DNA of 64,000 bases from Bacteroidota bacterium. Its GTDB lineage: Bacteria; Bacteroidota; Ignavibacteria; Ignavibacteriales; Ignavibacteriaceae. The number at the start of each line of letters is the position of its first letter. Within the stretch, counting starts at the first letter, position 1. Below the pieces are notes generated by a model. That model was not told the origin of the DNA, searched no databases, and was given only the letters and a program-made list of their open reading frames with translations. Both the position numbers and the translations under genes were made by a program. The stretch lies in assembly GCA_022564295.1 (NCBI GenBank), contig JADFLR010000002.1:1-64000 (forward strand). The letters run 5' to 3'. Positions 1-64,000 of the stretch are shown one piece after another.

Positions 1-2
1 GG

Positions 3-305
3 CTACTTCAAAATGGAGTATATGTATTTAGAAGTGCCTTCTCAACGACTCATGAGGAGGAGGCTAAAAGAATGGGTATCGAGAATGCAATTATAACCGC
101 ACAAAAAGAAGCGGAAATATTTGCTGAGAATATTGGTATGAAGGTTTCACGCATTGTGGGAGTAGAAGCAATAGTAAGAGAAGGATTACATAGCGAAGGT
201 GTATACATGACTGTGTCAACCTCAAGAGATGTATTATTCGATATTCCACAATCATTTCAAGCGAGAACTAAAATAAAGATTAAGTTTGCATTAGTTAGTA
301 AATAA
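3..305 (+). CDS. SIMPL-domain protein, C-terminal part (cut by window start)
   Basis: The reading frame is open from the first bases of the window, so the gene starts outside it; the internal ATG at 72 is probably not the real start. The visible 100 residues have the pattern of the C-terminal half of SIMPL (DUF541) proteins: an alanine-rich helix (AIITAQKEAEIFAENIG) followed by strands ending in KIKIKFAL. A paralogous gene lies at 3988-4686, with a matching helix and a shared GLHS segment. SIMPL proteins are usually periplasmic and of poorly known role. An attC site follows the stop within a few bases, so this is a cassette gene. Confidence 0.7.
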   Translation, partial: LLQNGVYVFRSAFSTTHEEEAKRMGIENAIITAQKEAEIFAENIGMKVSRIVGVEAIVREGLHSEGVYMTVSTSRDVLFDIPQSFQARTKIKIKFALVSK

Positions 306-310
306 TGTTT

Positions 311-494
311 GTATAACCCGCAACTCAAAGCGACCGCCTGTTTTATTTGGCGATTTTTTGATTTTATGAGTTGGTGATCTGTTTGAGTTTATTATAAGTG
401 AGATTAGTTAACAAAGTAAAAAATAAATTTGGCTTGCATTAAAAATGCTGCCCTGTAATAATGGGTGGCGCTTTAGTTGCAATGCCATTATAAG
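311..494 (+). other. attC site 1
   Basis: The left arm begins GTATAACCCGCAACTCAAAG and the right arm is GGTGGCGCTTTAGTTGCAATGCC followed by ATTATAA. The arms are imperfect inverted repeats with unpaired bases, as in attC sites. The final box ATTATAA departs from the usual GTTRRRY, so it may be weak. The interior resembles the sites at 1290-1397 and 35951-36178. Confidence 0.8.
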
Positions 495-752
495 CAGAAG
501 AATTACTATCTGCTTCATTGTTTATCTTTTTTGGCTATAAAGCTGCAAATATATAAAATATATAGTTGATGGCTATCTATAGTTTTGCAACAATATTTAG
601 TGGCGCTGCTGGATACGTATTTTGATATTTTAATTTGAATTAGTTGAAGTTAGTATTGAGTAGCCATTATAAAAATAGATTTTACAATAGCAATAATATC
701 AGTTTAGACGTTTCCTGTTTAGTATGGTTTAATGAGTTAAAGGGATTGTTCT
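495..752. other. gap with no recognised gene
   Basis: This is the 5' part of the second cassette. It is AT-rich, has no convincing reading frame, and could hold the promoter of the lipoprotein gene that follows; no certain promoter motif was seen. Confidence 0.4.
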
Positions 753-1244
753 ATGAATCTTCTGCAGCGACCTAATATTTTTGTTTGGGGAGTCTTCATC
801 CTATTTCTTCAGAATTGTGGGGGAGAGACCCTTAGTCCGAACAAGGGATGTACCGAGATCGGCTGTACAAGTGGGTATGTGCTTGTCCTCCAACCAGTAG
901 ATTCTCTGTTTCAACAGGGTAGATACGACGTACACCTTACACCAGAAGGAGAAGAAACCAGTTCTTGTTTTTTTGTAGTAACTAATAGCACAATCGAGTG
1001 CGCTTCAGGGCATTGCATTACCCAAGAGAGTTGTAACGCAGTGTACATGGTGGGCTATATCTATCCCGACAAGGTATACATTGGATATCCAGTCATAAAT
1101 GCAAGTCTCGTAGTTGAGGTTAAACGTGACGATGTCACAATTACGAGAACTACTTTCGATCCATCATACGAGATTGTGCAGCCCAATGGACCGGGGTGCC
1201 CACCGGTATGTCAGGTGGCACAGAACGTCGTGTTTGTGGAATAG
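753..1244 (+). CDS. Cys-rich lipoprotein, unknown function
   Basis: A 163-residue protein with an N-terminal hydrophobic stretch ending in LFLQNC, a plausible lipobox, so probably a lipoprotein. The mature part has about ten further cysteines (for example CTEIGC, CASGHC, CPPVC), which suggests disulfide bonds outside the cytoplasm. No family was recognised. Start chosen at the ATG after AAAGGG. Its base composition is visibly richer in G and C than the neighbouring cassettes, consistent with a different origin. The attC that should follow has lost its left arm. Confidence 0.65.
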   Translation: MNLLQRPNIFVWGVFILFLQNCGGETLSPNKGCTEIGCTSGYVLVLQPVDSLFQQGRYDVHLTPEGEETSSCFFVVTNSTIECASGHCITQESCNAVYMVGYIYPDKVYIGYPVINASLVVEVKRDDVTITRTTFDPSYEIVQPNGPGCPPVCQVAQNVVFVE

Positions 1245-1289
1245 GATTCTCCATCAAAGCACATCTGGAGTTTCGTGAGGAAGTAACTT

Positions 1290-1397
1290 GTTTTTGTAAG
1301 TGTGATTAATTAACATAGATTAAAAATAAAATTGGCCTGCACTAAAAATGCTGTCATTGTTTTTCTTGGCGGCGCTTTAGTTGCAAGGCCGTTATAC
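1290..1397 (+). other. attC site 2 (left arm missing)
   Basis: The right arm GGCGGCGCTTTAGTTGCAAG with GTTATAC is typical, and the interior is nearly the same as in the site at 35951-36178. The expected left arm after the stop codon at 1244 is absent, so the site is probably no longer active. Confidence 0.7.
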
Positions 1398-1429
1398 GCA
1401 AAGAAATATTAACAAATGGATTTATATAA

Positions 1430-2026
1430 ATGAATATTTTTGAAAGAAATGAATTTTGGGCATTAATTGGAGTAATAATAGGTTATGTTCTCACCGAACT
1501 TACTCGATTTATCAGGACATTCAAAGAGAAAAGAAATCTAAGAAAAGCACTTTTTGATGAATTAGAAATTAATTATTTCTTATTGGAACATAAAAAAGAT
1601 ACGTTAACAAATATTCTAAATGCAATAGAAAAAAAAGAAGTTTTATCTGGTATATCCGTTAATGCCGCACGTGCTGTTTATGAAAGTCATACATCATCAA
1701 TTATTTTGTTGTTAGAACCAATTGAGAGAGATCTAATTCAAAACATATACTCACGATTAGAAATCATAGATACTTATTTAGACAATTTTGAAAACGAAAT
1801 AATAACTGCTATTAAAGACAATATTGCAAATGATCCTTGGGCTGTCTATAAATCGAGGTCTGCAGATATGAAAGATAATTGTGAAATTATTCAAGAATAT
1901 ATTAAGTCGGCATTGGATAAAGTACCATTGGACATTTATGAAAGAAAGAGTGAAATCCCAATTGAAGAAAGAAGTTTTGCTGGTGTAGTTACTCCTGAAT
2001 TGGTTCGTAAACAACGTGGCGCCTAA
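1430..2026 (+). CDS. Membrane-anchored protein, unknown function
   Basis: 198 residues. One transmembrane segment near the N-terminus (about residues 8-25, WALIGVIIGYVLTELTRF) is followed by a basic stretch and a long, mostly helical soluble domain rich in Glu, Lys and Ile. This layout suggests a single-span anchor with a cytoplasmic helical domain. No family was recognised. The stop codon TAA lies inside the GCCTAAC box of the following attC, a common arrangement in tightly packed cassettes. Confidence 0.65.
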   Translation: MNIFERNEFWALIGVIIGYVLTELTRFIRTFKEKRNLRKALFDELEINYFLLEHKKDTLTNILNAIEKKEVLSGISVNAARAVYESHTSSIILLLEPIERDLIQNIYSRLEIIDTYLDNFENEIITAIKDNIANDPWAVYKSRSADMKDNCEIIQEYIKSALDKVPLDIYERKSEIPIEERSFAGVVTPELVRKQRGA

Positions 2027-2240
2027 CCAACAACTCAAAGCGACCGCGAAAACAAAGCGTTCGTTTCGAGTATTAAAAAGTTTATAAACAAGTTCGGCTT
2101 TTTGCTGGGCGGAAATAAGTTAAATAATCATTGTTACAGCTCGTTGCGTGGCTGACGCTATCCGCCGCGGCGGATTGGCATTTGCATTTTAGTGCTGCAT
2201 TGTAATTATGGGCGGCGCATTAGTTGCAAGGCCGTTATAC
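2020..2240 (+). other. attC site 3
   Basis: Left arm GCCTAACCAACAACTCAAAG, right arm GGCGGCGCATTAGTTGCAAGG, end box GTTATAC. The interior carries the conserved CAGCTCGTTGCGTGGCTGACGC segment and the palindrome TCCGCCGCGGCGGA at about 2159-2173, which here replaces the partner ACGCAACGG arm found in related sites. Confidence 0.9.
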
Positions 2241-2266
2241 CTATTGTTAAAATATTATTTACTTAA

Positions 2267-2718
2267 ATGAAGCGACTATATTTTTATCTCTTAATTATTT
2301 TTTTATTTACACACTGTTCAAGCACCATAATGATACCAGAGAAAAATGATTTTTTGAGCAATCTTAATAAAATAAATTACCTCGGTAGCTATAATCAATC
2401 AAAGGTTTTTTTATAGACATTTCCAAAGATTCTTTAATTTTTACTAATTATGAAAACGATAGCACATACCATATTTCAATAGATCAACTTTCTAAAATAA
2501 TTATAAAAGATAACACTGCTAGTATTATGGGAGGGCTATGGATCGGGCTTGGGAGTGCAACATTAGCAATACTGGTAAGTACAATGACAGAGTGCAAAAC
2601 TTGTCACCCGAATACCGGACCATTTATTGTCGGGGCAATTGCTGCTATAGTCGGATATATTTATGGTTACAATTATACTGGTGAAAAGGAATTTTTATTT
2701 ATCAGTACATTACACTAA
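2267..2718 (+). pseudogene. Frameshifted glycine-zipper lipoprotein
   Basis: The ATG at 2267 opens a signal peptide with lipobox FTHC, but the frame stops after about 47 codons at TAG (2414-2416), just after a run of seven T at about 2407-2413. One extra T would join it to the downstream frame, which runs through IDISKDSLIFTNYEND to a glycine-rich membrane-like segment (GLWIGLGSATLAILV) and ends at 2718. So this is one gene broken by a single base in a homopolymer. It may be a true loss, a phase-variable tract or a sequencing error. Function unknown; a cassette gene. Confidence 0.65.
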
Positions 2719-2723
2719 AATAG

Positions 2724-2911
2724 GTATAACCAGCAACTCAAAGCAACCGCACTACTGGTGCGGGGCTCATTTAATTTATTTGCTTTGTTGTGGTTATGCA
2801 GCATTGTTGTTAATGTTTATTAGTTAATTAAATATTTTTATTAAATAATTATTTATATGTAAATAAATCATCGCTGTTTTGGGCGGCGCTTTAGTTGCAT
2901 TGCCGTTATAT
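2724..2911 (+). other. attC site 4
   Basis: Left arm GTATAACCAGCAACTCAAAG, right arm GGCGGCGCTTTAGTTGCATTG, end box GTTATAT. The next gene's ATG at 2910 overlaps the end box. Confidence 0.9.
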
Positions 2912-3737
2912 GTCAAAAGTTATGGAAGATTACATTAGTATTTTTAAAGATATTCATTTTCATCTACGTAAAATGGGAAGGCTTATTTCTGGAATCTCTT
3001 TTAGCGAGAAGGATGATAAAGTTGAATTATATGGCTTGGTTTCTTTGAATTTGTGCAAACAACAAACAGAGGCAATATACCTACTTTTAGAAAAAAAATT
3101 GTATCCAAGTGTATTAATGCTAGTAAGAAACATTTTTGAGTCCTTTTTTGATTTTCAATGGATACTGCGAGCTGAAACCAAAGAGGAGAAAATTGAGAGG
3201 GCAAATCAACTAGAAGGGAAATCTTTCAATGATATTGAAAAAGAATTAAATGTTATGAAGGAAGATTCACAATCTTCTGATCCAATTTGGAAATCAGAAA
3301 TGTATCAGGATAAAGAAGAGTTTTTGGAGTTGCTAAAAACACATTACCCTGAATTAGTTATTGATATTGATGGTAAGAAAAAGTTTAAAGAGCCAAAAGA
3401 GCATTCATTCGAAAATAGGCTAAATAGAATGGAAAGATTAAAATTTTATAGCATTTATCGTTTTACATCTGCTTTTGTTCATCCCTCACCATTAATTCGT
3501 GATGTTGTTTTACTGAGAGAAGGTTCTGATAAAACACCTTTGCAAATTCTTGAACCACATCTTTATGAAATCTTAGACTATTGTCTTTTCTTGATATATG
3601 GAATTGCTAATAATTTAATTAAAGTATTGGACAGTAGAATTGATTCTAAAAAAGAGGATATCAACAAAATACTAACTGGTATTTTCATGCGAATTAAAAA
3701 TTCTAATGCTGGTTTATTAATAAATGGTGCCATATAA
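2910..3737 (+). CDS. DUF5677-like protein, possibly HEPN-related
   Basis: About 275 residues, all-alpha and soluble. The segments TEAIYLLLEKKLYPSVLMLV and RNIFESFFDFQWIL, and a later SAFVHPSP, resemble DUF5677 proteins, which are predicted helical and often sit in defence or mobile regions. The assignment is from memory of the family pattern and is moderate. The ATG at 2910 lies in the end box of attC 4; the ATG at 2922 (MEDYISIF) is an alternative start. A second protein of similar style lies at 27173-27832 in the other cassette region. Confidence 0.6.
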   Translation: MSKVMEDYISIFKDIHFHLRKMGRLISGISFSEKDDKVELYGLVSLNLCKQQTEAIYLLLEKKLYPSVLMLVRNIFESFFDFQWILRAETKEEKIERANQLEGKSFNDIEKELNVMKEDSQSSDPIWKSEMYQDKEEFLELLKTHYPELVIDIDGKKKFKEPKEHSFENRLNRMERLKFYSIYRFTSAFVHPSPLIRDVVLLREGSDKTPLQILEPHLYEILDYCLFLIYGIANNLIKVLDSRIDSKKEDINKILTGIFMRIKNSNAGLLINGAI

Positions 3738-3970
3738 CCCGCAACTCAAAGCGACCGCGAAAACAAAGCGCTCATTTTGAGTATTAAAAAGTTTATAAAC
3801 AAGTTCAGCATTTTGTTGAGCGTAAATAAGTTAAATAATCATTGTTACAGCTCGTTGCGTGGCTTACGCAAATATACGCAACGGCTGTTAATCCGCCGCG
3901 GCGGATTGGCATTTGTGGCTAATGTGGCGTAGCAGTTTTGGGCGGCGCTTTAGTTGCAACGCCGTTATAC
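3732..3970 (+). other. attC site 5
   Basis: Left arm ATATAACCCGCAACTCAAAG overlaps the stop of the previous gene; the right arm GGCGGCGCTTTAGTTGCAACG ends in GTTATAC. The interior has paired GTTGCGT and ACGCAAC segments forming a second stem, plus a TCCGCCGCGGCGGA palindrome. Confidence 0.9.
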
Positions 3971-3987
3971 ACCATAATGGAGATAGT

Positions 3988-4686
3988 ATGAAACTTAAAC
4001 TTTTTTTTCTTTGTGTTGTATTTTCTTTAAATCTATTTGCTCAAGATTACCTTGGGGATAACAAATTAGTAGTAATTGGCAATTCTAAATTAATTGTGGA
4101 ATCTGATCGGGCATCTTTTAAATATAAAATAATTGAATATGGTTCAGATTTGAGAGAAGCTGTCCAAAAAGCAAAAGATAAGGTAAGCTTCACTGTTCAA
4201 ATCTTAAATAAATATGGTATATCTAATTCTAATATTAGCACATCTTTTTTTAAAAGTGGGGAAAATGCTGGAGGAGGTTTATTTCTTTCATCGAGCGAAG
4301 ATTTTAAAACGATTATTGAGACTTATGTAATTGTTGATAGTTTACAGTTACTTGAAGATGTGATACTTGCATTAAGCGAAGCTAAAATATATGATATATA
4401 TAATGTAAATTTCTCATTGCATCACTTCGAGATGTACGATAAAAAAGTTAGGGAATTAGCAATTGAAGATGCTAAAAACAAAGCGCAAGAAATTGCAAAT
4501 GGTTTTGGTGTTAAAATAAAAAAAGCAATCTATATTGAGGAGAGCAAAATTAGGAAAAGTTATCCAAATCCATTTAATCCATCAACTAATATAGGAGTGA
4601 CCTTAATGGAGATCTCAAGAGGAGGTCTGCATTCAAAACCAATTAAATTAACTAATCAAATCAAAGTAGTTTTTGAAATTGAATAA
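3988..4686 (+). CDS. SIMPL-domain (DUF541) periplasmic protein
   Basis: 232 residues from the ATG at 3988, which follows GGAGATAGT. A signal peptide ends around LNLFAQ. The body has the SIMPL pattern: early strands (LVVIGNSKLIVESDRASFKY), a helix (LREAVQKAKDKV), and an alanine/lysine-rich helix near residue 165 (LAIEDAKNKAQEIANGFGVK). Oddly, the region after it contains YPNPFNPSTN, which looks like a type IX sorting motif, but it is internal and followed by only about 35 residues ending in the usual last SIMPL strand. It is a paralog of the partial gene at the window start. Confidence 0.75.
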   Translation: MKLKLFFLCVVFSLNLFAQDYLGDNKLVVIGNSKLIVESDRASFKYKIIEYGSDLREAVQKAKDKVSFTVQILNKYGISNSNISTSFFKSGENAGGGLFLSSSEDFKTIIETYVIVDSLQLLEDVILALSEAKIYDIYNVNFSLHHFEMYDKKVRELAIEDAKNKAQEIANGFGVKIKKAIYIEESKIRKSYPNPFNPSTNIGVTLMEISRGGLHSKPIKLTNQIKVVFEIE

Positions 4687-4696
4687 GAACACTGGT

Positions 4697-4954
4697 GTAT
4701 AACCCGCAACTCAAAGCGACCGCGAAAACGGTTTGGCATTTTAAGGTTTTTAGAGTTTAATAAATTCGTTCAGCATTTTGTTGGACATAACATAATAATT
4801 AATCATTGTTACAGCTCGTTGCGTGGCTGACGCTAATCCTCCAGAGGCGGACAGGTTTACGCAACGGCTGTTAATCCGCCGCGGCGGATTGGCATTTGCA
4901 TTTTAGTGCTGCATTGTAATTATGGGCGGCGCATTAGTTGCAAGGCCGTTAGGA
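4697..4954 (+). other. attC site 6
   Basis: Left arm GTATAACCCGCAACTCAAAG, right arm GGCGGCGCATTAGTTGCAAGG, end box GTTAGGA. At 258 bp this is the longest site here, enlarged by two palindrome insertions (around 4844-4857 and 4875-4889). Confidence 0.9.
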
Positions 4955-4986
4955 CGATAATATTAGTAAAATTTTAGGAGGTTAAA

Positions 4987-5667
4987 ATGAATTATTATTA
5001 TTTATTATTTACCTTCATATTGTTTTTAATTATTCTTAATGAAGGATGTAATATAATTGAATCAGAAGGTGTTTCTTCTGATTTCGAATCTGGTTACTAT
5101 TACACAACTACAAAGGGAAATATAACTTTATACAGAAGCAAATTAATCATTGCTGTAGAATTTGAAAGCAGTGTTACCGCCGAAGAAGCTAAAGGTATTA
5201 TTCATACATATAATCTTGAGCCAATAAAAATGTTTGAGAATACAGCTTATGGAGATGATTGGGAAAAACTTATTGAAGATGGTATTGTATTGATGAAATT
5301 ACCAAATGGAGCTAAGCTTGAAGATTATTTATCTTCTTTTCCAAAAGCAACAAATCAAAAATTTGGGGATATTCAAGAAATAAAATTCTGCTTACCTACT
5401 TTTGCATTCGATTCTGAAGGAGACCCTAGAAGTAGATTTATAATTAATGATGAAATAATAGTTTCAAGTAAAGTAGATAGTACCCTTACATTAAATATTC
5501 TTAATGATTATAATTTGATTTTTGTTCACAAGAATGAATGGTCGAAGTATAAATTCAAAGTATCTAGCAATTCTCCGGCAAATTCATTGTCAATTTCTAA
5601 TTCATTATATAAACATAGCGAGTTCAATTGGTCAACGCCAAATGGTTATGCTTATATCAGTCATTAA
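4987..5667 (+). CDS. Lipoprotein, unknown function
   Basis: 226 residues, with a good ribosome site (GGAGG) just upstream. The hydrophobic N-terminus ends in ILNEGC, a likely lipobox, so it is probably exported and lipid-anchored. The mature part is acidic and shows no motif I recognise; segments such as LIIAVEFESSVTAEEAKGII hint at an alpha/beta domain like those in inhibitor I9 propeptides, but this is weak. Cassette gene between attC sites 6 and 7. Confidence 0.65.
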   Translation: MNYYYLLFTFILFLIILNEGCNIIESEGVSSDFESGYYYTTTKGNITLYRSKLIIAVEFESSVTAEEAKGIIHTYNLEPIKMFENTAYGDDWEKLIEDGIVLMKLPNGAKLEDYLSSFPKATNQKFGDIQEIKFCLPTFAFDSEGDPRSRFIINDEIIVSSKVDSTLTLNILNDYNLIFVHKNEWSKYKFKVSSNSPANSLSISNSLYKHSEFNWSTPNGYAYISH

Positions 5668-5673
5668 GCATTG

Positions 5674-5920
5674 CCCTAACCAGCAACTCAAAGCGACCGC
5701 TAAATTAATGTGTTCATTTTGAGTATTATAAAGTTTATAAACAAGTTCAGCATTTTGTTGAGCGTAAATAAGTTAAATAATCATTGTTACAGCTCGTTGC
5801 GTGGCTGACGCTATCCGCCGCCGCGGACAGGTTTACGCAACGGCTGTTAATTTACTGGCATTTGTGGCTAAGGCAGCGTAGCTGTTTTGGGCGGACGCTT
5901 TAGTTGCAAGGCCGTTATAC
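5674..5920 (+). other. attC site 7
   Basis: Left arm CCCTAACCAGCAACTCAAAG, right arm GCGGACGCTTTAGTTGCAAGG, end box GTTATAC. The interior has the GTTGCGT/ACGCAAC stem and a CG-rich palindrome remnant. Confidence 0.9.
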
Positions 5921-5936
5921 AACAAAGGTGAATGAT

Positions 5937-6374
5937 ATGAAAACAAATAGTATAATTCTGAACTTTTTATTACTTTCATTTCTTCTTACAGGTTGTGACT
6001 TGCTAGATCAAAATCAAAATGTGGGCTTAAGTCTTGAACTTGAGAAATATACTTTTTTTGAAGCTGACACACTTAAGGGAGCTTTTACTGTTACAAATTT
6101 ATCGTCGAATATTATAAACTATAATTTTTCAACAAGTTGCCAATATGGACTAAAAATTCAAAGTGGAAGTGTTATATCAAGACAGTATCCTGAAGTATGT
6201 GCACAAGTTCTTACATCTTTAACATTAAAAAGTGGTGAGTCAAAACTGTATGAATTCCAACTGCTATTGGTAGATAATGACTATAATAATCTAATTAAAG
6301 GTAATTATGAAGTTGAAACGTTTTTGTTAAATAATAATTCATCAATTGTAAGTAAGTCAATTAAAATAAATTAA
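5937..6374 (+). CDS. BsuPI-like / Ig-like domain lipoprotein
   Basis: 145 residues from the ATG at 5937; the longer frame begins at a TTG inside the attC and is unlikely. The signal peptide ends in FLLTGC, a clear lipobox. The mature part (SLELEKYTFFEADTLKGAFTV, then VTNLSSN, then LKSGESKLYEFQL) has the beta-rich pattern of BsuPI-type intracellular proteinase inhibitor domains, often found in envelope lipoproteins. The domain call is moderate. Confidence 0.65.
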   Translation: MKTNSIILNFLLLSFLLTGCDLLDQNQNVGLSLELEKYTFFEADTLKGAFTVTNLSSNIINYNFSTSCQYGLKIQSGSVISRQYPEVCAQVLTSLTLKSGESKLYEFQLLLVDNDYNNLIKGNYEVETFLLNNNSSIVSKSIKIN

Positions 6375-6381
6375 GTATGTT

Positions 6382-6611
6382 GTATAACCCGCAACTCAAA
6401 GCGACCGCTAAAACAATGCGTTCATTTTGAGTATTAATAAGTTTATAAACAAGTTCAGCATTTTGTTGGGCGTAAATAAGTTAAATAATCATTGTTACAG
6501 CTCGTTGCGTGGCTGACGCTAAATTACGCAACGGCTGTTAAATTATGGGCTTTTGTATTTAAGTGCTGCATTGTAGTTATGGGCGGCGCTTTAGTTGCAA
6601 GGCCGTTATAC
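6382..6611 (+). other. attC site 8
   Basis: Left arm GTATAACCCGCAACTCAAAG, right arm GGCGGCGCTTTAGTTGCAAGG, end box GTTATAC. The interior GTTGCGT/ACGCAAC stem is intact and has no palindrome insertion, so it may show the ancestral form. Confidence 0.92.
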
Positions 6612-6624
6612 AATTTTGAGAAAT

Positions 6625-7320
6625 ATGGATATTAATGCAACTGGAGAATTTTTACTACCTGGGAAATTTCCTAAAAAAACCGAAGATGAACATTTTGAAC
6701 GTTATATGTTTGCGTCAAAAAGAGTTAAAGAAAAAAAAGTTTTGGATATTGCCTGTGGTGTTGGGTATGGCTGTGAAATATATTCTGAATCTGGAGCTAA
6801 ACATGTTGTAGGCGTTGATATATTAAAAAGCAATATTGAATATGCTGAATCTAAATATTCAGCGGCAAATATTTCCTTTATTGAAAAAAATATATATGAA
6901 ATTGATTATAAAGAAGAGTTCGATGTTATAACAAGTTTTGAAACAATAGAGCATATAGAAAATGACTCTTTAGTTTTGAAGAAATTATATAATGCTCTTA
7001 AAAATGATGGAATATTAATGATTTCAACTCCGAATAGGAAAATTACATCACCAGACACAAAATCAATAAACGATAAACCTGCAAACGAATATCACACAAG
7101 AGAATATACACTAGGTGAATTTAAGAATTTAGTAAGCAAAAATGGATTTAGGGTAAAAAATGTATTTGGTCAAAGAAATCGACTATATTTCAAATTTAAT
7201 ACTATGAATAGAGTTATAAATAAATTTTTCAAACCTGACGAAAAGGGAAATTCTAAACTCAAAAAGAATGTTTTTACTCAAGCGAGATATTATACATTGG
7301 TGTTAGAAAAAATTGTATAA
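6625..7320 (+). CDS. SAM-dependent methyltransferase, class I
   Basis: 231 residues. The SAM-binding motif I is VLDIACGVGYGCEIYSESGA, followed by VVGVDI (acidic residue of motif II) and the post-II strands FDVITSFETIEHIEN and DGILMISTPNR. This is the methyltransferase type 11/23 pattern; the substrate cannot be read from sequence. Start chosen at the ATG at 6625 rather than the TTG inside the attC. The stop codon overlaps the GTATAAC box of the next attC. Confidence 0.88.
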   Translation: MDINATGEFLLPGKFPKKTEDEHFERYMFASKRVKEKKVLDIACGVGYGCEIYSESGAKHVVGVDILKSNIEYAESKYSAANISFIEKNIYEIDYKEEFDVITSFETIEHIENDSLVLKKLYNALKNDGILMISTPNRKITSPDTKSINDKPANEYHTREYTLGEFKNLVSKNGFRVKNVFGQRNRLYFKFNTMNRVINKFFKPDEKGNSKLKKNVFTQARYYTLVLEKIV

Positions 7321-7554
7321 CCCGCAACTCAAAGCGACCGCTAAATAAATGCGTTCATTTTGAGTATTATAAGGTTTGTAAACAAGTTCTGCATTTTGTT
7401 GAGCGTAAATAAGTTAAATAATCATTGTTACAGCTCGTTGCGTGGCTGACGCAAATCTACGCAACGGCTGTTAATCCGCCGCGGCGGATTGGTGTTTGCA
7501 TCTTAGTGCCGCGTTGTAATTTTGGGCGGCGCATTAGTTGCAAAGCCGTTATGT
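7315..7554 (+). other. attC site 9
   Basis: Left arm GTATAACCCGCAACTCAAAG, right arm GGCGGCGCATTAGTTGCAAAG, end box GTTATGT. It contains the inner GTTGCGT/ACGCAAC stem and a TCCGCCGCGGCGGA palindrome at about 7476-7490. Confidence 0.92.
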
Positions 7555-7582
7555 GCCATTTGTTTTGAAAGGATAAATAATA

Positions 7583-8356
7583 ATGTCAATTCTTGTTGTA
7601 GAGATTGTCTCAGAAGGAATGATCTTTGGAGCTGATAGGAATATCACAGTTACTTATACCGACGGGCGCGCGAACCAAGGAGTACCACAACGAAAAGTTG
7701 TAAAATGGCCAAATAACAATACGCTTTTAGGTTTTGTTGGAGCAGCAACAATCAATGGCCAACCAATCGAAAATTGGCTTCAAGGTGTCCAAGGAGACTT
7801 CCAAAATCTTACGACTCTTGAGCAGATGGCGCAGGAATTACGCAATAGAGTGGAAACACAACGAAGAATTGATGAAGGGACTAGACCTGCCGATGCAATG
7901 ATTATTCATCTTGGCGGATTTGAACAACGAAATGGAAATTGGATGCCTTATGTCTGGCACATCACAAATGCACATCGACTTGGCCAGTTTAGTTATCTTG
8001 ACATCGATAAGAATTACACTTGCACCGAACATATGTATGGACCATTAAAAGACATTGATCCAACAGAAGTACGAAAGCAATTAGGTGTTCAGGCTAAGCA
8101 ATTCAAACCTTTTTGGTTTCATCAAGGACTTGACCTTTTAACTTTTAATGTCTTAGAATCTTCAATCAAATCTTCTTTCAAATTACTATGTGAACAACAT
8201 CCCGATCATAGTATCCCAACCACGCTTGAAGAGTGGTCTAAGCATGTCAAAATGCAGATTCTTATGTATGGTGCATATTATGAAGCTTTTAGACCAGTTG
8301 GTCAAAGGTACGTCGGTGGCGGAGCTGATATTGAGTGTATTGCTTGGCCAATATAA
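7583..8356 (+). CDS. Possible proteasome-like Ntn-hydrolase-fold protein
   Basis: 257 residues. The N-terminus (MSILVVEIVSEGMIFGADRN, then KVVKWPNNNTLLGFVGAA) has the strand-turn-strand look of proteasome/HslV-type Ntn-hydrolase subunits, where a strand is followed by G-x-x-x-A-D-x-R. There is no obvious N-terminal Thr, Ser or Cys nucleophile at position 1 or 2 apart from Ser2, so activity is uncertain. The rest of the protein is not recognised. The start follows GAAAGGATAAATAATA. Cassette gene; function unknown. Confidence 0.55.
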   Translation: MSILVVEIVSEGMIFGADRNITVTYTDGRANQGVPQRKVVKWPNNNTLLGFVGAATINGQPIENWLQGVQGDFQNLTTLEQMAQELRNRVETQRRIDEGTRPADAMIIHLGGFEQRNGNWMPYVWHITNAHRLGQFSYLDIDKNYTCTEHMYGPLKDIDPTEVRKQLGVQAKQFKPFWFHQGLDLLTFNVLESSIKSSFKLLCEQHPDHSIPTTLEEWSKHVKMQILMYGAYYEAFRPVGQRYVGGGADIECIAWPI

Positions 8357-8370
8357 GAATTGCAAATGGC

Positions 8371-8583
8371 ACCTAACCAGCGGTTCAAGCTGACCGCGTT
8401 TTCGCTGCCGCGATTTTGATTTTATTTAGTTAGTAGTACCAATTTAATATTGTTGTTTAAGTTTTGATAAAAATGTTCCCCTGCCGAAATTCGTGGCGGG
8501 AACTTTTCAATAAATTATTGGCAGTTGCAAAAAGTTTGTCTTCGCAGTTCGGGGCGGACAGCTTAACCACAACGCCGTTATAC
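8371..8583 (+). other. attC site 10 (second family)
   Basis: Left arm ACCTAACCAGCGGTTCAAGC, right arm GGCGGACAGCTTAACCACAAC, end box GTTATAC. The interior (ATTATTGGCAGTTGCAAAAAG) matches the attC family also seen at 13717-13865, 15893-16040, 30720-30941 and 34275-34433. Confidence 0.85.
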
Positions 8584-8599
8584 TTATTAGGAATGTGAA

Positions 8600-9049
8600 A
8601 TGGAAGAATCAACATACAGAATATTTAATATAATACTTAAATTTATAGGAGTTTGTGGACTAGTTATAGCTAGTCTATTTGCGCTATGGAAATACACAGA
8701 TAATGCTGAAAAACAGTTTAAGAAACCTTATTGGGAAAATAAGTTGAAAATTTATCTTGAAGTGGCTGATGTTATCTCATCTATTGCGGAACTTAATGAG
8801 GGTCCAGAACGGGAAAAAACAATTCAGAAATATTGGACATTATATTTTGGAAAACTAGCAGTAGTTGAGGATCCCGTTGTGGAAATGTTAATGATAGGAT
8901 TTTCTAACTGCTTAGATGGTACATCAGAATGTAATAAATGTGAGTTGCGAAAGCGTGCACTTCAAACTTCTCATGCAATGCGTGAGGCCCTAGGTAAATC
9001 ATGGGATATGGATTTAGAAGAACTAGAAGGATATTATCATAAAAATTAA
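8600..9049 (+). CDS. Small membrane protein, unknown function
   Basis: 149 residues with one N-terminal transmembrane helix (about 8-28, IFNIILKFIGVCGLVIASLF) and a soluble helical domain. Late in the protein is a cysteine cluster (NCLDGTSECNKCEL), which might bind a metal. No family recognised. It shares a cassette with the next gene: only 49 bases and no attC separate them, so the two are probably co-transcribed and functionally linked. Confidence 0.6.
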   Translation: MEESTYRIFNIILKFIGVCGLVIASLFALWKYTDNAEKQFKKPYWENKLKIYLEVADVISSIAELNEGPEREKTIQKYWTLYFGKLAVVEDPVVEMLMIGFSNCLDGTSECNKCELRKRALQTSHAMREALGKSWDMDLEELEGYYHKN

Positions 9050-9098
9050 AAATAAAGGAACATATATCGTTTATTGAAACGATTATACTTGCAAAAAT

Positions 9099-9938
9099 AT
9101 GAGTGCAGAAGAAGAAAAAATTGAACAAGAAATAGCATCGAATTTAAAGTTACCTGATATCAACCTACTAAATAAGCAACCTAAATTTAAGGTTGATATT
9201 CGATATCAGAAAACTATAACCAAAAAGTATATAAAATCATTTTTATATAAACTGAATACTTTCCAATATTTCAATGATCTAATTGAACTATTTAACGAAC
9301 TAAAATATTCGCACCTGATGGTATTATGTAATTATCGGTTTTCATCAGAATTTAATCCAGATTTGAAAGAAAGCTATAATTGGAAGTTGAAATATCATTT
9401 CGAAAATTCCGTATATAGATACTATTCTTTCTGGGAATTAATTGGTCGATTTTTAAATTCATATTTTGACCTTAGACTAGAATTTGATAAAAACGACTAT
9501 CATAAAGAAGGAAATTTTTTCTTCGGTAGAGATGTATATCCTAAGATTCACACTAAATATTACCACAATTATTTGGCAGAATTATTTGAAATTTACGAGT
9601 CGTCGAAAGAAATATTTGATTATCGAATAGAAAAAACTCATAAAAGTAATCCTTCTCTCGAAGGTGTAGACTTATTTGATTCAGTCAGAACAATTATGGA
9701 GGACCGAACATTAACTGAATTACGTATTCGTAATAATTATTCTGCAGAGAAATTGAAAAAATTATCGGAAGAAATTTATGAAAATATTGTTCACACTTTA
9801 GAAATGCTAGGAATATTTTATGAGGTTGGTCACGATGAAGTTGAATTTCTTGATAAAGAGGATCCTTATAAATCAGTAATAACAATACCTACAAAAGAAG
9901 AAATTATTAAAATCAACCAAATTATTAATAAAAGCTAA
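9099..9938 (+). CDS. HEPN-like helical protein, unknown function
   Basis: 279 residues, soluble and predicted mostly helical, rich in aromatic residues. The segment YRYYSFWELIGRFLNSYFDL and the following long helices recall helical HEPN-type proteins such as Cthe_2314-like families, but I see no clear catalytic RxxxxH motif, so this is a weak suggestion. It is the second gene of a two-gene cassette with the preceding membrane protein. Confidence 0.55.
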   Translation: MSAEEEKIEQEIASNLKLPDINLLNKQPKFKVDIRYQKTITKKYIKSFLYKLNTFQYFNDLIELFNELKYSHLMVLCNYRFSSEFNPDLKESYNWKLKYHFENSVYRYYSFWELIGRFLNSYFDLRLEFDKNDYHKEGNFFFGRDVYPKIHTKYYHNYLAELFEIYESSKEIFDYRIEKTHKSNPSLEGVDLFDSVRTIMEDRTLTELRIRNNYSAEKLKKLSEEIYENIVHTLEMLGIFYEVGHDEVEFLDKEDPYKSVITIPTKEEIIKINQIINKS

Positions 9939-9943
9939 AGCAA

Positions 9944-10172
9944 GTATAACAAGCAACTCAAAGCGACCGCAAACCTAATGCGATCATTTTGAGTATTATT
10001 AAGTTTGTAAACAAGTTCAGCATTTTGTTGAGCATAGATAAGTTAAATAATCATTGTTACAGCTCGTTGCGTGGCTGACGCTAATTTACGCAACGGCTGT
10101 TAAATTATTGGCATTTGTGGCTAATGTGGCGTAGCAGTTTTGGGCGGCGCTTTAGTTGCAAGGCCGTTATAT
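9944..10172 (+). other. attC site 11
   Basis: Left arm GTATAACAAGCAACTCAAAG, right arm GGCGGCGCTTTAGTTGCAAGG, end box GTTATAT; the inner GTTGCGT/ACGCAAC stem is present. Confidence 0.92.
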
Positions 10173-10182
10173 TGTTAAATCT

Positions 10183-10911
10183 ATGGTTGATAATGTTAAT
10201 CAAAATATCGCAATGATTTTGGAAGTCGAAACTTCAGCGAAGTTAATAAAATTTGGATTGAGGGAAATCCAAAATCTAAGTGGTGCGAATGTATTTTATT
10301 ATATTCCGTTATTTATGCTTTCAAATGGAATTGAAAGAATGATGAAATGTATTATCTGTTTAAATCATTATAACAAACACAATAACTTTCCAGATCGAAC
10401 TATATTCCCCAAAGGGAAGAAAGGACATAACCTTAAGTTTTTGTTAAATAAAATTACCAATGAATGTTTTAGCGAAGATTATCAATTAAATATTCCGGCT
10501 GCCAAATCAGATATTGCTTTCATAAAAACAAATCTTGAAATAAGAAAATTTTTACAAATATTGTCAGATTTTGCTGAAAGTGATAGGTATCATAACTTAA
10601 ATGTAGTCTTAAATGATCTTAATAAATCTAAAAATCCTGATGATGAATTTGCAAAATTAGAGATGTTTATTCTTGATCGTAATCCTGAAATTAAAAAATT
10701 TATTTATGATCTAATTAAAAGTGAAATCGGCTATTCATCATTAAACAAATATTTAGTCATTTATTTAGAAATATTTATTAGAGCATTATCAAGGTTATTC
10801 ACTATTGGTAATTTGGGCAAGTTAGCAAAACAGTGTTCAATATATTTTAATCATTATTTGTTTTTAACCGATGATAAGCTTGGTCATTCAGATTATTCAA
10901 AGGTAGGGTGA
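10183..10911 (+). CDS. HEPN-like protein, unknown function
   Basis: 242 residues from the ATG at 10183. The central part (LSNGIERMMKCIICLNHYNK, later KGKKGHNLKFLLNKI) has the pattern of helical HEPN-type proteins in which a hydrophobic helix is followed by a G-H-x-L segment. The fold is inferred by eye and not certain. No transmembrane segment or signal. Start by the longer TTG frame inside the attC was rejected. Confidence 0.55.
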   Translation: MVDNVNQNIAMILEVETSAKLIKFGLREIQNLSGANVFYYIPLFMLSNGIERMMKCIICLNHYNKHNNFPDRTIFPKGKKGHNLKFLLNKITNECFSEDYQLNIPAAKSDIAFIKTNLEIRKFLQILSDFAESDRYHNLNVVLNDLNKSKNPDDEFAKLEMFILDRNPEIKKFIYDLIKSEIGYSSLNKYLVIYLEIFIRALSRLFTIGNLGKLAKQCSIYFNHYLFLTDDKLGHSDYSKVG

Positions 10912-10916
10912 GAACA

Positions 10917-11140
10917 ATATAACAAGCAAATCAACACGGACGCCGTAATGTATGCGGCAATTGTATAGTTCTTTAAATACGTTGTAAATATAACATTGCT
11001 GTTAGCAGTGTATTAATAAATTAAATTGTTGCAATCGGCGCGTGTGTTTGATGTTACGCGCAGGTTGCTAATTATTAAAGTGTGTGCAATAATTAGGCAT
11101 TGCAGTTTTGGGGCGCCGGTTATTTGCAACGCCGTTATGT
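10917..11140 (+). other. attC site 12 (third family)
   Basis: Left arm ATATAACAAGCAAATCAACA followed by CGGACGCCG; right arm GGGGCGCCGGTTATTTGCAAC, end box GTTATGT. The interior differs from the first family and includes its own inverted repeat (TTGCAATCGGCGCG / CGCGCAGGTTGC). Confidence 0.85.
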
Positions 11141-11169
11141 TTCTAAGCTGAAATAGAGATTATCAACCA

Positions 11170-12174
11170 ATGAAAAAAATAAAGATATTTGTTGCCTCGC
11201 CGGGTGACGTTTCATCAGAACGCGATGATCTTAAAAAGGTTGTTGACGAAGTAAATACAACAATTGCAAGTTACAAAAATTGTATATTAGAGCTCGTACG
11301 ATGGGAAACACACTGTAGCCCGCGAATGGGGCGTCCACAGGGTGTTATCAATGACCAGATAGGAAAATATGATATTTTCGTAGGAATAATGTGGAAACGG
11401 TTTGGTTCTCCAACTGGAGTTGCGGAATCTGGGACCGAAGAAGAGTTTCGGATTGCTTATCGATGTTGGGAGGAAAATCAGGATTTGCCGATACTATTCT
11501 ATTTTTCTCAGGAGCCATATAATCTCATAAGCTCAGAGGATGTGAATCAGTGTGGCAAAGTAATAGACTTCCGCTCTGAACTTCAATCAAAGGGTTTAGT
11601 TTGGGAGTATCGGGATGCAGCTGATTTTAAGGATGTAGTGCGACCACACCTGGCTAGAACAATTTTAGAGCTTCCTGAAGAAGGTAAGGCTGATCCCTTT
11701 GTCGCCGAGAGTAATAGCAAGCCTGCGTCGCCTACAAAAGTATTTATTGCATCTTCAGCCGAAGGGTTATCCGTAGCTAGAGCAGTTAAAGAAGAATTGG
11801 AAAAAGCCGGTATTCAGACATTTTCTTGGGATAATAGTACTTTCAATATTGGCGGGCCATTCGTTGGAGCACTGGATGACGTACTTGCAAATTGTACTGC
11901 TGCAATAATGGTGCTTACTCCCGATGATGCTGTTACCACAAGAGGCCAAACTCATCCTGTTGCAAGAGAGAACCTTGTATATGAAACAGGTTTGTTTCAT
12001 GGGAGACTTGGCCGAAATCGCACCTTCATTCTTGCGACTGAAGATTTAAAGCTGCCATCTGATCTGGCGGGCGTTTTGTATTTTCGCTACGATCCAGCTC
12101 GGCTAGCTCCTGTTATTTCACAAATAAGTAGACAGATTCATTCGTTAGAGAAAACCGAAGATGACGAAACATAA
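11170..12174 (+). CDS. DUF4062-TIR fusion, likely antiphage NAD-consuming effector
   Basis: 334 residues in two domains. Residues 1-165 match DUF4062: KIFVASPGDVSSERDDLKKV, then WETHCSPRMG and DIFVGIMWKRFGSPTG. Residues 190-325 match the TIR-like domain of CBASS/Pycsar effectors (PF10137 type): KVFIASSAEGLSVARAVKEE, then NCTAAIMVLTPDD and NLVYETGLFHGRLGR; Glu272 is in the position of the catalytic glutamate of that family. Such TIR domains cleave NAD+ when activated during phage infection. No cyclase gene is next to it, so it is either a stand-alone sensor-effector or relies on a partner elsewhere. Activation by DUF4062 is inference. Confidence 0.85.
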   Translation: MKKIKIFVASPGDVSSERDDLKKVVDEVNTTIASYKNCILELVRWETHCSPRMGRPQGVINDQIGKYDIFVGIMWKRFGSPTGVAESGTEEEFRIAYRCWEENQDLPILFYFSQEPYNLISSEDVNQCGKVIDFRSELQSKGLVWEYRDAADFKDVVRPHLARTILELPEEGKADPFVAESNSKPASPTKVFIASSAEGLSVARAVKEELEKAGIQTFSWDNSTFNIGGPFVGALDDVLANCTAAIMVLTPDDAVTTRGQTHPVARENLVYETGLFHGRLGRNRTFILATEDLKLPSDLAGVLYFRYDPARLAPVISQISRQIHSLEKTEDDET

Positions 12175-12228
12175 CAATCGCATTAAAGGCGACGCTCGTA
12201 CCTCGCGCTCTTTATGCGGACGTTAGCT
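12169..12228 (+). other. attC site 13 (60 bp, proteobacterial style)
   Basis: ACATAAC to GTTAGCT in exactly 60 bp, with arms AATCGCATTAAAGGCGACGC and GCGCTCTTTATGCGGACG. This compact form is unlike the 180-260 bp sites around it and suggests that the DUF4062-TIR cassette came from another lineage. Confidence 0.88.
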
Positions 12229-12269
12229 GGCGAGTGTGTTCAACTAAAAGCGTGAAAGGGATCACAAAA

Positions 12270-13230
12270 ATGAAAAATGCATTTAACCCATTTAATCCGT
12301 TCAAACTTATAAGGTTTGTTGTCTTTGCACTAATATTAGCTTCAGTGACAGCCTGTTCAGAAGGAGAAGATACGTCAACAACACGTGAAATCCCTTCGAA
12401 TAACCAAGAGCAGAAAAGATCTCCTGTTTTCTACCATAACCCAGCTTGGTCTCCCGATGGGACGCGGATCGCGTTCTACTCGAACCGGGACGGTAACTTT
12501 GAAATCTACACGATACAGCCTGATGGTGATGATCTAAAGAGGCTCTCGCACCTTGGCGCCGGGGAAATGTCCTGGTCCCCCGATGGGACGCGGATTGCCT
12601 TTGGCTCAAGCCGAGACGGAGAATCGGCGATCTATGTCATGAATGCTGACGGAACGAATCCGATTCGTCTGAGCGACGCAGGCCGTGCGGGTGGCCCGGT
12701 ATGGTCGCCCGACGGCACAAAGATTGCATTCGAGGGCCCGCATCAACGGCAACAGGGACCTCTTCGTGATGAACACCGATGGTTCAGCCACGACGCACTT
12801 GACGGAGCATGAAGCCAATGACTTCCGCCCCACCTGGTCACCAGACGGGACTCAGATTGCCTTTACATCAAAACGCGAAGGAAGCTACGATTTATTCGTG
12901 ATGAATGCTGACGGTTCGAACAAAAACCAACTCACTGACACAGAGGTACACGAAACAAATCCAGCGTGGTCGCCAGATGGCGGAAAACTGCTTTTTACAA
13001 GGGTCGAGGTGGTTGATGACGAGGAAAAGGGGCTCGGGCTCTATGTTTTGGACTTAGCCACCAAGCAAGAGACTCGGCTAACAGCTGATTCGGAACGAGA
13101 GGCCTGCTGGTCGCCGGATGGGAGTAAGATAGCATACGTAACAGATGCTGTTGACGGCAAGGACTTTTCCCTTTACACAATGGATGCAGATGGCTCGAAC
13201 AATGTGCGCTTCATGCCTCCGCCGCGTTGA
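12270..13230 (+). pseudogene. TolB-like beta-propeller lipoprotein, frameshifted
   Basis: The frame from the ATG at 12270 encodes a signal peptide with lipobox ASVTAC and three PD40/WD40-like repeats (WSPDGTRIAFYSNRDGNFEI, WSPDGTKIAF), then shifts near 12730-12745. The repeats go on in the +1 frame (INGNRDLFVMNTDGSATTHL, WSPDGTQIAF) to the stop at 13230. Joined, it would be about 320 residues, a secreted or periplasmic beta-propeller like the C-terminal part of TolB, without an obvious Tol-Pal context. One extra base explains the break; it could be real decay or an error. GC-rich compared with its neighbours, so likely acquired. Confidence 0.75.
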
Positions 13231-13270
13231 GAAGAGCGACGGGGCTTCTCTTGCTTCTAGGCACAAGGCC

Positions 13271-13394
13271 GGCTAACCAGACGCTGCAAGCGACGATGGG
13301 CGTGCCGATCTTGCTTCGATTGAGCGTCGCGTATTCGTTGCTTCATTGAATGATGATGCCCTCAGCCAATCGCGCTTGAGCTTGGCTGTTATAA
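13271..13394 (+). other. attC site 14
   Basis: Left arm GGCTAACCAGACGCTGCAAG with CGACG; right arm CGCGCTTGAGCTTGGCT, end box GTTATAA. GCTgCAAGCGaCG in the left arm pairs with the right arm apart from two extra bases, the usual attC pattern. Confidence 0.75.
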
Positions 13395-13716
13395 CACTTT
13401 TCAAAAATAATTAAATACTATTATATCCTCCCTTATCTTACATAAAACAATTTCCAACATCCCATAAAATACCCGGCAGTTTAAAAAACTGTTTTTTCTT
13501 TAATTAGTTTGATATTTATTTTGTTCATTTGAAGCATTCATTGTTAAATGTTCCATTCGAATTGATTATAAGTTTTATTATCTATTCTTTTGTCCACTTT
13601 TATTTTATAAATTTAAATAGAATTATTTACAAATTTAATTTGGTGTCTGCTATTATATATTATAAGCGAATTAACTCCATTGCAATAATTGGTAACTATT
13701 TACCGCGACGGAGCGG
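13389..13716 (+). repeat. Copy 1 of the glycosyltransferase flank (terminator, presumed promoter, first codons)
   Basis: About 330 bp that closely match 18321-18650, the region in front of and inside the GT4 gene at 18576. The match starts at the attC cut point (TTATAACACTTTTC) and ends near codon 25 of the gene (IAIIGNYLPR, then GCGGC), where the sequence switches to the right half of an attC. It lies directly upstream of the substrate-binding-protein cassette and has the same direction. The small frame across it is not a gene. Confidence 0.8.
13477..13498 (+). terminator. Rho-independent terminator, copy 1
   Basis: CAGTTTAAAAAACTG followed by six T. Copies at 15654 and 18409 share it. Confidence 0.65.
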
Positions 13717-13865
13717 CTTTTGTGGTGTTTTTAAGTTTGGTTAACAAAGTAAAATTGTAGTTTAAGTTTGTACAGTTAAATAAAGATTTTATAAATTATT
13801 GGTAGTAGCTTTCGAATTCGTTATTGTTGTTCGGTACAGACGGCTTATTAGCCACGCCGTTAGGC
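13717..13865 (+). other. attC right half joined to copy 1
   Basis: Interior ATTATTGGTAGTAGCTTTCG and right arm GGTACAGACGGCTTATTAGCC, end box GTTAGGC, as in the second attC family. The matching left arm is missing because the glycosyltransferase fragment occupies its place. Confidence 0.75.
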
Positions 13866-13918
13866 ACTTCAAATAACTCTGGAAAGAACAATTAAAAAAC
13901 ACAAGGTAAAGGTGAAAG

Positions 13919-15163
13919 ATGAGAAATTCTCCAAACTCAATTATGAAAATATCTGCATTCTGTTTGTTAATTATTTTCTATACAGTTTCCTGTGATCAGG
14001 ATAATAACACAGTAGGCGCTGATACCAATGGACATTTAATTAATATTGGATTTTTAAGCGCTAAATCCGGAGGGGCTTCTCATTTCGGGTTACCCGCATT
14101 TTATGCCTATCAATACGCAACAAATGCTTTGGCTGAATATTATGGTGAAAATGTATCAATAAATTCAACGATAATGGATACGCAAAGCGATAAAGATATT
14201 TGCCTTGAAGAATTAATGTCATTAAAACAACAGGGAATTAATCTTGTAATTGGACCTTTTACAAGTTCCGAACTTTCAAATGTCAGGGAATTTGCAAAAG
14301 AAAACAGTATGATATTAATTAGTCCGAGTAGTGTTGCCAGAAGCATTTCTCTTTCAAATGATTACATTTTCAGGATGGCTTCCGATGACAGTTATCAAAC
14401 AGAAGCTATGCTTCAATTACTAAACCGGGATAATATTAAGAGTATTATTTTGATATGGCGGGATGATGTATGGGGCAATGATTTAGCAGGCTTGGTTAAA
14501 TCAGGTTTCAATAATATTGGTAGGGTTGTATTTGACAGCTTAAAATATGATCCGTCAACTGAAGATTATACTTCCATTATCGGGGAATTAGTTACTAAAT
14601 CCGATCAAATGCTAAACAATTACACAGCTTCGGAATGTGCAATATATTTACTCTCATTTAATGAAGCGGAAAGTATTCTCGAAAAGGCTTCCGTTAGCAT
14701 CTCACAACTCGGAGATATAAAATGGTATGGATCATCAGCAGTATCACAATCTTCTCCATTTTTATCAAATTTAACCGCGGCTGCATTTGCAATGCAGGTA
14801 GGATTTCTCTGCCCTATCCATGGACTGGATGACAATGCCCAGGACAAATACACTGCTATTAATTCTTATGTCGAAAGTCAATCGGGACTGAGTGCCAATA
14901 TTTATTCATTTAATACTTATGATGCGCTGTGGCTGGCAGTTGCCGCTAGTTTAATCAGTGATATAAATAATCCTGAAGAATTTGCCGCTTCATTAAGAAA
15001 AACCGGGAGTAGTTATTTCGGTGCTTCCGGTAGAGTTCTTTTTAACGAAGCAGGAGATAGAATCCCTAAGACTTATGATTTCTTTGGAGTTGAGAATGCG
15101 AATGGTGAATACAAATGGATTAGAAAAGCAGTTTTTAATTTTGGGACAGGGATTGTTCACTGA
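13919..15163 (+). CDS. LivJ-type substrate-binding lipoprotein
   Basis: 414 residues. A signal peptide ends in FYTVSC (lipobox). The mature part is a type I periplasmic binding fold: INIGFLSAKSGGASHFGLPA, LVIGPFTSSELSNVREFAKE, LISPSSVARSISLSNDYIFR and IKSIILIWRDDVWGNDLAGL fit leucine/amide-binding proteins of ABC uptake systems or receptor domains. No permease or ATPase gene is near, so it may work alone or as a sensor. A cassette gene closed by the attC at 15442-15571. The duplicated flank upstream could supply its promoter. The start follows AAGGTGAAAG. Confidence 0.82.
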   Translation: MRNSPNSIMKISAFCLLIIFYTVSCDQDNNTVGADTNGHLINIGFLSAKSGGASHFGLPAFYAYQYATNALAEYYGENVSINSTIMDTQSDKDICLEELMSLKQQGINLVIGPFTSSELSNVREFAKENSMILISPSSVARSISLSNDYIFRMASDDSYQTEAMLQLLNRDNIKSIILIWRDDVWGNDLAGLVKSGFNNIGRVVFDSLKYDPSTEDYTSIIGELVTKSDQMLNNYTASECAIYLLSFNEAESILEKASVSISQLGDIKWYGSSAVSQSSPFLSNLTAAAFAMQVGFLCPIHGLDDNAQDKYTAINSYVESQSGLSANIYSFNTYDALWLAVAASLISDINNPEEFAASLRKTGSSYFGASGRVLFNEAGDRIPKTYDFFGVENANGEYKWIRKAVFNFGTGIVH

Positions 15164-15441
15164 TAATGAACAAATTCTTTCTAAGACGACATCAAAAGAG
15201 AAGGGATTTTACTTTACGATTCGAAACGTTTTGAATTGGCGGAAGCGCGAGAGTTATCACCAAGTGAATATCAAAACAAAATCACCGAATATTTCGATCA
15301 CTCGCCAGGAATTGGAATGGCTGGCCGAAAGAGTTGAAATACTCCAGGAATTAACGAAAAAAATCTGTAAGAAAAAGATAGAAAGTTTTACCCAAAGCGC
15401 AGTTTTAAAAAGTTGTAATTTACAGTTGGCTGCACGGGATC
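15164..15441. other. Gene remnant, no intact frame
   Basis: Between the binding-protein gene and the next attC. One frame reads YDSKRFELAEARELSPSEYQ and on to a stop near 15335, looking like a fragment of a real protein that I cannot name. The 154-residue frame overlapping 15021-15485 runs through the binding-protein gene in another phase and is not supported. Confidence 0.4.
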
Positions 15442-15571
15442 GCCTAACTTTTGTTCCAGCCGAACCCGCCATAGATGGTGCTTGAAGAAAGGTAGTTGCG
15501 CTACTCAAGTTTATTGGTAAAATCAAGTTTAGTGTGTAGATATGGCGGGACGGCTGAACATCGCGTTATAT
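15442..15571 (+). other. attC site 15
   Basis: Left arm GCCTAACTTTTGTTCCAGCC with GAACCCGCCATA; right arm TATGGCGGGACGGCTGAACA, end box GTTATAT. The arms pair over about 20 bases with single extra bases. Confidence 0.85.
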
Positions 15572-15892
15572 CACTTTTCAAAAATAATTAAATATTATAA
15601 TATCCTCCCTTATCTTAAATAAAACAATTTCCAATATCCCATAAAATACCCGGCAGTTTTAAAAAACTGTTTTTTCTTTAATTAGTTTGATATTTATTTT
15701 GTTCATTTGAAGCGTTCATTGTTAGATGTTCTATTCGAATTGATTTTAACTATTATAAACTTTTTTTTTTGCTTTTATTTTATAAATTTAAATAGAATTA
15801 TTTACAAATTTAATTTGGTGTCTGCTATTAAATATTATAAGCGAATTAACTCCATTGCAATAATTGGTAACTATTTACCGCGACGGAGCGGC
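15566..15892 (+). repeat. Copy 2 of the glycosyltransferase flank
   Basis: About 330 bp nearly the same as copy 1 and close to 18321-18650. It begins at the attC cut point (TTATATCACTTTTC) and switches to attC sequence at the same GCGGC. It sits directly upstream of the methyltransferase cassette. Confidence 0.8.
15654..15676 (+). terminator. Rho-independent terminator, copy 2
   Basis: CAGTTTTAAAAAACTG followed by six T. Confidence 0.65.
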
Positions 15893-16040
15893 TTTTGTGG
15901 TATTTTTAAGTTTGGTTAACAAAGTAAAATTGTAGTTTAAGTTTGTACAGTTAAATAAAGATTTTATAAATTATTGGTAGTAGCTTTCGAATTCGTTATT
16001 GTTGTTCGGTACAGACGGCTTATTAGCCACGCCGTTAGAC
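15893..16040 (+). other. attC right half joined to copy 2
   Basis: Nearly identical to 13717-13865, ending in GTTAGAC; the left arm is missing. Confidence 0.75.
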
Positions 16041-16060
16041 AGCAAACAGGAGGAAACAAA

Positions 16061-16669
16061 ATGTCAATCAAGAACCTACTTTTTGATCTCTGGTATAGAT
16101 TCGGTAAACCACCTTGGATCATCGACCAGGCGCAGCCTGACCTCATAGCAGCGGTAGAGAAGGGGGAAGTTTGCGGACCTACGGTTCTAGATGTCGGATG
16201 CGGTGCCGGTAACAATGCCATTTATCTTGCCAGTCGCGGCTTCGATGTTACTGGAGTAGATGTTTCCGCCAAAGCCATTAGTATTGCCAAACAAAAAGCT
16301 AGCGAGGCGGAAGTCGATGTAACGTTTATAACGCTCGATGCTTTAAAAATCGGAACTCTTGCCAAGAGATTCGACACTATAATCGACTTCGGGCTTTTCC
16401 ACAACCTTAAGGGAGACCGTGAGCGCTATGTTCGCGCCCTTAGCGCTGTTTGTGCAAGCAAAGGTCAATTTCTAATGCTGTGTTTCAGTGACCAAGCAGG
16501 AGAATATGGCGTTTACCCCCATTTCTACCCTAAACCAATGAGCCAAGATGAGATCCGTGCCTCCTTCTCAGAGGGATGGCAAATTGAGTGGATTCGTTTA
16601 GGGGGAATTCAATCGAACATGAGCGAAAACTATTCGTCGTGGCTAACCGCTATGACATCCAACAAGTAA
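16061..16669 (+). CDS. SAM-dependent methyltransferase, TPMT/TehB-like
   Basis: 202 residues from the ATG at 16061, after a strong ribosome site (CAGGAGG). Motif I is VLDVGCGAGNNAIYLASRGF, followed by VTGVDVS and FDTIIDFGLFHNL. Together with the short N-terminal IDQAQPDL segment this resembles thiopurine- or tellurite-type small-molecule methyltransferases; the substrate is unknown. Composition is more GC-rich than most cassettes, and its attC is the short proteobacterial type, so recent transfer is likely. Confidence 0.85.
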   Translation: MSIKNLLFDLWYRFGKPPWIIDQAQPDLIAAVEKGEVCGPTVLDVGCGAGNNAIYLASRGFDVTGVDVSAKAISIAKQKASEAEVDVTFITLDALKIGTLAKRFDTIIDFGLFHNLKGDRERYVRALSAVCASKGQFLMLCFSDQAGEYGVYPHFYPKPMSQDEIRASFSEGWQIEWIRLGGIQSNMSENYSSWLTAMTSNK

Positions 16670-16688
16670 GACATATGCTGGAAAAGAT

Positions 16689-16759
16689 GCCCAACAAGGT
16701 GTTGCACCGGACGCCTTTTCCGCTAAGCTCCAAAGACGCCGGTGAATTTAACGTTATGT
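16689..16759 (+). other. attC site 16 (71 bp, proteobacterial style)
   Basis: GCCCAACAAGGTGTTGCACC with GGACGCC; right arm GACGCCGGTGAATTTAAC, end box GTTATGT. It is very similar in layout to short attC sites of proteobacterial integrons. Confidence 0.88.
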
Positions 16760-16797
16760 GCTGATTTCTAATCTAGAGTAAAACCAATTACATCGTT

Positions 16798-17352
16798 ATG
16801 GAATATGAAAGTTTAAGAAAAAGAGATATATCAATTAATTTTTGGGCAGCTAATTTTTACGCAATAATTTCTGTTCTCCCAATCCTTATCATTTTATACT
16901 TTTTATATTTATCTATTTGGGAAAAACCAGTTATCTCATTTAAATATCCATATTGGCTAATTTATTTAATTGGTGTGGTTATTCATGAATTAATACACGG
17001 ATTTTTTGCAATGAAATTTAGTAAACAAGGAATGAAAAGTGTCAAGTTTGGAATTTCTTGGAAGTCATTAACTCCTTATTGCCATTGCAAAGAACCTCTA
17101 ACTGTAAGAGATTATCGAATTGTCTTATTAGCACCTCTTGTTATTTTAGGAATTGTTCCAACAATTATTGGACTAATAATTGGGCATAATGGTATTTATG
17201 GTTTTGGGTTACTATTTATTTTAGCAGCTGGAGGTGATTTAATAATATTTTGGAAATTAAGAAATGAGAACAAAAATACATTAGCATTGGATAGTCCTGA
17301 TAAGTGTGGTTGTGTAATATATGAACCTGAAGAATCAAGAGATGATAATTAA
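16798..17352 (+). CDS. DUF3267-type membrane zincin
   Basis: 184 residues with about four transmembrane segments. The motif HELIHG (HExxH zinc site) at about residues 63-68 lies in a membrane helix (LIGVVIHELIHGFFAMKF), and a second region (LAPLVILGIVPTI) matches DUF3267 putative membrane metalloproteases. The tail has a small Cys pair (DKCGC). The target is unknown. It is AT-rich and lies between attC sites 16 and 17. Confidence 0.8.
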   Translation: MEYESLRKRDISINFWAANFYAIISVLPILIILYFLYLSIWEKPVISFKYPYWLIYLIGVVIHELIHGFFAMKFSKQGMKSVKFGISWKSLTPYCHCKEPLTVRDYRIVLLAPLVILGIVPTIIGLIIGHNGIYGFGLLFILAAGGDLIIFWKLRNENKNTLALDSPDKCGCVIYEPEESRDDN

Positions 17353-17361
17353 TAAAAACGC

Positions 17362-17514
17362 ACATAACCCGTAACGCAAATCCGACCACAGTTTTGGTAC
17401 AGTTTTGTTAGTGTTTTTGAGTTTTTGAAAATCGCAAAATATTGTTTTAGACGTGATAAGTAAGGGCGGCGCCTGTCTACCGAAAGGCAGGCTTTAGTTG
17501 TAATACCGTTTTAC
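17362..17514 (+). other. attC site 17 with palindrome insertion
   Basis: Left arm ACATAACCCGTAACGCAAAT with CCGACC; right arm GGCGGCG and TTTAGTTGTAATACC, end box GTTTTAC. The right arm is split by the palindrome CCTGTCTACCGAAAGGCAGG at 17472-17491. Confidence 0.8.
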
Positions 17515-17605
17515 GGCAAACTAAAAGAAAAAATATGTTGAAATTTTTGTATTGCGATAGACTATAATAAAGGTTCTATTTTGGTCAAACATTAAAGGAT
17601 ACCAA

Positions 17606-17908
17606 ATGAAATATAGTGAATCAATAAAATCTATTAGTTATTTAAAAACTCATGCATCTGAAGTTGTGAGGGACGTAGTTAAAAATCAAAAAACTTTAAT
17701 AATTACCCATAATGGCGAAGCTAAAGTTATACTTCAGGATGTTAAACTGTATGAAAAAACTCAAGAAAGTATTGCACTATTAAAGATGCTTGCGTTGAGT
17801 GGAAAGGAAATTAAATTAGGTAAATATAAACCACTTCAATCATCCCTTAAAAATGTTCAGAAAAAAATAAATGAATTCAAACGGGAACAAAATGAAGTAC
17901 AAAGTTAA
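17606..17908 (+). CDS. Phd/YefM-family antitoxin
   Basis: 100 residues. The N-terminal part (SISYLKTHASEVVRDVVKNQ, then LIITHNGEAKVILQDV) is the DNA-binding and dimer fold of Phd/YefM antitoxins. It overlaps the toxin gene by 17 bases, typical for a co-translated type II toxin-antitoxin pair and probably autorepressed. The C-terminal tail is likely what binds the toxin. Confidence 0.85.
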   Translation: MKYSESIKSISYLKTHASEVVRDVVKNQKTLIITHNGEAKVILQDVKLYEKTQESIALLKMLALSGKEIKLGKYKPLQSSLKNVQKKINEFKREQNEVQS

Positions 17909-18218
17909 TATTGTAAAATCAGCAGAAGATGATTTATTAGAAATTTATAAATATGTCTATTATAACGATTGTGAAGAAAATGCTGATAAAATATATTCAA
18001 AATTAATTGAAAAAGTAACATCTCCCCAGGAATTTCCAAAACGTGGTCACACCCTGCCAGAATTAAGCTCGTTAGGAATTGAAGATTTCTTAGAAATTAA
18101 TTTTAAACCTTATAGAATCATATATCAGATAATCGCTAAAGTAGTTTTTGTACATTGTGTTTTAGATGGCAGAAAAGATATGGAAAAATTATTACACGAA
18201 AGATTGATTCGTGAATAA
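17892..18218 (+). CDS. ParE/RelE-family toxin
   Basis: 108 residues from the ATG at 17892. The pattern KVNIVKSAEDDLLEIYKYVY, LIEKVTSPQEFPKRGHTLPE and FLEINFKPYRIIYQI fits RelE/ParE toxins, with the usual terminal VFVHCVLDGRKDMEKLL segment. RelE members cut mRNA on the ribosome and ParE members block gyrase; which applies cannot be read here. It is the last cassette before the chromosome, a place where it can stabilise the array. Confidence 0.87.
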   Translation: MKYKVNIVKSAEDDLLEIYKYVYYNDCEENADKIYSKLIEKVTSPQEFPKRGHTLPELSSLGIEDFLEINFKPYRIIYQIIAKVVFVHCVLDGRKDMEKLLHERLIRE

Positions 18219-18228
18219 TACAAATGTT

Positions 18229-18326
18229 TTATAACATCTATAATAAGTAAACATTCCCGCCTTATTCTGATAAATCATGATTTGGCTGGCAAGATGGGCG
18301 GCGGGTTAGGTACAATTATGTTATAA
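18229..18326 (+). other. attC site 18, last of the first array
   Basis: Left part TTATAACATCTATAATAAGT with CATTCCCGCC; right arm GGCGGCGGGTTAGGTACAAT, end box GTTATAA. Pairing is weaker than in others. The end box runs straight into the GT4 flank. Confidence 0.6.
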
Positions 18327-18575
18327 CACTTTTCGAAAATACTTAAATATCACTATATCCTCCCTTTTCTTAAATAAAACAATTTCCCACATCCCATAAA
18401 ATACCTGGCAGTTTTAAAAAACTGTTTTTTTAGAATTAGTCTGATATTTAATTTATTCGTTTAAAACGTCCCATAGTAAAATGTTCTATTCGAATTGATT
18501 TTAACTTTTATAAACTCTTCTTTTGTCCACTTTTATTTTATAAATTTGAATAGAATTATTTACAAATTTAATTTG
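18321..18575 (+). promoter_or_regulatory. Glycosyltransferase upstream region (source of the two copies)
   Basis: The segment begins at the attC cut point and holds a terminator (18409-18432) and an AT-rich stretch that should contain the operon promoter. Its conservation in three copies is the only direct evidence that it matters. No exact -33/-7 motif was assigned. Confidence 0.5.
18409..18432 (+). terminator. Rho-independent terminator, original copy
   Basis: CAGTTTTAAAAAACTG followed by a run of T, upstream of the glycosyltransferase operon. Confidence 0.65.
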
Positions 18576-20891
18576 GTGTCTGCTATTAAATATTATAAGC
18601 GCATTAACTCCATTGCAATAATTGGCAACTATTTACCGCGACAGTGCGGCATTGCAACATTTACTACCGATCTTTTTGAAGCCCTTTCATCAGAGAAACC
18701 AGATATTAAGTGTTGGGCAGTTGTTATGAATGACAGACCCGATGGATATTCATATCCGGAAACAGTTCGGTTTGAGATTGATCAGAATAAACTTAGCGAC
18801 TACAAGGTAGCATCAGAGTTTCTTAATGTAAACCAGATTGATATTGTAAGTGTGCAGCACGAATATGGCATTTACGGCGGGGAGGCTGGCAGCCATATTC
18901 TTAAACTCCTTGGAAATCTTCGTATGCCGGTCGTAACAACACTTCATACGGTTCTGAAAGACCCGGCGCCTGAATATCTTGAAGTTATGCAAAAGCTGTC
19001 AGAACTTTCTGACAAATTAATAGTGATGAGCCATAAAGCTTCTGATTTTCTAAAAGATATTTATGGTGTTCCTGAGAAAAAAATTAGTCTTATTCATCAC
19101 GGCATACCCGATATGTCTTTTATTGATCCCAACTTTTACAAAGATAAGTTCGATGTGGAAGGCAAAAAAGTTATTCTCACTTTTGGGCTGCTTTCAGCAA
19201 ATAAAGGCATTGAAAATGTGCTGAAGGCGCTCCCATTCGTTATCCAAAAACACCCTGATGTTATCTATATCATTTTGGGAGCCACGCATCCAAATGTTTT
19301 GAAGGCGCATGGCGAGGAATATCGTATTAGTCTGCAGCAACTTGTTCGAAAACTCAACATCGAAGATAATGTTATTTTTAAAAACAGGTTTGTGGAGTTA
19401 GAAGAATTGTGTGAGTATTTGGGCACTGCAGATATATATATAACCCCGTATCTGGATGAAGCTCAAATTACCTCGGGAACTCTCATTTATGCCATGGGAA
19501 CAGGTAAAGCCATCATTTCAACCCCATACTGGTATGCGACCGAGATGCTTGCTGATGATCGGGGAGTAATTGTTCCATTTAAAAATCCTGATGCTATTGC
19601 AAAAGTAATCATCGAATTGCTTGACAACGATGTAAAACGCAATACTATTCGTAAAAATGCATATGCCTTCTGTCGACAGGCTATCTGGAAGGAAGTAGCA
19701 CGAAAATATCTGGAGGTTTTCAGCGAGGTTCAACTCCATCGCTCCCGGAAGCCTCGTCCCCGGTACTCATATATTGAAAACATCAAATCTATAACAAATT
19801 TCGAGCTCCCGGAGATGAAACTTGATCATCTGAAATCCCTTACCGATGATACCGGCATTTTACAGCATGCAATTTATACAATCCCGGATCGGTTTCATGG
19901 TTATTGCACCGATGATAACGCCAGAGCACTTATGGTTGTTGCCATAGCTCATAAATATATGTTCACAGACAGTACTTATTTCGATTCCCTAAGCGAACTG
20001 TATCTCAGTTTTCTACAATATGCCTTTAATAACGAAAATAAGAGATTTCGTAATTTCATGTCCTACTCAAGGCAGTGGACTGAGGAGGTTGGATCCGAGG
20101 ATTCTAATGGCAGAGCACTATGGGCCCTTGGTAAGGTAGTTGCTCATCTCGACAATCCCGGACAGATAGCAATGAGCATGACACTATTTAATAAAGCTGT
20201 AAAAGCTGTTGAACATTTTAAATCACCCCGGTCCATTGCTTTTGCCCTGGTAGGTATTCATGCCTACCTGCAAAAATTTTCGGGTGACAGTGAAGTACGC
20301 AGGATCAGAGAAATTGCTGCTGACAGACTTTTCGATCAATTCAAGAGTAATGCTACAGAAAACTGGCACTGGCTTGAAAACAGTTTAAATTATGCTAATG
20401 GCAAGCTTCCACACGCCTTACTTCTATCAGGTCAATGGATGCAGCGCAATGATATGACCGATATGGGGCTCAAGTCGCTAAAGTGGCTGCTCTCCATCCA
20501 GACTGAAAAGGAGCACTTTGTACCAATCGGAAATGCCGGATGGTATAAAAAAGGCGGTACCAAAGCCCGATTCGATCAGCAACCAATCGAAGCTAATGCT
20601 ATGATTGAAGCTTGTGTAGAAGCTTTTAACGTTACCAGGGATAAAATGTGGATTGACAATGCCGTAATGTGCTTTAACTGGTTTCTCGGACTCAACGACC
20701 TGAATATGTCGCTATATGATCCTAAGACTGGCGGATGCCGCGATGGCTTAATGGCAGACGGAATAAACCAGAATGAGGGTGCCGAGTCCTCACTCGCCTG
20801 GCTGCTTTCACTTATGACTTTACATAAACTATATGCCGACGAGATTTTAAAACATTCATCATCTCCCTCAATTGATACAGTATTGAGTTAA
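18576..20891 (+). CDS. GT4 glycosyltransferase with C-terminal helical-barrel-like domain
   Basis: About 771 residues. The first 400 are a GT-B, family 4 transferase: SIAIIGNYLPRQCGIATFTT (donor/acceptor loop), VSVQHEYGIYGGEAGSHI, VILTFGLLSANKGIENVLKA and ITPYLDEAQITSGTLIYAMG. From about residue 420 comes a domain (IPDRFHGYCTDDNARALMVV, WHWLENSLNYANGKLPHALL) like an (alpha/alpha)6 barrel. No ATG fits the start; GTG at 18576 is chosen, with TTG at 18573 the alternative. It leads an operon with the next three genes. Likely role: making or trimming mannose-containing glycans, inferred from the GH130 partners. Confidence 0.85.
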   Translation: MSAIKYYKRINSIAIIGNYLPRQCGIATFTTDLFEALSSEKPDIKCWAVVMNDRPDGYSYPETVRFEIDQNKLSDYKVASEFLNVNQIDIVSVQHEYGIYGGEAGSHILKLLGNLRMPVVTTLHTVLKDPAPEYLEVMQKLSELSDKLIVMSHKASDFLKDIYGVPEKKISLIHHGIPDMSFIDPNFYKDKFDVEGKKVILTFGLLSANKGIENVLKALPFVIQKHPDVIYIILGATHPNVLKAHGEEYRISLQQLVRKLNIEDNVIFKNRFVELEELCEYLGTADIYITPYLDEAQITSGTLIYAMGTGKAIISTPYWYATEMLADDRGVIVPFKNPDAIAKVIIELLDNDVKRNTIRKNAYAFCRQAIWKEVARKYLEVFSEVQLHRSRKPRPRYSYIENIKSITNFELPEMKLDHLKSLTDDTGILQHAIYTIPDRFHGYCTDDNARALMVVAIAHKYMFTDSTYFDSLSELYLSFLQYAFNNENKRFRNFMSYSRQWTEEVGSEDSNGRALWALGKVVAHLDNPGQIAMSMTLFNKAVKAVEHFKSPRSIAFALVGIHAYLQKFSGDSEVRRIREIAADRLFDQFKSNATENWHWLENSLNYANGKLPHALLLSGQWMQRNDMTDMGLKSLKWLLSIQTEKEHFVPIGNAGWYKKGGTKARFDQQPIEANAMIEACVEAFNVTRDKMWIDNAVMCFNWFLGLNDLNMSLYDPKTGGCRDGLMADGINQNEGAESSLAWLLSLMTLHKLYADEILKHSSSPSIDTVLS

Positions 20892-20893
20892 TT

Positions 20894-22246
20894 ATGCATA
20901 TTGCTATGCTATCACCTATTGCCTGGCGCACTCCACCAGAAAACTACGGTCCCTGGGAAAGTGTTGTATCTCTTTTAACCGAAGAATTATTATCTCGCGG
21001 TTATAAGGTCACACTTTTTGCAACCGGTAACTCAAAGACTAGCGGCAAGCTGCATTCTGTTTGTGCACGGGGTTATGACGAAGATAATTCTATTATTCCA
21101 AAAGTATGGGAATGCCTGCACATTTCGGAACTCTTTGAGCATGCTGAAGATTTTGATATTATTCATAACAATTTTGACTATTTACCTTTAACCTATACCA
21201 GCTTTATTTCCACCCCGGTAGTTACTACAATTCATGGCTTTTCATCACCCGGCATTTTGCCCGTTTATAAAAAATACAACAACAAAGTATCCTACATTTC
21301 CATTAGCGATGCCGACCGTTCGCCGGAACTTGATTATATTAAAACCATCCATCACGGAATTGATTTAAATCAGTTTGATTTTCAGAATGATCCGGACGAT
21401 TATTTACTTTTTTTCGGGCGCATTCACCCTGACAAAGGTACTAAAGAAGCAATTGAAATTGCCAGGGCATGCAATAAAAAACTGATACTGGCTGGCATAA
21501 TTCAGGATGAAGCCTACTATAACCAGTATATCGTACCATACCTTGACAGCAAAAATGTTGTTTTTATCGGGAGTGCCGGACCGGCTCAGCGCAATCAACT
21601 TCTTGGTAAGGCAACTGCACTTCTGCATCCGATAAATTTCGAGGAGCCTTTTGGTCTTTCCGTTATAGAATCTATGGCTTGTGGTACTCCTGTAATCGCT
21701 TTTAACAGGGGCAGCATGCCCGAACTTATAGAAAACGGTAAAAATGGTTTTCTTGTAAATACAGTTGATGATGCAATAGGAGCCGTAAGACAAATAAAAA
21801 ATATTGACCGGAAATATTGCCGTCGTTATATAGAACAGTATTTCACGGTCAATCAAATGGCAGAGAAATATATCCAGGTCTATCAAAAGATTCTTAATAA
21901 GATGAAAAACAATGAACACCCATCCTGGGGATCTATTAAGATTCTAGCGAATGATGATTATTATAAAATCACTGAATTTCTCATTCATCCACAAAAACAA
22001 ATGTTTTTACGAAATCACCGGGCTCAGTCTGCACATTTGTACATCATCCAGGGTCAAGCCCAAATAAAACTTAATAATGAGGTGTTTACACTTGAACAAG
22101 GAGAGTCAATAGCTCTTCCCGAAGATGACCAACAAAGTATAACAAATCTGAAATCTGAAAATATGCGTTTTATTGAGGTACAAACTGGTGGGTATTTAAA
22201 AAATAATGATACTAAGTATTTTAGTGATGAATTTTTAAAAGCTTGA
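20894..22246 (+). CDS. GT4 glycosyltransferase fused to a cupin
   Basis: 450 residues. Residues 1-335 are a GT4 transferase (GPWESVVSLLTEELLSRGYK, FFGRIHPDKGTKEAIEIARA, FGLSVIESMACGTPVIAFNR). Residues about 350-440 form a cupin of the mannose-6-phosphate isomerase type (FLRNHRAQSAHLYIIQGQAQ, FTLEQGESIALPEDDQQSI), although the classical metal-binding histidines are largely absent (one H in SAHLY), so it may act as a sugar sensor. The gene starts 2 bases after the previous stop. The fusion is unusual and, with the GH130 genes downstream, suggests mannose chemistry. Confidence 0.82.
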   Translation: MHIAMLSPIAWRTPPENYGPWESVVSLLTEELLSRGYKVTLFATGNSKTSGKLHSVCARGYDEDNSIIPKVWECLHISELFEHAEDFDIIHNNFDYLPLTYTSFISTPVVTTIHGFSSPGILPVYKKYNNKVSYISISDADRSPELDYIKTIHHGIDLNQFDFQNDPDDYLLFFGRIHPDKGTKEAIEIARACNKKLILAGIIQDEAYYNQYIVPYLDSKNVVFIGSAGPAQRNQLLGKATALLHPINFEEPFGLSVIESMACGTPVIAFNRGSMPELIENGKNGFLVNTVDDAIGAVRQIKNIDRKYCRRYIEQYFTVNQMAEKYIQVYQKILNKMKNNEHPSWGSIKILANDDYYKITEFLIHPQKQMFLRNHRAQSAHLYIIQGQAQIKLNNEVFTLEQGESIALPEDDQQSITNLKSENMRFIEVQTGGYLKNNDTKYFSDEFLKA

Positions 22247-22290
22247 GACATAAAAGGTAATAGAAATTTTAGAAAAAAAAGTAAACGACA

Positions 22291-23232
22291 ATGAATACAA
22301 AAAATCTACTTGTAACCCGTTACGATAAAAATCCAATACTCACTAAAGACGATGTGCCTTATCCTGTAGCCACTGTCCACAATGCAGGAGTGGTTAAGCA
22401 CAATGGTAGTTACATAATGCTTTTTAGATCGCATCAATACAACGGACGCTCTATCATTGGTAGAGCCGACAGTGATGATGGTTTTTCATTTACGGTTCAT
22501 TCCAAACCATTTCTTACACCTTCAACCGAAGGCATTTTTGCCGAATATGAAGAATTCGGAATCGAGGATATGAGAATCTGTCCGGTGGAAGATTACTACC
22601 TACTTACTTACAGTGCTTATTCACGTCATGGAGTTCGAATTGCCCTGGCACGTACCACAGATTTTGAAAAAGTTGAACGTATTGCATTAATAACAGAGGC
22701 TGATCTTCGAAACGTTGTTATTTTTCCGGTAAAATTTGATGATCGATATGTCCGGCTTGACCGACCGCATTCCGAAATATCACCCTGGTCTATTTGGATT
22801 TCCTATTCCCCTGACCTGATCCACTGGGGTGATTCAAGAGTAATCATGAAACCCGTTCAATATCACTGGGACGAAATGAAAATCGGACCTGGCGCGCCGC
22901 CCTTCAAAACCGAGAAAGGCTGGCTGCATATTTTCCATGGAGTATTCGAAACTATGTCGGGTGCCGTTTATCGCCTTGGTGTTGCCCTACACGATCTAAA
23001 TGATCCGGCGAAAATTGTTGGAGTTTCCGATCAATGGATATTGCAACCAGAAGATACCTGGGAAATAGCCGGTTATGTACCTAATGTTGTTTTTACCTGT
23101 GGGGCTGTTCCTGAAGACGATGGTACAATAAAAATTTATTGGGGCGGCGCTGACACGGTTATGTGTACCGGGACAGCAAAGATTAACGATCTTGTCCAGC
23201 TTTGCTTGACCAATTCACGATCGTCGATGTAG
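22291..23232 (+). CDS. GH130 beta-mannoside phosphorylase-like enzyme
   Basis: 313 residues. It has the five-bladed propeller pattern of glycoside hydrolase family 130: NPILTKDDVPYPVATVHNAG, MLFRSHQYNGRSIIGRADSD, EFGIEDMRICPVEDYYLLTY and WEIAGYVPNVVFTCGA. The Asp of IEDMRI is the family's proton-donor position. Members use phosphate to split beta-mannosides (giving mannose 1-phosphate) or hydrolyse them; which applies here is not known. Third gene of the operon. Confidence 0.88.
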   Translation: MNTKNLLVTRYDKNPILTKDDVPYPVATVHNAGVVKHNGSYIMLFRSHQYNGRSIIGRADSDDGFSFTVHSKPFLTPSTEGIFAEYEEFGIEDMRICPVEDYYLLTYSAYSRHGVRIALARTTDFEKVERIALITEADLRNVVIFPVKFDDRYVRLDRPHSEISPWSIWISYSPDLIHWGDSRVIMKPVQYHWDEMKIGPGAPPFKTEKGWLHIFHGVFETMSGAVYRLGVALHDLNDPAKIVGVSDQWILQPEDTWEIAGYVPNVVFTCGAVPEDDGTIKIYWGGADTVMCTGTAKINDLVQLCLTNSRSSM

Positions 23233-23400
23233 CTGTTTATCTAATTATATGATAGAATTATCGCAAATCAGGAAGTCCGTAATTAAATTATAATAATATA
23301 TAGTTAAGCTTATTACAGAATTTAAAATCAACACCACACGGCGTAATTTTTGATATACGAGATAAAACAAATTTCCTATTAATTTTAAGAGGAAAGTGAT

Positions 23401-24870
23401 ATGGATATAATAAAGTATCCAAAACCGCTGGTTAGAAGGAAAAAGACTAAATTTAATCGTGACATATCCCGTGTTATAACACGTCTTCATGTTCCTGAAA
23501 ATTCACGAACTCCAAAAATCATTAATCGGGTAGTGAATCTCAACGAAAACGAAGCGGAGAAATTAATGGAAAGAATCCATTTCGAATTCTTCGATCGTCA
23601 CAGGGATATCACTCGTGTGTTAAAAAAACACTTTGATGCGGTAGCCGAATATATCCCCAGGGGTGAGGATCTGAGCGAAACAAAAAAAATGCTTATTGGC
23701 GCCTATTTTACAATGGAATACTCGGTTGAATCTGCAGCTCTTTTCAATCCATCAATCGTACCGCATCCTGATCAATCCAATGTTCCCGAAGGTAGTCTTC
23801 GCTACATAATGAGTTTTCGTTCCGTCGGAGAAGGTCATATTTCATCCATTAGCTTTCACAGCGGAATTATTGATAACAATAATTCGTTTACTTTTGATCC
23901 CGTAAGCGAATTTGTTGAAACTCCTAATATCCAGCTTAACCCTGTTTATGATCGCCATCTTTTCCAGCTAAAGCTGAGTGAAATGAATGCAAGTAATGAG
24001 ACAACTAACAGGGTTCTCCAGCAATTGTCGCCTGAGTTTACTTATAATAATCTCAAAGAAAGAATTAACGAGCTTAAATCAAATCCTGATTTTCCCCCCG
24101 ACAGCGAAACAATCGATATCATATACTGGCTGGCTAATTCCAATTATGAAATAAAATTCCACACCGAATATGGAATATCCGAGCGCGTGATATTTCCAAC
24201 CTCAACAAATGAAAGCAGCGGCATAGAAGACGCGAGGTTTGTTCAATTTTTTGATGAGGATGGTGAATCTATATATTACGCAACCTATACAGCTTACAAC
24301 GGCTTTAGTATTCTACCTCAAATGATAAAAACAAAAGATTTTATAACTTTTAAAATTATTACTCTTAACGGTAAGGCAATTCAGAACAAGGGTATGGCTC
24401 TTTTCCCACGAAAGATTAACGGCAAATATGCTATGCTCTCTCGACAGGATGGTGAAAACAACCATATTATGTATTCCGATTCTCTTTATTTTTGGCAGGA
24501 GTCCAAAATCATCCAGGAGCCGGAAATGCCCTGGGAATTTGTTCAAATAGGAAACTGCGGTTCCCCGGTTGAAACAAATGAAGGATGGCTGGTGCTCACG
24601 CACGGTGTCGGTCCTATGAGGCAGTATTGCATCGGTGCAATACTTCTTGATCTTGAGAACCCGGAAAAAATAATTGGACGCCTTAATGAACCACTAATTA
24701 CCCCGCGTGAGGGTGAGCGTGAAGGTTATGTACCCAATGTAGTTTACACTTGCGGTTCGCTTATCCATAATAATAGATTGATCATTCCCTATGCTATGTC
24801 TGATATTATGTCGGCTATTGCAACTGTGAGTGTAAGTGAACTAATCAGTTGTATGAAACAGTCATGTTGA
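23401..24870 (+). CDS. GH130 enzyme, longer subfamily
   Basis: 489 residues, with an N-terminal helical extension of about 100 residues, typical of longer GH130 proteins such as GH130_3-like beta-1,2-mannobiose phosphorylases. The motifs are ESSGIEDARFVQFFDEDGES, IQNKGMALFPRKINGKYAML, WEFVQIGNCGSPVETNEGWL and EREGYVPNVVYTCGS. The 168 bases before it are AT-rich; the start follows AGAGGAAAGTGAT. With the two GT4 genes it forms a set that could both build and recycle a mannoside. Confidence 0.87.
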   Translation: MDIIKYPKPLVRRKKTKFNRDISRVITRLHVPENSRTPKIINRVVNLNENEAEKLMERIHFEFFDRHRDITRVLKKHFDAVAEYIPRGEDLSETKKMLIGAYFTMEYSVESAALFNPSIVPHPDQSNVPEGSLRYIMSFRSVGEGHISSISFHSGIIDNNNSFTFDPVSEFVETPNIQLNPVYDRHLFQLKLSEMNASNETTNRVLQQLSPEFTYNNLKERINELKSNPDFPPDSETIDIIYWLANSNYEIKFHTEYGISERVIFPTSTNESSGIEDARFVQFFDEDGESIYYATYTAYNGFSILPQMIKTKDFITFKIITLNGKAIQNKGMALFPRKINGKYAMLSRQDGENNHIMYSDSLYFWQESKIIQEPEMPWEFVQIGNCGSPVETNEGWLVLTHGVGPMRQYCIGAILLDLENPEKIIGRLNEPLITPREGEREGYVPNVVYTCGSLIHNNRLIIPYAMSDIMSAIATVSVSELISCMKQSC

Positions 24871-25280
24871 TAATATTAATGAAATGTGCATGAAAAGCTG
24901 AACTGATAAAAACTATTAAAGATATCAACTTTTCAAAACCCGATATGGATAAGATATAGGTAGATGTGGGAGACTTAGTATATTAAAACGATGCGCGAAA
25001 ATGGCTGGGTGGTTTAAAATCTATTCATTCGGTTTAGGGCGAGCCGCACAATGAAGATGGAATTGTTTATGTTAACGATGAGCATACCAAACAAAGTCAA
25101 TTTATAGAGGGAGAAATTCTTTCGGCTGAAATAGAGATGTAATTGGTTATACTTTGAAAAATTAATTAATTAAATATTGTTACTTTAATGTTATAATATT
25201 ACGCAATTAGAATAAGTTTATATAATTACCGTAAATCCGTAAAAGCCTGAATAGGTTTGATTGGAAGAATAGAATATGAA
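24871..25280. other. Intergenic region with a short protein remnant
   Basis: A frame ending at TAA 25140-25142 reads EPHNEDGIVYVNDEHTKQSQ and on to SAEIEM, preceded by a stop. It recalls the C-terminal TRAM/OB segment of RimO/MiaB-type proteins, but the match is weak. A GTTATAC box at 25146-25152 and an attI-like repeat follow. Confidence 0.35.
25156..25254 (+). repeat. attI-like repeat, copy 1
   Basis: Shares about 100 bp with 29869-29968 (GAAAAATTAA, TACTTTAATG, ATATTACGCAATTAGAA). It ends AATAGGTTTG, where the other copies have TTAGGTTA. Confidence 0.6.
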
Positions 25281-26309
25281 ATGAAGAAACTAGTATTATT
25301 TTATTCAATATTTGCATTAGCCTACTGTAGCTGCTCTGATGGACTGAATCAGGATGATCCCGGAAACCCGCCAGAGCTCGATCAATATGAATGGATAAAT
25401 ATTACAACTTCTCCTCCCAATCCGCGTGTGGAATCGGCAATGGTATACGACTCTGATAATGAAAAAATAATTCTATTCGGTGGCAGGGATAATAATTGGC
25501 AAATGCTCAACGAGACCTGGGAATATGACATAGCCTCTAACGCCTGGAATCAGCTCAATACAAATGGTACACCGGAAGGGCGATTATTCCATTCGATGGC
25601 TTATGATCCGATTGGAGGACAAACAATTTTGTTCGGAGGCTACGATGGGCAACAGGCACTCGGCGACTTGTGGGTATTTAACTATAACACCAAGACCTGG
25701 CGACAATTACAATCGAGTAACTCACCTCCTGCGAGGTATCTCCACGCGATGACATTTGATTCCGAACACAACGCTTTAATTGTTTTTGGTGGGCGTTTTC
25801 ACAATGCCAGTCAGATTTATACACTCAATGACACATGGGCTTACGAGCTTGACAATAATATTTGGGTTCTTCTTAATTCAACTGTTTCTCCTCAAGCTCA
25901 AGATCATTCCAATATGGCGTATGATCCACAGGAACAGAAAGTAGTACTGTTTGGTGGGAATAGTTCGAGCGGGTCATTGGGTGATACTTGGGTGTATGAT
26001 TACTCCGCAAATCAATGGTTTCAAATGCACCCGCTTCATGCTCCATCACCACGTGACCATATAGTAATGGCTTACGATTCCATCGGGCAGGGAATTATTC
26101 TCGTTGGTGCCGGAGTTGGAAGTGACGCGGATTCCTGGCTCTATCGTTTCAGTGAGAATCAATGGTACAAAGTAAACCCTTCAAGTAACTTACCAACAGG
26201 GCGTGATCATATGCAGGGTACATCTAGCGGCAGTCAGTTTTTTTTCTATGGCGGTTTTAGTGGAGGAGCAGCACCTCATAGTGATTTGTGGAGTCTTAGA
26301 ACAAATTAA
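25281..26309 (+). CDS. Kelch-repeat lipoprotein
   Basis: 342 residues from the ATG at 25281. A hydrophobic N-terminus ends in ALAYC, a likely lipobox. At least five Kelch-type blades follow: VYDSDNEKIILFGGRDNNWQ, AYDPIGGQTILFGGYDGQQA, TFDSEHNALIVFGGRF, AYDPQEQKVVLFGGNSSSGS and AYDSIGQGIILVGAGVGS. They should form a beta-propeller on the cell surface or in the periplasm, probably binding a ligand. No catalytic motif seen. It is preceded by an attI-like repeat, so it may belong to the integron. Confidence 0.82.
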   Translation: MKKLVLFYSIFALAYCSCSDGLNQDDPGNPPELDQYEWINITTSPPNPRVESAMVYDSDNEKIILFGGRDNNWQMLNETWEYDIASNAWNQLNTNGTPEGRLFHSMAYDPIGGQTILFGGYDGQQALGDLWVFNYNTKTWRQLQSSNSPPARYLHAMTFDSEHNALIVFGGRFHNASQIYTLNDTWAYELDNNIWVLLNSTVSPQAQDHSNMAYDPQEQKVVLFGGNSSSGSLGDTWVYDYSANQWFQMHPLHAPSPRDHIVMAYDSIGQGIILVGAGVGSDADSWLYRFSENQWYKVNPSSNLPTGRDHMQGTSSGSQFFFYGGFSGGAAPHSDLWSLRTN

Positions 26310-26321
26310 GTTAGCCGGCAG

Positions 26322-26373
26322 TGATTAGAATGGGTTTTTATAATTACCTTAAATCATTATAAGCTTAGGTTAA
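26322..26373 (+). repeat. attI-like repeat, copy 2
   Basis: ATAATTACCTTAAATCATTA then TAAGCTTAGGTTAACG, matching the repeats at 27074 and 29936. It lies directly upstream of a gene. Confidence 0.6.
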
Positions 26374-26408
26374 CGGCAAACATAAACATAACTAAAGGAT
26401 TGAACATC

Positions 26409-26828
26409 ATGAGAGATGTAATGTTGATAATTCATTTTATTGGCTTAGCTATGGGACTTGGATCAAGCTTAGCATTCATGTTCCTGGGAATAGCAAGTTC
26501 CAGGATGGAGGAAAATGAAGCCCGGAAATTTACACTAAACACATTTGCTTTAAGTAAAATGGGTCATATAGGATTAGCTCTGCTTGTAATTTCAGGTCTT
26601 TATTTAATAACACCGTACTGGCAAATTTTGACTTCTTTGCCCTTGCTTATTGCAAAGTTAACATTAGTGTTGATATTAGGGATGCTGATTGGGATAATAA
26701 GTTCCACTGCTAAAAAAGCAATAAAAGGTAGCACGGACACCCACCTAAAAAAAATAGAAACATTTGGTAAACTTGCAGTAATAACTACATTAATTATTGT
26801 GGTTTTAGCCGTTTATATATTTCATTAA
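26409..26828 (+). CDS. Four-helix membrane protein, unknown function
   Basis: 139 residues with four transmembrane segments (about 5-27, 48-66, 74-100, 117-138). The ATG at 26409 with AAAGGA ten bases before is preferred over the TTG at 26400. It is like the protein at 38844-39320 in layout (N-terminal IIHFIGLAMGLGSSLAF versus IIHILGVVFWIGGVAM), so both probably belong to the same broad class of small conserved integral membrane proteins. Function unknown. Confidence 0.65.
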   Translation: MRDVMLIIHFIGLAMGLGSSLAFMFLGIASSRMEENEARKFTLNTFALSKMGHIGLALLVISGLYLITPYWQILTSLPLLIAKLTLVLILGMLIGIISSTAKKAIKGSTDTHLKKIETFGKLAVITTLIIVVLAVYIFH

Positions 26829-26926
26829 CTTAAAGAAGCTGCATGATGAATCAAACAACAAATAATGCTTGACTTTAAAACGATTAAGCCTCATTTTTCG
26901 TTATAGTAAAGATGAATTAATTATCT

Positions 26927-27073
26927 TTTATTTATATACGGCAGAACGGGGTTCTTATTTTGGGCGGAAATAAACTTCTTAATACGGTCAACTTAAAACA
27001 CTGCAGTTTTGGGGCTGTAATGCCTGAGACGAATCTCTTTTCTAACTTCATCCGGCAATTTTGTTTCAAGCAT
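26927..27073 (-). pseudogene. intI: Integron integrase (IntI) N-terminal remnant
   Basis: On the minus strand the ATG at 27071-27073 opens a frame reading DEVRKEIRLRHYSPKTAVF, an in-frame stop (26993-26995), then VDRIKKFISAQNKNP. This fits the start of integron tyrosine recombinases, where V-R-x-x-I-R-x-x-H-Y-S-x-x-T is followed by Y-x-x-W-I-K-R-F-I-x-F-H-x-K-x-P. The match ends near codon 49 and the catalytic domain is gone. Orientation (opposite to the cassettes) and place (beside the attI-like repeat, at the head of an array) are those of a real intI. Confidence 0.75.
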
Positions 27074-27121
27074 AAGAACCTACTTATTATTACTTTAACG
27101 CAGTATAAACCTAGGTTAAAG
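27074..27121 (+). other. Candidate attI region, attI-like repeat copy 3
   Basis: It lies between the intI remnant and the first cassette of the second array. It holds ATTACTTTAACGCAGTATAA then ACCTAGGTTAAAG, shared with the other three copies. A GTTA box marks a possible recombination point. Confidence 0.55.
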
Positions 27122-27172
27122 TTATGTAGTTAATAATAAAACGAAGAAAGATATAGAAATTCCTAACATCCT

Positions 27173-27832
27173 ATGCAGTTTGATAAAATATTGAAAGAAA
27201 TAATAATTGGCCGAAGTGTGCTGCAACAAATTGAGCCTATTCATTCTTCAACAAAAACAAAAATTAATCTTTCTAATTTAGACAAAAACTTAGCCTTATA
27301 TATTCTTGGTGGTAGAGCAATCACACTAAGCTATACAGCGTTACTTTTGTTGGCAAACTGTCGAATGTCAGAAATTGGAGCTGTAATCAGATTAATTGAA
27401 GAAACAGTATATTTAGCCGATTATTTCTACGATTCAAATGAAAGTGACCCAAATATTACTAAATGGTTAAGTAATAAAATAATCTCTCCTATGAAAGCCA
27501 GAAAAGCACAAAGCAACATATTTAAAAAGGTATTTGGAAAAACTGATAATATGTTTGAACAAAAAATAAATGAACTTTACGGTGGAATGTCAGAATATAT
27601 TCACCCAACATACCGAATTTCAAAACTTAACTTAAATATCATTACACTTGAATACGATTACGAATGGATCGATAGAAAAAATTATGATATTAAAATCTTT
27701 ATATCAGTTGCTCAAGCTTTAGTAAGTGTGATCAATATGGTTCGTTATTGTAAGGATTTCTATATGGTTGATGCTAGAATCGACGCTCAATTGAATAATG
27801 AAATAAGCAAACTTGATTCTCTAAATATATGA
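27173..27832 (+). CDS. DUF5677-like protein
   Basis: 219 residues, helical and soluble. LALYILGGRAITLSYTALLL, MSEIGAVIRLIEETVYLADY and YGGMSEYIHPTYR have the layout of DUF5677-like proteins and of the gene at 2910-3737 in the first array (both have a helix with R-x-I/L-x-E-x-x-x followed later by a histidine-proline motif). First cassette after the candidate attI, the place of most recent insertion and strongest expression in a working integron. Function unknown. Confidence 0.6.
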   Translation: MQFDKILKEIIIGRSVLQQIEPIHSSTKTKINLSNLDKNLALYILGGRAITLSYTALLLLANCRMSEIGAVIRLIEETVYLADYFYDSNESDPNITKWLSNKIISPMKARKAQSNIFKKVFGKTDNMFEQKINELYGGMSEYIHPTYRISKLNLNIITLEYDYEWIDRKNYDIKIFISVAQALVSVINMVRYCKDFYMVDARIDAQLNNEISKLDSLNI

Positions 27833-27840
27833 TATTCAAT

Positions 27841-27975
27841 GGCAACAGAACCCCGCTTGACGTGATGTGAAAAGTTTTAGCGTGAGTTTCAGGTTTTGGG
27901 ATTTTACAAACGTGAATTTAAAATTGGGAAGTTGAATAAGCAAATTTTCCACACACCTCAGCTTATTTGTTATGT
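27841..27975 (+). other. Weak attC site 19
   Basis: Begins GGCAACAGAACCCCGCTTGA and ends CCTCAGCTTATTTGTTATGT. The end box GTTATGT is good but the arms pair poorly, so the site may be degraded. Confidence 0.4.
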
Positions 27976-28000
27976 GTTCAGTTAAAATTAAGTTTTTAAT

Positions 28001-28978
28001 ATGCGTTTAGAAGGAACTCAAATAGTAGTTGATGAAAAACCATTCTGTGTTTGGGAATTGGATCAAAATAGGAGAAATCATAATTTTATTAAGAATTTTG
28101 ATCCTTATTATTTCAGATACATTGCTAATATGCATAATTCAGTTTTTAAAAGTGACGAAGAATCTGAAAATCACCAATATGCAGCTTTGAGTATTAGATT
28201 AACTTATTCTCATGCATTAGAAACATTCTTTGCTTTTCTTTTTGCTTCTCTTCAAGCCCCAGATTGTTTGGGTGGGTGGTTAAAAAAGTATTCCCCAAAA
28301 GATTTGGAAAATCTAATACAGAAAGTATCTCACAGAAAAAATATACTTACGAAAATAAAATTAGAAAGTATTTCTTGGGTCTCAATAGCGAAATGTATTT
28401 TCCAAAATGTTGTTTTAAAGAATTCAGAGCAATCTGATAAATACAAAAAGAAATTTGGATTATTGTGGAAATTCTTTTCTAAAGATTTTACAAATGATAA
28501 AATTCGTGAAGAATATAATAGTTTAAAACATGGTTTTCGAATCACTCCAGGTGGTTTTGGAATTGCCATCGGTTTACAAGATGCACCAGATAAACCAGCT
28601 CCACCAGAAAGAATGCAAACAGTTGGTTATAGTAAATTTGGATCATCTTTTCCTGTTGAAGAAAAAATTCGAGAAAATGAACCCAGCTTTAGAATCAAAA
28701 GGCACTCAAGAAACTGGGAAGTTGAAAATTTAGTTCATGGAGTCAATTTAATTTCAATTTCACTATTTAACATCCAGTCATACTTGAGAATTGTTAATAG
28801 TATTAAACCATCAGAATGCAGATTTGATTATCCATCAGAAATAGAATATTTCGAAGAACCTTGGAAAAGAATTGTAGGAGTAAATGAAAGTTCTTTTGAT
28901 ATGCAATTTAATATCGAAGACATTCCAATTTGCAAAAAAGAAGATGTGTTAGAATATTATTATAAGAAGAACACATAA
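28001..28978 (+). CDS. Cassette protein, unknown function
   Basis: 325 residues, soluble. An N-terminal helical part (YAALSIRLTYSHALETFFAF) and a middle segment (KIREEYNSLKHGFRITPGGF) resemble abortive-infection or HEPN-style helical proteins, but no catalytic motif is sure. It is followed by a beta-rich stretch (FGIAIGLQDAPDKPAPPERM) and a C-terminal helical part. The start ATG at 28001 lies 26 bases after an attC end box. Confidence 0.55.
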   Translation: MRLEGTQIVVDEKPFCVWELDQNRRNHNFIKNFDPYYFRYIANMHNSVFKSDEESENHQYAALSIRLTYSHALETFFAFLFASLQAPDCLGGWLKKYSPKDLENLIQKVSHRKNILTKIKLESISWVSIAKCIFQNVVLKNSEQSDKYKKKFGLLWKFFSKDFTNDKIREEYNSLKHGFRITPGGFGIAIGLQDAPDKPAPPERMQTVGYSKFGSSFPVEEKIRENEPSFRIKRHSRNWEVENLVHGVNLISISLFNIQSYLRIVNSIKPSECRFDYPSEIEYFEEPWKRIVGVNESSFDMQFNIEDIPICKKEDVLEYYYKKNT

Positions 28979-29109
28979 CCTCTTTAAAAAGTAAAAAGTC
29001 AAGTAGATATAGTTATTCGAGCAAATAAATGTTTTTTCTAAATAAAAAGTTATTTAATAAAGTCGTTAATGTTGTTATAGGCCGCCGGTTAGCGGTAACA
29101 TCGTTATGC
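28973..29109 (+). other. attC site 20 (left arm degraded)
   Basis: Starts at ACATAAC overlapping the previous stop; the right arm is GGCCGCCGGTTAGCGGTAAC and the end box GTTATGC. The left arm no longer pairs well. Confidence 0.55.
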
Positions 29110-29130
29110 CTAAAAATAAGGAGAAAAAAA

Positions 29131-29280
29131 ATGGCAAGAGTTAAAATTGAAGAAATTGTTTACCACCTTGATAATGAATTTAAAAAAGCTCTATCAAAAA
29201 CTATTGATAAGTATTTTCCTGCGCATAGTTATGATATCAATGAAGTATTTCGAGAATTCAAGAAAATAATTTATCAATAA
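29131..29280 (+). CDS. Small acidic/basic protein, unknown function
   Basis: 49 residues from the ATG at 29131, preceded by AAGGAG. Sequence MARVKIEEIVYHLDNEFKKA and on is helical and might bind DNA or a partner protein. It is the first gene of a two-gene cassette with the coiled-coil membrane protein 57 bases downstream. A longer frame starting at 29029 crosses the attC and is not believed. Confidence 0.55.
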   Translation: MARVKIEEIVYHLDNEFKKALSKTIDKYFPAHSYDINEVFREFKKIIYQ

Positions 29281-29337
29281 TGTAGTATTTGGGAAAATGT
29301 CCCAGATAGTTATGTTGAAAAGTAAATTGGGTTTATT

Positions 29338-29760
29338 ATGAGTTTCTATTCAAAACTAATATCTAGAATACAACCAACAATTACTATAAGGAGTGATGGA
29401 AGTCCAGAAATAGTATTCAATATCAAAGAGTCATTATCAGATAAAGATATTGACAGTAGATTATTAAAAATTGCCAAAATGAAGAATGATTTAGTTGATG
29501 CAATCGAAGCATTGGATTGGTTGGAGAATGAAGGTGAAGAAAAGAAAAAAAGAGTTGATGATTTAAAAAGAGCCCTAAATGAATTAGAGAAAAATAAAAA
29601 AATAACAGAAGAAGCATTAAAACTTGATGACGAAACTTTTTCGATGATATTGAAAACTGCAAATAAGGTATCATCCAGAATCAATATTTTTATTGGAATT
29701 ATAATAGGCTTGGTTACCGGTGTTGCTTCAAGTTTATTAGTCTGGTTTTTAACCAAATAG
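29338..29760 (+). CDS. Coiled-coil protein with C-terminal membrane anchor
   Basis: 140 residues. A short beta N-terminus (PTITIRSDGSPEIVFNIKES) is followed by a long coiled coil (about residues 40-100, charged heptads) and one transmembrane helix at the end (NIFIGIIIGLVTGVASSLLV). It looks like a tail-anchored inner-membrane protein. Together with the small protein before it, it may form a two-part system; nothing more can be said. The stop TAG is followed directly by GTATAAC of an attC left arm. Confidence 0.6.
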   Translation: MSFYSKLISRIQPTITIRSDGSPEIVFNIKESLSDKDIDSRLLKIAKMKNDLVDAIEALDWLENEGEEKKKRVDDLKRALNELEKNKKITEEALKLDDETFSMILKTANKVSSRINIFIGIIIGLVTGVASSLLVWFLTK

Positions 29761-29868
29761 GTATAACAAGTTTTCCAAGCGGCCGCCCTCCTTAGTTCGG
29801 GTTCCCGAACTACGGCGGGCAAGCTGTTTTGATTGCGGCATTTGTGAGCGTGCGATTTTGTAATAATG
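29761..29868 (+). other. attC left arm fused to attI-like repeat
   Basis: GTATAACAAGTTTTCCAAGC begins a normal attC left arm, interrupted by a palindrome (GTTCGGGTTCCCGAAC, about 29796-29812). No right arm follows; the sequence continues into the attI-like repeat, so this is a recombinant junction. Confidence 0.6.
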
Positions 29869-29968
29869 GAAAAATTAAATAATGTAATATTTTTACTTTA
29901 ATGTCAGAATATTACGCAATTAGAACAGGTTTAAATAATTACTTTAAAGCAGTATAAGCTTAGGTTAG
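29869..29968 (+). repeat. attI-like repeat, copy 4
   Basis: The most complete copy with TTTAAATAATTACTTTAAAG, CAGTATAAGC and TTAGGTTAGGAC. It ends 12 bases before the exonuclease gene. Confidence 0.65.
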
Positions 29969-29980
29969 GACGATTAAGTT

Positions 29981-30685
29981 ATGACAAATAGATACTTAGG
30001 ATTTGATATCGAAACTGCCAAAATTCTCCCTGAGAACTTCGGTGATTTGCACGACCACCGTCCACTCGGAATAAGTTGCGCTGCGATTTGGTGCGCTGAT
30101 CAAGAAAAAGCCGAAGTCTTTTATTCCAAAAATTCAGACGGAAATCCTTCAGAAAAAATGAATGTTGAAGATTTATCTGATTTCGTTGACCTTCTCATAA
30201 ATAAGACCCAAGAAGGATACACCGTCGTAACACACAATGGTCTCGGCTTTGACTTTGACATTTTAGCAGAGGAATCTGGAAGACTTGAAGACTGTCGAAA
30301 CCTTGCTTTGAACCACGTTGACATGATGTTTCATTTTTTCTGTGGCAAAGGCTTCGCCATAGGACTTAATGCCGCTGCAAAATCAATTGGAATTAGTAAG
30401 CCCGCAGATGTTGACGGATCAGTGGCACCACAACTATGGAAAGATGGAAATCATCAGCAAGTTTTAGATTATGTTGCTCAAGATTGTCGTTTGACATTAG
30501 ATGTCGCATTGAAGAGCGAGAAGAATAAAAGGATTACTTGGGTTACTCGGCGCGGGTCAGTTTCTTCATTTGATATTCCGGCAGGTTGGTTGACTGTTAA
30601 CGATGCAATGAATCTTCCTTTGCCAGATAATTCCTGGATGGACGATCCGTGGGAAAGATCAAAATTTACAGGGTGGTTGAAATGA
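29981..30685 (+). CDS. DEDDy-type 3'-5' exonuclease-like protein
   Basis: 234 residues. The three exonuclease motifs are visible: I, LGFDIETAKI (D8 and E10); II, VVTHNGLGFDFDIL; III, YVAQDCRLTLDVA (Tyr with Asp four residues later). This is the RNase H-like fold of PolB-related 3'-5' exonucleases. It has no polymerase domain, so it is a stand-alone nuclease, probably acting on DNA or RNA ends. As an integron cassette it is a candidate defence or repair protein; that role is inference. Confidence 0.78.
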   Translation: MTNRYLGFDIETAKILPENFGDLHDHRPLGISCAAIWCADQEKAEVFYSKNSDGNPSEKMNVEDLSDFVDLLINKTQEGYTVVTHNGLGFDFDILAEESGRLEDCRNLALNHVDMMFHFFCGKGFAIGLNAAAKSIGISKPADVDGSVAPQLWKDGNHQQVLDYVAQDCRLTLDVALKSEKNKRITWVTRRGSVSSFDIPAGWLTVNDAMNLPLPDNSWMDDPWERSKFTGWLK

Positions 30686-30719
30686 AATTAAATATAGCTG
30701 CGTGTTTCGCGGAAAATCG

Positions 30720-30941
30720 TCCTAACAAGGTGCATGCCCGTGGAGAAGCCACGGCGGTATTTTGGGTATAGTCAAAATTTTTCTCGATTGCGACATTTTT
30801 CAAATTTTCGGGTTTGGTGAAAAAGTAAACATTGCAATCAATATTGTTCTAAAAAATAATATTGTTAAAAATTTTTGGCAGTAGCTTTTCAATTCGTCAT
30901 CGCTGTTCGGGGCGGACGGGTGAAAAGCGACGCCGTTATGT
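30720..30941 (+). other. attC site 21
   Basis: Left arm TCCTAACAAGGTGCATGCCC; right arm GGCGGACGGGTGAAAAGCGAC, end box GTTATGT. The interior TTTTTGGCAGTAGC and TTTTCAATTCGTCATC belongs to the second family. Confidence 0.78.
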
Positions 30942-30966
30942 GGCTATTACTAAAAATGAGGTATTA

Positions 30967-31236
30967 ATGTTTACAGAATTAGAGGGGATAAATTCCCGAC
31001 CGGAACCTTTCCAATATTATACTGCAGAAGAACTGTGGACGGATGAACATACATCAAAACAAATGCTTGAATTTCATCTAAATGATTTTGTTGATGCTTC
31101 GTCTCGAAATAAAAAGTTCATCAATCGTTCAGTAGAATGGATTACATCTTATGAAAATATATATTCAGATGTTGCTGGTTCCAAATATGATTCAGAAAAT
31201 GGTGAGATGGCGATTATTTCAAAGAAAGCAGTATAA
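30967..31236 (+). CDS. N-terminal methyltransferase-like fragment
   Basis: 89 residues from the ATG at 30967. The segment YTAEELWTDEHTSKQMLEFH, then DASSRNKKFINRSVEWI, is like the first 60 residues of class I SAM methyltransferases in which the glycine-rich motif follows just after; here the frame ends without that motif, so the enzyme is truncated and probably inactive. The stop lies in the following attC box, so the truncated form has itself been packaged as a cassette, or was cut by the attC's arrival. Confidence 0.6.
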   Translation: MFTELEGINSRPEPFQYYTAEELWTDEHTSKQMLEFHLNDFVDASSRNKKFINRSVEWITSYENIYSDVAGSKYDSENGEMAIISKKAV

Positions 31237-31280
31237 CCAAAAAATCAACCGGACGCCGGTTATTTGCCGCGCCGTTAGGA
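31231..31280 (+). other. attC site 22 (50 bp)
   Basis: GTATAACCAAAAAATCAACC with GGACGCCGG to TTATTTGCCGCGCC and GTTAGGA. This is the shortest site in the window, with almost no loop; a deletion product of the third family is likely. Confidence 0.7.
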
Positions 31281-31314
31281 CTATTTCAATTGTTCCTAAT
31301 TTAGAAATGAGGAG

Positions 31315-32535
31315 ATGATGAGCTTTATTAAATATTTAATTTTATCCTCATTTATATGGTCATTCCATATTTTGGCCCAGGATTCTAATTTAATTTCAGA
31401 AAATGCTAATAAATTGGCATTAACTTTTTATAAAAATATTACAAAAAGTTCTCAGTCGAATTTTATTTTTTCCCCTGTTAGTATTACTACTGCTGTTGCC
31501 CAAATTTATATTGGCAGCGAAAGAAAAACAAAAAATGAGATTACCGATGTATTTTATTTTAATGATGATGTTCAATTATTTAAAGAATCCTTCCATAATT
31601 ATTCTAATAAACTGTTTAAATATGATGATAGTCTGTCAATAAAATTATCAAATGCAAACTCTATCTGGATTGATAAAAATATCAAATTAAAAAATGATTA
31701 TATGGTTGATTTATCATACTATTTTAACAGTGAAGTATTTGAATTAGACCTTGAGAAAAAAAATGAGAGCATAAAAAAAGTAAATAGTTGGGTTACAGAT
31801 AATACAAATAATAGGATAAAAAAAATACTCAACGTGGAAGATATAAAAGGTAATACTGCACTCTTAATTCTAAATGCAATCTATTTCAAAGATAGATGGA
31901 AAGTTGAATTTAAAAAGGATTCAACTAAAGATGATGATTTTTTTCTGTTAAATGGTGAAAAAATAACAACAAAAATGATGAATAATATTTCTAACTATGG
32001 ATATTCAGCAAATGAAAATTATGAGTCTATATTATTACCTTATAACACAGAAAATTTTTCAATGTTAGTGTTACTACCCAGAGAAATTGATGGACTAACA
32101 GACCTGGAGATAAATATCGATGATATTAATATCGATGACTTGCTAACCAATATTATAATAAGAAAAATCCATTTATCACTTCCACAATTCAAATTTCAAT
32201 TTAGTTTGAACAATTTGAAAGTTATATTATCTGATTTAGGAATGAGCACTGCATTTAATAGGGATTATGCAAACTTTAAGAAAATATATGATGAAGAATA
32301 TAAAAATTTGTACGTAGAAGATGTAAAACATAAAGCGTTTATTGAAGTAAATGAAGAAGGTACAGAAGCTGCTGCAGTAACAGCTATTATTGGTGGTATC
32401 GTTACAATATCTGTTAAAAAACCACCACTTAATGTAAAAATAGATCATCCTTTTTTATTTATTATTATCGAGAAAAACACAAAAAGTATATTATTCATAG
32501 GGAGAGTTTTAAATCCTGAGGAAAAATCTCTTTAA
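31315..32535 (+). CDS. Secreted serpin (serine/cysteine protease inhibitor)
   Basis: 406 residues. A signal peptide ends near HILAQ. The serpin core is complete: NFIFSPVSITTAVAQIYIGS, NAIYFKDRWKVEF, MMNNISNYGYS, then the hinge EVNEEGTEAAAVTA and the signature DHPFLFIIIEKNTKSILFIGRVLNP. Counting from the hinge (Gly P15, Thr P14) puts P1 at Val and P1' at Thr, an elastase-like bait; this is an estimate. It is likely exported to block a protease outside the cell. A serpin as an integron cassette is unusual. ATGs at 31315 and 31318 are both possible. Confidence 0.9.
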   Translation: MMSFIKYLILSSFIWSFHILAQDSNLISENANKLALTFYKNITKSSQSNFIFSPVSITTAVAQIYIGSERKTKNEITDVFYFNDDVQLFKESFHNYSNKLFKYDDSLSIKLSNANSIWIDKNIKLKNDYMVDLSYYFNSEVFELDLEKKNESIKKVNSWVTDNTNNRIKKILNVEDIKGNTALLILNAIYFKDRWKVEFKKDSTKDDDFFLLNGEKITTKMMNNISNYGYSANENYESILLPYNTENFSMLVLLPREIDGLTDLEINIDDINIDDLLTNIIIRKIHLSLPQFKFQFSLNNLKVILSDLGMSTAFNRDYANFKKIYDEEYKNLYVEDVKHKAFIEVNEEGTEAAAVTAIIGGIVTISVKKPPLNVKIDHPFLFIIIEKNTKSILFIGRVLNPEEKSL

Positions 32536-32542
32536 TAATTAA

Positions 32543-32662
32543 AACCTGCCTGTAGTAGGCAGGAGTCTATTAGATATTATTAAGTAAATAAAAATTTTGG
32601 GCTTTGCATTTCAATCCATCATTTTGTTGTGGGCAGGCAGGAGAAAAGCGAAACCGTTAGAT
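32543..32662 (+). other. attC site 23 (left arm replaced by a palindrome)
   Basis: The right arm GGGCAGGCAGGAGAAAAGCG ends in GTTAGAT. In place of a left arm stands the palindrome CCTGCCTGTAGTAGGCAGG at 32544-32562. Confidence 0.6.
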
Positions 32663-32672
32663 TTCAAATTAA

Positions 32673-34271
32673 ATGGTGATGAAAATGAATAATAAAATAT
32701 TAATCTTCATTTTTTTTCTAATATCACAACTCAATTTTGGACAACTTGTTCCAGAAATTGAATGGTTAAGAATTTACGATGGGATAGGTAATGGAAATGA
32801 TTTTGTAAACGATATGAAAATGGACAAAGATTATAATATTTATCTTGCTGGAAGAAGTGGAGGGATTGATGGCACACCAGATTTTACGATAATGAAATAT
32901 TCAAACACTGGTGATTCTTTATTAAATATAAGATTTATCTCATCACAAAATGCATGGGATGAGGTAAATTCAATTGCAGTTGATTCGAGCGAGAATATCT
33001 ATGCAATTGGTAGTGCTTCTTTTGGTCAATCATCATTTTATTCTGTCTTCTTCAAATATTCAACTACTGGAAACGTTTTATGGAGTAAAAATTACTTTTC
33101 CAATCCTGACAGTATTTCGGAGGGTCTAAAAGTGGTTCTCGATCATCAAGGTAATCCTATTATTGGATATTTAAAGTATCAACAACATTCTTCGGCTAAT
33201 TTTACAAAATATACATCCAATGGGGATTCACTCTGGACAACTCAAATAAAAGATGATACCAGTGCTTATCAGTTAGACTATTTACTTGCAGATTCACTTG
33301 GAAATTTTTATGCATCACTAACGCAACTATATTTTCCCGGAGGAGGTCTTCCAGAAAAGCAAGTTATTTTACTAAAATTAAATCAAAATGGGAATATTGT
33401 TTGGACCAGAGCATTAAATGTGGAGGCGGCAAGGAAGATGATTTTTGATCTTGAAGGAAATATAATACTTGAAACGCACGGAGATGGTAAGCTGATAAAA
33501 TATACTCAAAACGGTGATTCACTCTGGACTTATGAATCTAATGGTTTACTAACGGATATTGCTTTAGATAGAGACAATAACATTTTGGTTAGTGGGTATA
33601 CTGGTGGTATCGGTGCATTTGATTATATGATAAATAAATTATCTTCAGATGGCAATGAGATTTGGAGTAACCAGTTTAACAGTAATGAAAATTTAAGAGA
33701 TTTTGCTTCAAGCATTGTTATTGACAATGAGAATAATACATATGTTACTGGTTCATCGCACGATATGTTTAGTCAAGGCTTAAGCTATACGTTGAAATAT
33801 AATTCAACTGGCGACCTGAAATGGCAACATAGATTTGATGCTCCACACGGCATTTTTGAAAATCCGCATTCGATTTTTTTAGATGATAGTAACAACGTAA
33901 TAATTGGCGGTGATTATACAGATTCAACAAACGGTGCAAATTTCTTTCTAATGAAAATAAAACAAAAATCTGGAAGTAGTGTTCAACTATCAGATGATAA
34001 TTTACCCGCACAATACTTTTTAAGTCAGAATTTTCCAAATCCATTCAATCCCAAGACAAAAATAGAATTTTCAATTCCTGAAATTGGATTTGTAAAATTA
34101 GAGGTTTATGATGCGTTAGGAAGGAAAATCAAAGAATTATTAAACCAAGAATTATCGGCTGGAAATTATATTGTAGATTTTAATGCTTCAGAATTATCGA
34201 GTGGAATTTATTATTACCGTTTAATTACAAAAGATTTTACATTATTGAAGAAAGCCGTATTATTGAAATGA
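32673..34271 (+). CDS. T9SS-secreted SBBP-repeat beta-propeller protein
   Basis: 532 residues. A signal peptide (IFIFFLISQLNFGQ) is followed by repeated units of the SBBP kind (ITMKYSNTGDSL, DSSENIYAIGSA, DLEGNIILETHGDGK, DNENNTYVTGSS), and the last 80 residues are a type A sorting domain (QNFPNPFNPKTKIEFSIPEI, then VYDALGRKIKELL and KKAVLLK). The protein should be exported through the type IX system to the surface. It is flanked by attC sites, which is notable since the sorting domain only works in this bacterial group. ATGs at 32679 and 32685 are other possible starts. Confidence 0.85.
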   Translation: MVMKMNNKILIFIFFLISQLNFGQLVPEIEWLRIYDGIGNGNDFVNDMKMDKDYNIYLAGRSGGIDGTPDFTIMKYSNTGDSLLNIRFISSQNAWDEVNSIAVDSSENIYAIGSASFGQSSFYSVFFKYSTTGNVLWSKNYFSNPDSISEGLKVVLDHQGNPIIGYLKYQQHSSANFTKYTSNGDSLWTTQIKDDTSAYQLDYLLADSLGNFYASLTQLYFPGGGLPEKQVILLKLNQNGNIVWTRALNVEAARKMIFDLEGNIILETHGDGKLIKYTQNGDSLWTYESNGLLTDIALDRDNNILVSGYTGGIGAFDYMINKLSSDGNEIWSNQFNSNENLRDFASSIVIDNENNTYVTGSSHDMFSQGLSYTLKYNSTGDLKWQHRFDAPHGIFENPHSIFLDDSNNVIIGGDYTDSTNGANFFLMKIKQKSGSSVQLSDDNLPAQYFLSQNFPNPFNPKTKIEFSIPEIGFVKLEVYDALGRKIKELLNQELSAGNYIVDFNASELSSGIYYYRLITKDFTLLKKAVLLK

Positions 34272-34274
34272 TGG

Positions 34275-34433
34275 AAGCTAACCCGTGCCTCAAGCCGAAA
34301 TCTTTTTCGCATTTGGCGTTTGTGAAATTTAAAAGTTTGTTTTAATAAAAAAGTGATTTATAAATTATTGGTATTGGTGTTTTAAGCAGCATTGTTGCTC
34401 TGGGCGGACGAGTGAAAAGCAACGCCGTAAAAT
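34275..34433 (+). other. attC site 24
   Basis: Left arm AGCTAACCCGTGCCTCAAGC; right arm GGGCGGACGAGTGAAAAGCA, end box GTAAAAT (not GTTRRRY), so possibly inactive. Interior of the second family. Confidence 0.7.
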
Positions 34434-34654
34434 AGCAAATTGTTTTTATTTTCATAAGGTTTTTATAATTACCATCTGCAATTAAATCGATTATAATTTA
34501 AAAACTCTTATTTCATTTCGATCGTTAAGCTAAAAAGAAAAATCAACAACTAAACTCAATCTTATGTAAAATATTATTTCTTAGATTGAGAGGTATTAAT
34601 TTGTTAAAAATATTGTAAATTAAATTACTAGTAATTTCTTTGAAAGAAGCCAAA
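34434..34654. other. Intergenic region with a possible hairpin
   Basis: CTCAATCT and AGATTGAG at about 34556-34591 form a stem around an AT-rich loop. It could be a regulatory hairpin upstream of the cyclase gene; there is no T run to make it a terminator. The start TTTTTATAATTACC resembles the attI-like repeat but the match does not go on. Confidence 0.35.
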
Positions 34655-35893
34655 ATGACAAAATCATTAGAATTTCTTGAGAACTTTGCACGTGATGATA
34701 ATGATTCAAAAGATGTAACATTTAAAAAACTACTTATATTATTAATTGCTGTCGTCTGTTGTATTTGCGGCTTACTTTGGAGTGCAACATACTATATTGT
34801 TTTTGGTTTTGGCTTAACAACTTTATTACCATTATTATTTATTATAATTGTTGGTATTGCAATTCTCATTTCTCATCTAATCAAAAATCATTACTTATTA
34901 ATTTATGTTCAACTAGCATGTATTACCTGGATATCGGCACTAATTCAATGGAGTATTGGAAGCATTTCGGATTCTGGATTAGTAATTGCCTGGAGTTTTT
35001 TAGGTCCACTAGGCGCATTGATATTTCTGTCATTTAGAAATGCAATAATTTGGATGTTAATGTTTTTATCAATTGTTATTATTTCGGCAGTATTTGATCC
35101 AGCACTGCTTGGAGACCCTCAGGTAGTAACAGAAAATCAGAAAGTAATATTTTACATTATGAATATTGGAGCATCATTATCTGTAGTATTTGCAGCCTTA
35201 GCCTGGTTTGTAAATACAATTCAATATGAAAAAGGAAAATCAGAAAAATTACTTGAAAAGATTAAAACTTTATTTGGACAACATGTATCGACTGAAGTTG
35301 CAAATGAGTTAATCTCAAAAGAAACTGATGTTCATGAAAGTAAAATTTTTAATGTCACTATTATGTTCTTAGATATTCGGGACTTTACTGTTTTAGCAGA
35401 TTCAAGAGCTCCCGGTGAAGTTGCAAATTTTCAAAATACATTGTTCGGTGAATTCATTAACATTATAAAAGATAATAGAGGAATTGTAATCCAAATATTA
35501 GGAGATGGGATTTATGCATCATTTGGAGCGCCGTTAGTTAATGTTACTCATATTTCAGATGCTGTAAAAGCTGGCTACGATATGATAAAGAAAACTGAAG
35601 AATTAATTACAAACGGAAAGATTCCTTATATAAAACTTGGAATTGGAATTCACAGTGGAAATGTTATTGCTGGCGAGATAGGAAATGAATACAGAAAATC
35701 ATATTCATTAGCTGGAAGTAACGTTATTATAGCTTCAAGAATTGAACAATTAAATAAAGAATTTAATAGTCAGTTTTTAATATCCAAAGTAGTCTTTAAC
35801 AATTTAAAAAATGAATTAAATTCCTATACATACAAAGGTGAAAGTAAATTGAAAGGAATCTCAAAACCTATTGGTATCTATCAACTAATATAA
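34655..35893 (+). CDS. Membrane class III adenylate/guanylate cyclase
   Basis: 412 residues. The first 200 hold about six transmembrane helices (LLILLIAVVCCICGLLW and others). The last 190 form a class III nucleotidyl cyclase domain: VTIMFLDIRDFTVLADSRAP (metal-binding Asp), ILGDGIYASFGAP (second metal Asp), LGIGIHSGNVIAGEIGNEYR and LAGSNVIIASRIEQL (Asn and Arg that hold the transition state). It should make cAMP or cGMP at the inner membrane in response to a membrane signal. It is flanked by attC sites. The ATG at 34655 is preferred to a TTG at 34640. Confidence 0.88.
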   Translation: MTKSLEFLENFARDDNDSKDVTFKKLLILLIAVVCCICGLLWSATYYIVFGFGLTTLLPLLFIIIVGIAILISHLIKNHYLLIYVQLACITWISALIQWSIGSISDSGLVIAWSFLGPLGALIFLSFRNAIIWMLMFLSIVIISAVFDPALLGDPQVVTENQKVIFYIMNIGASLSVVFAALAWFVNTIQYEKGKSEKLLEKIKTLFGQHVSTEVANELISKETDVHESKIFNVTIMFLDIRDFTVLADSRAPGEVANFQNTLFGEFINIIKDNRGIVIQILGDGIYASFGAPLVNVTHISDAVKAGYDMIKKTEELITNGKIPYIKLGIGIHSGNVIAGEIGNEYRKSYSLAGSNVIIASRIEQLNKEFNSQFLISKVVFNNLKNELNSYTYKGESKLKGISKPIGIYQLI

Positions 35894-35950
35894 ACTCATT
35901 CTAAATAGATAATAATAATCGATTGTGTGAAAAAATATTTTATTGCTGAC

Positions 35951-36178
35951 ATATAACTAGCAACTCTCCGAAGGAGTCCTTTGGACAAAGCGACCGCATG
36001 AATGGTTTGGCGGATTCTGGCTTGTTGATGCTGGTAAATAAATATAAGATGTTCTTGGAAGTGTAATTAATTAACATAGTTTAAAAATAAATTTGGCTTA
36101 CAATAAAAATGCAATCATTGTTTTTCTTGGCGGCGCCTGTCTGCCGAAAGGCAGGTTTAAGTTGCAACGCCGTTAACT
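35951..36178 (+). other. attC site 25 with two palindrome insertions
   Basis: Left arm ATATAACTAGCAACT, then insert CTCCGAAGGAGTCCTTTGGA (35965-35984), then AAAGCGACCGC. The right arm GGCGGCG is split from TTTAAGTTGCAACG by CCTGTCTGCCGAAAGGCAGG (36136-36155). End box GTTAACT. The interior is almost the same as in the site at 1290-1397. Confidence 0.85.
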
Positions 36179-36197
36179 GGAAACCATAATAGTTATA

Positions 36198-36860
36198 ATG
36201 TTTAGATCCAAAACAAGAGATATTATAGTTCCTCAGTCAGAACACGCACAATTAGCAGGGATAATAGCCCTTCTTTGGGGTAATGATAAATTTGATCGAC
36301 CTGATTTCAATTTTGATAGTTTTGTTATGGGAGTGGCTTTACACGATTTTGGACATGGGTATTTTGATACACACGAAATTGGAGCAATGGAAGATGATCT
36401 GTCTTACAAAGTTGATTCTTCTCTTGTAAATGTTAAATTACCAAATCCAATAGCAGATGTTGTTGCCCATTTTCATATTCTCCGTCTACTTAAAAATTAC
36501 AGTCACTGGTCTGATCTTATTGATAAATGTGAAGAATGTATTTTAAATGGTATAAAGTTGAGTAGTATTTCCAGAGAAAAATATATTTGGGCTGATAAGA
36601 TTACAGAGTTCTGCGATTTTTTATCCTTTGAATTTTGTTTTGATAAACCGTCAGTGCGCATTTGTGAAGTGTCACCAAAACGAGCAAATAATAAAACTGT
36701 TTCCGTTCGATTTAAATTTGATGGAGATGAAACTGTCAACATTGATCCCTGGCCATTGAAGGTTAATAGTTACCAAGGTTATATTCTTGGATATGCAAGC
36801 AACGGTTATCCTAATAATTTGGAGCCTATAGTAAGAAAATATGTGTTGCTTCCAGGATAA
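36198..36860 (+). CDS. DUF3891-like protein
   Basis: 220 residues. The segments VPQSEHAQLAGIIALLWGND and VMGVALHDFGHGYFDTHEIG match the two histidine-rich regions of DUF3891, a family with an HD-like helical fold and probable metal site (His in SEHA, His-Asp in LHDFGHG). A possible metal-dependent phosphohydrolase; no substrate known. It is the last clear cassette of the second array. Confidence 0.65.
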   Translation: MFRSKTRDIIVPQSEHAQLAGIIALLWGNDKFDRPDFNFDSFVMGVALHDFGHGYFDTHEIGAMEDDLSYKVDSSLVNVKLPNPIADVVAHFHILRLLKNYSHWSDLIDKCEECILNGIKLSSISREKYIWADKITEFCDFLSFEFCFDKPSVRICEVSPKRANNKTVSVRFKFDGDETVNIDPWPLKVNSYQGYILGYASNGYPNNLEPIVRKYVLLPG

Positions 36861-36873
36861 ATTAGTAAATTCC

Positions 36874-36971
36874 AGCTAACAACGTTATTAAGGTGAAACT
36901 TCACGCGGACGATGAACTCGTCCTGAAAGGTACACAAAGCGTTCAGTCACCTTATAACATAGCCGTTAGCG
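36874..36971 (+). other. attC site 26, last of the second array
   Basis: Left arm AGCTAACAACGTTATTAAGG with TGAAACTTCACGCGGACG; right arm CAGTCACCTTATAACATAGC, end box GTTAGCG. The arms pair well with the usual extra bases. Confidence 0.82.
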
Positions 36972-37091
36972 AGTTAGTAATAGATGTGAAAAAAGAAAAT
37001 TATACTTTTAAGTCAATATAAAAAATTACAACTTGGTATAACGCATGGAAAACTATAGAATAACTTGTTATCTCACAGAGGAGAGAATAAA

Positions 37092-37724
37092 ATGAGTCAA
37101 AAAGAAAACAGTGAAAATCATATTTCTGTCGTAGGTATCTGCGGGAGTATAAGACCTGACAGCTACACCCGCATGACTTTGAAGTTAGCTCTGGAAGGCG
37201 CCCGGGAGATCGGTGTTAAGACAAAATTGATTGACTTAAGAAGATTACCACCTGATATTTTGTGATGGAAAGGAGGATGAAAGCTCCTATCCTGAGGATG
37301 TCTTTAAACTACGGAGAGAAGTGAAGCAAGCCGCGGGAATTATTTTGGCAACGCCCGAGTATCATGGGGGCTTCAGTGGCGTTTTGAAGAATGCCCTGGA
37401 CCTCAGGGATTTGATGAAATTGAGGGCAAAATGATCGGTCTTGTTGGAGTCTCCGGAGGCACAATGGGAGCATCCAATGCTTTAAACAGCTTGCGAACCA
37501 TTGGCAGAGCTCTACATGCATGGCTCGTTCCGGAACAAGCTTCAATTCCAGAGGTATGGAAAGTGTTTGATAAATCAGGAAACATCAAAGATGCTAACTT
37601 GGAAGATAAGGTAAGAGAAGTTGGGCGTCAGGTAGCCCGTTTTGCTTATTTGCATACGTCTGAAAAAGCGCAAGAATTTTTAAGAGCATGGGAAGGTGCA
37701 CCCATAAATCCGGGAGGCGAATAA
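37092..37724 (+). pseudogene. NADPH-dependent FMN reductase, two frameshifts
   Basis: The frame from the ATG at 37092 (good GAGGAG site) reads VVGICGSIRPDSYTRMTLKL and stops at 37263-37265. The next frame holds DVFKLRREVKQAAGIILATP and EYHGGFSGVLKNALD, and a third frame from about 37410 holds GKMIGLVGVSGGTMGASNAL to the stop at 37724. Joined, these are a flavodoxin-like NAD(P)H:flavin/quinone reductase of about 210 residues (GSxR and PEYHG motifs). Two breaks make real decay more likely than error. It lies just past the last attC and may mark the edge of the integron. Confidence 0.8.
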
Positions 37725-37725
37725 A

Positions 37726-38676
37726 ATGTCAGAAAGCATCTCAACCGAAAATCGTTTCAACAACTTAAATGCGTTATTGCGGGTTATGTTAATGTCGCTG
37801 CGGGGCTACTGGACACAGGCAGAGAATTACCAGAAATTTGTCTATATCATCTCTGCCCTGCTAATCGCCAGCGGCGTGTTTCATATGGGTATCTTCCTGT
37901 TAGTAGATGAGCCGTGGGCAGGTCCCGTCTCCTGGCGCAAACCTATCGTCTTCGGTTTCTCGTTTGGAATAACCAACCTTATATTAGCATGGATAATGAC
38001 CTTCTTGCCCAGGCATCGGGTAAGCAGCTGGTTGTTGATGGGAACACTCGGCATCGCCAGCCTGGTTGAAGTGTTTTTGATCACGATGCAGAAATGGCGT
38101 GGCGTCCCTTCACATTTCAATAACGAAACCCCATTTGATCAGGCTGTCTTCGGCGGGATGGGTATTATGATTGCATTTGTAGGGCTCGTCATTGTCGTGC
38201 TAATGTTATGGTCGTTCTTCTCACTGAAGACCACCCCCAGCATGGCCTGGGCTATTCGGATTGGATTGATACTTCTTGTGTTTGGTCAGGTATTCGGTAT
38301 CCTCCTTATTGTAAACGGTGTACAAACCACCAATTACGCGACAGCCTCTATCTTCAGTGAGCCAGGTCAATTGAAAGTCCCGCACGCCGTGTCTCTCCAC
38401 GCTTTACAGTTATTGCCTGTACTGGCGTGGCTTTTGCTTTTTACAAACTGGCCCGAAAGTCGACGAACCAAAGCCGTAGTTTTAGCTGCGGCTGGCTACG
38501 TAGGGATAGTCGTCTTGAGTGCCCTGCAAACTTTTAGTGGACTCTCTCACATTGATTTAAACTTACTAACGGCACTATTACTAGGCATTAGTGTCATTGG
38601 TATCAGTTCAGCATATATTGCTGCAATACGTGCGCTCAGACAAACGCTGCTTCTAACAGGATCACAGGCAGCCTAG
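37726..38676 (+). CDS. Eight-helix membrane protein, unknown function
   Basis: 316 residues with about eight transmembrane segments (for example YIISALLIASGVFHMGIFLL, VFGFSFGITNLILAWIMTFL, VVLAAAGYVGIVVLSALQTF). The start lies one base after the stop of the frameshifted reductase, so they were one transcription unit. It is clearly richer in GC than the cassettes. No family recognised. Confidence 0.75.
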   Translation: MSESISTENRFNNLNALLRVMLMSLRGYWTQAENYQKFVYIISALLIASGVFHMGIFLLVDEPWAGPVSWRKPIVFGFSFGITNLILAWIMTFLPRHRVSSWLLMGTLGIASLVEVFLITMQKWRGVPSHFNNETPFDQAVFGGMGIMIAFVGLVIVVLMLWSFFSLKTTPSMAWAIRIGLILLVFGQVFGILLIVNGVQTTNYATASIFSEPGQLKVPHAVSLHALQLLPVLAWLLLFTNWPESRRTKAVVLAAAGYVGIVVLSALQTFSGLSHIDLNLLTALLLGISVIGISSAYIAAIRALRQTLLLTGSQAA

Positions 38677-38843
38677 ATTGATCATAGCTAAGCCCCGTGT
38701 AGAGAGTAAGACCTTCCAGCAAGAGTCTCAATTTGACTTCCTTGCTTTCGTATATCTATCTCTTATATATTCTCAACAAATAATATTTTCAATTAACTTT
38801 TTCTTAAATTCCCAATTAAAAATAATTATAAATTGGAGTTACA

Positions 38844-39320
38844 ATGATAGGATTAGAAATAGGCAGAATCATACACATTCTTGGGGTAGTTTTTTGGATC
38901 GGCGGCGTAGCAATGATAACAACTATTATTCTTCCTGCCATTAAAAAATTTAAATCTGCAGAAGAAAGGGTTGAGTTTTTCGAAAAAGTGGAACGAAGAT
39001 TTAAAATTCAGGCAAGAGTTACAACAATGGTAACAGGTTTATCCGGATTTTATATGATCTCGAAACTACATGCGTGGAGCTGGTTCCTGGATGCTTCGTA
39101 CTGGTGGATGTGGGCGATGGTAATTGTCTGGTTAATATTTACAGTAATGCTGTTTATAATTGAACCATTTATTTTAAAAAACAAACTGATTGAAAAAGCA
39201 AAAACAGATCCTGAAGGTGCTTTTAAGAAAATACAAACAATGCATGCACATTTACTTTGGATAAGTCTTTTAACAATTATAGGTGCTGTTGCAGGAGCAC
39301 ATGGATGGTTGTTTTTTTAA
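38844..39320 (+). CDS. CopD-like/DUF2269-style membrane protein
   Basis: 158 residues with four transmembrane segments (LEIGRIIHILGVVFWIGGVA and others) and conserved histidines near the membrane face (RIIHILG, MHAHLLW). This arrangement resembles small b-type cytochrome or CopD-related membrane proteins, and the gene at 26409 is similar in layout. The family name is a suggestion only. The start follows TTGGAGTTACA. Confidence 0.65.
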   Translation: MIGLEIGRIIHILGVVFWIGGVAMITTIILPAIKKFKSAEERVEFFEKVERRFKIQARVTTMVTGLSGFYMISKLHAWSWFLDASYWWMWAMVIVWLIFTVMLFIIEPFILKNKLIEKAKTDPEGAFKKIQTMHAHLLWISLLTIIGAVAGAHGWLFF

Positions 39321-39404
39321 ATCATTTAAATGTTTTAAGAGTAAGTATTGCTGAAATGGAATCCTGAAAATATTAAGTATTTGAAGTTTGTGAAATATTA
39401 ACTT

Positions 39405-39440
39405 ACCCTCCCCCACATTATAACATAGGCAGGGTTTTTT
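39405..39440 (+). terminator. Possible terminator
   Basis: ACCCT and AGGGT flank a 21-base loop, followed by TTTTTT. Short stem, so moderate. Confidence 0.45.
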
Positions 39441-39556
39441 ATTATAGTTAATCGATAAAAAAAGATACGATATGAAATACAATGAAGCATTTTAAATTAT
39501 TACAGTTATGAATTTTTTAAGCAAATATTTACATTAAATTTATTATTAATAATTAT

Positions 39557-40285
39557 TTGAACTCAACCATTAAAACATATTATTTTATTTCTATTTTATT
39601 CCTGTCACATTTAGTTACCGGCATATTTGCTCAACCTATTAATGATCCGGGAACACAAAGTTTTTTATATCCCCAGAGAATGCAATCAGGAAATCTGAAA
39701 TACTTTGCGGGTATGTCTCTTGCAAATCTGCCTGAAGATGTTATTGAATCAGATGATCTATTCAGAGCACCATTATTTAAGTTTAATATGTTATACGGCA
39801 TTCCCCATAACTTTTTAATTGATGGATCTTTAAATACAAATTTAATTACCTGGCAATTTTCAATCGGTGCTAAATGGAATTATGTTTTTGATAAATTTTC
39901 ATTCGCTTTGGGATATGATGTTGCATACATGTTTGGCGGATTGCGACAATTTGGTTTTGACAGCAGCATTAAAGGTTGGATAAACTATCCTAATCTTGCT
40001 ATAGGTTATAAATTTAAAAAATTTACAATTTCTGTTAAAGGTGAACTAATACTAATTACAAGTATGAAACAGACAGCAGATGACCTGGAAGTTGCAAGCG
40101 ATATTAACACTTTTTCCGGTTATTCTGTAACTATGGTTGTAGAACAGCCGTTATGGAAAGATAATTATATCCTGGTAGGTCTGAAAATAAATTGGGTAAA
40201 ATTTTACTACCCCCAATGGGCTGCATTTTCCACATTCGATAGATTATTCTTCATCCCTGAAATTACTGTAGGGTTTGTATTATGA
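39557..40285 (+). CDS. Outer-membrane beta-barrel protein
   Basis: 242 residues, start TTG at 39557 since no ATG fits. A signal peptide ends near TGIFAQ. The rest alternates polar and hydrophobic residues with many aromatics (FKFNMLYGIPHNFLIDGSLN, KFSFALGYDVAYMFGGL) and ends in a beta strand with a terminal hydrophobic residue (FIPEITVGFVL), as expected of a barrel. It overlaps the GDPD gene by 4 bases, so the three genes 39557-42127 form an operon. Confidence 0.7.
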   Translation: MNSTIKTYYFISILFLSHLVTGIFAQPINDPGTQSFLYPQRMQSGNLKYFAGMSLANLPEDVIESDDLFRAPLFKFNMLYGIPHNFLIDGSLNTNLITWQFSIGAKWNYVFDKFSFALGYDVAYMFGGLRQFGFDSSIKGWINYPNLAIGYKFKKFTISVKGELILITSMKQTADDLEVASDINTFSGYSVTMVVEQPLWKDNYILVGLKINWVKFYYPQWAAFSTFDRLFFIPEITVGFVL

Positions 40286-41532
40286 AAAAGTTTTTATTGA
40301 TTCCATTTACATTGTTGCTTTTAATTTCATGCAATAATTTAGTTGATATTATCTTCCCCGAATTTAGAGATGGAAGCATACTGGAAGGTACGACACCAAT
40401 TCCCGATTTTTCAAAAAGCAGGATGGAAGGTGTGTATCAAATTTCAGAAGGCTCCGAATTCTTTAAAGATAAAGCAGTTGTAAAATGGGTAGATCCTGAT
40501 CTGCTTTCTATTTTCTGTGAGAAAGATGGTGCCTATATAGTTCTTCGGGGAGGGGTTAGCGGATCCTCATTATTATTCGAAGGAACATGGAGATATTCAT
40601 ACGGAACTGAAACAGGTTTGGTTAGATTAACCATACCTGCTGATAAAGGCGGAACAGAATTACTTGGTGACAGCACTGCAAACTTTACAGTAGAATTTGA
40701 AGGTAATTTTGGTGAAGGAAATGACCAACCCGGAAAATCATTAAAAATTAATTTTACAAGAAAGTTCAGTTCATCGGTTATAAACAGAGACTTTAAGATT
40801 GTAGCTCACAGGGGTGGTGGCAGAAATTCAGATTACCTCGGCGTTTCAGAAAATACAAACGATATGATAGCTCTCGCCGAGCAGCGCGGATCAAACGGAA
40901 TTGAGATTGACATTAAATTATCTAAAGACGGCATTCCGTTTATTTATCACGACTCTGATATAAATCTCCGGCTTGTTCAAAAAAGTATTATCTGGGGAAA
41001 GATAGAAGATTTTACATTTCTGCAATTAAAAACTTTAATAACTCTTAAGCATGGTGAGCTGATAGAATCTCTTGATGAGATGCTGGAATATGTTTTAAAT
41101 AATACCAAGTTAAAATTTGTTTGGCTCGATATGAAATCGGGTAAAGATGATATGGCAAAGGTGATTCCAATTCAACAAGAATACCTTCAACGTGCAGCCG
41201 CAATGGGAAGAGACATAGAAATTCTTATCGGACTTCCAACACAGGATAAAGTCGATCAGTTCTTAGCGGTTCCTAATTTCAAGGATATAAATAGTTTGTG
41301 TGAGCTAAGTACGGATATAGCCAGACAAACAAATGCGGAAGTCTGGGGACCTCGCTGGACATTAGGGTTACAAACCCCGGAAGTTGATGCAATGCACAGC
41401 GAAGGCAGAGAAATCATCACCTGGACTTTAGATGATCCGAATTGGATAAAGTCATTCGTGCAGGATGGAGACTTCGACGGAATATTAACCAACTATCCAA
41501 CTGCAGTTGCTTACAGTTATTATGTTCAATAG
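40282..41532 (+). CDS. Glycerophosphodiester phosphodiesterase lipoprotein
   Basis: 416 residues. The lipobox is LLLISC. An N-terminal beta-rich domain of about 150 residues has no known match. From residue 175 on is the GDPD barrel: FKIVAHRGGGRNSDYLGVSE (catalytic His-Arg), NGIEIDIKLSKDGIPFIYHD (Glu, Asp and His of the metal site) and a final W-T-L-D-D segment with FDGILTNYP. It should cleave glycerophosphodiesters to glycerol 3-phosphate in the periplasm. It is coupled with the barrel genes on both sides. Confidence 0.9.
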   Translation: MKKFLLIPFTLLLLISCNNLVDIIFPEFRDGSILEGTTPIPDFSKSRMEGVYQISEGSEFFKDKAVVKWVDPDLLSIFCEKDGAYIVLRGGVSGSSLLFEGTWRYSYGTETGLVRLTIPADKGGTELLGDSTANFTVEFEGNFGEGNDQPGKSLKINFTRKFSSSVINRDFKIVAHRGGGRNSDYLGVSENTNDMIALAEQRGSNGIEIDIKLSKDGIPFIYHDSDINLRLVQKSIIWGKIEDFTFLQLKTLITLKHGELIESLDEMLEYVLNNTKLKFVWLDMKSGKDDMAKVIPIQQEYLQRAAAMGRDIEILIGLPTQDKVDQFLAVPNFKDINSLCELSTDIARQTNAEVWGPRWTLGLQTPEVDAMHSEGREIITWTLDDPNWIKSFVQDGDFDGILTNYPTAVAYSYYVQ

Positions 41533-42127
41533 AATTAAAGTAAATATAGTCTTTACATCTCTGATAATTATCTTAGCTGCATGCTTATCACAAAGCTACT
41601 CCCAAGCAGATGATCCTGAGTATGCTGTCACCACTTATATAAATGCAGGTTATTCACGATTTATATCTGAACTTGATTTTAAAGACTTAAATAAAAATGG
41701 CTTTACGGGAACGATAAGGATTATGTGGGAACCGGAACACTTACTTAGTATTGGAATTGAATCAGGTTATTTGCAGTTATACGATATCAGTACACAACTT
41801 ACAATCCAGGATACTATTACATTTAATGGTTCCTCAGAACTAACTGCTGTGCCCATCTTAGCTGTTTTTTCAATGGAGCTATTTGAAAATTTCAAAATAT
41901 CAGTTGGCTCCGGTATGTTTCTATTAACATCTAAAGTAGATGCGCTTGGCAACCCGGTTAACAGTAACCAGGTAAGCACCGGTGTTTTAGGTTCCGCCTC
42001 CTACTACTATCCCCTCTCTCATACAATATCTTTAGGCGGAGAAATTAAATACTACCTAATAAACAAAATTGAAGATGGTTCATTAAATTTCCAGTTTTCA
42101 TTTCAGTATAGATTTTTAACGTATTAA
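41522..42127 (+). CDS. Outer-membrane beta-barrel protein
   Basis: 201 residues from the ATG at 41522, which overlaps the stop of the GDPD gene. The signal peptide ends near SQSYSQA. The body has amphipathic strands (YINAGYSRFISELDF, LSIGIESGYLQLYD, GGEIKYYLINKIEDG) and ends in FQYRFLTY, a barrel-type terminal strand with a C-terminal aromatic. Probable small outer-membrane protein. Confidence 0.7.
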   Translation: MFNRIKVNIVFTSLIIILAACLSQSYSQADDPEYAVTTYINAGYSRFISELDFKDLNKNGFTGTIRIMWEPEHLLSIGIESGYLQLYDISTQLTIQDTITFNGSSELTAVPILAVFSMELFENFKISVGSGMFLLTSKVDALGNPVNSNQVSTGVLGSASYYYPLSHTISLGGEIKYYLINKIEDGSLNFQFSFQYRFLTY

Positions 42128-42142
42128 AATAATAGCTTAAAT

Positions 42143-42343
42143 ATGCCTTCAATAATTAAAAAGATTTATTGTATGATCGGTTTTCATAAATGGAAACAGA
42201 ACAGAAAATTTCACGCTGCCGATTATTCACCATCATCCTCGCTTCACGAAACTCCCGAAAAAGAATGCACTAACTGCGGTAAAAAGCAAAAATGGATTAT
42301 CGGCAAAGGCGATGGTGAAATGGGTCATTGGAAAAAAGTTTGA
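42143..42343 (+). CDS. Small protein with a Cys pair, unknown function
   Basis: 66 residues, no signal. It has HxCx-like clusters: MIGFHKWKQ near the start and CTNCGKKQKW near the end, which could bind zinc. It starts 15 bases after the barrel gene and may be co-transcribed. Function unknown. Confidence 0.5.
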   Translation: MPSIIKKIYCMIGFHKWKQNRKFHAADYSPSSSLHETPEKECTNCGKKQKWIIGKGDGEMGHWKKV

Positions 42344-42607
42344 GATATTATATATAATTTGAAATTTTTTCCGCAAACGAAATTCTGAAATAATTATTTA
42401 CGCATGATGATTTTTAATTAGCGTAGTAATTGTAATTTGCTTATCCATAAGCAATTATAATTGGTTTAATTATTAAAAGATAATTATCTTGTAATAATAT
42501 TTCTATAATTATTCTACATTCTGCTAAATAGAAGTACACATCTTTTTTACAAAAGTGCCATAAAATATTTAAGGGATAATAATCAATTAATCATTATAGG
42601 AGGTACT

Positions 42608-44959
42608 ATGCACAAAAAACTTTTAAGTTTCATCATTATTTTATTGGTTGCTGCATTTATATTTAGCGGCTGCCAGCAAAGCAGTGGTGAAGAAGAATCA
42701 GAATCCTTCAAAAAATATGGGCAGGAGTTTGAAGGAATGATCGCAGAATCTTACGAAGACTCAGAAGAGTGGTGGCCAACTCCACCCAAACCCCCAAAAG
42801 GCACACCGAATGTTGTCATCCTTCTCTTGGATGATACAGGATTCGGACACTTTAGCAGTTTTGGCGGTTTAATCGAAACACCAAACATTGATAAACTTGC
42901 TGATGATGGTTTACGTTATAATAACTTCCACACAACAGCTTTATGTTCTCCATCAAGAGCAACAATTATGGCAGGAAGAAACCATCACAGGGTTGGTTTG
43001 GGATCACATTCATTGACCGCGATGGGATTCCCTGGTTATAATGCATTTGCACCTGAAAGCGGAAAATCCATAGCAAAGCATTTACAAAAAGCGGGTTTTG
43101 TTAACTATGCAATCGGTAAATGGGATCATACACCATTATACGAAGTTTCTGAAAGCGGTCCTTTCGATCGCTGGCCGAGCGGTGAGGGCTTTGATCATTA
43201 CTACGGTTTTATGGCTGCCGATGCTGACAACTACCGTTCATTATTGTGGAGAGATCATACTCCTATTGAAGATTGGGAAGGAAAAGAGAATTACCATTTA
43301 AGTGAAGCGATGGCTGATGAGTTTATCAGGAATATAACTTCACACGTTTCAGTTTCGCCCGATAAACCTTTTATGATGTTTTGGGCACCGGTTGCAATGC
43401 ACTCACCTCACCAGGCACCACAAAACTATATCGATTACTACAAAGGAAAATTTGATATGGGCTGGGATAAAGCAAGGGAAATTATTCATGCAAAACAGCT
43501 TGAGATGGGTGTTATTCCTGAAGGCACAGAACTTTCTCCGCGTATTCCTGAAATACCTGCCTGGGAAAGTTTAAATGCAGAAGAGAAAAAACTTTACGCA
43601 AAACAGATGGAAGTATTTGCTGCAATGCTTACTCACGTTGATGAGCAAATTGGAAGAATGATTGACGCATTGAAGCGAACAGGTCAGTATGATAACACAT
43701 TAATTTTTGTAACATCAGATAACGGTTCCAGCGGTGAGGGCGGGCTTGCAGGAACGTTTAATGAAACTTATGTTTTGAACGGACTGCAAACTCCATTCGA
43801 TGCAAATATGTCTCACTATGATGATTGGGGAGGACCGAATACTTATCCTCACTTTCACGCAGGATGGGCAATGGCTGGTAATACACCTTTTAAGTATTTT
43901 AAACAGCAGGTTCACAATGGCGGTATTGCAGATGCTCTTGTCATTACCTGGCCAAAAGGGATTAAATCAAAAGGAGAAGTGAGAAATCAGTATCATCACA
44001 TCACAGATATAGGTGCAACAATTCTTGATATTACAGGCACTTCTTTCTTTGAAGAGATTGATGGGCACAAGCAAATGTCTCTGGATGGAGTAAGTATGAG
44101 ATATTCATTTGACAATAATGATGCACCAACGAATCACCCGGAACAGTATTATGAACTCTTTGGTAATAGAGCAATTTATAAAGATGGATGGAAGGCAGTA
44201 ACAATTCACGCCAACAGAATGCCATGGAATGTAAATATTACAGCTCCATTTGAAGATGATGTATGGGAACTTTATCACATTGATAAAGACTTTTCTGAAT
44301 CACATAATGTTGCAGACCAATATCCTGAAAAACTTGAAGAACTAAAAGCAAGATGGGAAGAGCTTGCCTGGCAAAATAACGTCTATCCGTTATACGATGA
44401 TATGCTAATGCGCATAGCTAAACAGCAGGATAGACTGTTCGGAGATAGAAAAGTATTTACATATTATTCACCAGGCGCAGTCAGAATTGCTGAGAAAGCT
44501 TCGCCACCTGTTAAGGGAAAATCACACACAATTGAAACAACGCTTTATTTAACTGGAAAAGAAGAGGGCGTAATTGTTGCCTGCGGTGGATTTACAGGCG
44601 GTTATACTTTATTTATCAAAAATAATAAGCTGTATTATGATTACAATTATTACCACGGTTTATATTACAGGCTTGAATCATCTCAGTTACCAAATGGTAA
44701 TGTTGATATAAAATTCAACTTTATTGAGTCGGGTGGAGTGACACCAGGACTTCCCGGAGGTAAAGGCGAACTGTATATCAATGGTGAAAAAGTTGATGAA
44801 GTTGATATGCCTGATATGCATATTTCAACATTTTCACTCTCAGAAACTTTCGATGTTGGCATAGATGCAGGCACACCGGTAAGTAACAAATACAGAATTA
44901 CTAATCATTATCCTTACACTGGTGAACTTGATAAAGTTGTAGTAACATTAACAGAATAA
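42608..44959 (+). CDS. Arylsulfatase lipoprotein
   Basis: 783 residues, strong site GGAGG at 42600. The lipobox is FIFSGC. The sulfatase core is complete: NVVILLLDDTGFGHFSSFGG (metal-binding Asp pair), then the signature LCSPSRATIMAGR, in which the Cys must be turned into formylglycine, and FVTSDNGSSGEGGL. The C-terminal 200 residues form a beta-rich domain typical of AtsA-type sulfatases. It should remove sulfate from an organic ester outside the cytoplasm. No formylglycine-generating enzyme gene lies in the window. Confidence 0.92.
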   Translation: MHKKLLSFIIILLVAAFIFSGCQQSSGEEESESFKKYGQEFEGMIAESYEDSEEWWPTPPKPPKGTPNVVILLLDDTGFGHFSSFGGLIETPNIDKLADDGLRYNNFHTTALCSPSRATIMAGRNHHRVGLGSHSLTAMGFPGYNAFAPESGKSIAKHLQKAGFVNYAIGKWDHTPLYEVSESGPFDRWPSGEGFDHYYGFMAADADNYRSLLWRDHTPIEDWEGKENYHLSEAMADEFIRNITSHVSVSPDKPFMMFWAPVAMHSPHQAPQNYIDYYKGKFDMGWDKAREIIHAKQLEMGVIPEGTELSPRIPEIPAWESLNAEEKKLYAKQMEVFAAMLTHVDEQIGRMIDALKRTGQYDNTLIFVTSDNGSSGEGGLAGTFNETYVLNGLQTPFDANMSHYDDWGGPNTYPHFHAGWAMAGNTPFKYFKQQVHNGGIADALVITWPKGIKSKGEVRNQYHHITDIGATILDITGTSFFEEIDGHKQMSLDGVSMRYSFDNNDAPTNHPEQYYELFGNRAIYKDGWKAVTIHANRMPWNVNITAPFEDDVWELYHIDKDFSESHNVADQYPEKLEELKARWEELAWQNNVYPLYDDMLMRIAKQQDRLFGDRKVFTYYSPGAVRIAEKASPPVKGKSHTIETTLYLTGKEEGVIVACGGFTGGYTLFIKNNKLYYDYNYYHGLYYRLESSQLPNGNVDIKFNFIESGGVTPGLPGGKGELYINGEKVDEVDMPDMHISTFSLSETFDVGIDAGTPVSNKYRITNHYPYTGELDKVVVTLTE

Positions 44960-44985
44960 ATTGTTAGTTGAACCTTTATATTATT

Positions 44986-45019
44986 GGGTGCGATATATTT
45001 TTATTGCACCCATTTTTAT
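44986..45019 (+). terminator. Rho-independent terminator
   Basis: GGGTGC and GCACCC flank an AT loop, followed by a run of T. It ends the sulfatase transcript. Confidence 0.85.
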
Positions 45020-45033
45020 TAAGAAACAAACTC

Positions 45034-45077
45034 TCCCTTCATTTCCCTCCCCTTACCAAGGAGAGGGGCAGGGGTGA
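45034..45077. repeat. Short palindromic repeat
   Basis: CTTCATTTCCCTCCCCTTAC is partly complementary to GGAGAGGGGCAGGGGTGAAG, forming a strong hairpin. This type of short intergenic palindrome is often dispersed through a genome; other copies were not seen here. Confidence 0.5.
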
Positions 45078-45118
45078 AGTCAAATAAAATTAGAGTAAGA
45101 CACAGGCACAAATACACT

Positions 45119-45544
45119 ATGAAAAAAAACAAAACAATTTATATTTCCGCTGCAGCAATAATTATCTTAATTGTAGTTCTGATCATCCTGTTTACAAATA
45201 ATACCGAGAATACTCTTCAAACAAACAGAAAGACAGATGATAAGAATTTGCTTATTGGTGATTGGGTTAGAACAGATGCAAGTTATTTGATTAAGATTGT
45301 TAAAGTTAATAAGGATGGAACTCTCGAAGCTCAATACTTTAATCCAAAACCTATAAATGTTGGGAATGCAAATTGGGAGGGCAGCCACGGCAATCTAAAA
45401 ATAACAGTTGAGTTAAGAGATGTAAATTATCCAGGCTCAACTTATACATTAAGCTATTTGCCAGACAGGGATGTGCTTGCAGGAGATTACTTTCAGGCAG
45501 CGCAGGGATTAAATTTTTATGTGGAGTTTGTTCGTAATAAATAA
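45119..45544 (+). CDS. Membrane-anchored lipocalin-like protein, unknown
   Basis: 141 residues from the ATG at 45119. One N-terminal transmembrane anchor (IYISAAAIIILIVVLIILF), then a beta-rich domain (LIGDWVRTDASYLIKIVKVN, LEAQYFNPKPINV, YTLSYLPDRDVLAGDYF) with the look of a small barrel that measures or binds a ligand. No family name is certain. It precedes the HAD gene by 17 bases and may share its transcript. Confidence 0.6.
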   Translation: MKKNKTIYISAAAIIILIVVLIILFTNNTENTLQTNRKTDDKNLLIGDWVRTDASYLIKIVKVNKDGTLEAQYFNPKPINVGNANWEGSHGNLKITVELRDVNYPGSTYTLSYLPDRDVLAGDYFQAAQGLNFYVEFVRNK

Positions 45545-45561
45545 TAAAGGAGAAACTCACT

Positions 45562-46509
45562 ATGAAAAAATATCAATCTTACTTATGGTTAATAATTTCT
45601 ATTCTTCTTATTAACTCTTGCAAAGAACAGATTAATGAGAATTCCGTCCCTCTTCCATCCTGGAATGAAAGCAAAGCAAAGGAATCAATTATAAATTTTG
45701 TAAATGAAGTTACGAATGAAACTAATCCAAACTTCATTAACCCTGCAGATAGAATCGCAACATTCGATAACGATGGAACTCTTTGGTCTGAGCGCCCGGT
45801 TTATTTCCAGCTTCTGTTTGCTATCGATCGTGTAAAAGAATTAGCACCACAGCATCCTGAATGGAAAACCACGCAGCCGTTCAAAGCCGTAATTGAAAAT
45901 GATATGAAAGCACTGGCTGAATCAGGTGAGCACGGATTGCTTAAATTAGTAATGGCTACACACGCAGGTATGACTACTGAGGAATTTGAACAAATTGTAA
46001 AAGATTGGATTGCTACTGCAAAACATTCCAAAACAAATAAGCTCTACAAGGAAATGGTATTCCAGCCAATGATTGAATTGCTTGATTATCTGAGAACAAA
46101 CGATTTTAAAACATATATTGTTTCGGGGGGTGGAATTGAGTTTATGCGTCCCTGGGTGGAAGAGGTTTATGGTATTCCGCCGGAACAGGTTGTAGGCAGC
46201 AGCATTAAAGTGAAGTTTGAAATGACTGATAACGGACCTGTTTTAAGAAGACTACCTGAAATTGATTTTATTGATGATAAAGAAGGCAAACCAGTTGGTA
46301 TCCATAAGTTCATTGGTAAAAGACCTATAGCCGCATTCGGAAATTCTGATGGTGATCTGCAAATGCTTCAATGGACTGCAGCCGGAGATGGAAAACGGTT
46401 GATGGTTTATATTCATCACACAGATGCAGAAAGAGAATGGGCTTATGATAGAAAATCACACATCGGACGTTTGGATAAAGGTTTAGATGAAGCAAATGAA
46501 AAAGATTGA
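45562..46509 (+). CDS. HAD-superfamily phosphatase lipoprotein
   Basis: 315 residues. The lipobox is LLINSC. The motifs are I, RIATFDNDGTLWS (Asp-x-Asp); II, TYIVSGGGIEFMRPW; III/IV, IDFIDDKEGKP and IAAFGNSDGDLQML. This is a class IB-like (phosphoserine phosphatase type) HAD hydrolase exported to the periplasm. The substrate is unknown. The start follows AAAGGAGAAAC. Confidence 0.87.
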   Translation: MKKYQSYLWLIISILLINSCKEQINENSVPLPSWNESKAKESIINFVNEVTNETNPNFINPADRIATFDNDGTLWSERPVYFQLLFAIDRVKELAPQHPEWKTTQPFKAVIENDMKALAESGEHGLLKLVMATHAGMTTEEFEQIVKDWIATAKHSKTNKLYKEMVFQPMIELLDYLRTNDFKTYIVSGGGIEFMRPWVEEVYGIPPEQVVGSSIKVKFEMTDNGPVLRRLPEIDFIDDKEGKPVGIHKFIGKRPIAAFGNSDGDLQMLQWTAAGDGKRLMVYIHHTDAEREWAYDRKSHIGRLDKGLDEANEKD

Positions 46510-46714
46510 ACTGTTGTGGATATGAAAAATGATTGGAACGTAATCTACCCGTTTGAGCTAAACAAATAATTTTACTTTGAAATTTACTAGTTTGCCACAT
46601 TCCACCGTAACAGCAGAGGAATAAATTGAGTTAAATAATTTTAATTATTCATAAAACTTTTGTAAATAGAAACAACAAACTTTTATTTTTCAATTCATAT
46701 TTAGAGGAGTAGTA

Positions 46715-48394
46715 ATGACATTTATTACTAAATGGAAAACTTGCGGTAAACTGTTTATGCTAAGCTTTTTGTTGTTAAGTTTTCTCCCTTCTTCCATCTT
46801 TGCTCAAACAGCCGAATTACAGTACAATGTTGAATCATTCTACATGAGTTCCGGGCTGCATAACGGGGTTACAATTGATGGAGGCGAAACTTTTATAGCT
46901 TTCACTGGAGTTATAAGAGGTTCGGAAGCACCCTGGCTGCGTATCTATTTTAAAGACGCAAACCTTGGTAAAAATAGCTTTATAATAATGCGATCCGTTT
47001 GGGATGGCAAAGAACAGAAATTAGATGCAACCAGCATCGAACAATGGCAGTACAGCAGCGCATATTTTAACGGATATGAAATTGTAATTGAATTGCACGT
47101 TGCTGCTTTCGATGAGAATATATTCTTTACTATAAATGAGTTAGCAATTGGTGAATTTATTGATGACGATGATTTATATTTTACCATATGCGGTTCTACG
47201 GATGATAGAATTCCTTCAGATCAACATGCAACATCAAGACTGATGAGCATAGGCTGTACTGCATGGATCATTCCCAATGGTCATTTTGTTTCTGCCGGGC
47301 ACTGTCTTGGAGGGAGTAACTCTAATACGGTACAATTTCAGGTTCCGCCATCATTACCTAATGGTACTGTTCAACATCCCGGTCCTGAAGACCAATATTC
47401 TGTGGATGCTTCTACAAAAGTTTTTGTAGTCGGCGGAGTCGGAAATGATTGGGGAACTTTTGAGGTTTTTCCAAATTCGGTTACAGGTTTAATGCCTAAG
47501 GAGGCACAAGGTGCTTTCTGGCCGCTCGTGCAAGACCTTGGTCCGGATTCACTTAGAATTACAGGATATGGTGTTGACGACGGTGAAGATAATAGGACAC
47601 AGCAAACCCACGTTGGACCAAATGCCGGCTCATCAGGTACAACAATGAGATATGTTACAGATACTCAAGGCGGAAACTCCGGCAGCCCTGTTATTGATGA
47701 ATTAACCGGTAATGCAGTTGGTGTACACACACACCTCGGCTGTACTTCTGCCGGCGGCAACAATAATGGAACGAGCACTTTTAATACAGCATTTTGGATT
47801 GCTGTTGAGCAAGAAATACGACCGGTAGATTTTATAAAATTTGTTGCAGCTATGCGTGAAGGAGATGTTATACTCGAATGGTCAACTGCAACAGAGCTTA
47901 ATAATTTAGGTTTTGAAGTTCAACGAAGCTCAAAAGGAAGTGAGTTTATTACAGCTGGTTTTGTAAATGGTAAAGGCACAGTATCCGAAATTCAGAATTA
48001 CACATTTACTGATAGGAAATTGGAAGTTGGTAATTATTCTTATAGATTAAAACAAAATGATTATGACGGAACTTTCGAATTTTCCGACATCGTTGAAGTT
48101 GAAGTTCTTCCACCGAATGTATTTTCACTTGAGCAAAATTATCCTAACCCATTCAACCCAGGTACAAAGATTAAGTTTAGCTTAGCTTCTGACAGCAAGG
48201 TTACCTTAACCGTATTTGATGTATTGGGACAGGAAGTTGCTAATTTGATTCGGGGTAATCTCGCAGCAGGTTCATACGAAATAGACTTCAACGCATCAAA
48301 CATCAATAGTGGTGTATACTTCTATAGAATAGATGCAACTGGAGTTGAAGGAACAAACTTTACATCAGTTAAGAAGATGATCTTAACTAAGTAA
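46715..48394 (+). CDS. T9SS-secreted trypsin-like serine protease
   Basis: 559 residues. After the signal peptide (LPSSIFAQ) comes a domain of about 130 residues, then a chymotrypsin-fold protease: His in FVSAGHCLGG, Asp in VGNDWGTFEVF, and Ser in TQGGNSGSPVIDE. A fibronectin-like region (VILEWSTATELNNLGFEVQR) leads to the type A sorting domain (QNYPNPFNPGTKIKFSLASD, then KKMILTK). It is exported via type IX secretion and is probably a surface or released protease. The start follows AGAGGAG. Confidence 0.88.
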   Translation: MTFITKWKTCGKLFMLSFLLLSFLPSSIFAQTAELQYNVESFYMSSGLHNGVTIDGGETFIAFTGVIRGSEAPWLRIYFKDANLGKNSFIIMRSVWDGKEQKLDATSIEQWQYSSAYFNGYEIVIELHVAAFDENIFFTINELAIGEFIDDDDLYFTICGSTDDRIPSDQHATSRLMSIGCTAWIIPNGHFVSAGHCLGGSNSNTVQFQVPPSLPNGTVQHPGPEDQYSVDASTKVFVVGGVGNDWGTFEVFPNSVTGLMPKEAQGAFWPLVQDLGPDSLRITGYGVDDGEDNRTQQTHVGPNAGSSGTTMRYVTDTQGGNSGSPVIDELTGNAVGVHTHLGCTSAGGNNNGTSTFNTAFWIAVEQEIRPVDFIKFVAAMREGDVILEWSTATELNNLGFEVQRSSKGSEFITAGFVNGKGTVSEIQNYTFTDRKLEVGNYSYRLKQNDYDGTFEFSDIVEVEVLPPNVFSLEQNYPNPFNPGTKIKFSLASDSKVTLTVFDVLGQEVANLIRGNLAAGSYEIDFNASNINSGVYFYRIDATGVEGTNFTSVKKMILTK

Positions 48395-48416
48395 TTTAAC
48401 GAGCACAAATTCCTAA

Positions 48417-48466
48417 GCCGGTCCTGATTCTGTTATTTAACAGGAAAATTCGGATCGGCTTTTTTA
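48417..48466 (+). terminator. Rho-independent terminator
   Basis: GCCGGTCC and GGATCGGC enclose an inner stem (CTGTT/AACAG), followed by TTTTTT; it ends the protease transcript. Confidence 0.8.
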
Positions 48467-48467
48467 T

Positions 48468-48788
48468 TCTTTACTTCTTCTCTAATAAATAATCAACCGG
48501 CTTAAATAAATCGTTTGCAATTTAATATCCTGATACTTATTATTTAATCTAAAAAAACTTTACTATGAAAAACTTTCATCCGTATTTTAGTTCACTTCTA
48601 ATAATCATTTTGCATTTTCATACGCATTTGGGTAAATTTCCTACTCAATCGAAGAATGAAATAATTGCATTTTAATAAGTTTTATTATATTTCTTCATTT
48701 TGAAAGAAAATAGTACGAACACAAAAATACCGGACTTGATGGTTTATAACCGTTCAAATGATCTAATTACATTAATAAATCTAAACTA
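48468..48788. other. Intergenic region, nothing recognised
   Basis: AT-rich, no reading frame or repeat was found. It probably holds the promoter of the peroxidase gene. Confidence 0.4.
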
Positions 48789-49844
48789 ATGGGCTCTAAA
48801 CATATTTCTAAAAATATTTTTCAGTTGCTCACTTTTCTACTGCTCTCTATTCTAATGATAAGCTGTAATAAAAGTAGCGAACGGGCAGAGTTATTCGATC
48901 TTAGAATTCCGCTCGGACTTGATTCCTTAACAATGTTTATTCCGGAGGATAATCCGTTAACTATTGAAAAAATTAAACTGGGAAGAAAACTTTTTTTTGA
49001 TGAACGACTTTCGGTCGATGGTACTGTTTCCTGCGCCACCTGCCACAACCCGTTGCTTGGTTTTGCAGATGGCAGGTCCGTAGCTGTGGGCATCGAAGGT
49101 TTGGAAGGACCACGCAGCACACCTGCTATAATAAACAGGCTCTTCAGCCAGGTACAATTTTGGGACGGACGTGCACAAAGCCTTGAAGAGCAGGTGCTTG
49201 AGCCGATCGAAAACACTATCGAAATGAACAATCCTCTCGAGAATGTTGTGAAGACATTGAACGCTGATGAATCAATTAGAAATGATTTCCAAAAAATTTT
49301 TGGAACTGATGTTACTGTTGAAGGACTTCAAAAAGCAATAGCGTCTTTTGAAAGAATATTATTGTCGGGTGAGTCCTCATTTGATAAATATATGGCTGGT
49401 GATAAAAAAGCACTTTCAGAATCTGCCCGGAACGGTTTTTTACTTTTCAAAAGTGAAAAGGTAAATTGCATCACCTGTCATAAAGGCACCAATTTTACAG
49501 ATGAACTTTTCCATAACAGTGGTGTTGGAATGGATTTGGAAAAGCCAGATTTAGGGCGTTTTGTTGAAACTAAAAATGATACAGATTACGGCAGATTTAA
49601 AACCCCTACTCTTAGAGATATTGCTCGTACGTCGCCTTATATGCATAATGGAAGTCTTAGATCATTAAGTGAGGTTATTGACTTTTATAACCGGGGAGGT
49701 ATTAGGAATGACAATCTCAGCATCCATATAAAACCATTGAATCTTACTGAAGAGGAGAAAGAAAATCTGATTGAGTTTATGCGCAGCTTGACTGGTGAAA
49801 ATCCACTTTCAGCAGGGAAAAATCAATCGCTAGGAATTAACTAA
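48789..49844 (+). CDS. Diheme cytochrome c peroxidase (MauG/CcpA family)
   Basis: 351 residues. The lipobox is MISC after a hydrophobic segment. Two c-type heme sites are present, CATCHN (about residue 80) and CITCHK (about 226), with the family patterns LGRKLFFDERLSVDGTVSCA, GPRSTPAIINRLF and KTPTLRDIARTSPYMHNGSL. It reduces peroxide, or acts as a MauG-like oxidase, in the periplasm. It sits just upstream of the multiheme cytochrome, which could donate electrons. Confidence 0.93.
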   Translation: MGSKHISKNIFQLLTFLLLSILMISCNKSSERAELFDLRIPLGLDSLTMFIPEDNPLTIEKIKLGRKLFFDERLSVDGTVSCATCHNPLLGFADGRSVAVGIEGLEGPRSTPAIINRLFSQVQFWDGRAQSLEEQVLEPIENTIEMNNPLENVVKTLNADESIRNDFQKIFGTDVTVEGLQKAIASFERILLSGESSFDKYMAGDKKALSESARNGFLLFKSEKVNCITCHKGTNFTDELFHNSGVGMDLEKPDLGRFVETKNDTDYGRFKTPTLRDIARTSPYMHNGSLRSLSEVIDFYNRGGIRNDNLSIHIKPLNLTEEEKENLIEFMRSLTGENPLSAGKNQSLGIN

Positions 49845-49933
49845 TATAATATTAATTCTTTATGGTTGTTTACCAACATCTTATTATCACATTACTTTTG
49901 CAAAGTTTATTATAAATAGAAATTTATTTCGGT

Positions 49934-52033
49934 ATGAAGGTTAAAACAGTTATTCTCTTACTTGTTTCAATTGTAATTATTGTGGCAGCTATTTTTCTTT
50001 TAAACCAAGTTGCTGTCTTTAATAATGATTCAGAACAAAGTAGATATGTAACCGATGGGGATATAATTTACCTAAACACAGCCCTTGATGTAAAATATGT
50101 TGGTACCGAAACCTGCGGGGGCTGTCATGTAAAAATCTATAATATATATATTGAATCTCAAACCGGTCGTTCTATGTCAAGAATGAATTCATCAAATATT
50201 ATTGAAGAGTTTCCTCAGAAAGAAGAAGTCTATGATTCATCACGAAATTTCTACTATGAAATGATACAGCGTGATGATCGTTTTTACCAGAGGGAATACC
50301 GGCTGGATGATGATGGTAATATTGTTCATGAACGAGTGGAAGAAGCTCAGTATATTATCGGCTCCGGAAAGGACTTGCGGATGTATTTTTTTCAGGACAA
50401 CGGGATGTACTATCAGCTGCCGTTAACATGGTATGTACATGAGAACAAGTGGGATATGAGTCCCGGTTACAGTGAGTTTAACAATGTAAGATTCTCCCGT
50501 TATATTTCCCCCATGTGTTTTTCGTGTCATAACGGGCACATGGAATTATCATCAACAGCCAACAACAGGTATAATGGGAAAATTCATCTTGGAATCAGCT
50601 GCGAAAGTTGTCACGGACCTGGTGATCTACACGTTAAACAGAAAAAAAAGGGGGGTATCAATCTGCCGTTTGAAAATGCCGTAACAATTGTTAACCCAAT
50701 AAAGCTTTCACCGCAGCGCAGGATTGATGTCTGCCAGCAATGTCATCTCGAAGGACAGGCATGGGCTTTGAATGGCGATAATACCTGGTTTGATTTCCGA
50801 CCGGGAATGTTACTGAAAACTCACAGATCGGTTTATTCACCATTAGATGTAAAGAAGGAAGCTTTCAGAGTTGCAAACAGTGCATACAGGCTTTCACTCA
50901 GCCGATGCTTTGAGGGAAGTCATAGTACAATGACTTGCGATTTATGTCATGATCCGCATCGTATGACAACAAAAATGACCGTTGAGTATAACCGGCAGAA
51001 CTGTCAGAAGTGCCATCCCCCGCAAAGTCTTCCCGGTGTCAAATCAAGATTTGCTCATTCCCAAACAGATAATTGCATTCCCTGTCATATGAAAAGTACT
51101 GGAACCGAGAACACATTACACGGAGTTATAAATACAGATCACTGGATAAGAGTAAATGCAGATGCTGATACGATCAACTGGAAATCGTTAAGAGAAATTT
51201 CAAAAGATAGTCCGGTTACTTCTCTCGTAGCTGATATTAATAATGAAGATGAAGATAGTTATATACGTAAAGGTATGGCTTACTTCGAATTTTGGCAGGA
51301 TAAATCTATCATTACTGTTTACCTGGATTCAGCATTTTACTATTTAAACATGGGATTAAAAATATCGGCAAATAATGCAACAGGTTATTACTTTCTGGGC
51401 AAGGTTCAATATTACCGTAAAGATTTTTACAGCGCTGTATCTGCATTAAAGAAATCAATTGTACTTCGTCCGGAAGATGCTGATTCATACTTTTACCTTG
51501 GTCAAAATTATGTTGAATTAGGCAATCTTGAACAGGCAATTGAAAATTTTAGAAAAGCAAATGAATTACTACCCGATGAACCGGAATACTTAGAAAAATT
51601 GGGTATTACGTTTTCGAAGAATGATAACACGGAGGAATCCGTAATTACCCTGGAAAAAGCACTTACAAAAGATAAACAAAACCCCTATGTTTACTACACA
51701 CTTGGTAATCTTTATGCACGAAGTAAAAATAATCCTTCAAAAGCGTTAACCTACTTTGAAAAAGCAGTCATTCTGGATCCGGATATTCCCGATGGATTTT
51801 TGAATCTGGGTAATACATACTTTTTACTTGCTAACTTCGATCAGGCTATAATATCATATAAAAAAGCACATCTTTTCAACCCACAGTCTCCTAATGCGTT
51901 GCTGAACATGGGTCGTGTTTACAGTTATTTAGGACAAATAAAAGAAGCACGTGATGCATTTATTCATGCGCTCAGAATTTCACCGGGATTACATATTGCC
52001 CGACAATTGTTAAATGACCTGCCAGAGATGTAA
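49934..52033 (+). CDS. Heptaheme cytochrome c with C-terminal TPR domain
   Basis: 699 residues with an N-terminal anchor (VILLLVSIVIIVAAIFLL). Seven CxxCH sites can be counted: CGGCH, CFSCH, CESCH, CQQCH, CDLCH, CQKCH and CIPCH. From about residue 460 to the end come tetratricopeptide repeats (GYYFLGKVQYYRKDFYSAVS, SYFYLGQNYVELGNLEQAIE, PDGFLNLGNTYFLLANFDQA). This multiheme-TPR fusion is a periplasmic or outer-face electron carrier that can bind partner proteins. It is 89 bases after the peroxidase gene. Confidence 0.9.
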   Translation: MKVKTVILLLVSIVIIVAAIFLLNQVAVFNNDSEQSRYVTDGDIIYLNTALDVKYVGTETCGGCHVKIYNIYIESQTGRSMSRMNSSNIIEEFPQKEEVYDSSRNFYYEMIQRDDRFYQREYRLDDDGNIVHERVEEAQYIIGSGKDLRMYFFQDNGMYYQLPLTWYVHENKWDMSPGYSEFNNVRFSRYISPMCFSCHNGHMELSSTANNRYNGKIHLGISCESCHGPGDLHVKQKKKGGINLPFENAVTIVNPIKLSPQRRIDVCQQCHLEGQAWALNGDNTWFDFRPGMLLKTHRSVYSPLDVKKEAFRVANSAYRLSLSRCFEGSHSTMTCDLCHDPHRMTTKMTVEYNRQNCQKCHPPQSLPGVKSRFAHSQTDNCIPCHMKSTGTENTLHGVINTDHWIRVNADADTINWKSLREISKDSPVTSLVADINNEDEDSYIRKGMAYFEFWQDKSIITVYLDSAFYYLNMGLKISANNATGYYFLGKVQYYRKDFYSAVSALKKSIVLRPEDADSYFYLGQNYVELGNLEQAIENFRKANELLPDEPEYLEKLGITFSKNDNTEESVITLEKALTKDKQNPYVYYTLGNLYARSKNNPSKALTYFEKAVILDPDIPDGFLNLGNTYFLLANFDQAIISYKKAHLFNPQSPNALLNMGRVYSYLGQIKEARDAFIHALRISPGLHIARQLLNDLPEM

Positions 52034-52243
52034 ATCTTTAAAATGGGTAATGATTTTTTGACATTTACAACAGGACTTATGCAGAAGATTTATTATCAAT
52101 TCAAGCCGACCAGATTGCAAGGTGAATTTTTTAAAGCAATTATATTTACCAATTAGTATGAAACGAGCATGTACAAACATCTACAAACAAGGGAATGATT
52201 ATAATGCGAGTTCCATCTGACCATAATTTAAAATTGTAAACAG

Positions 52244-53101
52244 ATGAACTTAATTCATAAATTTTCTGTGCACGGATGGATAGGAATTTTATTCATATTA
52301 ATTTTTTGGTATTTAAATTGGAATCTTGAAGGACTCCGCACTCAAATACTTTTCTTTCCTCTCTGGTTTGGCTACATATTAACTATTGATGCCATTGTAT
52401 TTTACAGGAAGAACACTTCCCTTTTAACAAGAAGCAAAAAGAATTTTGCATTGTTGTTTTTAATCTCTGCCCCGGCATGGTGGATTTTTGAATTAATGAA
52501 CTGGCAAACCCAAAATTGGTTTTATGAGGGCAAACAATTCTTCACAGATGTTGAGTATGCAATTTTAGCTACGATCAGTTTCTCAACGGTAATGCCCGCC
52601 GTTTTTGAAACTACCGAATTAGTTGGAACTTTTAAGTGGATCAACAATTTCAAAAAACACAAAATATTCACCCCTTCAAAGTCAACGATTAATAAATTTC
52701 TTTTGACCGGGATTATCATGCTTGCCCTGGTTATAATTTTTCCTCAATACTTTTATTACTTTGAATGGGCTGCTGTCTATTTTATACTTGAACCGATAAA
52801 CTACAAACTAAAAAACCGCACTTTATTTGATTATACAATTAAAGGTAATTGGAGTCCAATAGCAGCGTTAGCAATCGGTACATTAATTTGCGGATTCTTT
52901 TGGGAGATGTGGAATTATTTTTCATATCCTAAATGGATTTACGATACACCAATGGTAAACTTTCTTCACGTTTTTGAAATGCCGTTATTAGGTTATATCG
53001 GTTACATTCCGTTTTCGCTTGAACTTTTTGCAATCTATAATTTTATAACCGGTTTTAACAGGAAAAAAGATTCTGAGTATATTCAGCTTGTTTCATCATG
53101 A
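52244..53101 (+). CDS. Membrane protein, unknown function
   Basis: 285 residues with about eight transmembrane segments and many aromatics (HGWIGILFILIFWYLNWNLE, APAWWIFELMNWQTQNWFYE, CGFFWEMWNYFSYPKWIYD). The repeated F/W-E-x-x-N-W/Y motif is notable: FELMNW and WEMWNYF may line a shared site from an internal duplication. No family recognised. Confidence 0.7.
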   Translation: MNLIHKFSVHGWIGILFILIFWYLNWNLEGLRTQILFFPLWFGYILTIDAIVFYRKNTSLLTRSKKNFALLFLISAPAWWIFELMNWQTQNWFYEGKQFFTDVEYAILATISFSTVMPAVFETTELVGTFKWINNFKKHKIFTPSKSTINKFLLTGIIMLALVIIFPQYFYYFEWAAVYFILEPINYKLKNRTLFDYTIKGNWSPIAALAIGTLICGFFWEMWNYFSYPKWIYDTPMVNFLHVFEMPLLGYIGYIPFSLELFAIYNFITGFNRKKDSEYIQLVSS

Positions 53102-53139
53102 AATTGTATATGATACTGAAATATTAAATTAAATTATAG

Positions 53140-53400
53140 CAGAATTATCTAAACCCTATTAATCCACGTACCAAAATGAAATGTTTTATTCCGTCAAATG
53201 TAAAACGTGAGACGTCAAACGAGGATTTAAAAGTTTATGATGTTTTAGACAATGAAATTGTTACTCTCGTTAACAAAGAAAAACTTGCCGGAGCTTATGA
53301 AGTTGAATTTGATGCAACGGAATTAACGAGTGGAATTAATTTCTGTCAGTTAATTGCAAAAAAATTTAGAGTACAAAGAAAAATGGTTCTCCTCCGTTAA
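53140..53400 (+). pseudogene. Orphan T9SS sorting domain remnant
   Basis: From a stop at 53137 the frame reads QNYLNPINPRTKMKCFIPSN, then LKVYDVLDNEIVTLVNKEKL, AGAYEVEFDATELTSGI and RKMVLLR. This is a whole type A sorting domain with two changes in its first motif and with no cargo protein attached. A segment reading VKRETSNE looks like a small insertion. It is what remains of a larger secreted protein. Confidence 0.75.
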
Positions 53401-53503
53401 GCACTTCCGCGGATAAATGTTGTTGAAGTAAAATTGCAACTTAATATTTTGTAGAGTATAATTGAGTATTCAAATTTTCTGATATTTTAATGAGAGATGT
53501 TTT

Positions 53504-53776
53504 ATGGGAAAAGGTGATAAAAAATCGAAGAGGGGGAAAATTTTCAGAGGGACCTATGGTAAACGCAGACCAAGAAAATCCAAATCCATTACACTTGCGA
53601 CTCCCGTAAAAGATGGAAAGAAAGAAAATGAGAAAAATATCGATGTTGTAAAACCCGAAGAAGTAAAGACTGAAAAGAAAGTTGCAGAATCAAGCAAAAC
53701 TGAAAAAGTGAAAACGGAAAAGAAAAAAACTACTAAAAAGAAATCCACTAAAAAGGAGACAGATAAAGATAAATAA
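53504..53776 (+). CDS. 30S ribosomal protein bTHX with Lys-rich tail
   Basis: 90 residues. The first 27 ([20 protein letters not shown] and on) match the small bTHX (Thx) protein that sits in the head of the 30S subunit in Thermus and the Bacteroidota group. The usual protein is about 26-40 residues; here a Lys/Glu-rich, probably disordered tail of about 50 residues follows. That tail is an extension not needed for the core fold. Confidence 0.85.
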
Positions 53777-53796
53777 GAAACTCAGATATTAGCGAA

Positions 53797-54063
53797 TCAA
53801 AGATGCTCGTTTACGAAGCGCTTAAAATATTTTTTCAACAATGATTGAAAATGATAATCTCCCATTTCTTCCTTTGGCGAGAATCTTCCATTCTCATATC
53901 CTTTAGATTCCAACCCACTCTGTACTTTTTCGTAAATAAAAATATCCTCTTTCTGTACTTCATTATTAAAAATAATATCTTCTTCAATTCTCCTTAGTGA
54001 TTCGGAAGAAGTGAAGTCATTAAAATAATAATCGAAAATAATCAAAGTATTACTTTTGTTCAT
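53797..54063 (-). CDS. C-terminal fragment of a Rieske oxygenase-like protein
   Basis: 88 residues. IFDYYFNDFTSSESLRRIEE, then QKEDIFIYEKVQSGLESKGY and ENGRFSPKEEMGDYHFQSLL, is like the last 80 residues of choline monooxygenase-type Rieske alpha subunits. The Rieske centre and iron-binding core are missing. The ATG overlaps the stop of the M1 peptidase gene upstream (ATGA), so the fragment is probably still translated. It may be a relic or a small protein with a new role. Confidence 0.7.
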   Translation of the reverse strand: MNKSNTLIIFDYYFNDFTSSESLRRIEEDIIFNNEVQKEDIFIYEKVQSGLESKGYENGRFSPKEEMGDYHFQSLLKKYFKRFVNEHL

Positions 54064-55964
54064 TTTTCAATAATGTAAGTATTCCGTTTGTGATTGATAT
54101 CCGGTATATGTGCATCACCTAACTTTAACTTTTCAATCGTCTTTGTAATTTTTTCTGTTATGATAATTTCATCTTTACCATCAGACCAAACTGAAGCATC
54201 TTTATATATTATGGATTCGGTGCTGTCAGAATAAATAAAAGTTAGTTTGATTGGTATTGGTATGTTTCCTTCTTTTTTAACAGTAACACTTAATTTAATC
54301 CCATCAATTACAACTTTTGTGATTGAAAGATCAGGATAACCAAAATCAATAAACCATGACTTCCAATACCAATTTAGATCTTCACCTGTTCCATCATTAA
54401 ATGAGTAGAAGAAATCGTATGGAATTGGATGCTTTCCGTTCCATCTTTCCATAAAGGTATGTAAGCCCTTTAAAAAAAGTTCATCGCCAAGCATATTTCG
54501 TAAATTTTCATACGCAGCAGCGGGGCGTGAGTAGGCATACATGCGGAAAGTTGCACCTTTTAAATCAGCAGATGGAACAATTAACGGCACATCGCGTTCG
54601 GTTCCTGCATATCGTTGATAACCCAAAATATTTCTTTTTCGCGGATCATAACCCTCAGCCATTCTTTCTTGAAAATCATATGGAAGCATAACTGCCCAGC
54701 CCTCATCCATAAAAGCATATTTGGTTTCATTTATTCCCATATAAAAAGGAAAATACGTATGTGCAATTTCGTGCGATGTAACACCAACTGTTCTTGCAAG
54801 AGAGCGTGCAGAACCGTCATTAATCATCATCGGGTATTCCATTCCGCCGGAACCGTTAAAAATAGTCAACGAGGGAAAAGGAAAAGGTACTGCAGGAATT
54901 TCAAACGAAAAAAATTTAATTGCTTGCTTTGAAATACTGGCAACATCATAAAAATCTTCCGATTCAACTTTATAAGCTGCCTGAATAAAAACTTTTCGCT
55001 CAGTTGAGGAATCTACAACTGTAGTTACAGCATCCCACAAATAATGATCGCTCAAAGCGAAAGCAAAATCGGGGATTTTATTAGCTTTATATTTCCACAC
55101 ATTATGAGATGAAGAGTTATTGAAAATATTTCCTTCATCAAGGTCTTCCTCGGTTACTATCCTTATAACTTCATCAGAGTTATGAGCAGAATTAAATCTC
55201 TCCAATATCTTTTGCGTCAGCAGTTCATCCGGATTTTGCAGAACACCTGTTGACCAAACAGCAAAGGAATTCGGGACTTTAATCTCAACATCAAAATTTG
55301 AGAAGTCGTTATAGAATTCGTGCTGACCGCCGTAATTATTAAGGTCCCAACCATCAATATCATCATACACTGCTACTTGCGGATACCAGTAACCTATGAA
55401 GAATGATGTTGAATCATAAGCTCCCATTCGAATGATAGATATGTGTGGAATAATGAAATCCCACTCAAACGCAAGATCAATATCTGTATGTGGAGGGACC
55501 GGATCATCTAATTTTATAATTAACTTCGTCCCCGTTCTTTTTTTTGTAATGCTGCTGGATGTATCGACTTCTTCTCCGTTTATAGTAATCTTTGAAAGAT
55601 TTACGCCATCATTTAGAGCTTCCTTTTTACCGGAAAAATCTCTTGCGTTTCCAAACTTATAAATGTCCTGGTACAATCTAATAACTAAAGTCTTAAGAGT
55701 ATCGGGACTGTTATTGTGGTAGGTTATGGTTTCTGATCCATAAAGCATTTTATTTTGCGGATCAATCTCCACTTTAATTTTATAATCAGATGAGTTTTGC
55801 CAGTAATTTGGTCCTGGTGTTCCATCATAACTTCGTGTACCGTTTTCGTATGCACTTTTAATGTTTAAGGGCATAAACAAATCATCCTGCCCAAATAAAA
55901 AAGGATGAACAGAAATTATTAAGAAGAGTGTAATTACAAATGAGGATAAGAGACGATGGTGCAT
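54060..55964 (-). CDS. M1-family metallopeptidase, secreted
   Basis: 634 residues with an N-terminal signal (LFLIISVHPFLFG). The M1 pattern has an N-terminal beta domain (GSETITYHNNSPDTLKTLVI), the exopeptidase-like motif GSGGMEYPMMI (in place of GAMEN) and the zinc site VTSHEIAHTYFPFYMG with the third ligand Glu in KYAFMDEGWA. It should cleave peptides from the N-terminus in the periplasm or outside the cell. The gene runs opposite to the preceding genes. Confidence 0.92.
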   Translation of the reverse strand: MHHRLLSSFVITLFLIISVHPFLFGQDDLFMPLNIKSAYENGTRSYDGTPGPNYWQNSSDYKIKVEIDPQNKMLYGSETITYHNNSPDTLKTLVIRLYQDIYKFGNARDFSGKKEALNDGVNLSKITINGEEVDTSSSITKKRTGTKLIIKLDDPVPPHTDIDLAFEWDFIIPHISIIRMGAYDSTSFFIGYWYPQVAVYDDIDGWDLNNYGGQHEFYNDFSNFDVEIKVPNSFAVWSTGVLQNPDELLTQKILERFNSAHNSDEVIRIVTEEDLDEGNIFNNSSSHNVWKYKANKIPDFAFALSDHYLWDAVTTVVDSSTERKVFIQAAYKVESEDFYDVASISKQAIKFFSFEIPAVPFPFPSLTIFNGSGGMEYPMMINDGSARSLARTVGVTSHEIAHTYFPFYMGINETKYAFMDEGWAVMLPYDFQERMAEGYDPRKRNILGYQRYAGTERDVPLIVPSADLKGATFRMYAYSRPAAAYENLRNMLGDELFLKGLHTFMERWNGKHPIPYDFFYSFNDGTGEDLNWYWKSWFIDFGYPDLSITKVVIDGIKLSVTVKKEGNIPIPIKLTFIYSDSTESIIYKDASVWSDGKDEIIITEKITKTIEKLKLGDAHIPDINHKRNTYIIEK

Positions 55965-56035
55965 AATAACTTCCTAGAAAATATGAGATTAATTAAATCT
56001 TGAAAAATTAATTTAACCGCTTGGTTTATTAAAAT

Positions 56036-57058
56036 TTATTCAAATAATGACTTATCATCATTAAACTTTGTTTTGCCAAAACGTTTATACGCGAATGGAG
56101 TTGCCTCTCTTCCTCTCGGCGTTCGCTGAATAAATCCCTGCTGAATTAAAAACGGTTCATAAACTTCTTCAATTGTTCCCGGGTCTTCATTAACTGCAAC
56201 TGCAAGCGTGTTTAAGCCAACAGGTCCGCCGCCGTATTTTTCAATTATTGCAAGAATTATTTCTTTATCCATTTCATCCAAGCCATAATCATCTACATCA
56301 AGAGCAGATAGAGCTTTCCGGGAAATTTCAATATCAATTATTTCTTTTCCATCGAAATCTGCAAAGTCACGGGTTCGTTTTAATAATCTGTTTGCTATTC
56401 TCGGTGTGCCCCGCGCACGCTTTGCAATTTCGTAACCGGCATCCTCATCTATTTTTATATCTAAAATTTTTGAAGAACGTTGAACAATTATTTTCAAATT
56501 ATCAGCAGAATAATAATCCAGTCTAAACCTGATACCAAACCTATCACGTAAAGGTGAAGTTAACATTCCAGCACGGGTTGTTGCACCAATTAGTGTATAT
56601 TTCGGAAGACTGATTTGAACCATCCGTGCACTCGGTCCGCTGTCAATCATTATATCAAGTTTATAATCTTCCATTGCGGAGTAAAGATACTCTTCAACAA
56701 CGGGACTCAAACGATGTATCTCATCAATAAAAAGAACTGATTTTTCTTCAAGATTGGTAAGTATTCCTGCAAGATCGCCGGGTTTTTCCAGCACAGGACC
56801 GGAAGTCACTTTCATCTTAACACCCATTTCGTGTGCAATGATGTGAGCTAAAGTTGTTTTACCCAAACCAGGTGGACCTGTTAATAATGAATGGTCTAAT
56901 GCTTCGCCTCTTTTTTGCGCAGCAGAAATAAAAACATTTAAGTTGTCCGTTATTTTATCCTGCCCAATAAAATCATTAATAAATGAAGGACGAAGGGTTT
57001 GTTCGAATTTTTTCTCTTCTTCGGTTAATTCCGGATTTGTTGCTTCGGTTTTTCTCAT
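56036..57058 (-). CDS. ruvB: Holliday junction branch migration helicase RuvB
   Basis: 340 residues. All RuvB landmarks are present: [19 protein letters not shown], Walker [16 protein letters not shown], Walker [16 protein letters not shown], sensor [18 protein letters not shown] and the C-terminal winged-helix [14 protein letters not shown] with [12 protein letters not shown]. RuvB drives branch migration with RuvA; ruvA and ruvC are not next to it here. Confidence 0.98.
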
Positions 57059-57113
57059 ATATAATCTTAATCAGTGAATGAACAAATTTAAGAAAATATC
57101 TAATTGTTTACTA

Positions 57114-58208
57114 TCATGTTACAAGCTGCTTATTTTTTATATTGAATTTATCAAAAAGCAGCACCATAAAAATCATCAAACCAAACATTACAAATGCTGA
57201 TATTGTTGCCTGTACACCGTTAAATGTTTTTCCAATCCATCCATATAAACCGGGATTCCATGCACTTCCGTAAAGAATAAGCAGATGCACAACATATATC
57301 ATCAAAGTGTTTCTTCCGATTAATATAATAAGCTTTGGGAGGGAACTTACTTTTAACGATATGTATGAAACAATGGCATTAAGCACCAGTACAAATCCCA
57401 CCCTGAAAAATATTAAACTAGTAGTTGCAGAGTTTACAGCAGTTTCGTTTCCTTTTAATGCCGATACATAATTGATTACCATTGATACGACTATGAATAT
57501 AAAACCGGTTATCAGCAAAGTTAAACTAAACTTAGAAGACTTAAACACAAGGGGATGTTTTGCAAGATAAGCACCAAGCACACCACCGGCAATAACATAT
57601 CCCGCCCAGGGAAAGAATGGAAACAGTGAACCGGTACCTGTATAAAAATATCCTGCTATGGCTTGCGGCAAGTGACTGTTCCAATCAATTTTAAAGAACA
57701 TTGGTGATACTAAAAAGATCAATAATGCAGCTACAGACAAAGCAATATAATCATTCAAATTAAATTTTTCGGATAAGTATAGAAGCGCAAGCAAAGCCAA
57801 TAAACCAAATCCAATTAGTTGCAATACATCAACAGCTAAAAACACTCCCATTGAATAATCCGACACATATGAAAAATCAAATACTGTCCAGGTTGGATAT
57901 CGAATTAGATAACCGAGAAAGATAAGAAGTAATCCCCTCTTAATTCCATTTTTAACTCGTGGGTTTTCGCTAAATGATTTTTGAACAAGACGGAACAGAT
58001 AAGTAAATACTATTCCTGCAGTGAACATAAAAATAGGAGCTGTCACCCCTCGCAAAAAATGCCATATTGCATAGATAAGATTATCAGGATTTCTAAAATT
58101 ATCAGCTAACAGCGTATCGATCGTGTGCCCCTGCACCATTTGAAAAACAGCAAACGTCCGCATTAAGTCAATAAAAATTATTCTATGTTTTTTTTCTTCG
58201 TGTGGCAT
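57114..58208 (-). CDS. DUF1624-type membrane acyltransferase
   Basis: 364 residues from the ATG at 58208 (a TTG at 58226 is the alternative). About ten transmembrane helices are visible. The N-terminus has IIFIDLMRTFAVFQMVQGHT followed by RGVTAPIFMFTAGIVFTYLF, the pattern of heparan-alpha-glucosaminide acetyltransferase/DUF1624 proteins, with the key His in QGHT. Likely moves acyl groups to a sugar or glycan across the inner membrane; the substrate is unknown. Confidence 0.8.
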   Translation of the reverse strand: MPHEEKKHRIIFIDLMRTFAVFQMVQGHTIDTLLADNFRNPDNLIYAIWHFLRGVTAPIFMFTAGIVFTYLFRLVQKSFSENPRVKNGIKRGLLLIFLGYLIRYPTWTVFDFSYVSDYSMGVFLAVDVLQLIGFGLLALLALLYLSEKFNLNDYIALSVAALLIFLVSPMFFKIDWNSHLPQAIAGYFYTGTGSLFPFFPWAGYVIAGGVLGAYLAKHPLVFKSSKFSLTLLITGFIFIVVSMVINYVSALKGNETAVNSATTSLIFFRVGFVLVLNAIVSYISLKVSSLPKLIILIGRNTLMIYVVHLLILYGSAWNPGLYGWIGKTFNGVQATISAFVMFGLMIFMVLLFDKFNIKNKQLVT

Positions 58209-58226
58209 TAAAGATAATTTTTCCAA

Positions 58227-58585
58227 TAAAATTCTAATTTAACCCATTAACTTGAGTAAAATTAAATTAAAAATATATAATAAGCCTTAATTCTATAATG
58301 GCGAGTTCTAAATTATCATTTGTCCTTTCTTTCTACATTACATAATTTTAGGAAATTCCTTTACTATCTGAAGTATTACAAAATTGTAACATAACACGCA
58401 ACTCTTCGAAGCGCCGAAGGCATTCCTTTGGAAGTGGGAAAATATTTTTACTGGCTCGTTTCTTATAACCATTATCTCTTTCCATCAATCACAACCTTCA
58501 ACTAATGCGTGATACTAACTTATGAATGTGTAATTTGCATACTTAATTATTATTTAAAGACTATTATTTATCAGGAAGTGATATT
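58227..58585. other. Intergenic region between divergent genes
   Basis: It separates the minus-strand acyltransferase from the plus-strand helicase, so it should contain both promoters. It also holds an attC-like left arm (58389-58435). Nothing else recognised. Confidence 0.4.
58389..58435 (+). other. Isolated attC-like left arm with a palindrome
   Basis: ACATAACACGCAACTC is close to the attC left arm of the arrays, followed by a Thr-like palindromic insert (CGAAGGCATTCCTTTGG) as in the site at 35951. There is no right arm; it lies 21 kb beyond the last array site. Confidence 0.5.
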
Positions 58586-60313
58586 ATGACTTTTGAAGAG
58601 ATTGGAATTGAATATAAATATATCCGCGCGATTGAAGAGTTAGGATTTAATGATCCTATGCCTGTCCAGGAAAAGGTAATCCCACATTTAATTCAAGAAG
58701 ATTGTGATGATATAATTGCATTAGCACAAACCGGTACCGGTAAAACAGCCGCCTACGGTCTTCCATTAATTCAAAAAACAAATCAATCGGCTAAACATGT
58801 TCAGCATCTTATCCTTTGCCCTACACGTGAACTTTGTTTACAAATTTCGGATGACTTAACCGAATACGCAAAGTACGATAGTAATGTTAAGATAACTGCA
58901 GTGTTCGGTGGTGCAAGCATTGAAAGGCAGATCAGCATTATTAAAAAAGGTGTACATATTATTTCAGCAACACCGGGCAGACTACTTGACCTCATTAAAA
59001 GAAGAGTGGTAAAGATCTCGAAAATAAAATCAGTTGTACTTGATGAAGCTGACGAAATGCTTAACATGGGTTTTAGAGATGAACTTGAAGCAATACTTAA
59101 AGAAACACCGGAAGATAAAAACACTTTACTTTTCTCCGCTACCATGCCGAATGAAGTTCGTAAAATGGCTGACCAGTTTATGAAAAACCCGGTCGAAATT
59201 ACTATCGGTAAAAAAAATGTTGGTGCCGAAAATGTTAACCATGTAAGCTATATGGTCCATGCACGCGACAGGTATTTAGCATTAAAAAGAATTGCAGACT
59301 ATTACCCTGAGATTTACGGAATAATCTTTTGCCGAACCAGGAGAGAAACTCAGGAAGTTGCTGATAAATTAATTCAGGACGGATACAATGCGGATTCACT
59401 TCACGGTGAATTGTCCCAACCGCAAAGGGATAAAGTGATGGCGAAGTTTCGTATAGGTCATTTAAAACTGCTTGTCGCCACCGATGTTGCAGCACGCGGG
59501 CTTGATGTGGAAAATCTCACTCATATTATCAATTATAATTTGCCTGATGAATTGGATGTGTATACTCATAGAAGCGGAAGGACCGGAAGAGCGGGACGAA
59601 GCGGTACTTCAATTGTAATTGCCAATCTGAAGGAAAAGCATAAGCTTCAAATGATTGAAAAAAAGATCAATAAAAAGTTTGATTTCAAACCCGTACCGCT
59701 TGGCAAAGATATTTGTGAAAAACAGCTATTGCATTTAGTAGACAAAATGGAAAAAGTTGAAGTGGATAATGAAAAAATTGATTCTTTCCTTCCGGTTATT
59801 ATGCATAAGCTTGAATGGCTTGACCGTGAAGAGTTGATCAAAAAATTCGTATCCGTTGAGTTTAACAGATTTCTTGACTACTACAAAAACACTCCCGACT
59901 TAAACGTGCCGGAAAGCTCAGGAAAACGTAACAAACAAAAAAGAACATCCGGTATACGTGATGCCGATAGATTCACCCGTTTTTTTATTAATTTAGGAAA
60001 AACGGACGACCTTAGACCGGTTAATGTTATCGGGATGATAAATGACTACACAAATATTCGCGACATAGAAATTGGTGCGATCGAAATTCTGAAAAACTTT
60101 TCCTTCTTTGAAGCCGATAATTTATATACCGGAGAGATATTGAAAGGATTTAAAGGAAGAGAGTTTAAGAAACGTAAAATTAATCTTGAAATTGCTGAGG
60201 GTAAAAAGAAAAAGGGGGAAATTGATTCCGGAAGAAATAAAAAGAGAGACAGTTACAAGAGAAAATCAGTAGGTCGGAAAACTGAACGAAAGAGAAGAAG
60301 AAAAGAATTCTAA
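58586..60313 (+). CDS. DEAD-box RNA helicase
   Basis: 575 residues. The motifs are Q (GFNDPMPVQEKVIPHL), I (AQTGTGKTAAYGLP), Ia (PTRELCLQ), II (VLDEADEMLNMGFRDE), III (LLFSATMP), V (LVATDVAARGLDVENL) and VI (YTHRSGRTGRAGRSG). The region near residue 450-530 is DbpA-like (RFTRFFINLGKTDDLRPVNV), an RNA-binding domain as in DeaD/CsdA, and the tail is very basic. Likely helps ribosome assembly or cold adaptation. Confidence 0.95.
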   Translation: MTFEEIGIEYKYIRAIEELGFNDPMPVQEKVIPHLIQEDCDDIIALAQTGTGKTAAYGLPLIQKTNQSAKHVQHLILCPTRELCLQISDDLTEYAKYDSNVKITAVFGGASIERQISIIKKGVHIISATPGRLLDLIKRRVVKISKIKSVVLDEADEMLNMGFRDELEAILKETPEDKNTLLFSATMPNEVRKMADQFMKNPVEITIGKKNVGAENVNHVSYMVHARDRYLALKRIADYYPEIYGIIFCRTRRETQEVADKLIQDGYNADSLHGELSQPQRDKVMAKFRIGHLKLLVATDVAARGLDVENLTHIINYNLPDELDVYTHRSGRTGRAGRSGTSIVIANLKEKHKLQMIEKKINKKFDFKPVPLGKDICEKQLLHLVDKMEKVEVDNEKIDSFLPVIMHKLEWLDREELIKKFVSVEFNRFLDYYKNTPDLNVPESSGKRNKQKRTSGIRDADRFTRFFINLGKTDDLRPVNVIGMINDYTNIRDIEIGAIEILKNFSFFEADNLYTGEILKGFKGREFKKRKINLEIAEGKKKKGEIDSGRNKKRDSYKRKSVGRKTERKRRRKEF

Positions 60314-60557
60314 TCAGGATGAATCTATTGTTTTTAATTTTGTAAAATAAATTACCGGCACCATATTTAATTATTACCTTTGATTAAATGTAATCCACCC
60401 GGGACAGAGAAGAATAAGTACTGTTTAATAAATCCCCCAAGTACTATTAATGTGATCAAATTAAACCCTCATTGCTATAATTCGTACCGTCTCGGCTTGA
60501 GTATGAATTATGGAATCCTTATGTTCTAATTTAAAATTCCAACGAAAGGAAATTCGC

Positions 60558-61199
60558 ATGAGTGAACAAACTAAAGTAAGACCTAACATCACCCCAAGTC
60601 CAGATGGACCCTATCTAGTAAAAAATCTCGAGAAGTTCGCCAATCAAAACGGACCTATCGAAACAAGGAGTACACTGGCACTCTGTCGATGCGGAGGATC
60701 AGCTAATAAGCCGTTCTGCGATGGGACGCATGCAAAGATCGGATTCTCCTCAGCCAAACTTGAGGGCCGTGTTGAGGACAAGCTGGAAAACTACGAGGGT
60801 GAACAGATCACCATTCACGATAACAGGGGTATATGCGCGCATGCCGGTCGCTGCACCGATGGTCTTCCCTCAGTTTTTCGATTGAAACAAGAGCCATGGA
60901 TCGACCCGAATACTGCGGGATCCGAAGAAATTATTGCCGTGATCGGCAAGTGTCCCTCCGGCGCACTGAGTTATTCAATTGATGGCGTTGAACACCGTGA
61001 CAGGGAAGGCGAGCCAGCCATCTTTGTGGCGCCAAACGGTCCCTATGTTGTATCCGGTGGTCCGGAGCTGCTGGAGACGCCCCGCGGAGAGGGTGCATCA
61101 ACAGAACATTTTACTTTGTGTCGCTGTGGCGGTTCTAAAAACAAACCCTTCTGTGACGGAACCCATTGGCACATTCAATTTAAAGATGACAAGAATTAA
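60558..61199 (+). CDS. CDGSH iron-sulfur protein, double CDGSH with ferredoxin-like middle
   Basis: 213 residues from the ATG at 60558, after GAAAGGAAATTCGC. Two CDGSH zinc-finger-like [2Fe-2S] motifs are seen (LCRCGGSANKPFCDGTH and LCRCGGSKNKPFCDGTH), one at each end, and between them a small Fe-S domain (CAHAGRCTDGLPSVF, then CPSGALSY), the pattern of Fer4_19/DUF1271 proteins. Probably a cytoplasmic redox or cluster-transfer protein. More GC-rich than the rest. Confidence 0.9.
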   Translation: MSEQTKVRPNITPSPDGPYLVKNLEKFANQNGPIETRSTLALCRCGGSANKPFCDGTHAKIGFSSAKLEGRVEDKLENYEGEQITIHDNRGICAHAGRCTDGLPSVFRLKQEPWIDPNTAGSEEIIAVIGKCPSGALSYSIDGVEHRDREGEPAIFVAPNGPYVVSGGPELLETPRGEGASTEHFTLCRCGGSKNKPFCDGTHWHIQFKDDKN

Positions 61200-61229
61200 T
61201 ACAACTTTTTAATTGGAAATTCGATACCA

Positions 61230-61634
61230 TTGATACCAGACTTCCCCACCAGCAATATGGAATTAACTCACATCTTAGTCGTGAGTAATATGAAACAGTC
61301 GCGGCACTTCTACCGGGATGTTCTGGGAGCGACGGTCGTGAGAGAGTATGGCGGCACTTCTTGTGTTCTGAAATTTCAGGGCAGTTGGCTTCTGCTCGTT
61401 ACCAGAGGCGAACCGACCCGTGACAAGCCGACTGTTACCTTCGTACCGCCTCCTGTCCCGGACAAGGTAAGCCATGCCATAACCATCCGTGTACCAGATT
61501 GCCTGGATGCGTACGAGATTCTCAAATCGCGGGGCGCTGAATTTCTGACACCACCGGTTAATTGGAGCTCGGAAATCCGATGTTTCTTCCGCGACCCTGA
61601 TGGCCATTTGCTGGAAATCAGTCAGACGGTCTAA
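61230..61634 (+). CDS. VOC-family (glyoxalase-like) protein
   Basis: 134 residues from a TTG at 61230; the ATG at 61257 (MELTHILVVSN) is an equally good start. One VOC unit: THILVVSNMKQSRHFYRDVL, SHAITIRVPDCLDAYEILKS, and CFFRDPDGHLLEISQ with the metal-binding His and Glu. Such proteins act as lyases, dioxygenases or resistance proteins; substrate unknown. It is 30 bases after the CDGSH gene and 11 before the transporter, so the three are likely co-transcribed. Confidence 0.82.
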   Translation: MIPDFPTSNMELTHILVVSNMKQSRHFYRDVLGATVVREYGGTSCVLKFQGSWLLLVTRGEPTRDKPTVTFVPPPVPDKVSHAITIRVPDCLDAYEILKSRGAEFLTPPVNWSSEIRCFFRDPDGHLLEISQTV

Positions 61635-61645
61635 GAGCGCCGAAT

Positions 61646-62989
61646 ATGAACGCTGAGAGTAAAACTTCCATTCAAAAAGGCGATGTGCCTGAGCAGGTTT
61701 CACTATTTCCCATTCTGCTGGTTAATTTTATCGGCACCCTCGGCTACAGCATCATCCTGCCGTTTTTAATTATCCTGGTCATTCGGTTCGGAGGAGATGA
61801 ATTGATATACGGAATAATGGGGGCAACGTATTCTTTTTTTCAACTCATAGGTGCACCAATATTAGGGAATTGGTCGGATAGGTATGGTCGGAAAAAGATT
61901 CTTTTATTAAGCCAGGTGGGCACATTTTTAGCGTGGATCTTGTTTATTGTCGCCCTAATTATTCCAGACACCGAGCTCTTTCATATGAATACCTCTTCGG
62001 GTAGTTTACTTCTAACCATGCCTTTGGTTATTTTATTTTTGGCAAGAGCGTTAGACGGCATTACGGGCGGCAATGTATCCGTAGCCAATGCCTACCTTGC
62101 TGATGTTACAACTGAGGACGACAGGAAAAAAAATTACGGCAAAATGGCGGCAGCAGCGAACCTTGGTTTTATTATCGGTCCGGCTATGGCAGGTGTGCTA
62201 GGTGCGACAGTATTTGGAGAACTTTTGCCTGTTACGGCAGCCATGATCATATCCCTGATCGCAATTTTTGTTATCGCATTTATCATGCCCGAATCAAACC
62301 CCTGTATTCTATCCAAGCCTGTGGATGCAAAAAGAATCAATAAAATTTTTGGACAGGAGCATAAGGATTGTTATAAAATTGCAGGAGCGGAGAAGGTTAG
62401 CTTTAATAATGTGTTACGGATCAAACACATTCCGTTTATGCTGCTTCTTTACTTTTTAATCTTTCTGGCATTCAATTTCTTCTACGTTGCTTTTCCGGTC
62501 CATGCTGTACAGAGTCTCGGGTGGAACCTGCTAAAACTCGGGTTTTTCTTTTCACTGATGGGTTTGATTTTAGTTTTGGTTGAGGGTTATGTATTGGGCA
62601 AGATTTCCGGGAAATACTCGGATGGCACTCTGACCATCGCCGGGAGTATATTATTGGGGATGAGCTTCTTTCTTTTTACAAGCGAAAATGAAATTCTCAT
62701 TTTTGCTGCTGTGATGTTATTTGCCGGAGGTAATGGTATTATGTGGCCCTCTTTTTTATCGCAGTTATCCAAAGTGGCGGGTCAAAAATATCAGGGAGCA
62801 GTTCAGGGTTTTGCAAGCAGCGCAGGAAGCCTGGCAAGCATAATCGGTTTAATAGCGGGAGGATTTATATACGGTTTGTTGGGGGTAAAAACATTTCTGA
62901 TACCCGGGTTTTTGTTCCTGCTTATTTTTGTCCTTTTATTTCTGTTTTTACTAAATGAAAATGGTGATTTATCTAAGATTGATGATTGA
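61646..62989 (+). CDS. MFS transporter, drug-efflux (TetA-like) type
   Basis: 447 residues with 12 transmembrane helices. The MFS signature G-x-x-x-D-R-x-G-R-K-K is present after the second helix (GNWSDRYGRKKILLLSQVGT), and GITGGNVSVANAYLADVTTE followed by GFIIGPAMAGVLGA is the antiporter motif C of drug-efflux members such as TetA. A proton-driven exporter; substrate unknown. Linked to the VOC gene, which suggests a resistance pair. Confidence 0.88.
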   Translation: MNAESKTSIQKGDVPEQVSLFPILLVNFIGTLGYSIILPFLIILVIRFGGDELIYGIMGATYSFFQLIGAPILGNWSDRYGRKKILLLSQVGTFLAWILFIVALIIPDTELFHMNTSSGSLLLTMPLVILFLARALDGITGGNVSVANAYLADVTTEDDRKKNYGKMAAAANLGFIIGPAMAGVLGATVFGELLPVTAAMIISLIAIFVIAFIMPESNPCILSKPVDAKRINKIFGQEHKDCYKIAGAEKVSFNNVLRIKHIPFMLLLYFLIFLAFNFFYVAFPVHAVQSLGWNLLKLGFFFSLMGLILVLVEGYVLGKISGKYSDGTLTIAGSILLGMSFFLFTSENEILIFAAVMLFAGGNGIMWPSFLSQLSKVAGQKYQGAVQGFASSAGSLASIIGLIAGGFIYGLLGVKTFLIPGFLFLLIFVLLFLFLLNENGDLSKIDD

Positions 62990-63109
62990 GAACATTTTTT
63001 TCAGGCATACTAGCAACTTATATTTAATATTTTCTCAACCTGAATCTGCCGGACTCTACAATCTTCGGTCCAGTCAGTACGCCGTTTGGTTTAATAAGGA
63101 AATTGGCAA

Positions 63110-64000
63110 GTGAGTTGGATATTCGGATTTTATTCAAAATATTCTTTTGAAACAAAAAAAATTTCAGAATTGCATCCACAACCAATTGCTGCTGTATCTA
63201 GTTCAAAACATTACATAGCAATTGGCGGGAACAATAATACGCTATTTTACGAAAAAGCTGACCCCATTATTAATTATTTCATTTGCGGCTTACCGATATC
63301 TAAAAGTGCAACAAGGTTTTTAAATAAAAATGATTGGAGCAGAATTTTTAACGACAAACCAGAGGAACTCAAATCGTTAAATGGACATTTCTGCGGAGTA
63401 TTAACTACAAACAGCTCAATTACTCTTTTCACGGACCAATTGGGCTTGAGAGAATTCCATATTTATGAGAACGATAATGGCTGGTATTTCTCTTCCAGAT
63501 TAGATTTCATATTAAAATTAGAAAATTTTGAAATCGACTTCAACGAATTTGGCTCACGATGGATGCTAATAAATCAACTTTCAAATAAAAGTATAATTAA
63601 AAATATTCGCCGACTTAATTGTGGTGCAAAAGCAATTATAAATCACAATCAATTAGAATTTATTGAAAACAATTGGCTCCCTTCAAAAGAAAAAACTATT
63701 AGTACAAATGATTTCAATCATAAATTAAAAAATCTAACTTTATTGGGTTCGTGCAATAATTCAAAGATTTCTCTCAGCTTATCCGGAGGAATGGATTCCA
63801 GAGTGATTTTGTCTTTACTTCTAAATTCAGATTACGATAATTGGGATTGTCACACATTCCAAACGGAAGATAAGATGGATATCAATATTGCTGAAAAAAT
63901 ATTGAGCGATTTAAATATTCAGCATAAATTATTCTCAGATAATATTGATAGACAAAATAATATTGTCTCGGAATTATTTGATTATATTGGTTCAACTTAT
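63110..64000 (+). CDS. Asparagine-synthase-like protein, N-terminal part (cut by window end)
   Basis: 297 codons, open to the last base of the window, start GTG at 63110 after AATAAGGA. The N-terminus MSWIFGFYSKYSF resembles the glutaminase domain of asparagine synthetases but has Ser where the catalytic Cys2 should be, so it likely lacks glutaminase activity. At about residue 225 is the ATP-pyrophosphatase motif ISLSLSGGMDSRVILSLLL. Such proteins form amides, often in natural-product or surface-sugar pathways. Partner genes would lie beyond the window. Confidence 0.8.
   Translation, partial: MSWIFGFYSKYSFETKKISELHPQPIAAVSSSKHYIAIGGNNNTLFYEKADPIINYFICGLPISKSATRFLNKNDWSRIFNDKPEELKSLNGHFCGVLTTNSSITLFTDQLGLREFHIYENDNGWYFSSRLDFILKLENFEIDFNEFGSRWMLINQLSNKSIIKNIRRLNCGAKAIINHNQLEFIENNWLPSKEKTISTNDFNHKLKNLTLLGSCNNSKISLSLSGGMDSRVILSLLLNSDYDNWDCHTFQTEDKMDINIAEKILSDLNIQHKLFSDNIDRQNNIVSELFDYIGSTY

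Follow-up and report, generated by a model that had tools for sequence, protein, structure and literature searches.

Two gene-less cassettes in an Ignavibacterium-like bacterium appear to derive from the chromosomal DNA at the edge of their array

How might a piece of chromosome that lies next to a cassette array become a cassette of that array? The question is raised by the window analysed here, a stretch of 64,000 nucleotides at the start of contig C31 in the 4.07 Mb assembly of an Ignavibacterium-like bacterium. An attC-bounded cassette array fills the first 18.3 kb of the window. Beyond it begins an operon-like chromosomal run, in which a gene for a GT4 glycosyltransferase is followed by a second GT4 gene and two GH130 genes. 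The DNA lying directly after the last attC (hereafter c3) contains a terminator-like hairpin, an upstream region and the first 25 codons of the GT4 gene. The original prediction held that this flank recurs at two positions inside the array (c1 and c2), and a sequence search indeed located it at three places, and no others, in the organism's own searchable assembly (E 1.6e-119 or better). The features relevant to the analysis are the following.

13271 to 13388, plus strand: attC of a TolB-like cassette, just upstream of copy 1, with an arm pairing of -15.0 kcal/mol and its cut at 13388
13389 to 13717, plus strand: copy 1 (c1) of the GT4 flank, from the cut point to GCGGC, 89% identical to 18321-18650
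13477 to 13497, plus strand: terminator-like hairpin with a T run in copy 1, read from the sequence
13643 to 13744, plus strand: remnant reading frame of copy 1, 33 codons from the GTG start of GT4 to a stop inside the attC part
13713 to 13859, plus strand: right part of an attC joined to GT4 codons in copy 1 (hybrid attC, no normal left arm)
13919 to 15163, plus strand: cargo gene after copy 1, for a receptor or periplasmic ligand-binding protein (PF01094, PF13458)
15445 to 15565, plus strand: attC just upstream of copy 2, with an arm pairing of -21.3 kcal/mol
15566 to 15892, plus strand: copy 2 (c2) of the GT4 flank, 89% identical to 18321-18650
15818 to 15919, plus strand: remnant reading frame of copy 2, 33 codons
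15888 to 16034, plus strand: attC right part that follows copy 2, matching the one of copy 1 at 145 of 146 nt
16061 to 16669, plus strand: cargo gene after copy 2, for a methyltransferase-domain protein (domain tested on the longer ORF 15974-16666)
17606 to 18218, plus strand: last cassette, with genes for a Phd/YefM antitoxin and a ParE toxin
18229 to 18320, plus strand: last attC of the array, identified from sequence and fold, its right arm complete to the cut 18320/18321 and its arm pairing weak (-7.5)
18321 to 18650, plus strand: c3, the original, 330 nt of chromosomal flank with the first 25 GT4 codons, directly after the last attC
18576 to 20891, plus strand: GT4 glycosyltransferase gene, with a GTG start at 18576, heading the operon-like run

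Alignment of the breakpoints confirmed that all three copies begin exactly at an attC cut point. The 40 nt preceding the cut are unrelated among c1, c2 and c3 (5 to 9 of 40 identical) and the 40 nt following it are alike (34 to 37 of 40). For c1 and c2, this border is the G/TTRRRY cut of the preceding attC (13388/13389 and 15565/15566), as in any cassette. At the other end, both copies follow the GT4 gene as far as the sequence GCGGC, found at 13713-13717 in c1, at 15888-15892 in c2 and at 18646-18650 within the GT4 gene itself. Past this point they diverge from GT4 and share the right part of an attC, which ends at the cuts 13859/13860 (c1) and 16034/16035 (c2). Beyond these cuts the two differ again (18 of 40 nt identical), and different cassettes start exactly there. 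Thus, the common GCGGC end where the right half of an attC begins was correctly predicted, except that in c1 it falls at 13717 and not at 13716. The expected coincidence of breakpoints with cut points held for the left ends only, the GT4 join lying at GCGGC and at no integrase cut. Similarly, the flank does recur, but the true repeated unit is larger than the flank: it is a complete cassette of 471 nt (c1) or 469 nt (c2) with a cut point on each side, and c1 and c2 have unlike neighbours on both sides, with exact borders. As had also been noted, each copy lies directly upstream of a cassette gene in the same direction.

The three copies differ from one another at 33 of 327 positions (c1-c3), 39 of 326 (c2-c3) and 19 of 325 (c1-c2), plus 5 or 6 gap columns each, and so are not simple duplicates created by the assembly. 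The longest same-strand reading frames in the array copies comprise 71 and 70 codons from a TTG; the frame from the GT4 start codon comprises 33. In the accessible part of one study, a gene-less promoter cassette is defined as lacking both an annotated gene and any ORF above 210 bp (PMC11014356), and the 71- and 70-codon frames sit right at this limit.

Two same-genus relatives, G001 and G002, helped to establish the direction of transfer. In G002 the whole flank and the GT4 operon come after an array, with the same TTATAAC border; in G001, flank positions 72-342 lie upstream of GT4, beside a gene that we take to be metallopeptidase-like. Read from its GTG, the GT4 frame stays open for 771 codons at c3 and stops after 33 in c1 and c2. 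Since the flank is linked to GT4 in both relatives and the frame is intact at c3 only, the chromosomal flank is, as judged from these comparisons, the source of the array copies. Exact cuts at the 5′ side and a common GCGGC at the 3′ side bear out the proposal that c1 and c2 are cassettes built from DNA at the array's distal end. A search of 59 genomes (including the organism's own) with the flank gave hits at E 0.001 in 15; apart from those in the own genome, long matches were confined to G001 and G002, the others measuring at most 59 nt. No array was seen in the 1.6 kb read upstream of the G001 flank, and 5.6 kb contained one motif-like site. The comparison did not confirm G001 as the empty site: in four further genomes of the genus, relatives of the metallopeptidase-like gene reach only 46-47% identity, the GT4 match in G001 spans codons 3-237 only, and G001 may have lost an array.

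The 3′ join was analysed by comparison with relatives of the attC part, which turned up at E 1e-5 in 17 of 80 family genomes, counting the organism's own. Thirteen of the 18 fetched loci from other genomes entered the alignment, one of them cut by a contig end, leaving 12 readable. TAAC is visible in 10 of these, and ACCCGACCGC in 8, with variants in the rest. At the join, where the GT4 gene reads ACCGCGACAGTGCGGCATTG, 9 of the 12 have GCGGC (TGCGGCATT in 4); the closest relative, from G004 (80%), has TGTGGC in place of GCGGC. Since GCGGC is found in GT4 and in 9 of 12 attC relatives, the join lies within a short stretch of the inner arm of the attC that GT4 has as well, not at an integrase cut. 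The breakpoint likewise differs from that of an attG-type event, which would be expected at a GTT/AAC core.

In the resulting hybrid, the attC is preserved between the inner stem and R′, and R″-L″ is replaced by GT4 codons. Instead of the paired R″-L″/L′-R′ arms that characterise a cassette, it has a right arm and, in the position of the left arm, GT4 codons. Arm pairing amounts to -10.9 kcal/mol (z about -1.5), against -15.3 to -22.9 kcal/mol (z -2.1 to -6.7) for nine array sites picked as clear. The value of -10.9 was reached by 3% of 200 shuffles of upstream DNA, and 8.2% of 2000 shuffles of the left arm paired as well as the real one, so that the residual pairing is not significant. Folding of the whole hybrid yielded no attC-like hairpin. 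Weak pairing is not peculiar to the hybrid, being also seen at the last attC (-7.5 at 18320), which the automatic attC scan had missed, and at a site at position 1391 (-6.4). Just before the join, GT4 carries GGCAAC, a partial R″ core, which reads GGTAAC in c1 and c2. The possibility that this change restored an R″ core was considered and dropped, as that base alone leaves the pairing energy unchanged.

In the phylogenetic tree, c1 and c2 form a clade with 99% bootstrap. Since they share in addition the unusual GT4/attC junction and the attC part, the sequences argue for one capture followed by copying, and not for the two separate captures initially envisaged. The stem of c1/c2 forms a near trichotomy with c3 and G002, with c1/c2 grouping weakly (64%) with G002; the latter differs from c1 at 31 of 325 positions and from c3 at 33 of 327. 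At 9 sites c1 and c2 share one letter and c3 and G002 another, and G001 has the c1/c2 letter at 5 of them, which favours grouping c3 with G002. At 6 or more sites, c3 and G001 depart from a letter common to c1, c2 and G002. The capture would thus be about as old as the split of the two species, or else the cassette came from a close species.

Could the copies serve the genes that follow them? The inverted repeat and T run of the terminator-like hairpin are kept in c1, c2, c3 and G001, and in G002 with a G-T pair, as judged from the alignment; the hairpin at 13477 to 13497 is absent from the output of the terminator scan. Sigma-70-like matches in 13300-18720 were at chance level (28 vs 23.4 +/- 5.0 in shuffles), and none was found on the plus strand inside the copies except one across the left border of c1 (13382-13411). 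The promoter consensus of Bacteroidota includes the box TAnnTTTG. This box is present in c3 and G002 and reads TAAATTTA in c1, c2 and G001. Promoter activity of the copies is possible. The substitutions between c1 and c2 are unevenly spread, with 18 of 20 in the first 222 nt and 2 of 20 in the last 251 nt (Fisher p 1e-4), the border between the two parts having been picked after inspection and 9 of the 18 lying within 22 nt. This skew hints at constraint on the part from promoter to attC, or at conversion. By their position and orientation, the copies may supply the cargo genes with a terminator and a promoter.

A sedentary chromosomal integron would have intI beside attI and the array. No integrase gene above the family cut-off was found in the organism's own assembly, where another contig (C22:146253-146375) retains a 49-codon intI start; for these reasons, cassette re-sorting has probably stopped in this genome. 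In the sister G002, the array contig opens with an intI start.

We consider it probable, with moderate confidence, that one join at a short homology turned DNA at the array edge into a gene-less cassette, which later spread at cut points. The array ends at TTATAAC, where the chromosome begins; this would be the far half of the insertion site used by the first cassette. With the left border already supplied by the last attC, a single extra join would suffice to make the adjoining DNA a cassette. Such a join would be illegitimate, pairing GCGGC in GT4 with the inner arm of an attC, and could arise by replication slippage or by exchange between sister chromosomes. The anatomy of the junction is plain, and it points to a joining event that would have fused an attC right part onto the flank and the opening codons of GT4, generating a gene-less cassette of 470 nt. 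This cassette would then have been copied and its neighbours exchanged at exact cut points. Because that exchange took place exactly at the R′ cut, the right-hand R′ core of the hybrid was presumably recombined by the integrase at least once, either through weak attC activity or as an attG-like target. The latter is suggested by the hybrid's having no normal left arm. Placed before two cargo genes of the same direction, the cassette may halt transcription arriving from upstream and let the GT4 promoter start it anew.

It is very improbable, in our judgement, that the integrase itself made the cassette, by using a secondary, attG-like site in GT4 as the partner of the last attC and reinserting the excised circle in the array. 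The left borders are exact cut points and the partial R″ core precedes the join, which would fit such an event, but the join at GCGGC lies beyond the AAC core by 16 to 21 nt rather than at a GTT/AAC cut, and the attC part beyond it has no source in GT4. That flank copies on sister chromosomes recombined homologously and so multiplied the unit inside the array, with the integrase only swapping neighbours, appears unlikely. Three direct repeats of 330 nt within 5.3 kb make good substrates for it, and the hybrid attC looks weak. Against this, the shared end of c1 and c2 coincides exactly with a cut point, the two copies have unlike neighbours on either side, and the repeat list contains no whole duplicated cassettes, the residue to be expected from tandem duplication.

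The cassette might have been made in a sister species and have arrived by horizontal transfer. We place this proposal on the unlikely side: c1 and c2 differ from c3 about as much as G002 does (at 33, 39 and 33 of about 326 positions) and group weakly with G002 (64%), yet the sites are in conflict, with the G001 letters at 5 of the 9 informative positions placing c3 with G002, and the hybrid junction was not found outside the own assembly in the relatives' genomes, in a pattern scan of viral contigs or in a plasmid search. A doubtful reading, but one deserving serious attention, is that c1 and c2 have no function and are dead half-site cassettes persisting by chance. The absence of plus-strand promoter-like matches inside the copies, the half attC and an integrase gene that is broken or missing in the assembly all agree with it; the position of both copies directly before a same-direction cargo gene does not, nor does the paucity of c1-c2 substitutions in the last 251 nt (2 of 20, against 18 of 20 in the first 222), with its border set post hoc.

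Promoter cassettes as such are already known; what would be new here is an origin traced to chromosomal DNA at the array edge. According to the accessible parts of two studies, the promoter-bearing gene-less cassettes of Vibrio and oral Treponema are, like those described here, short, devoid of a real gene and located before other cassettes (PMC11014356, PMC6557892). As reported in the same parts, those cassettes can drive other cassettes and were tested with their own attC, and some are thought to be decayed gene cassettes, whereas the body of c1 and c2 appears to be array-edge chromosomal DNA (PMC11014356, PMC6557892). The terminator-like hairpin and the hybrid attC further set c1 and c2 apart from them. 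Unusual cassettes with a truncated or replaced attC, and the fused cassettes of class 1 integrons, as far as the available excerpts describe them, also have an incomplete or hybrid attC (PMC12901181, PMC4670013); there the attC of an existing cassette was lost or replaced, while here the start of a chromosomal gene takes the place of an arm. Insertion at attG sites into chromosomes (Loot et al. 2024, via the portion of PMC12901181 consulted) resembles the present case in that the integrase acts on a site other than a full attC; it runs in the opposite direction, however, since here chromosomal DNA would become a cassette, with a 3′ join away from any core site. As to how cassettes arise in the first place, the excerpts available state that "no reliable model is yet available" (PMC4792948), describe the problem as unsolved (PMC5371416) and still name it as a gap in 2026 (PMC12901181).

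At the locus described here, both ends of a cassette and its chromosomal source are resolved to the single base, providing a testable one-step model of cassette genesis. It looks like a natural trace of a cassette made from ordinary chromosomal DNA. If that is true, promoter cassettes would gain an origin, namely the promoter of a neighbouring operon. Literature coverage at the level of titles and abstracts, with few subscription papers included, retrieved no report of array-edge chromosomal DNA turned into a cassette. The group IIC-attC intron model of cassette formation, reportedly proposed by Leon and Roy in 2009, has the same aim of explaining how a gene gains an attC; unlike the join considered here it needs an intron, and no Rfam family at all, group II introns included, was matched at gathering score within the 64-kb window.

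In more general terms, we propose tentatively, as something quite possible, that arrays can capture DNA at their edge, the last attC forming one border and one short-homology join completing the cassette. The product would reset transcription by means of a terminator and a promoter, and half an attC would be enough for its re-sorting. A survey covered 99 stretches flanking integrase genes from the order, often the two sides of one gene, using a crude detector with a motif taken from the organism's own attC family; 14 of the 99 had at least 2 motif-type sites. A second copy of the 600 nt following the last detected site was present in 0 of these 14 other arrays, 2 of which have only 112 and 1002 nt beyond that site. 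The same test was positive in the window, with the last site set by hand, and in G002. The detector missed real sites, such as the window's last attC, and many arrays run off their contig; the survey amounts to weak negative evidence against capture at the edge elsewhere. Repeated cassette starts at L213 and L223 were examined as candidate captures and not accepted, both reaching contig ends.

Half sites are also found elsewhere. The last cassette of G002 (L044:3577-5346) has a cut point as its start, followed by some 78 nt of the GT4 flank (82%, the terminator part), and contains a 523-codon gene, with the right arm of an attC directly after the stop codon; the best left arm scores -8.9, which is background level. 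A relative of the 523-codon gene in G005 is 58% identical and has one internal stop, and no attC was seen by eye beside it in the flanks read. Within the window, the site at 1391 has a counterpart on contig C35: its attC right part and the start of the next cassette (1295-1416) are 92% identical over 122 nt to an attC that is intact there. The left arm is absent at 1391, and the preceding DNA belongs to the gene 753-1244. This site may represent another gene joined into the interior of an attC, or an attC that lost its left arm.

The window's array holds a further attC site reduced to its right part, behind the gene at 753-1244:

1295-1391, attC without a left arm

Another contig of the same assembly, C35, carries an intact counterpart of this site, left arm included (92% over 122 nt), and the next cassette begins in the same way after both. 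The array of G002, a sister species of the same genus, ends with a cassette in which only the right arm of attC is present:

L044:3577-5346 (G002:C45), last cassette of G002

This cassette opens with about 78 nt of the flank preceding the GT4 run in the window and contains a 523-codon gene, the attC right arm lying immediately past its stop codon.

The integrase belonging to the window's integron has likely left a remnant on contig C22:

G000:C22:146253-146375 (L061, L072), N-terminal piece of an integron integrase, 49 codons

Downstream of this piece, cassette-like DNA extends up to the contig end. Attachment sites located 3′ of intI in the same direction are a layout known from Treponema. 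Both this layout and a divergent one occur within a single family: attC-like sites lie 3′ of intI, in the same direction, in three members of other genera (G066:C1, G008:C111 and G069:C134), whereas intI and the attC sites of G002 are divergent.

Positions 1-127 of the window match the end of contig C16 (G000:C16:20970-21096) at 99.2% over 127 nt, which makes C16 either the upstream neighbour of the window or the carrier of a repeated cassette.

Between 2022 and 10127, several long attC sites have variable inserts in their loop, among them the palindrome CCGCCGCGGCGG (e.g., near 2160, 3893, 4876 and 7476). Two cargo genes follow:

11170-12174, cassette gene that matches models of defence effectors, with DUF4062 and a TIR domain of the CAP12/Pycsar type
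12234-13230, cassette gene of TolB-like (PD40) type, spread over two reading frames that overlap

Being split in this manner, the TolB-like gene is probably frameshifted. By eye, its G+C content seems higher than that of its neighbours.
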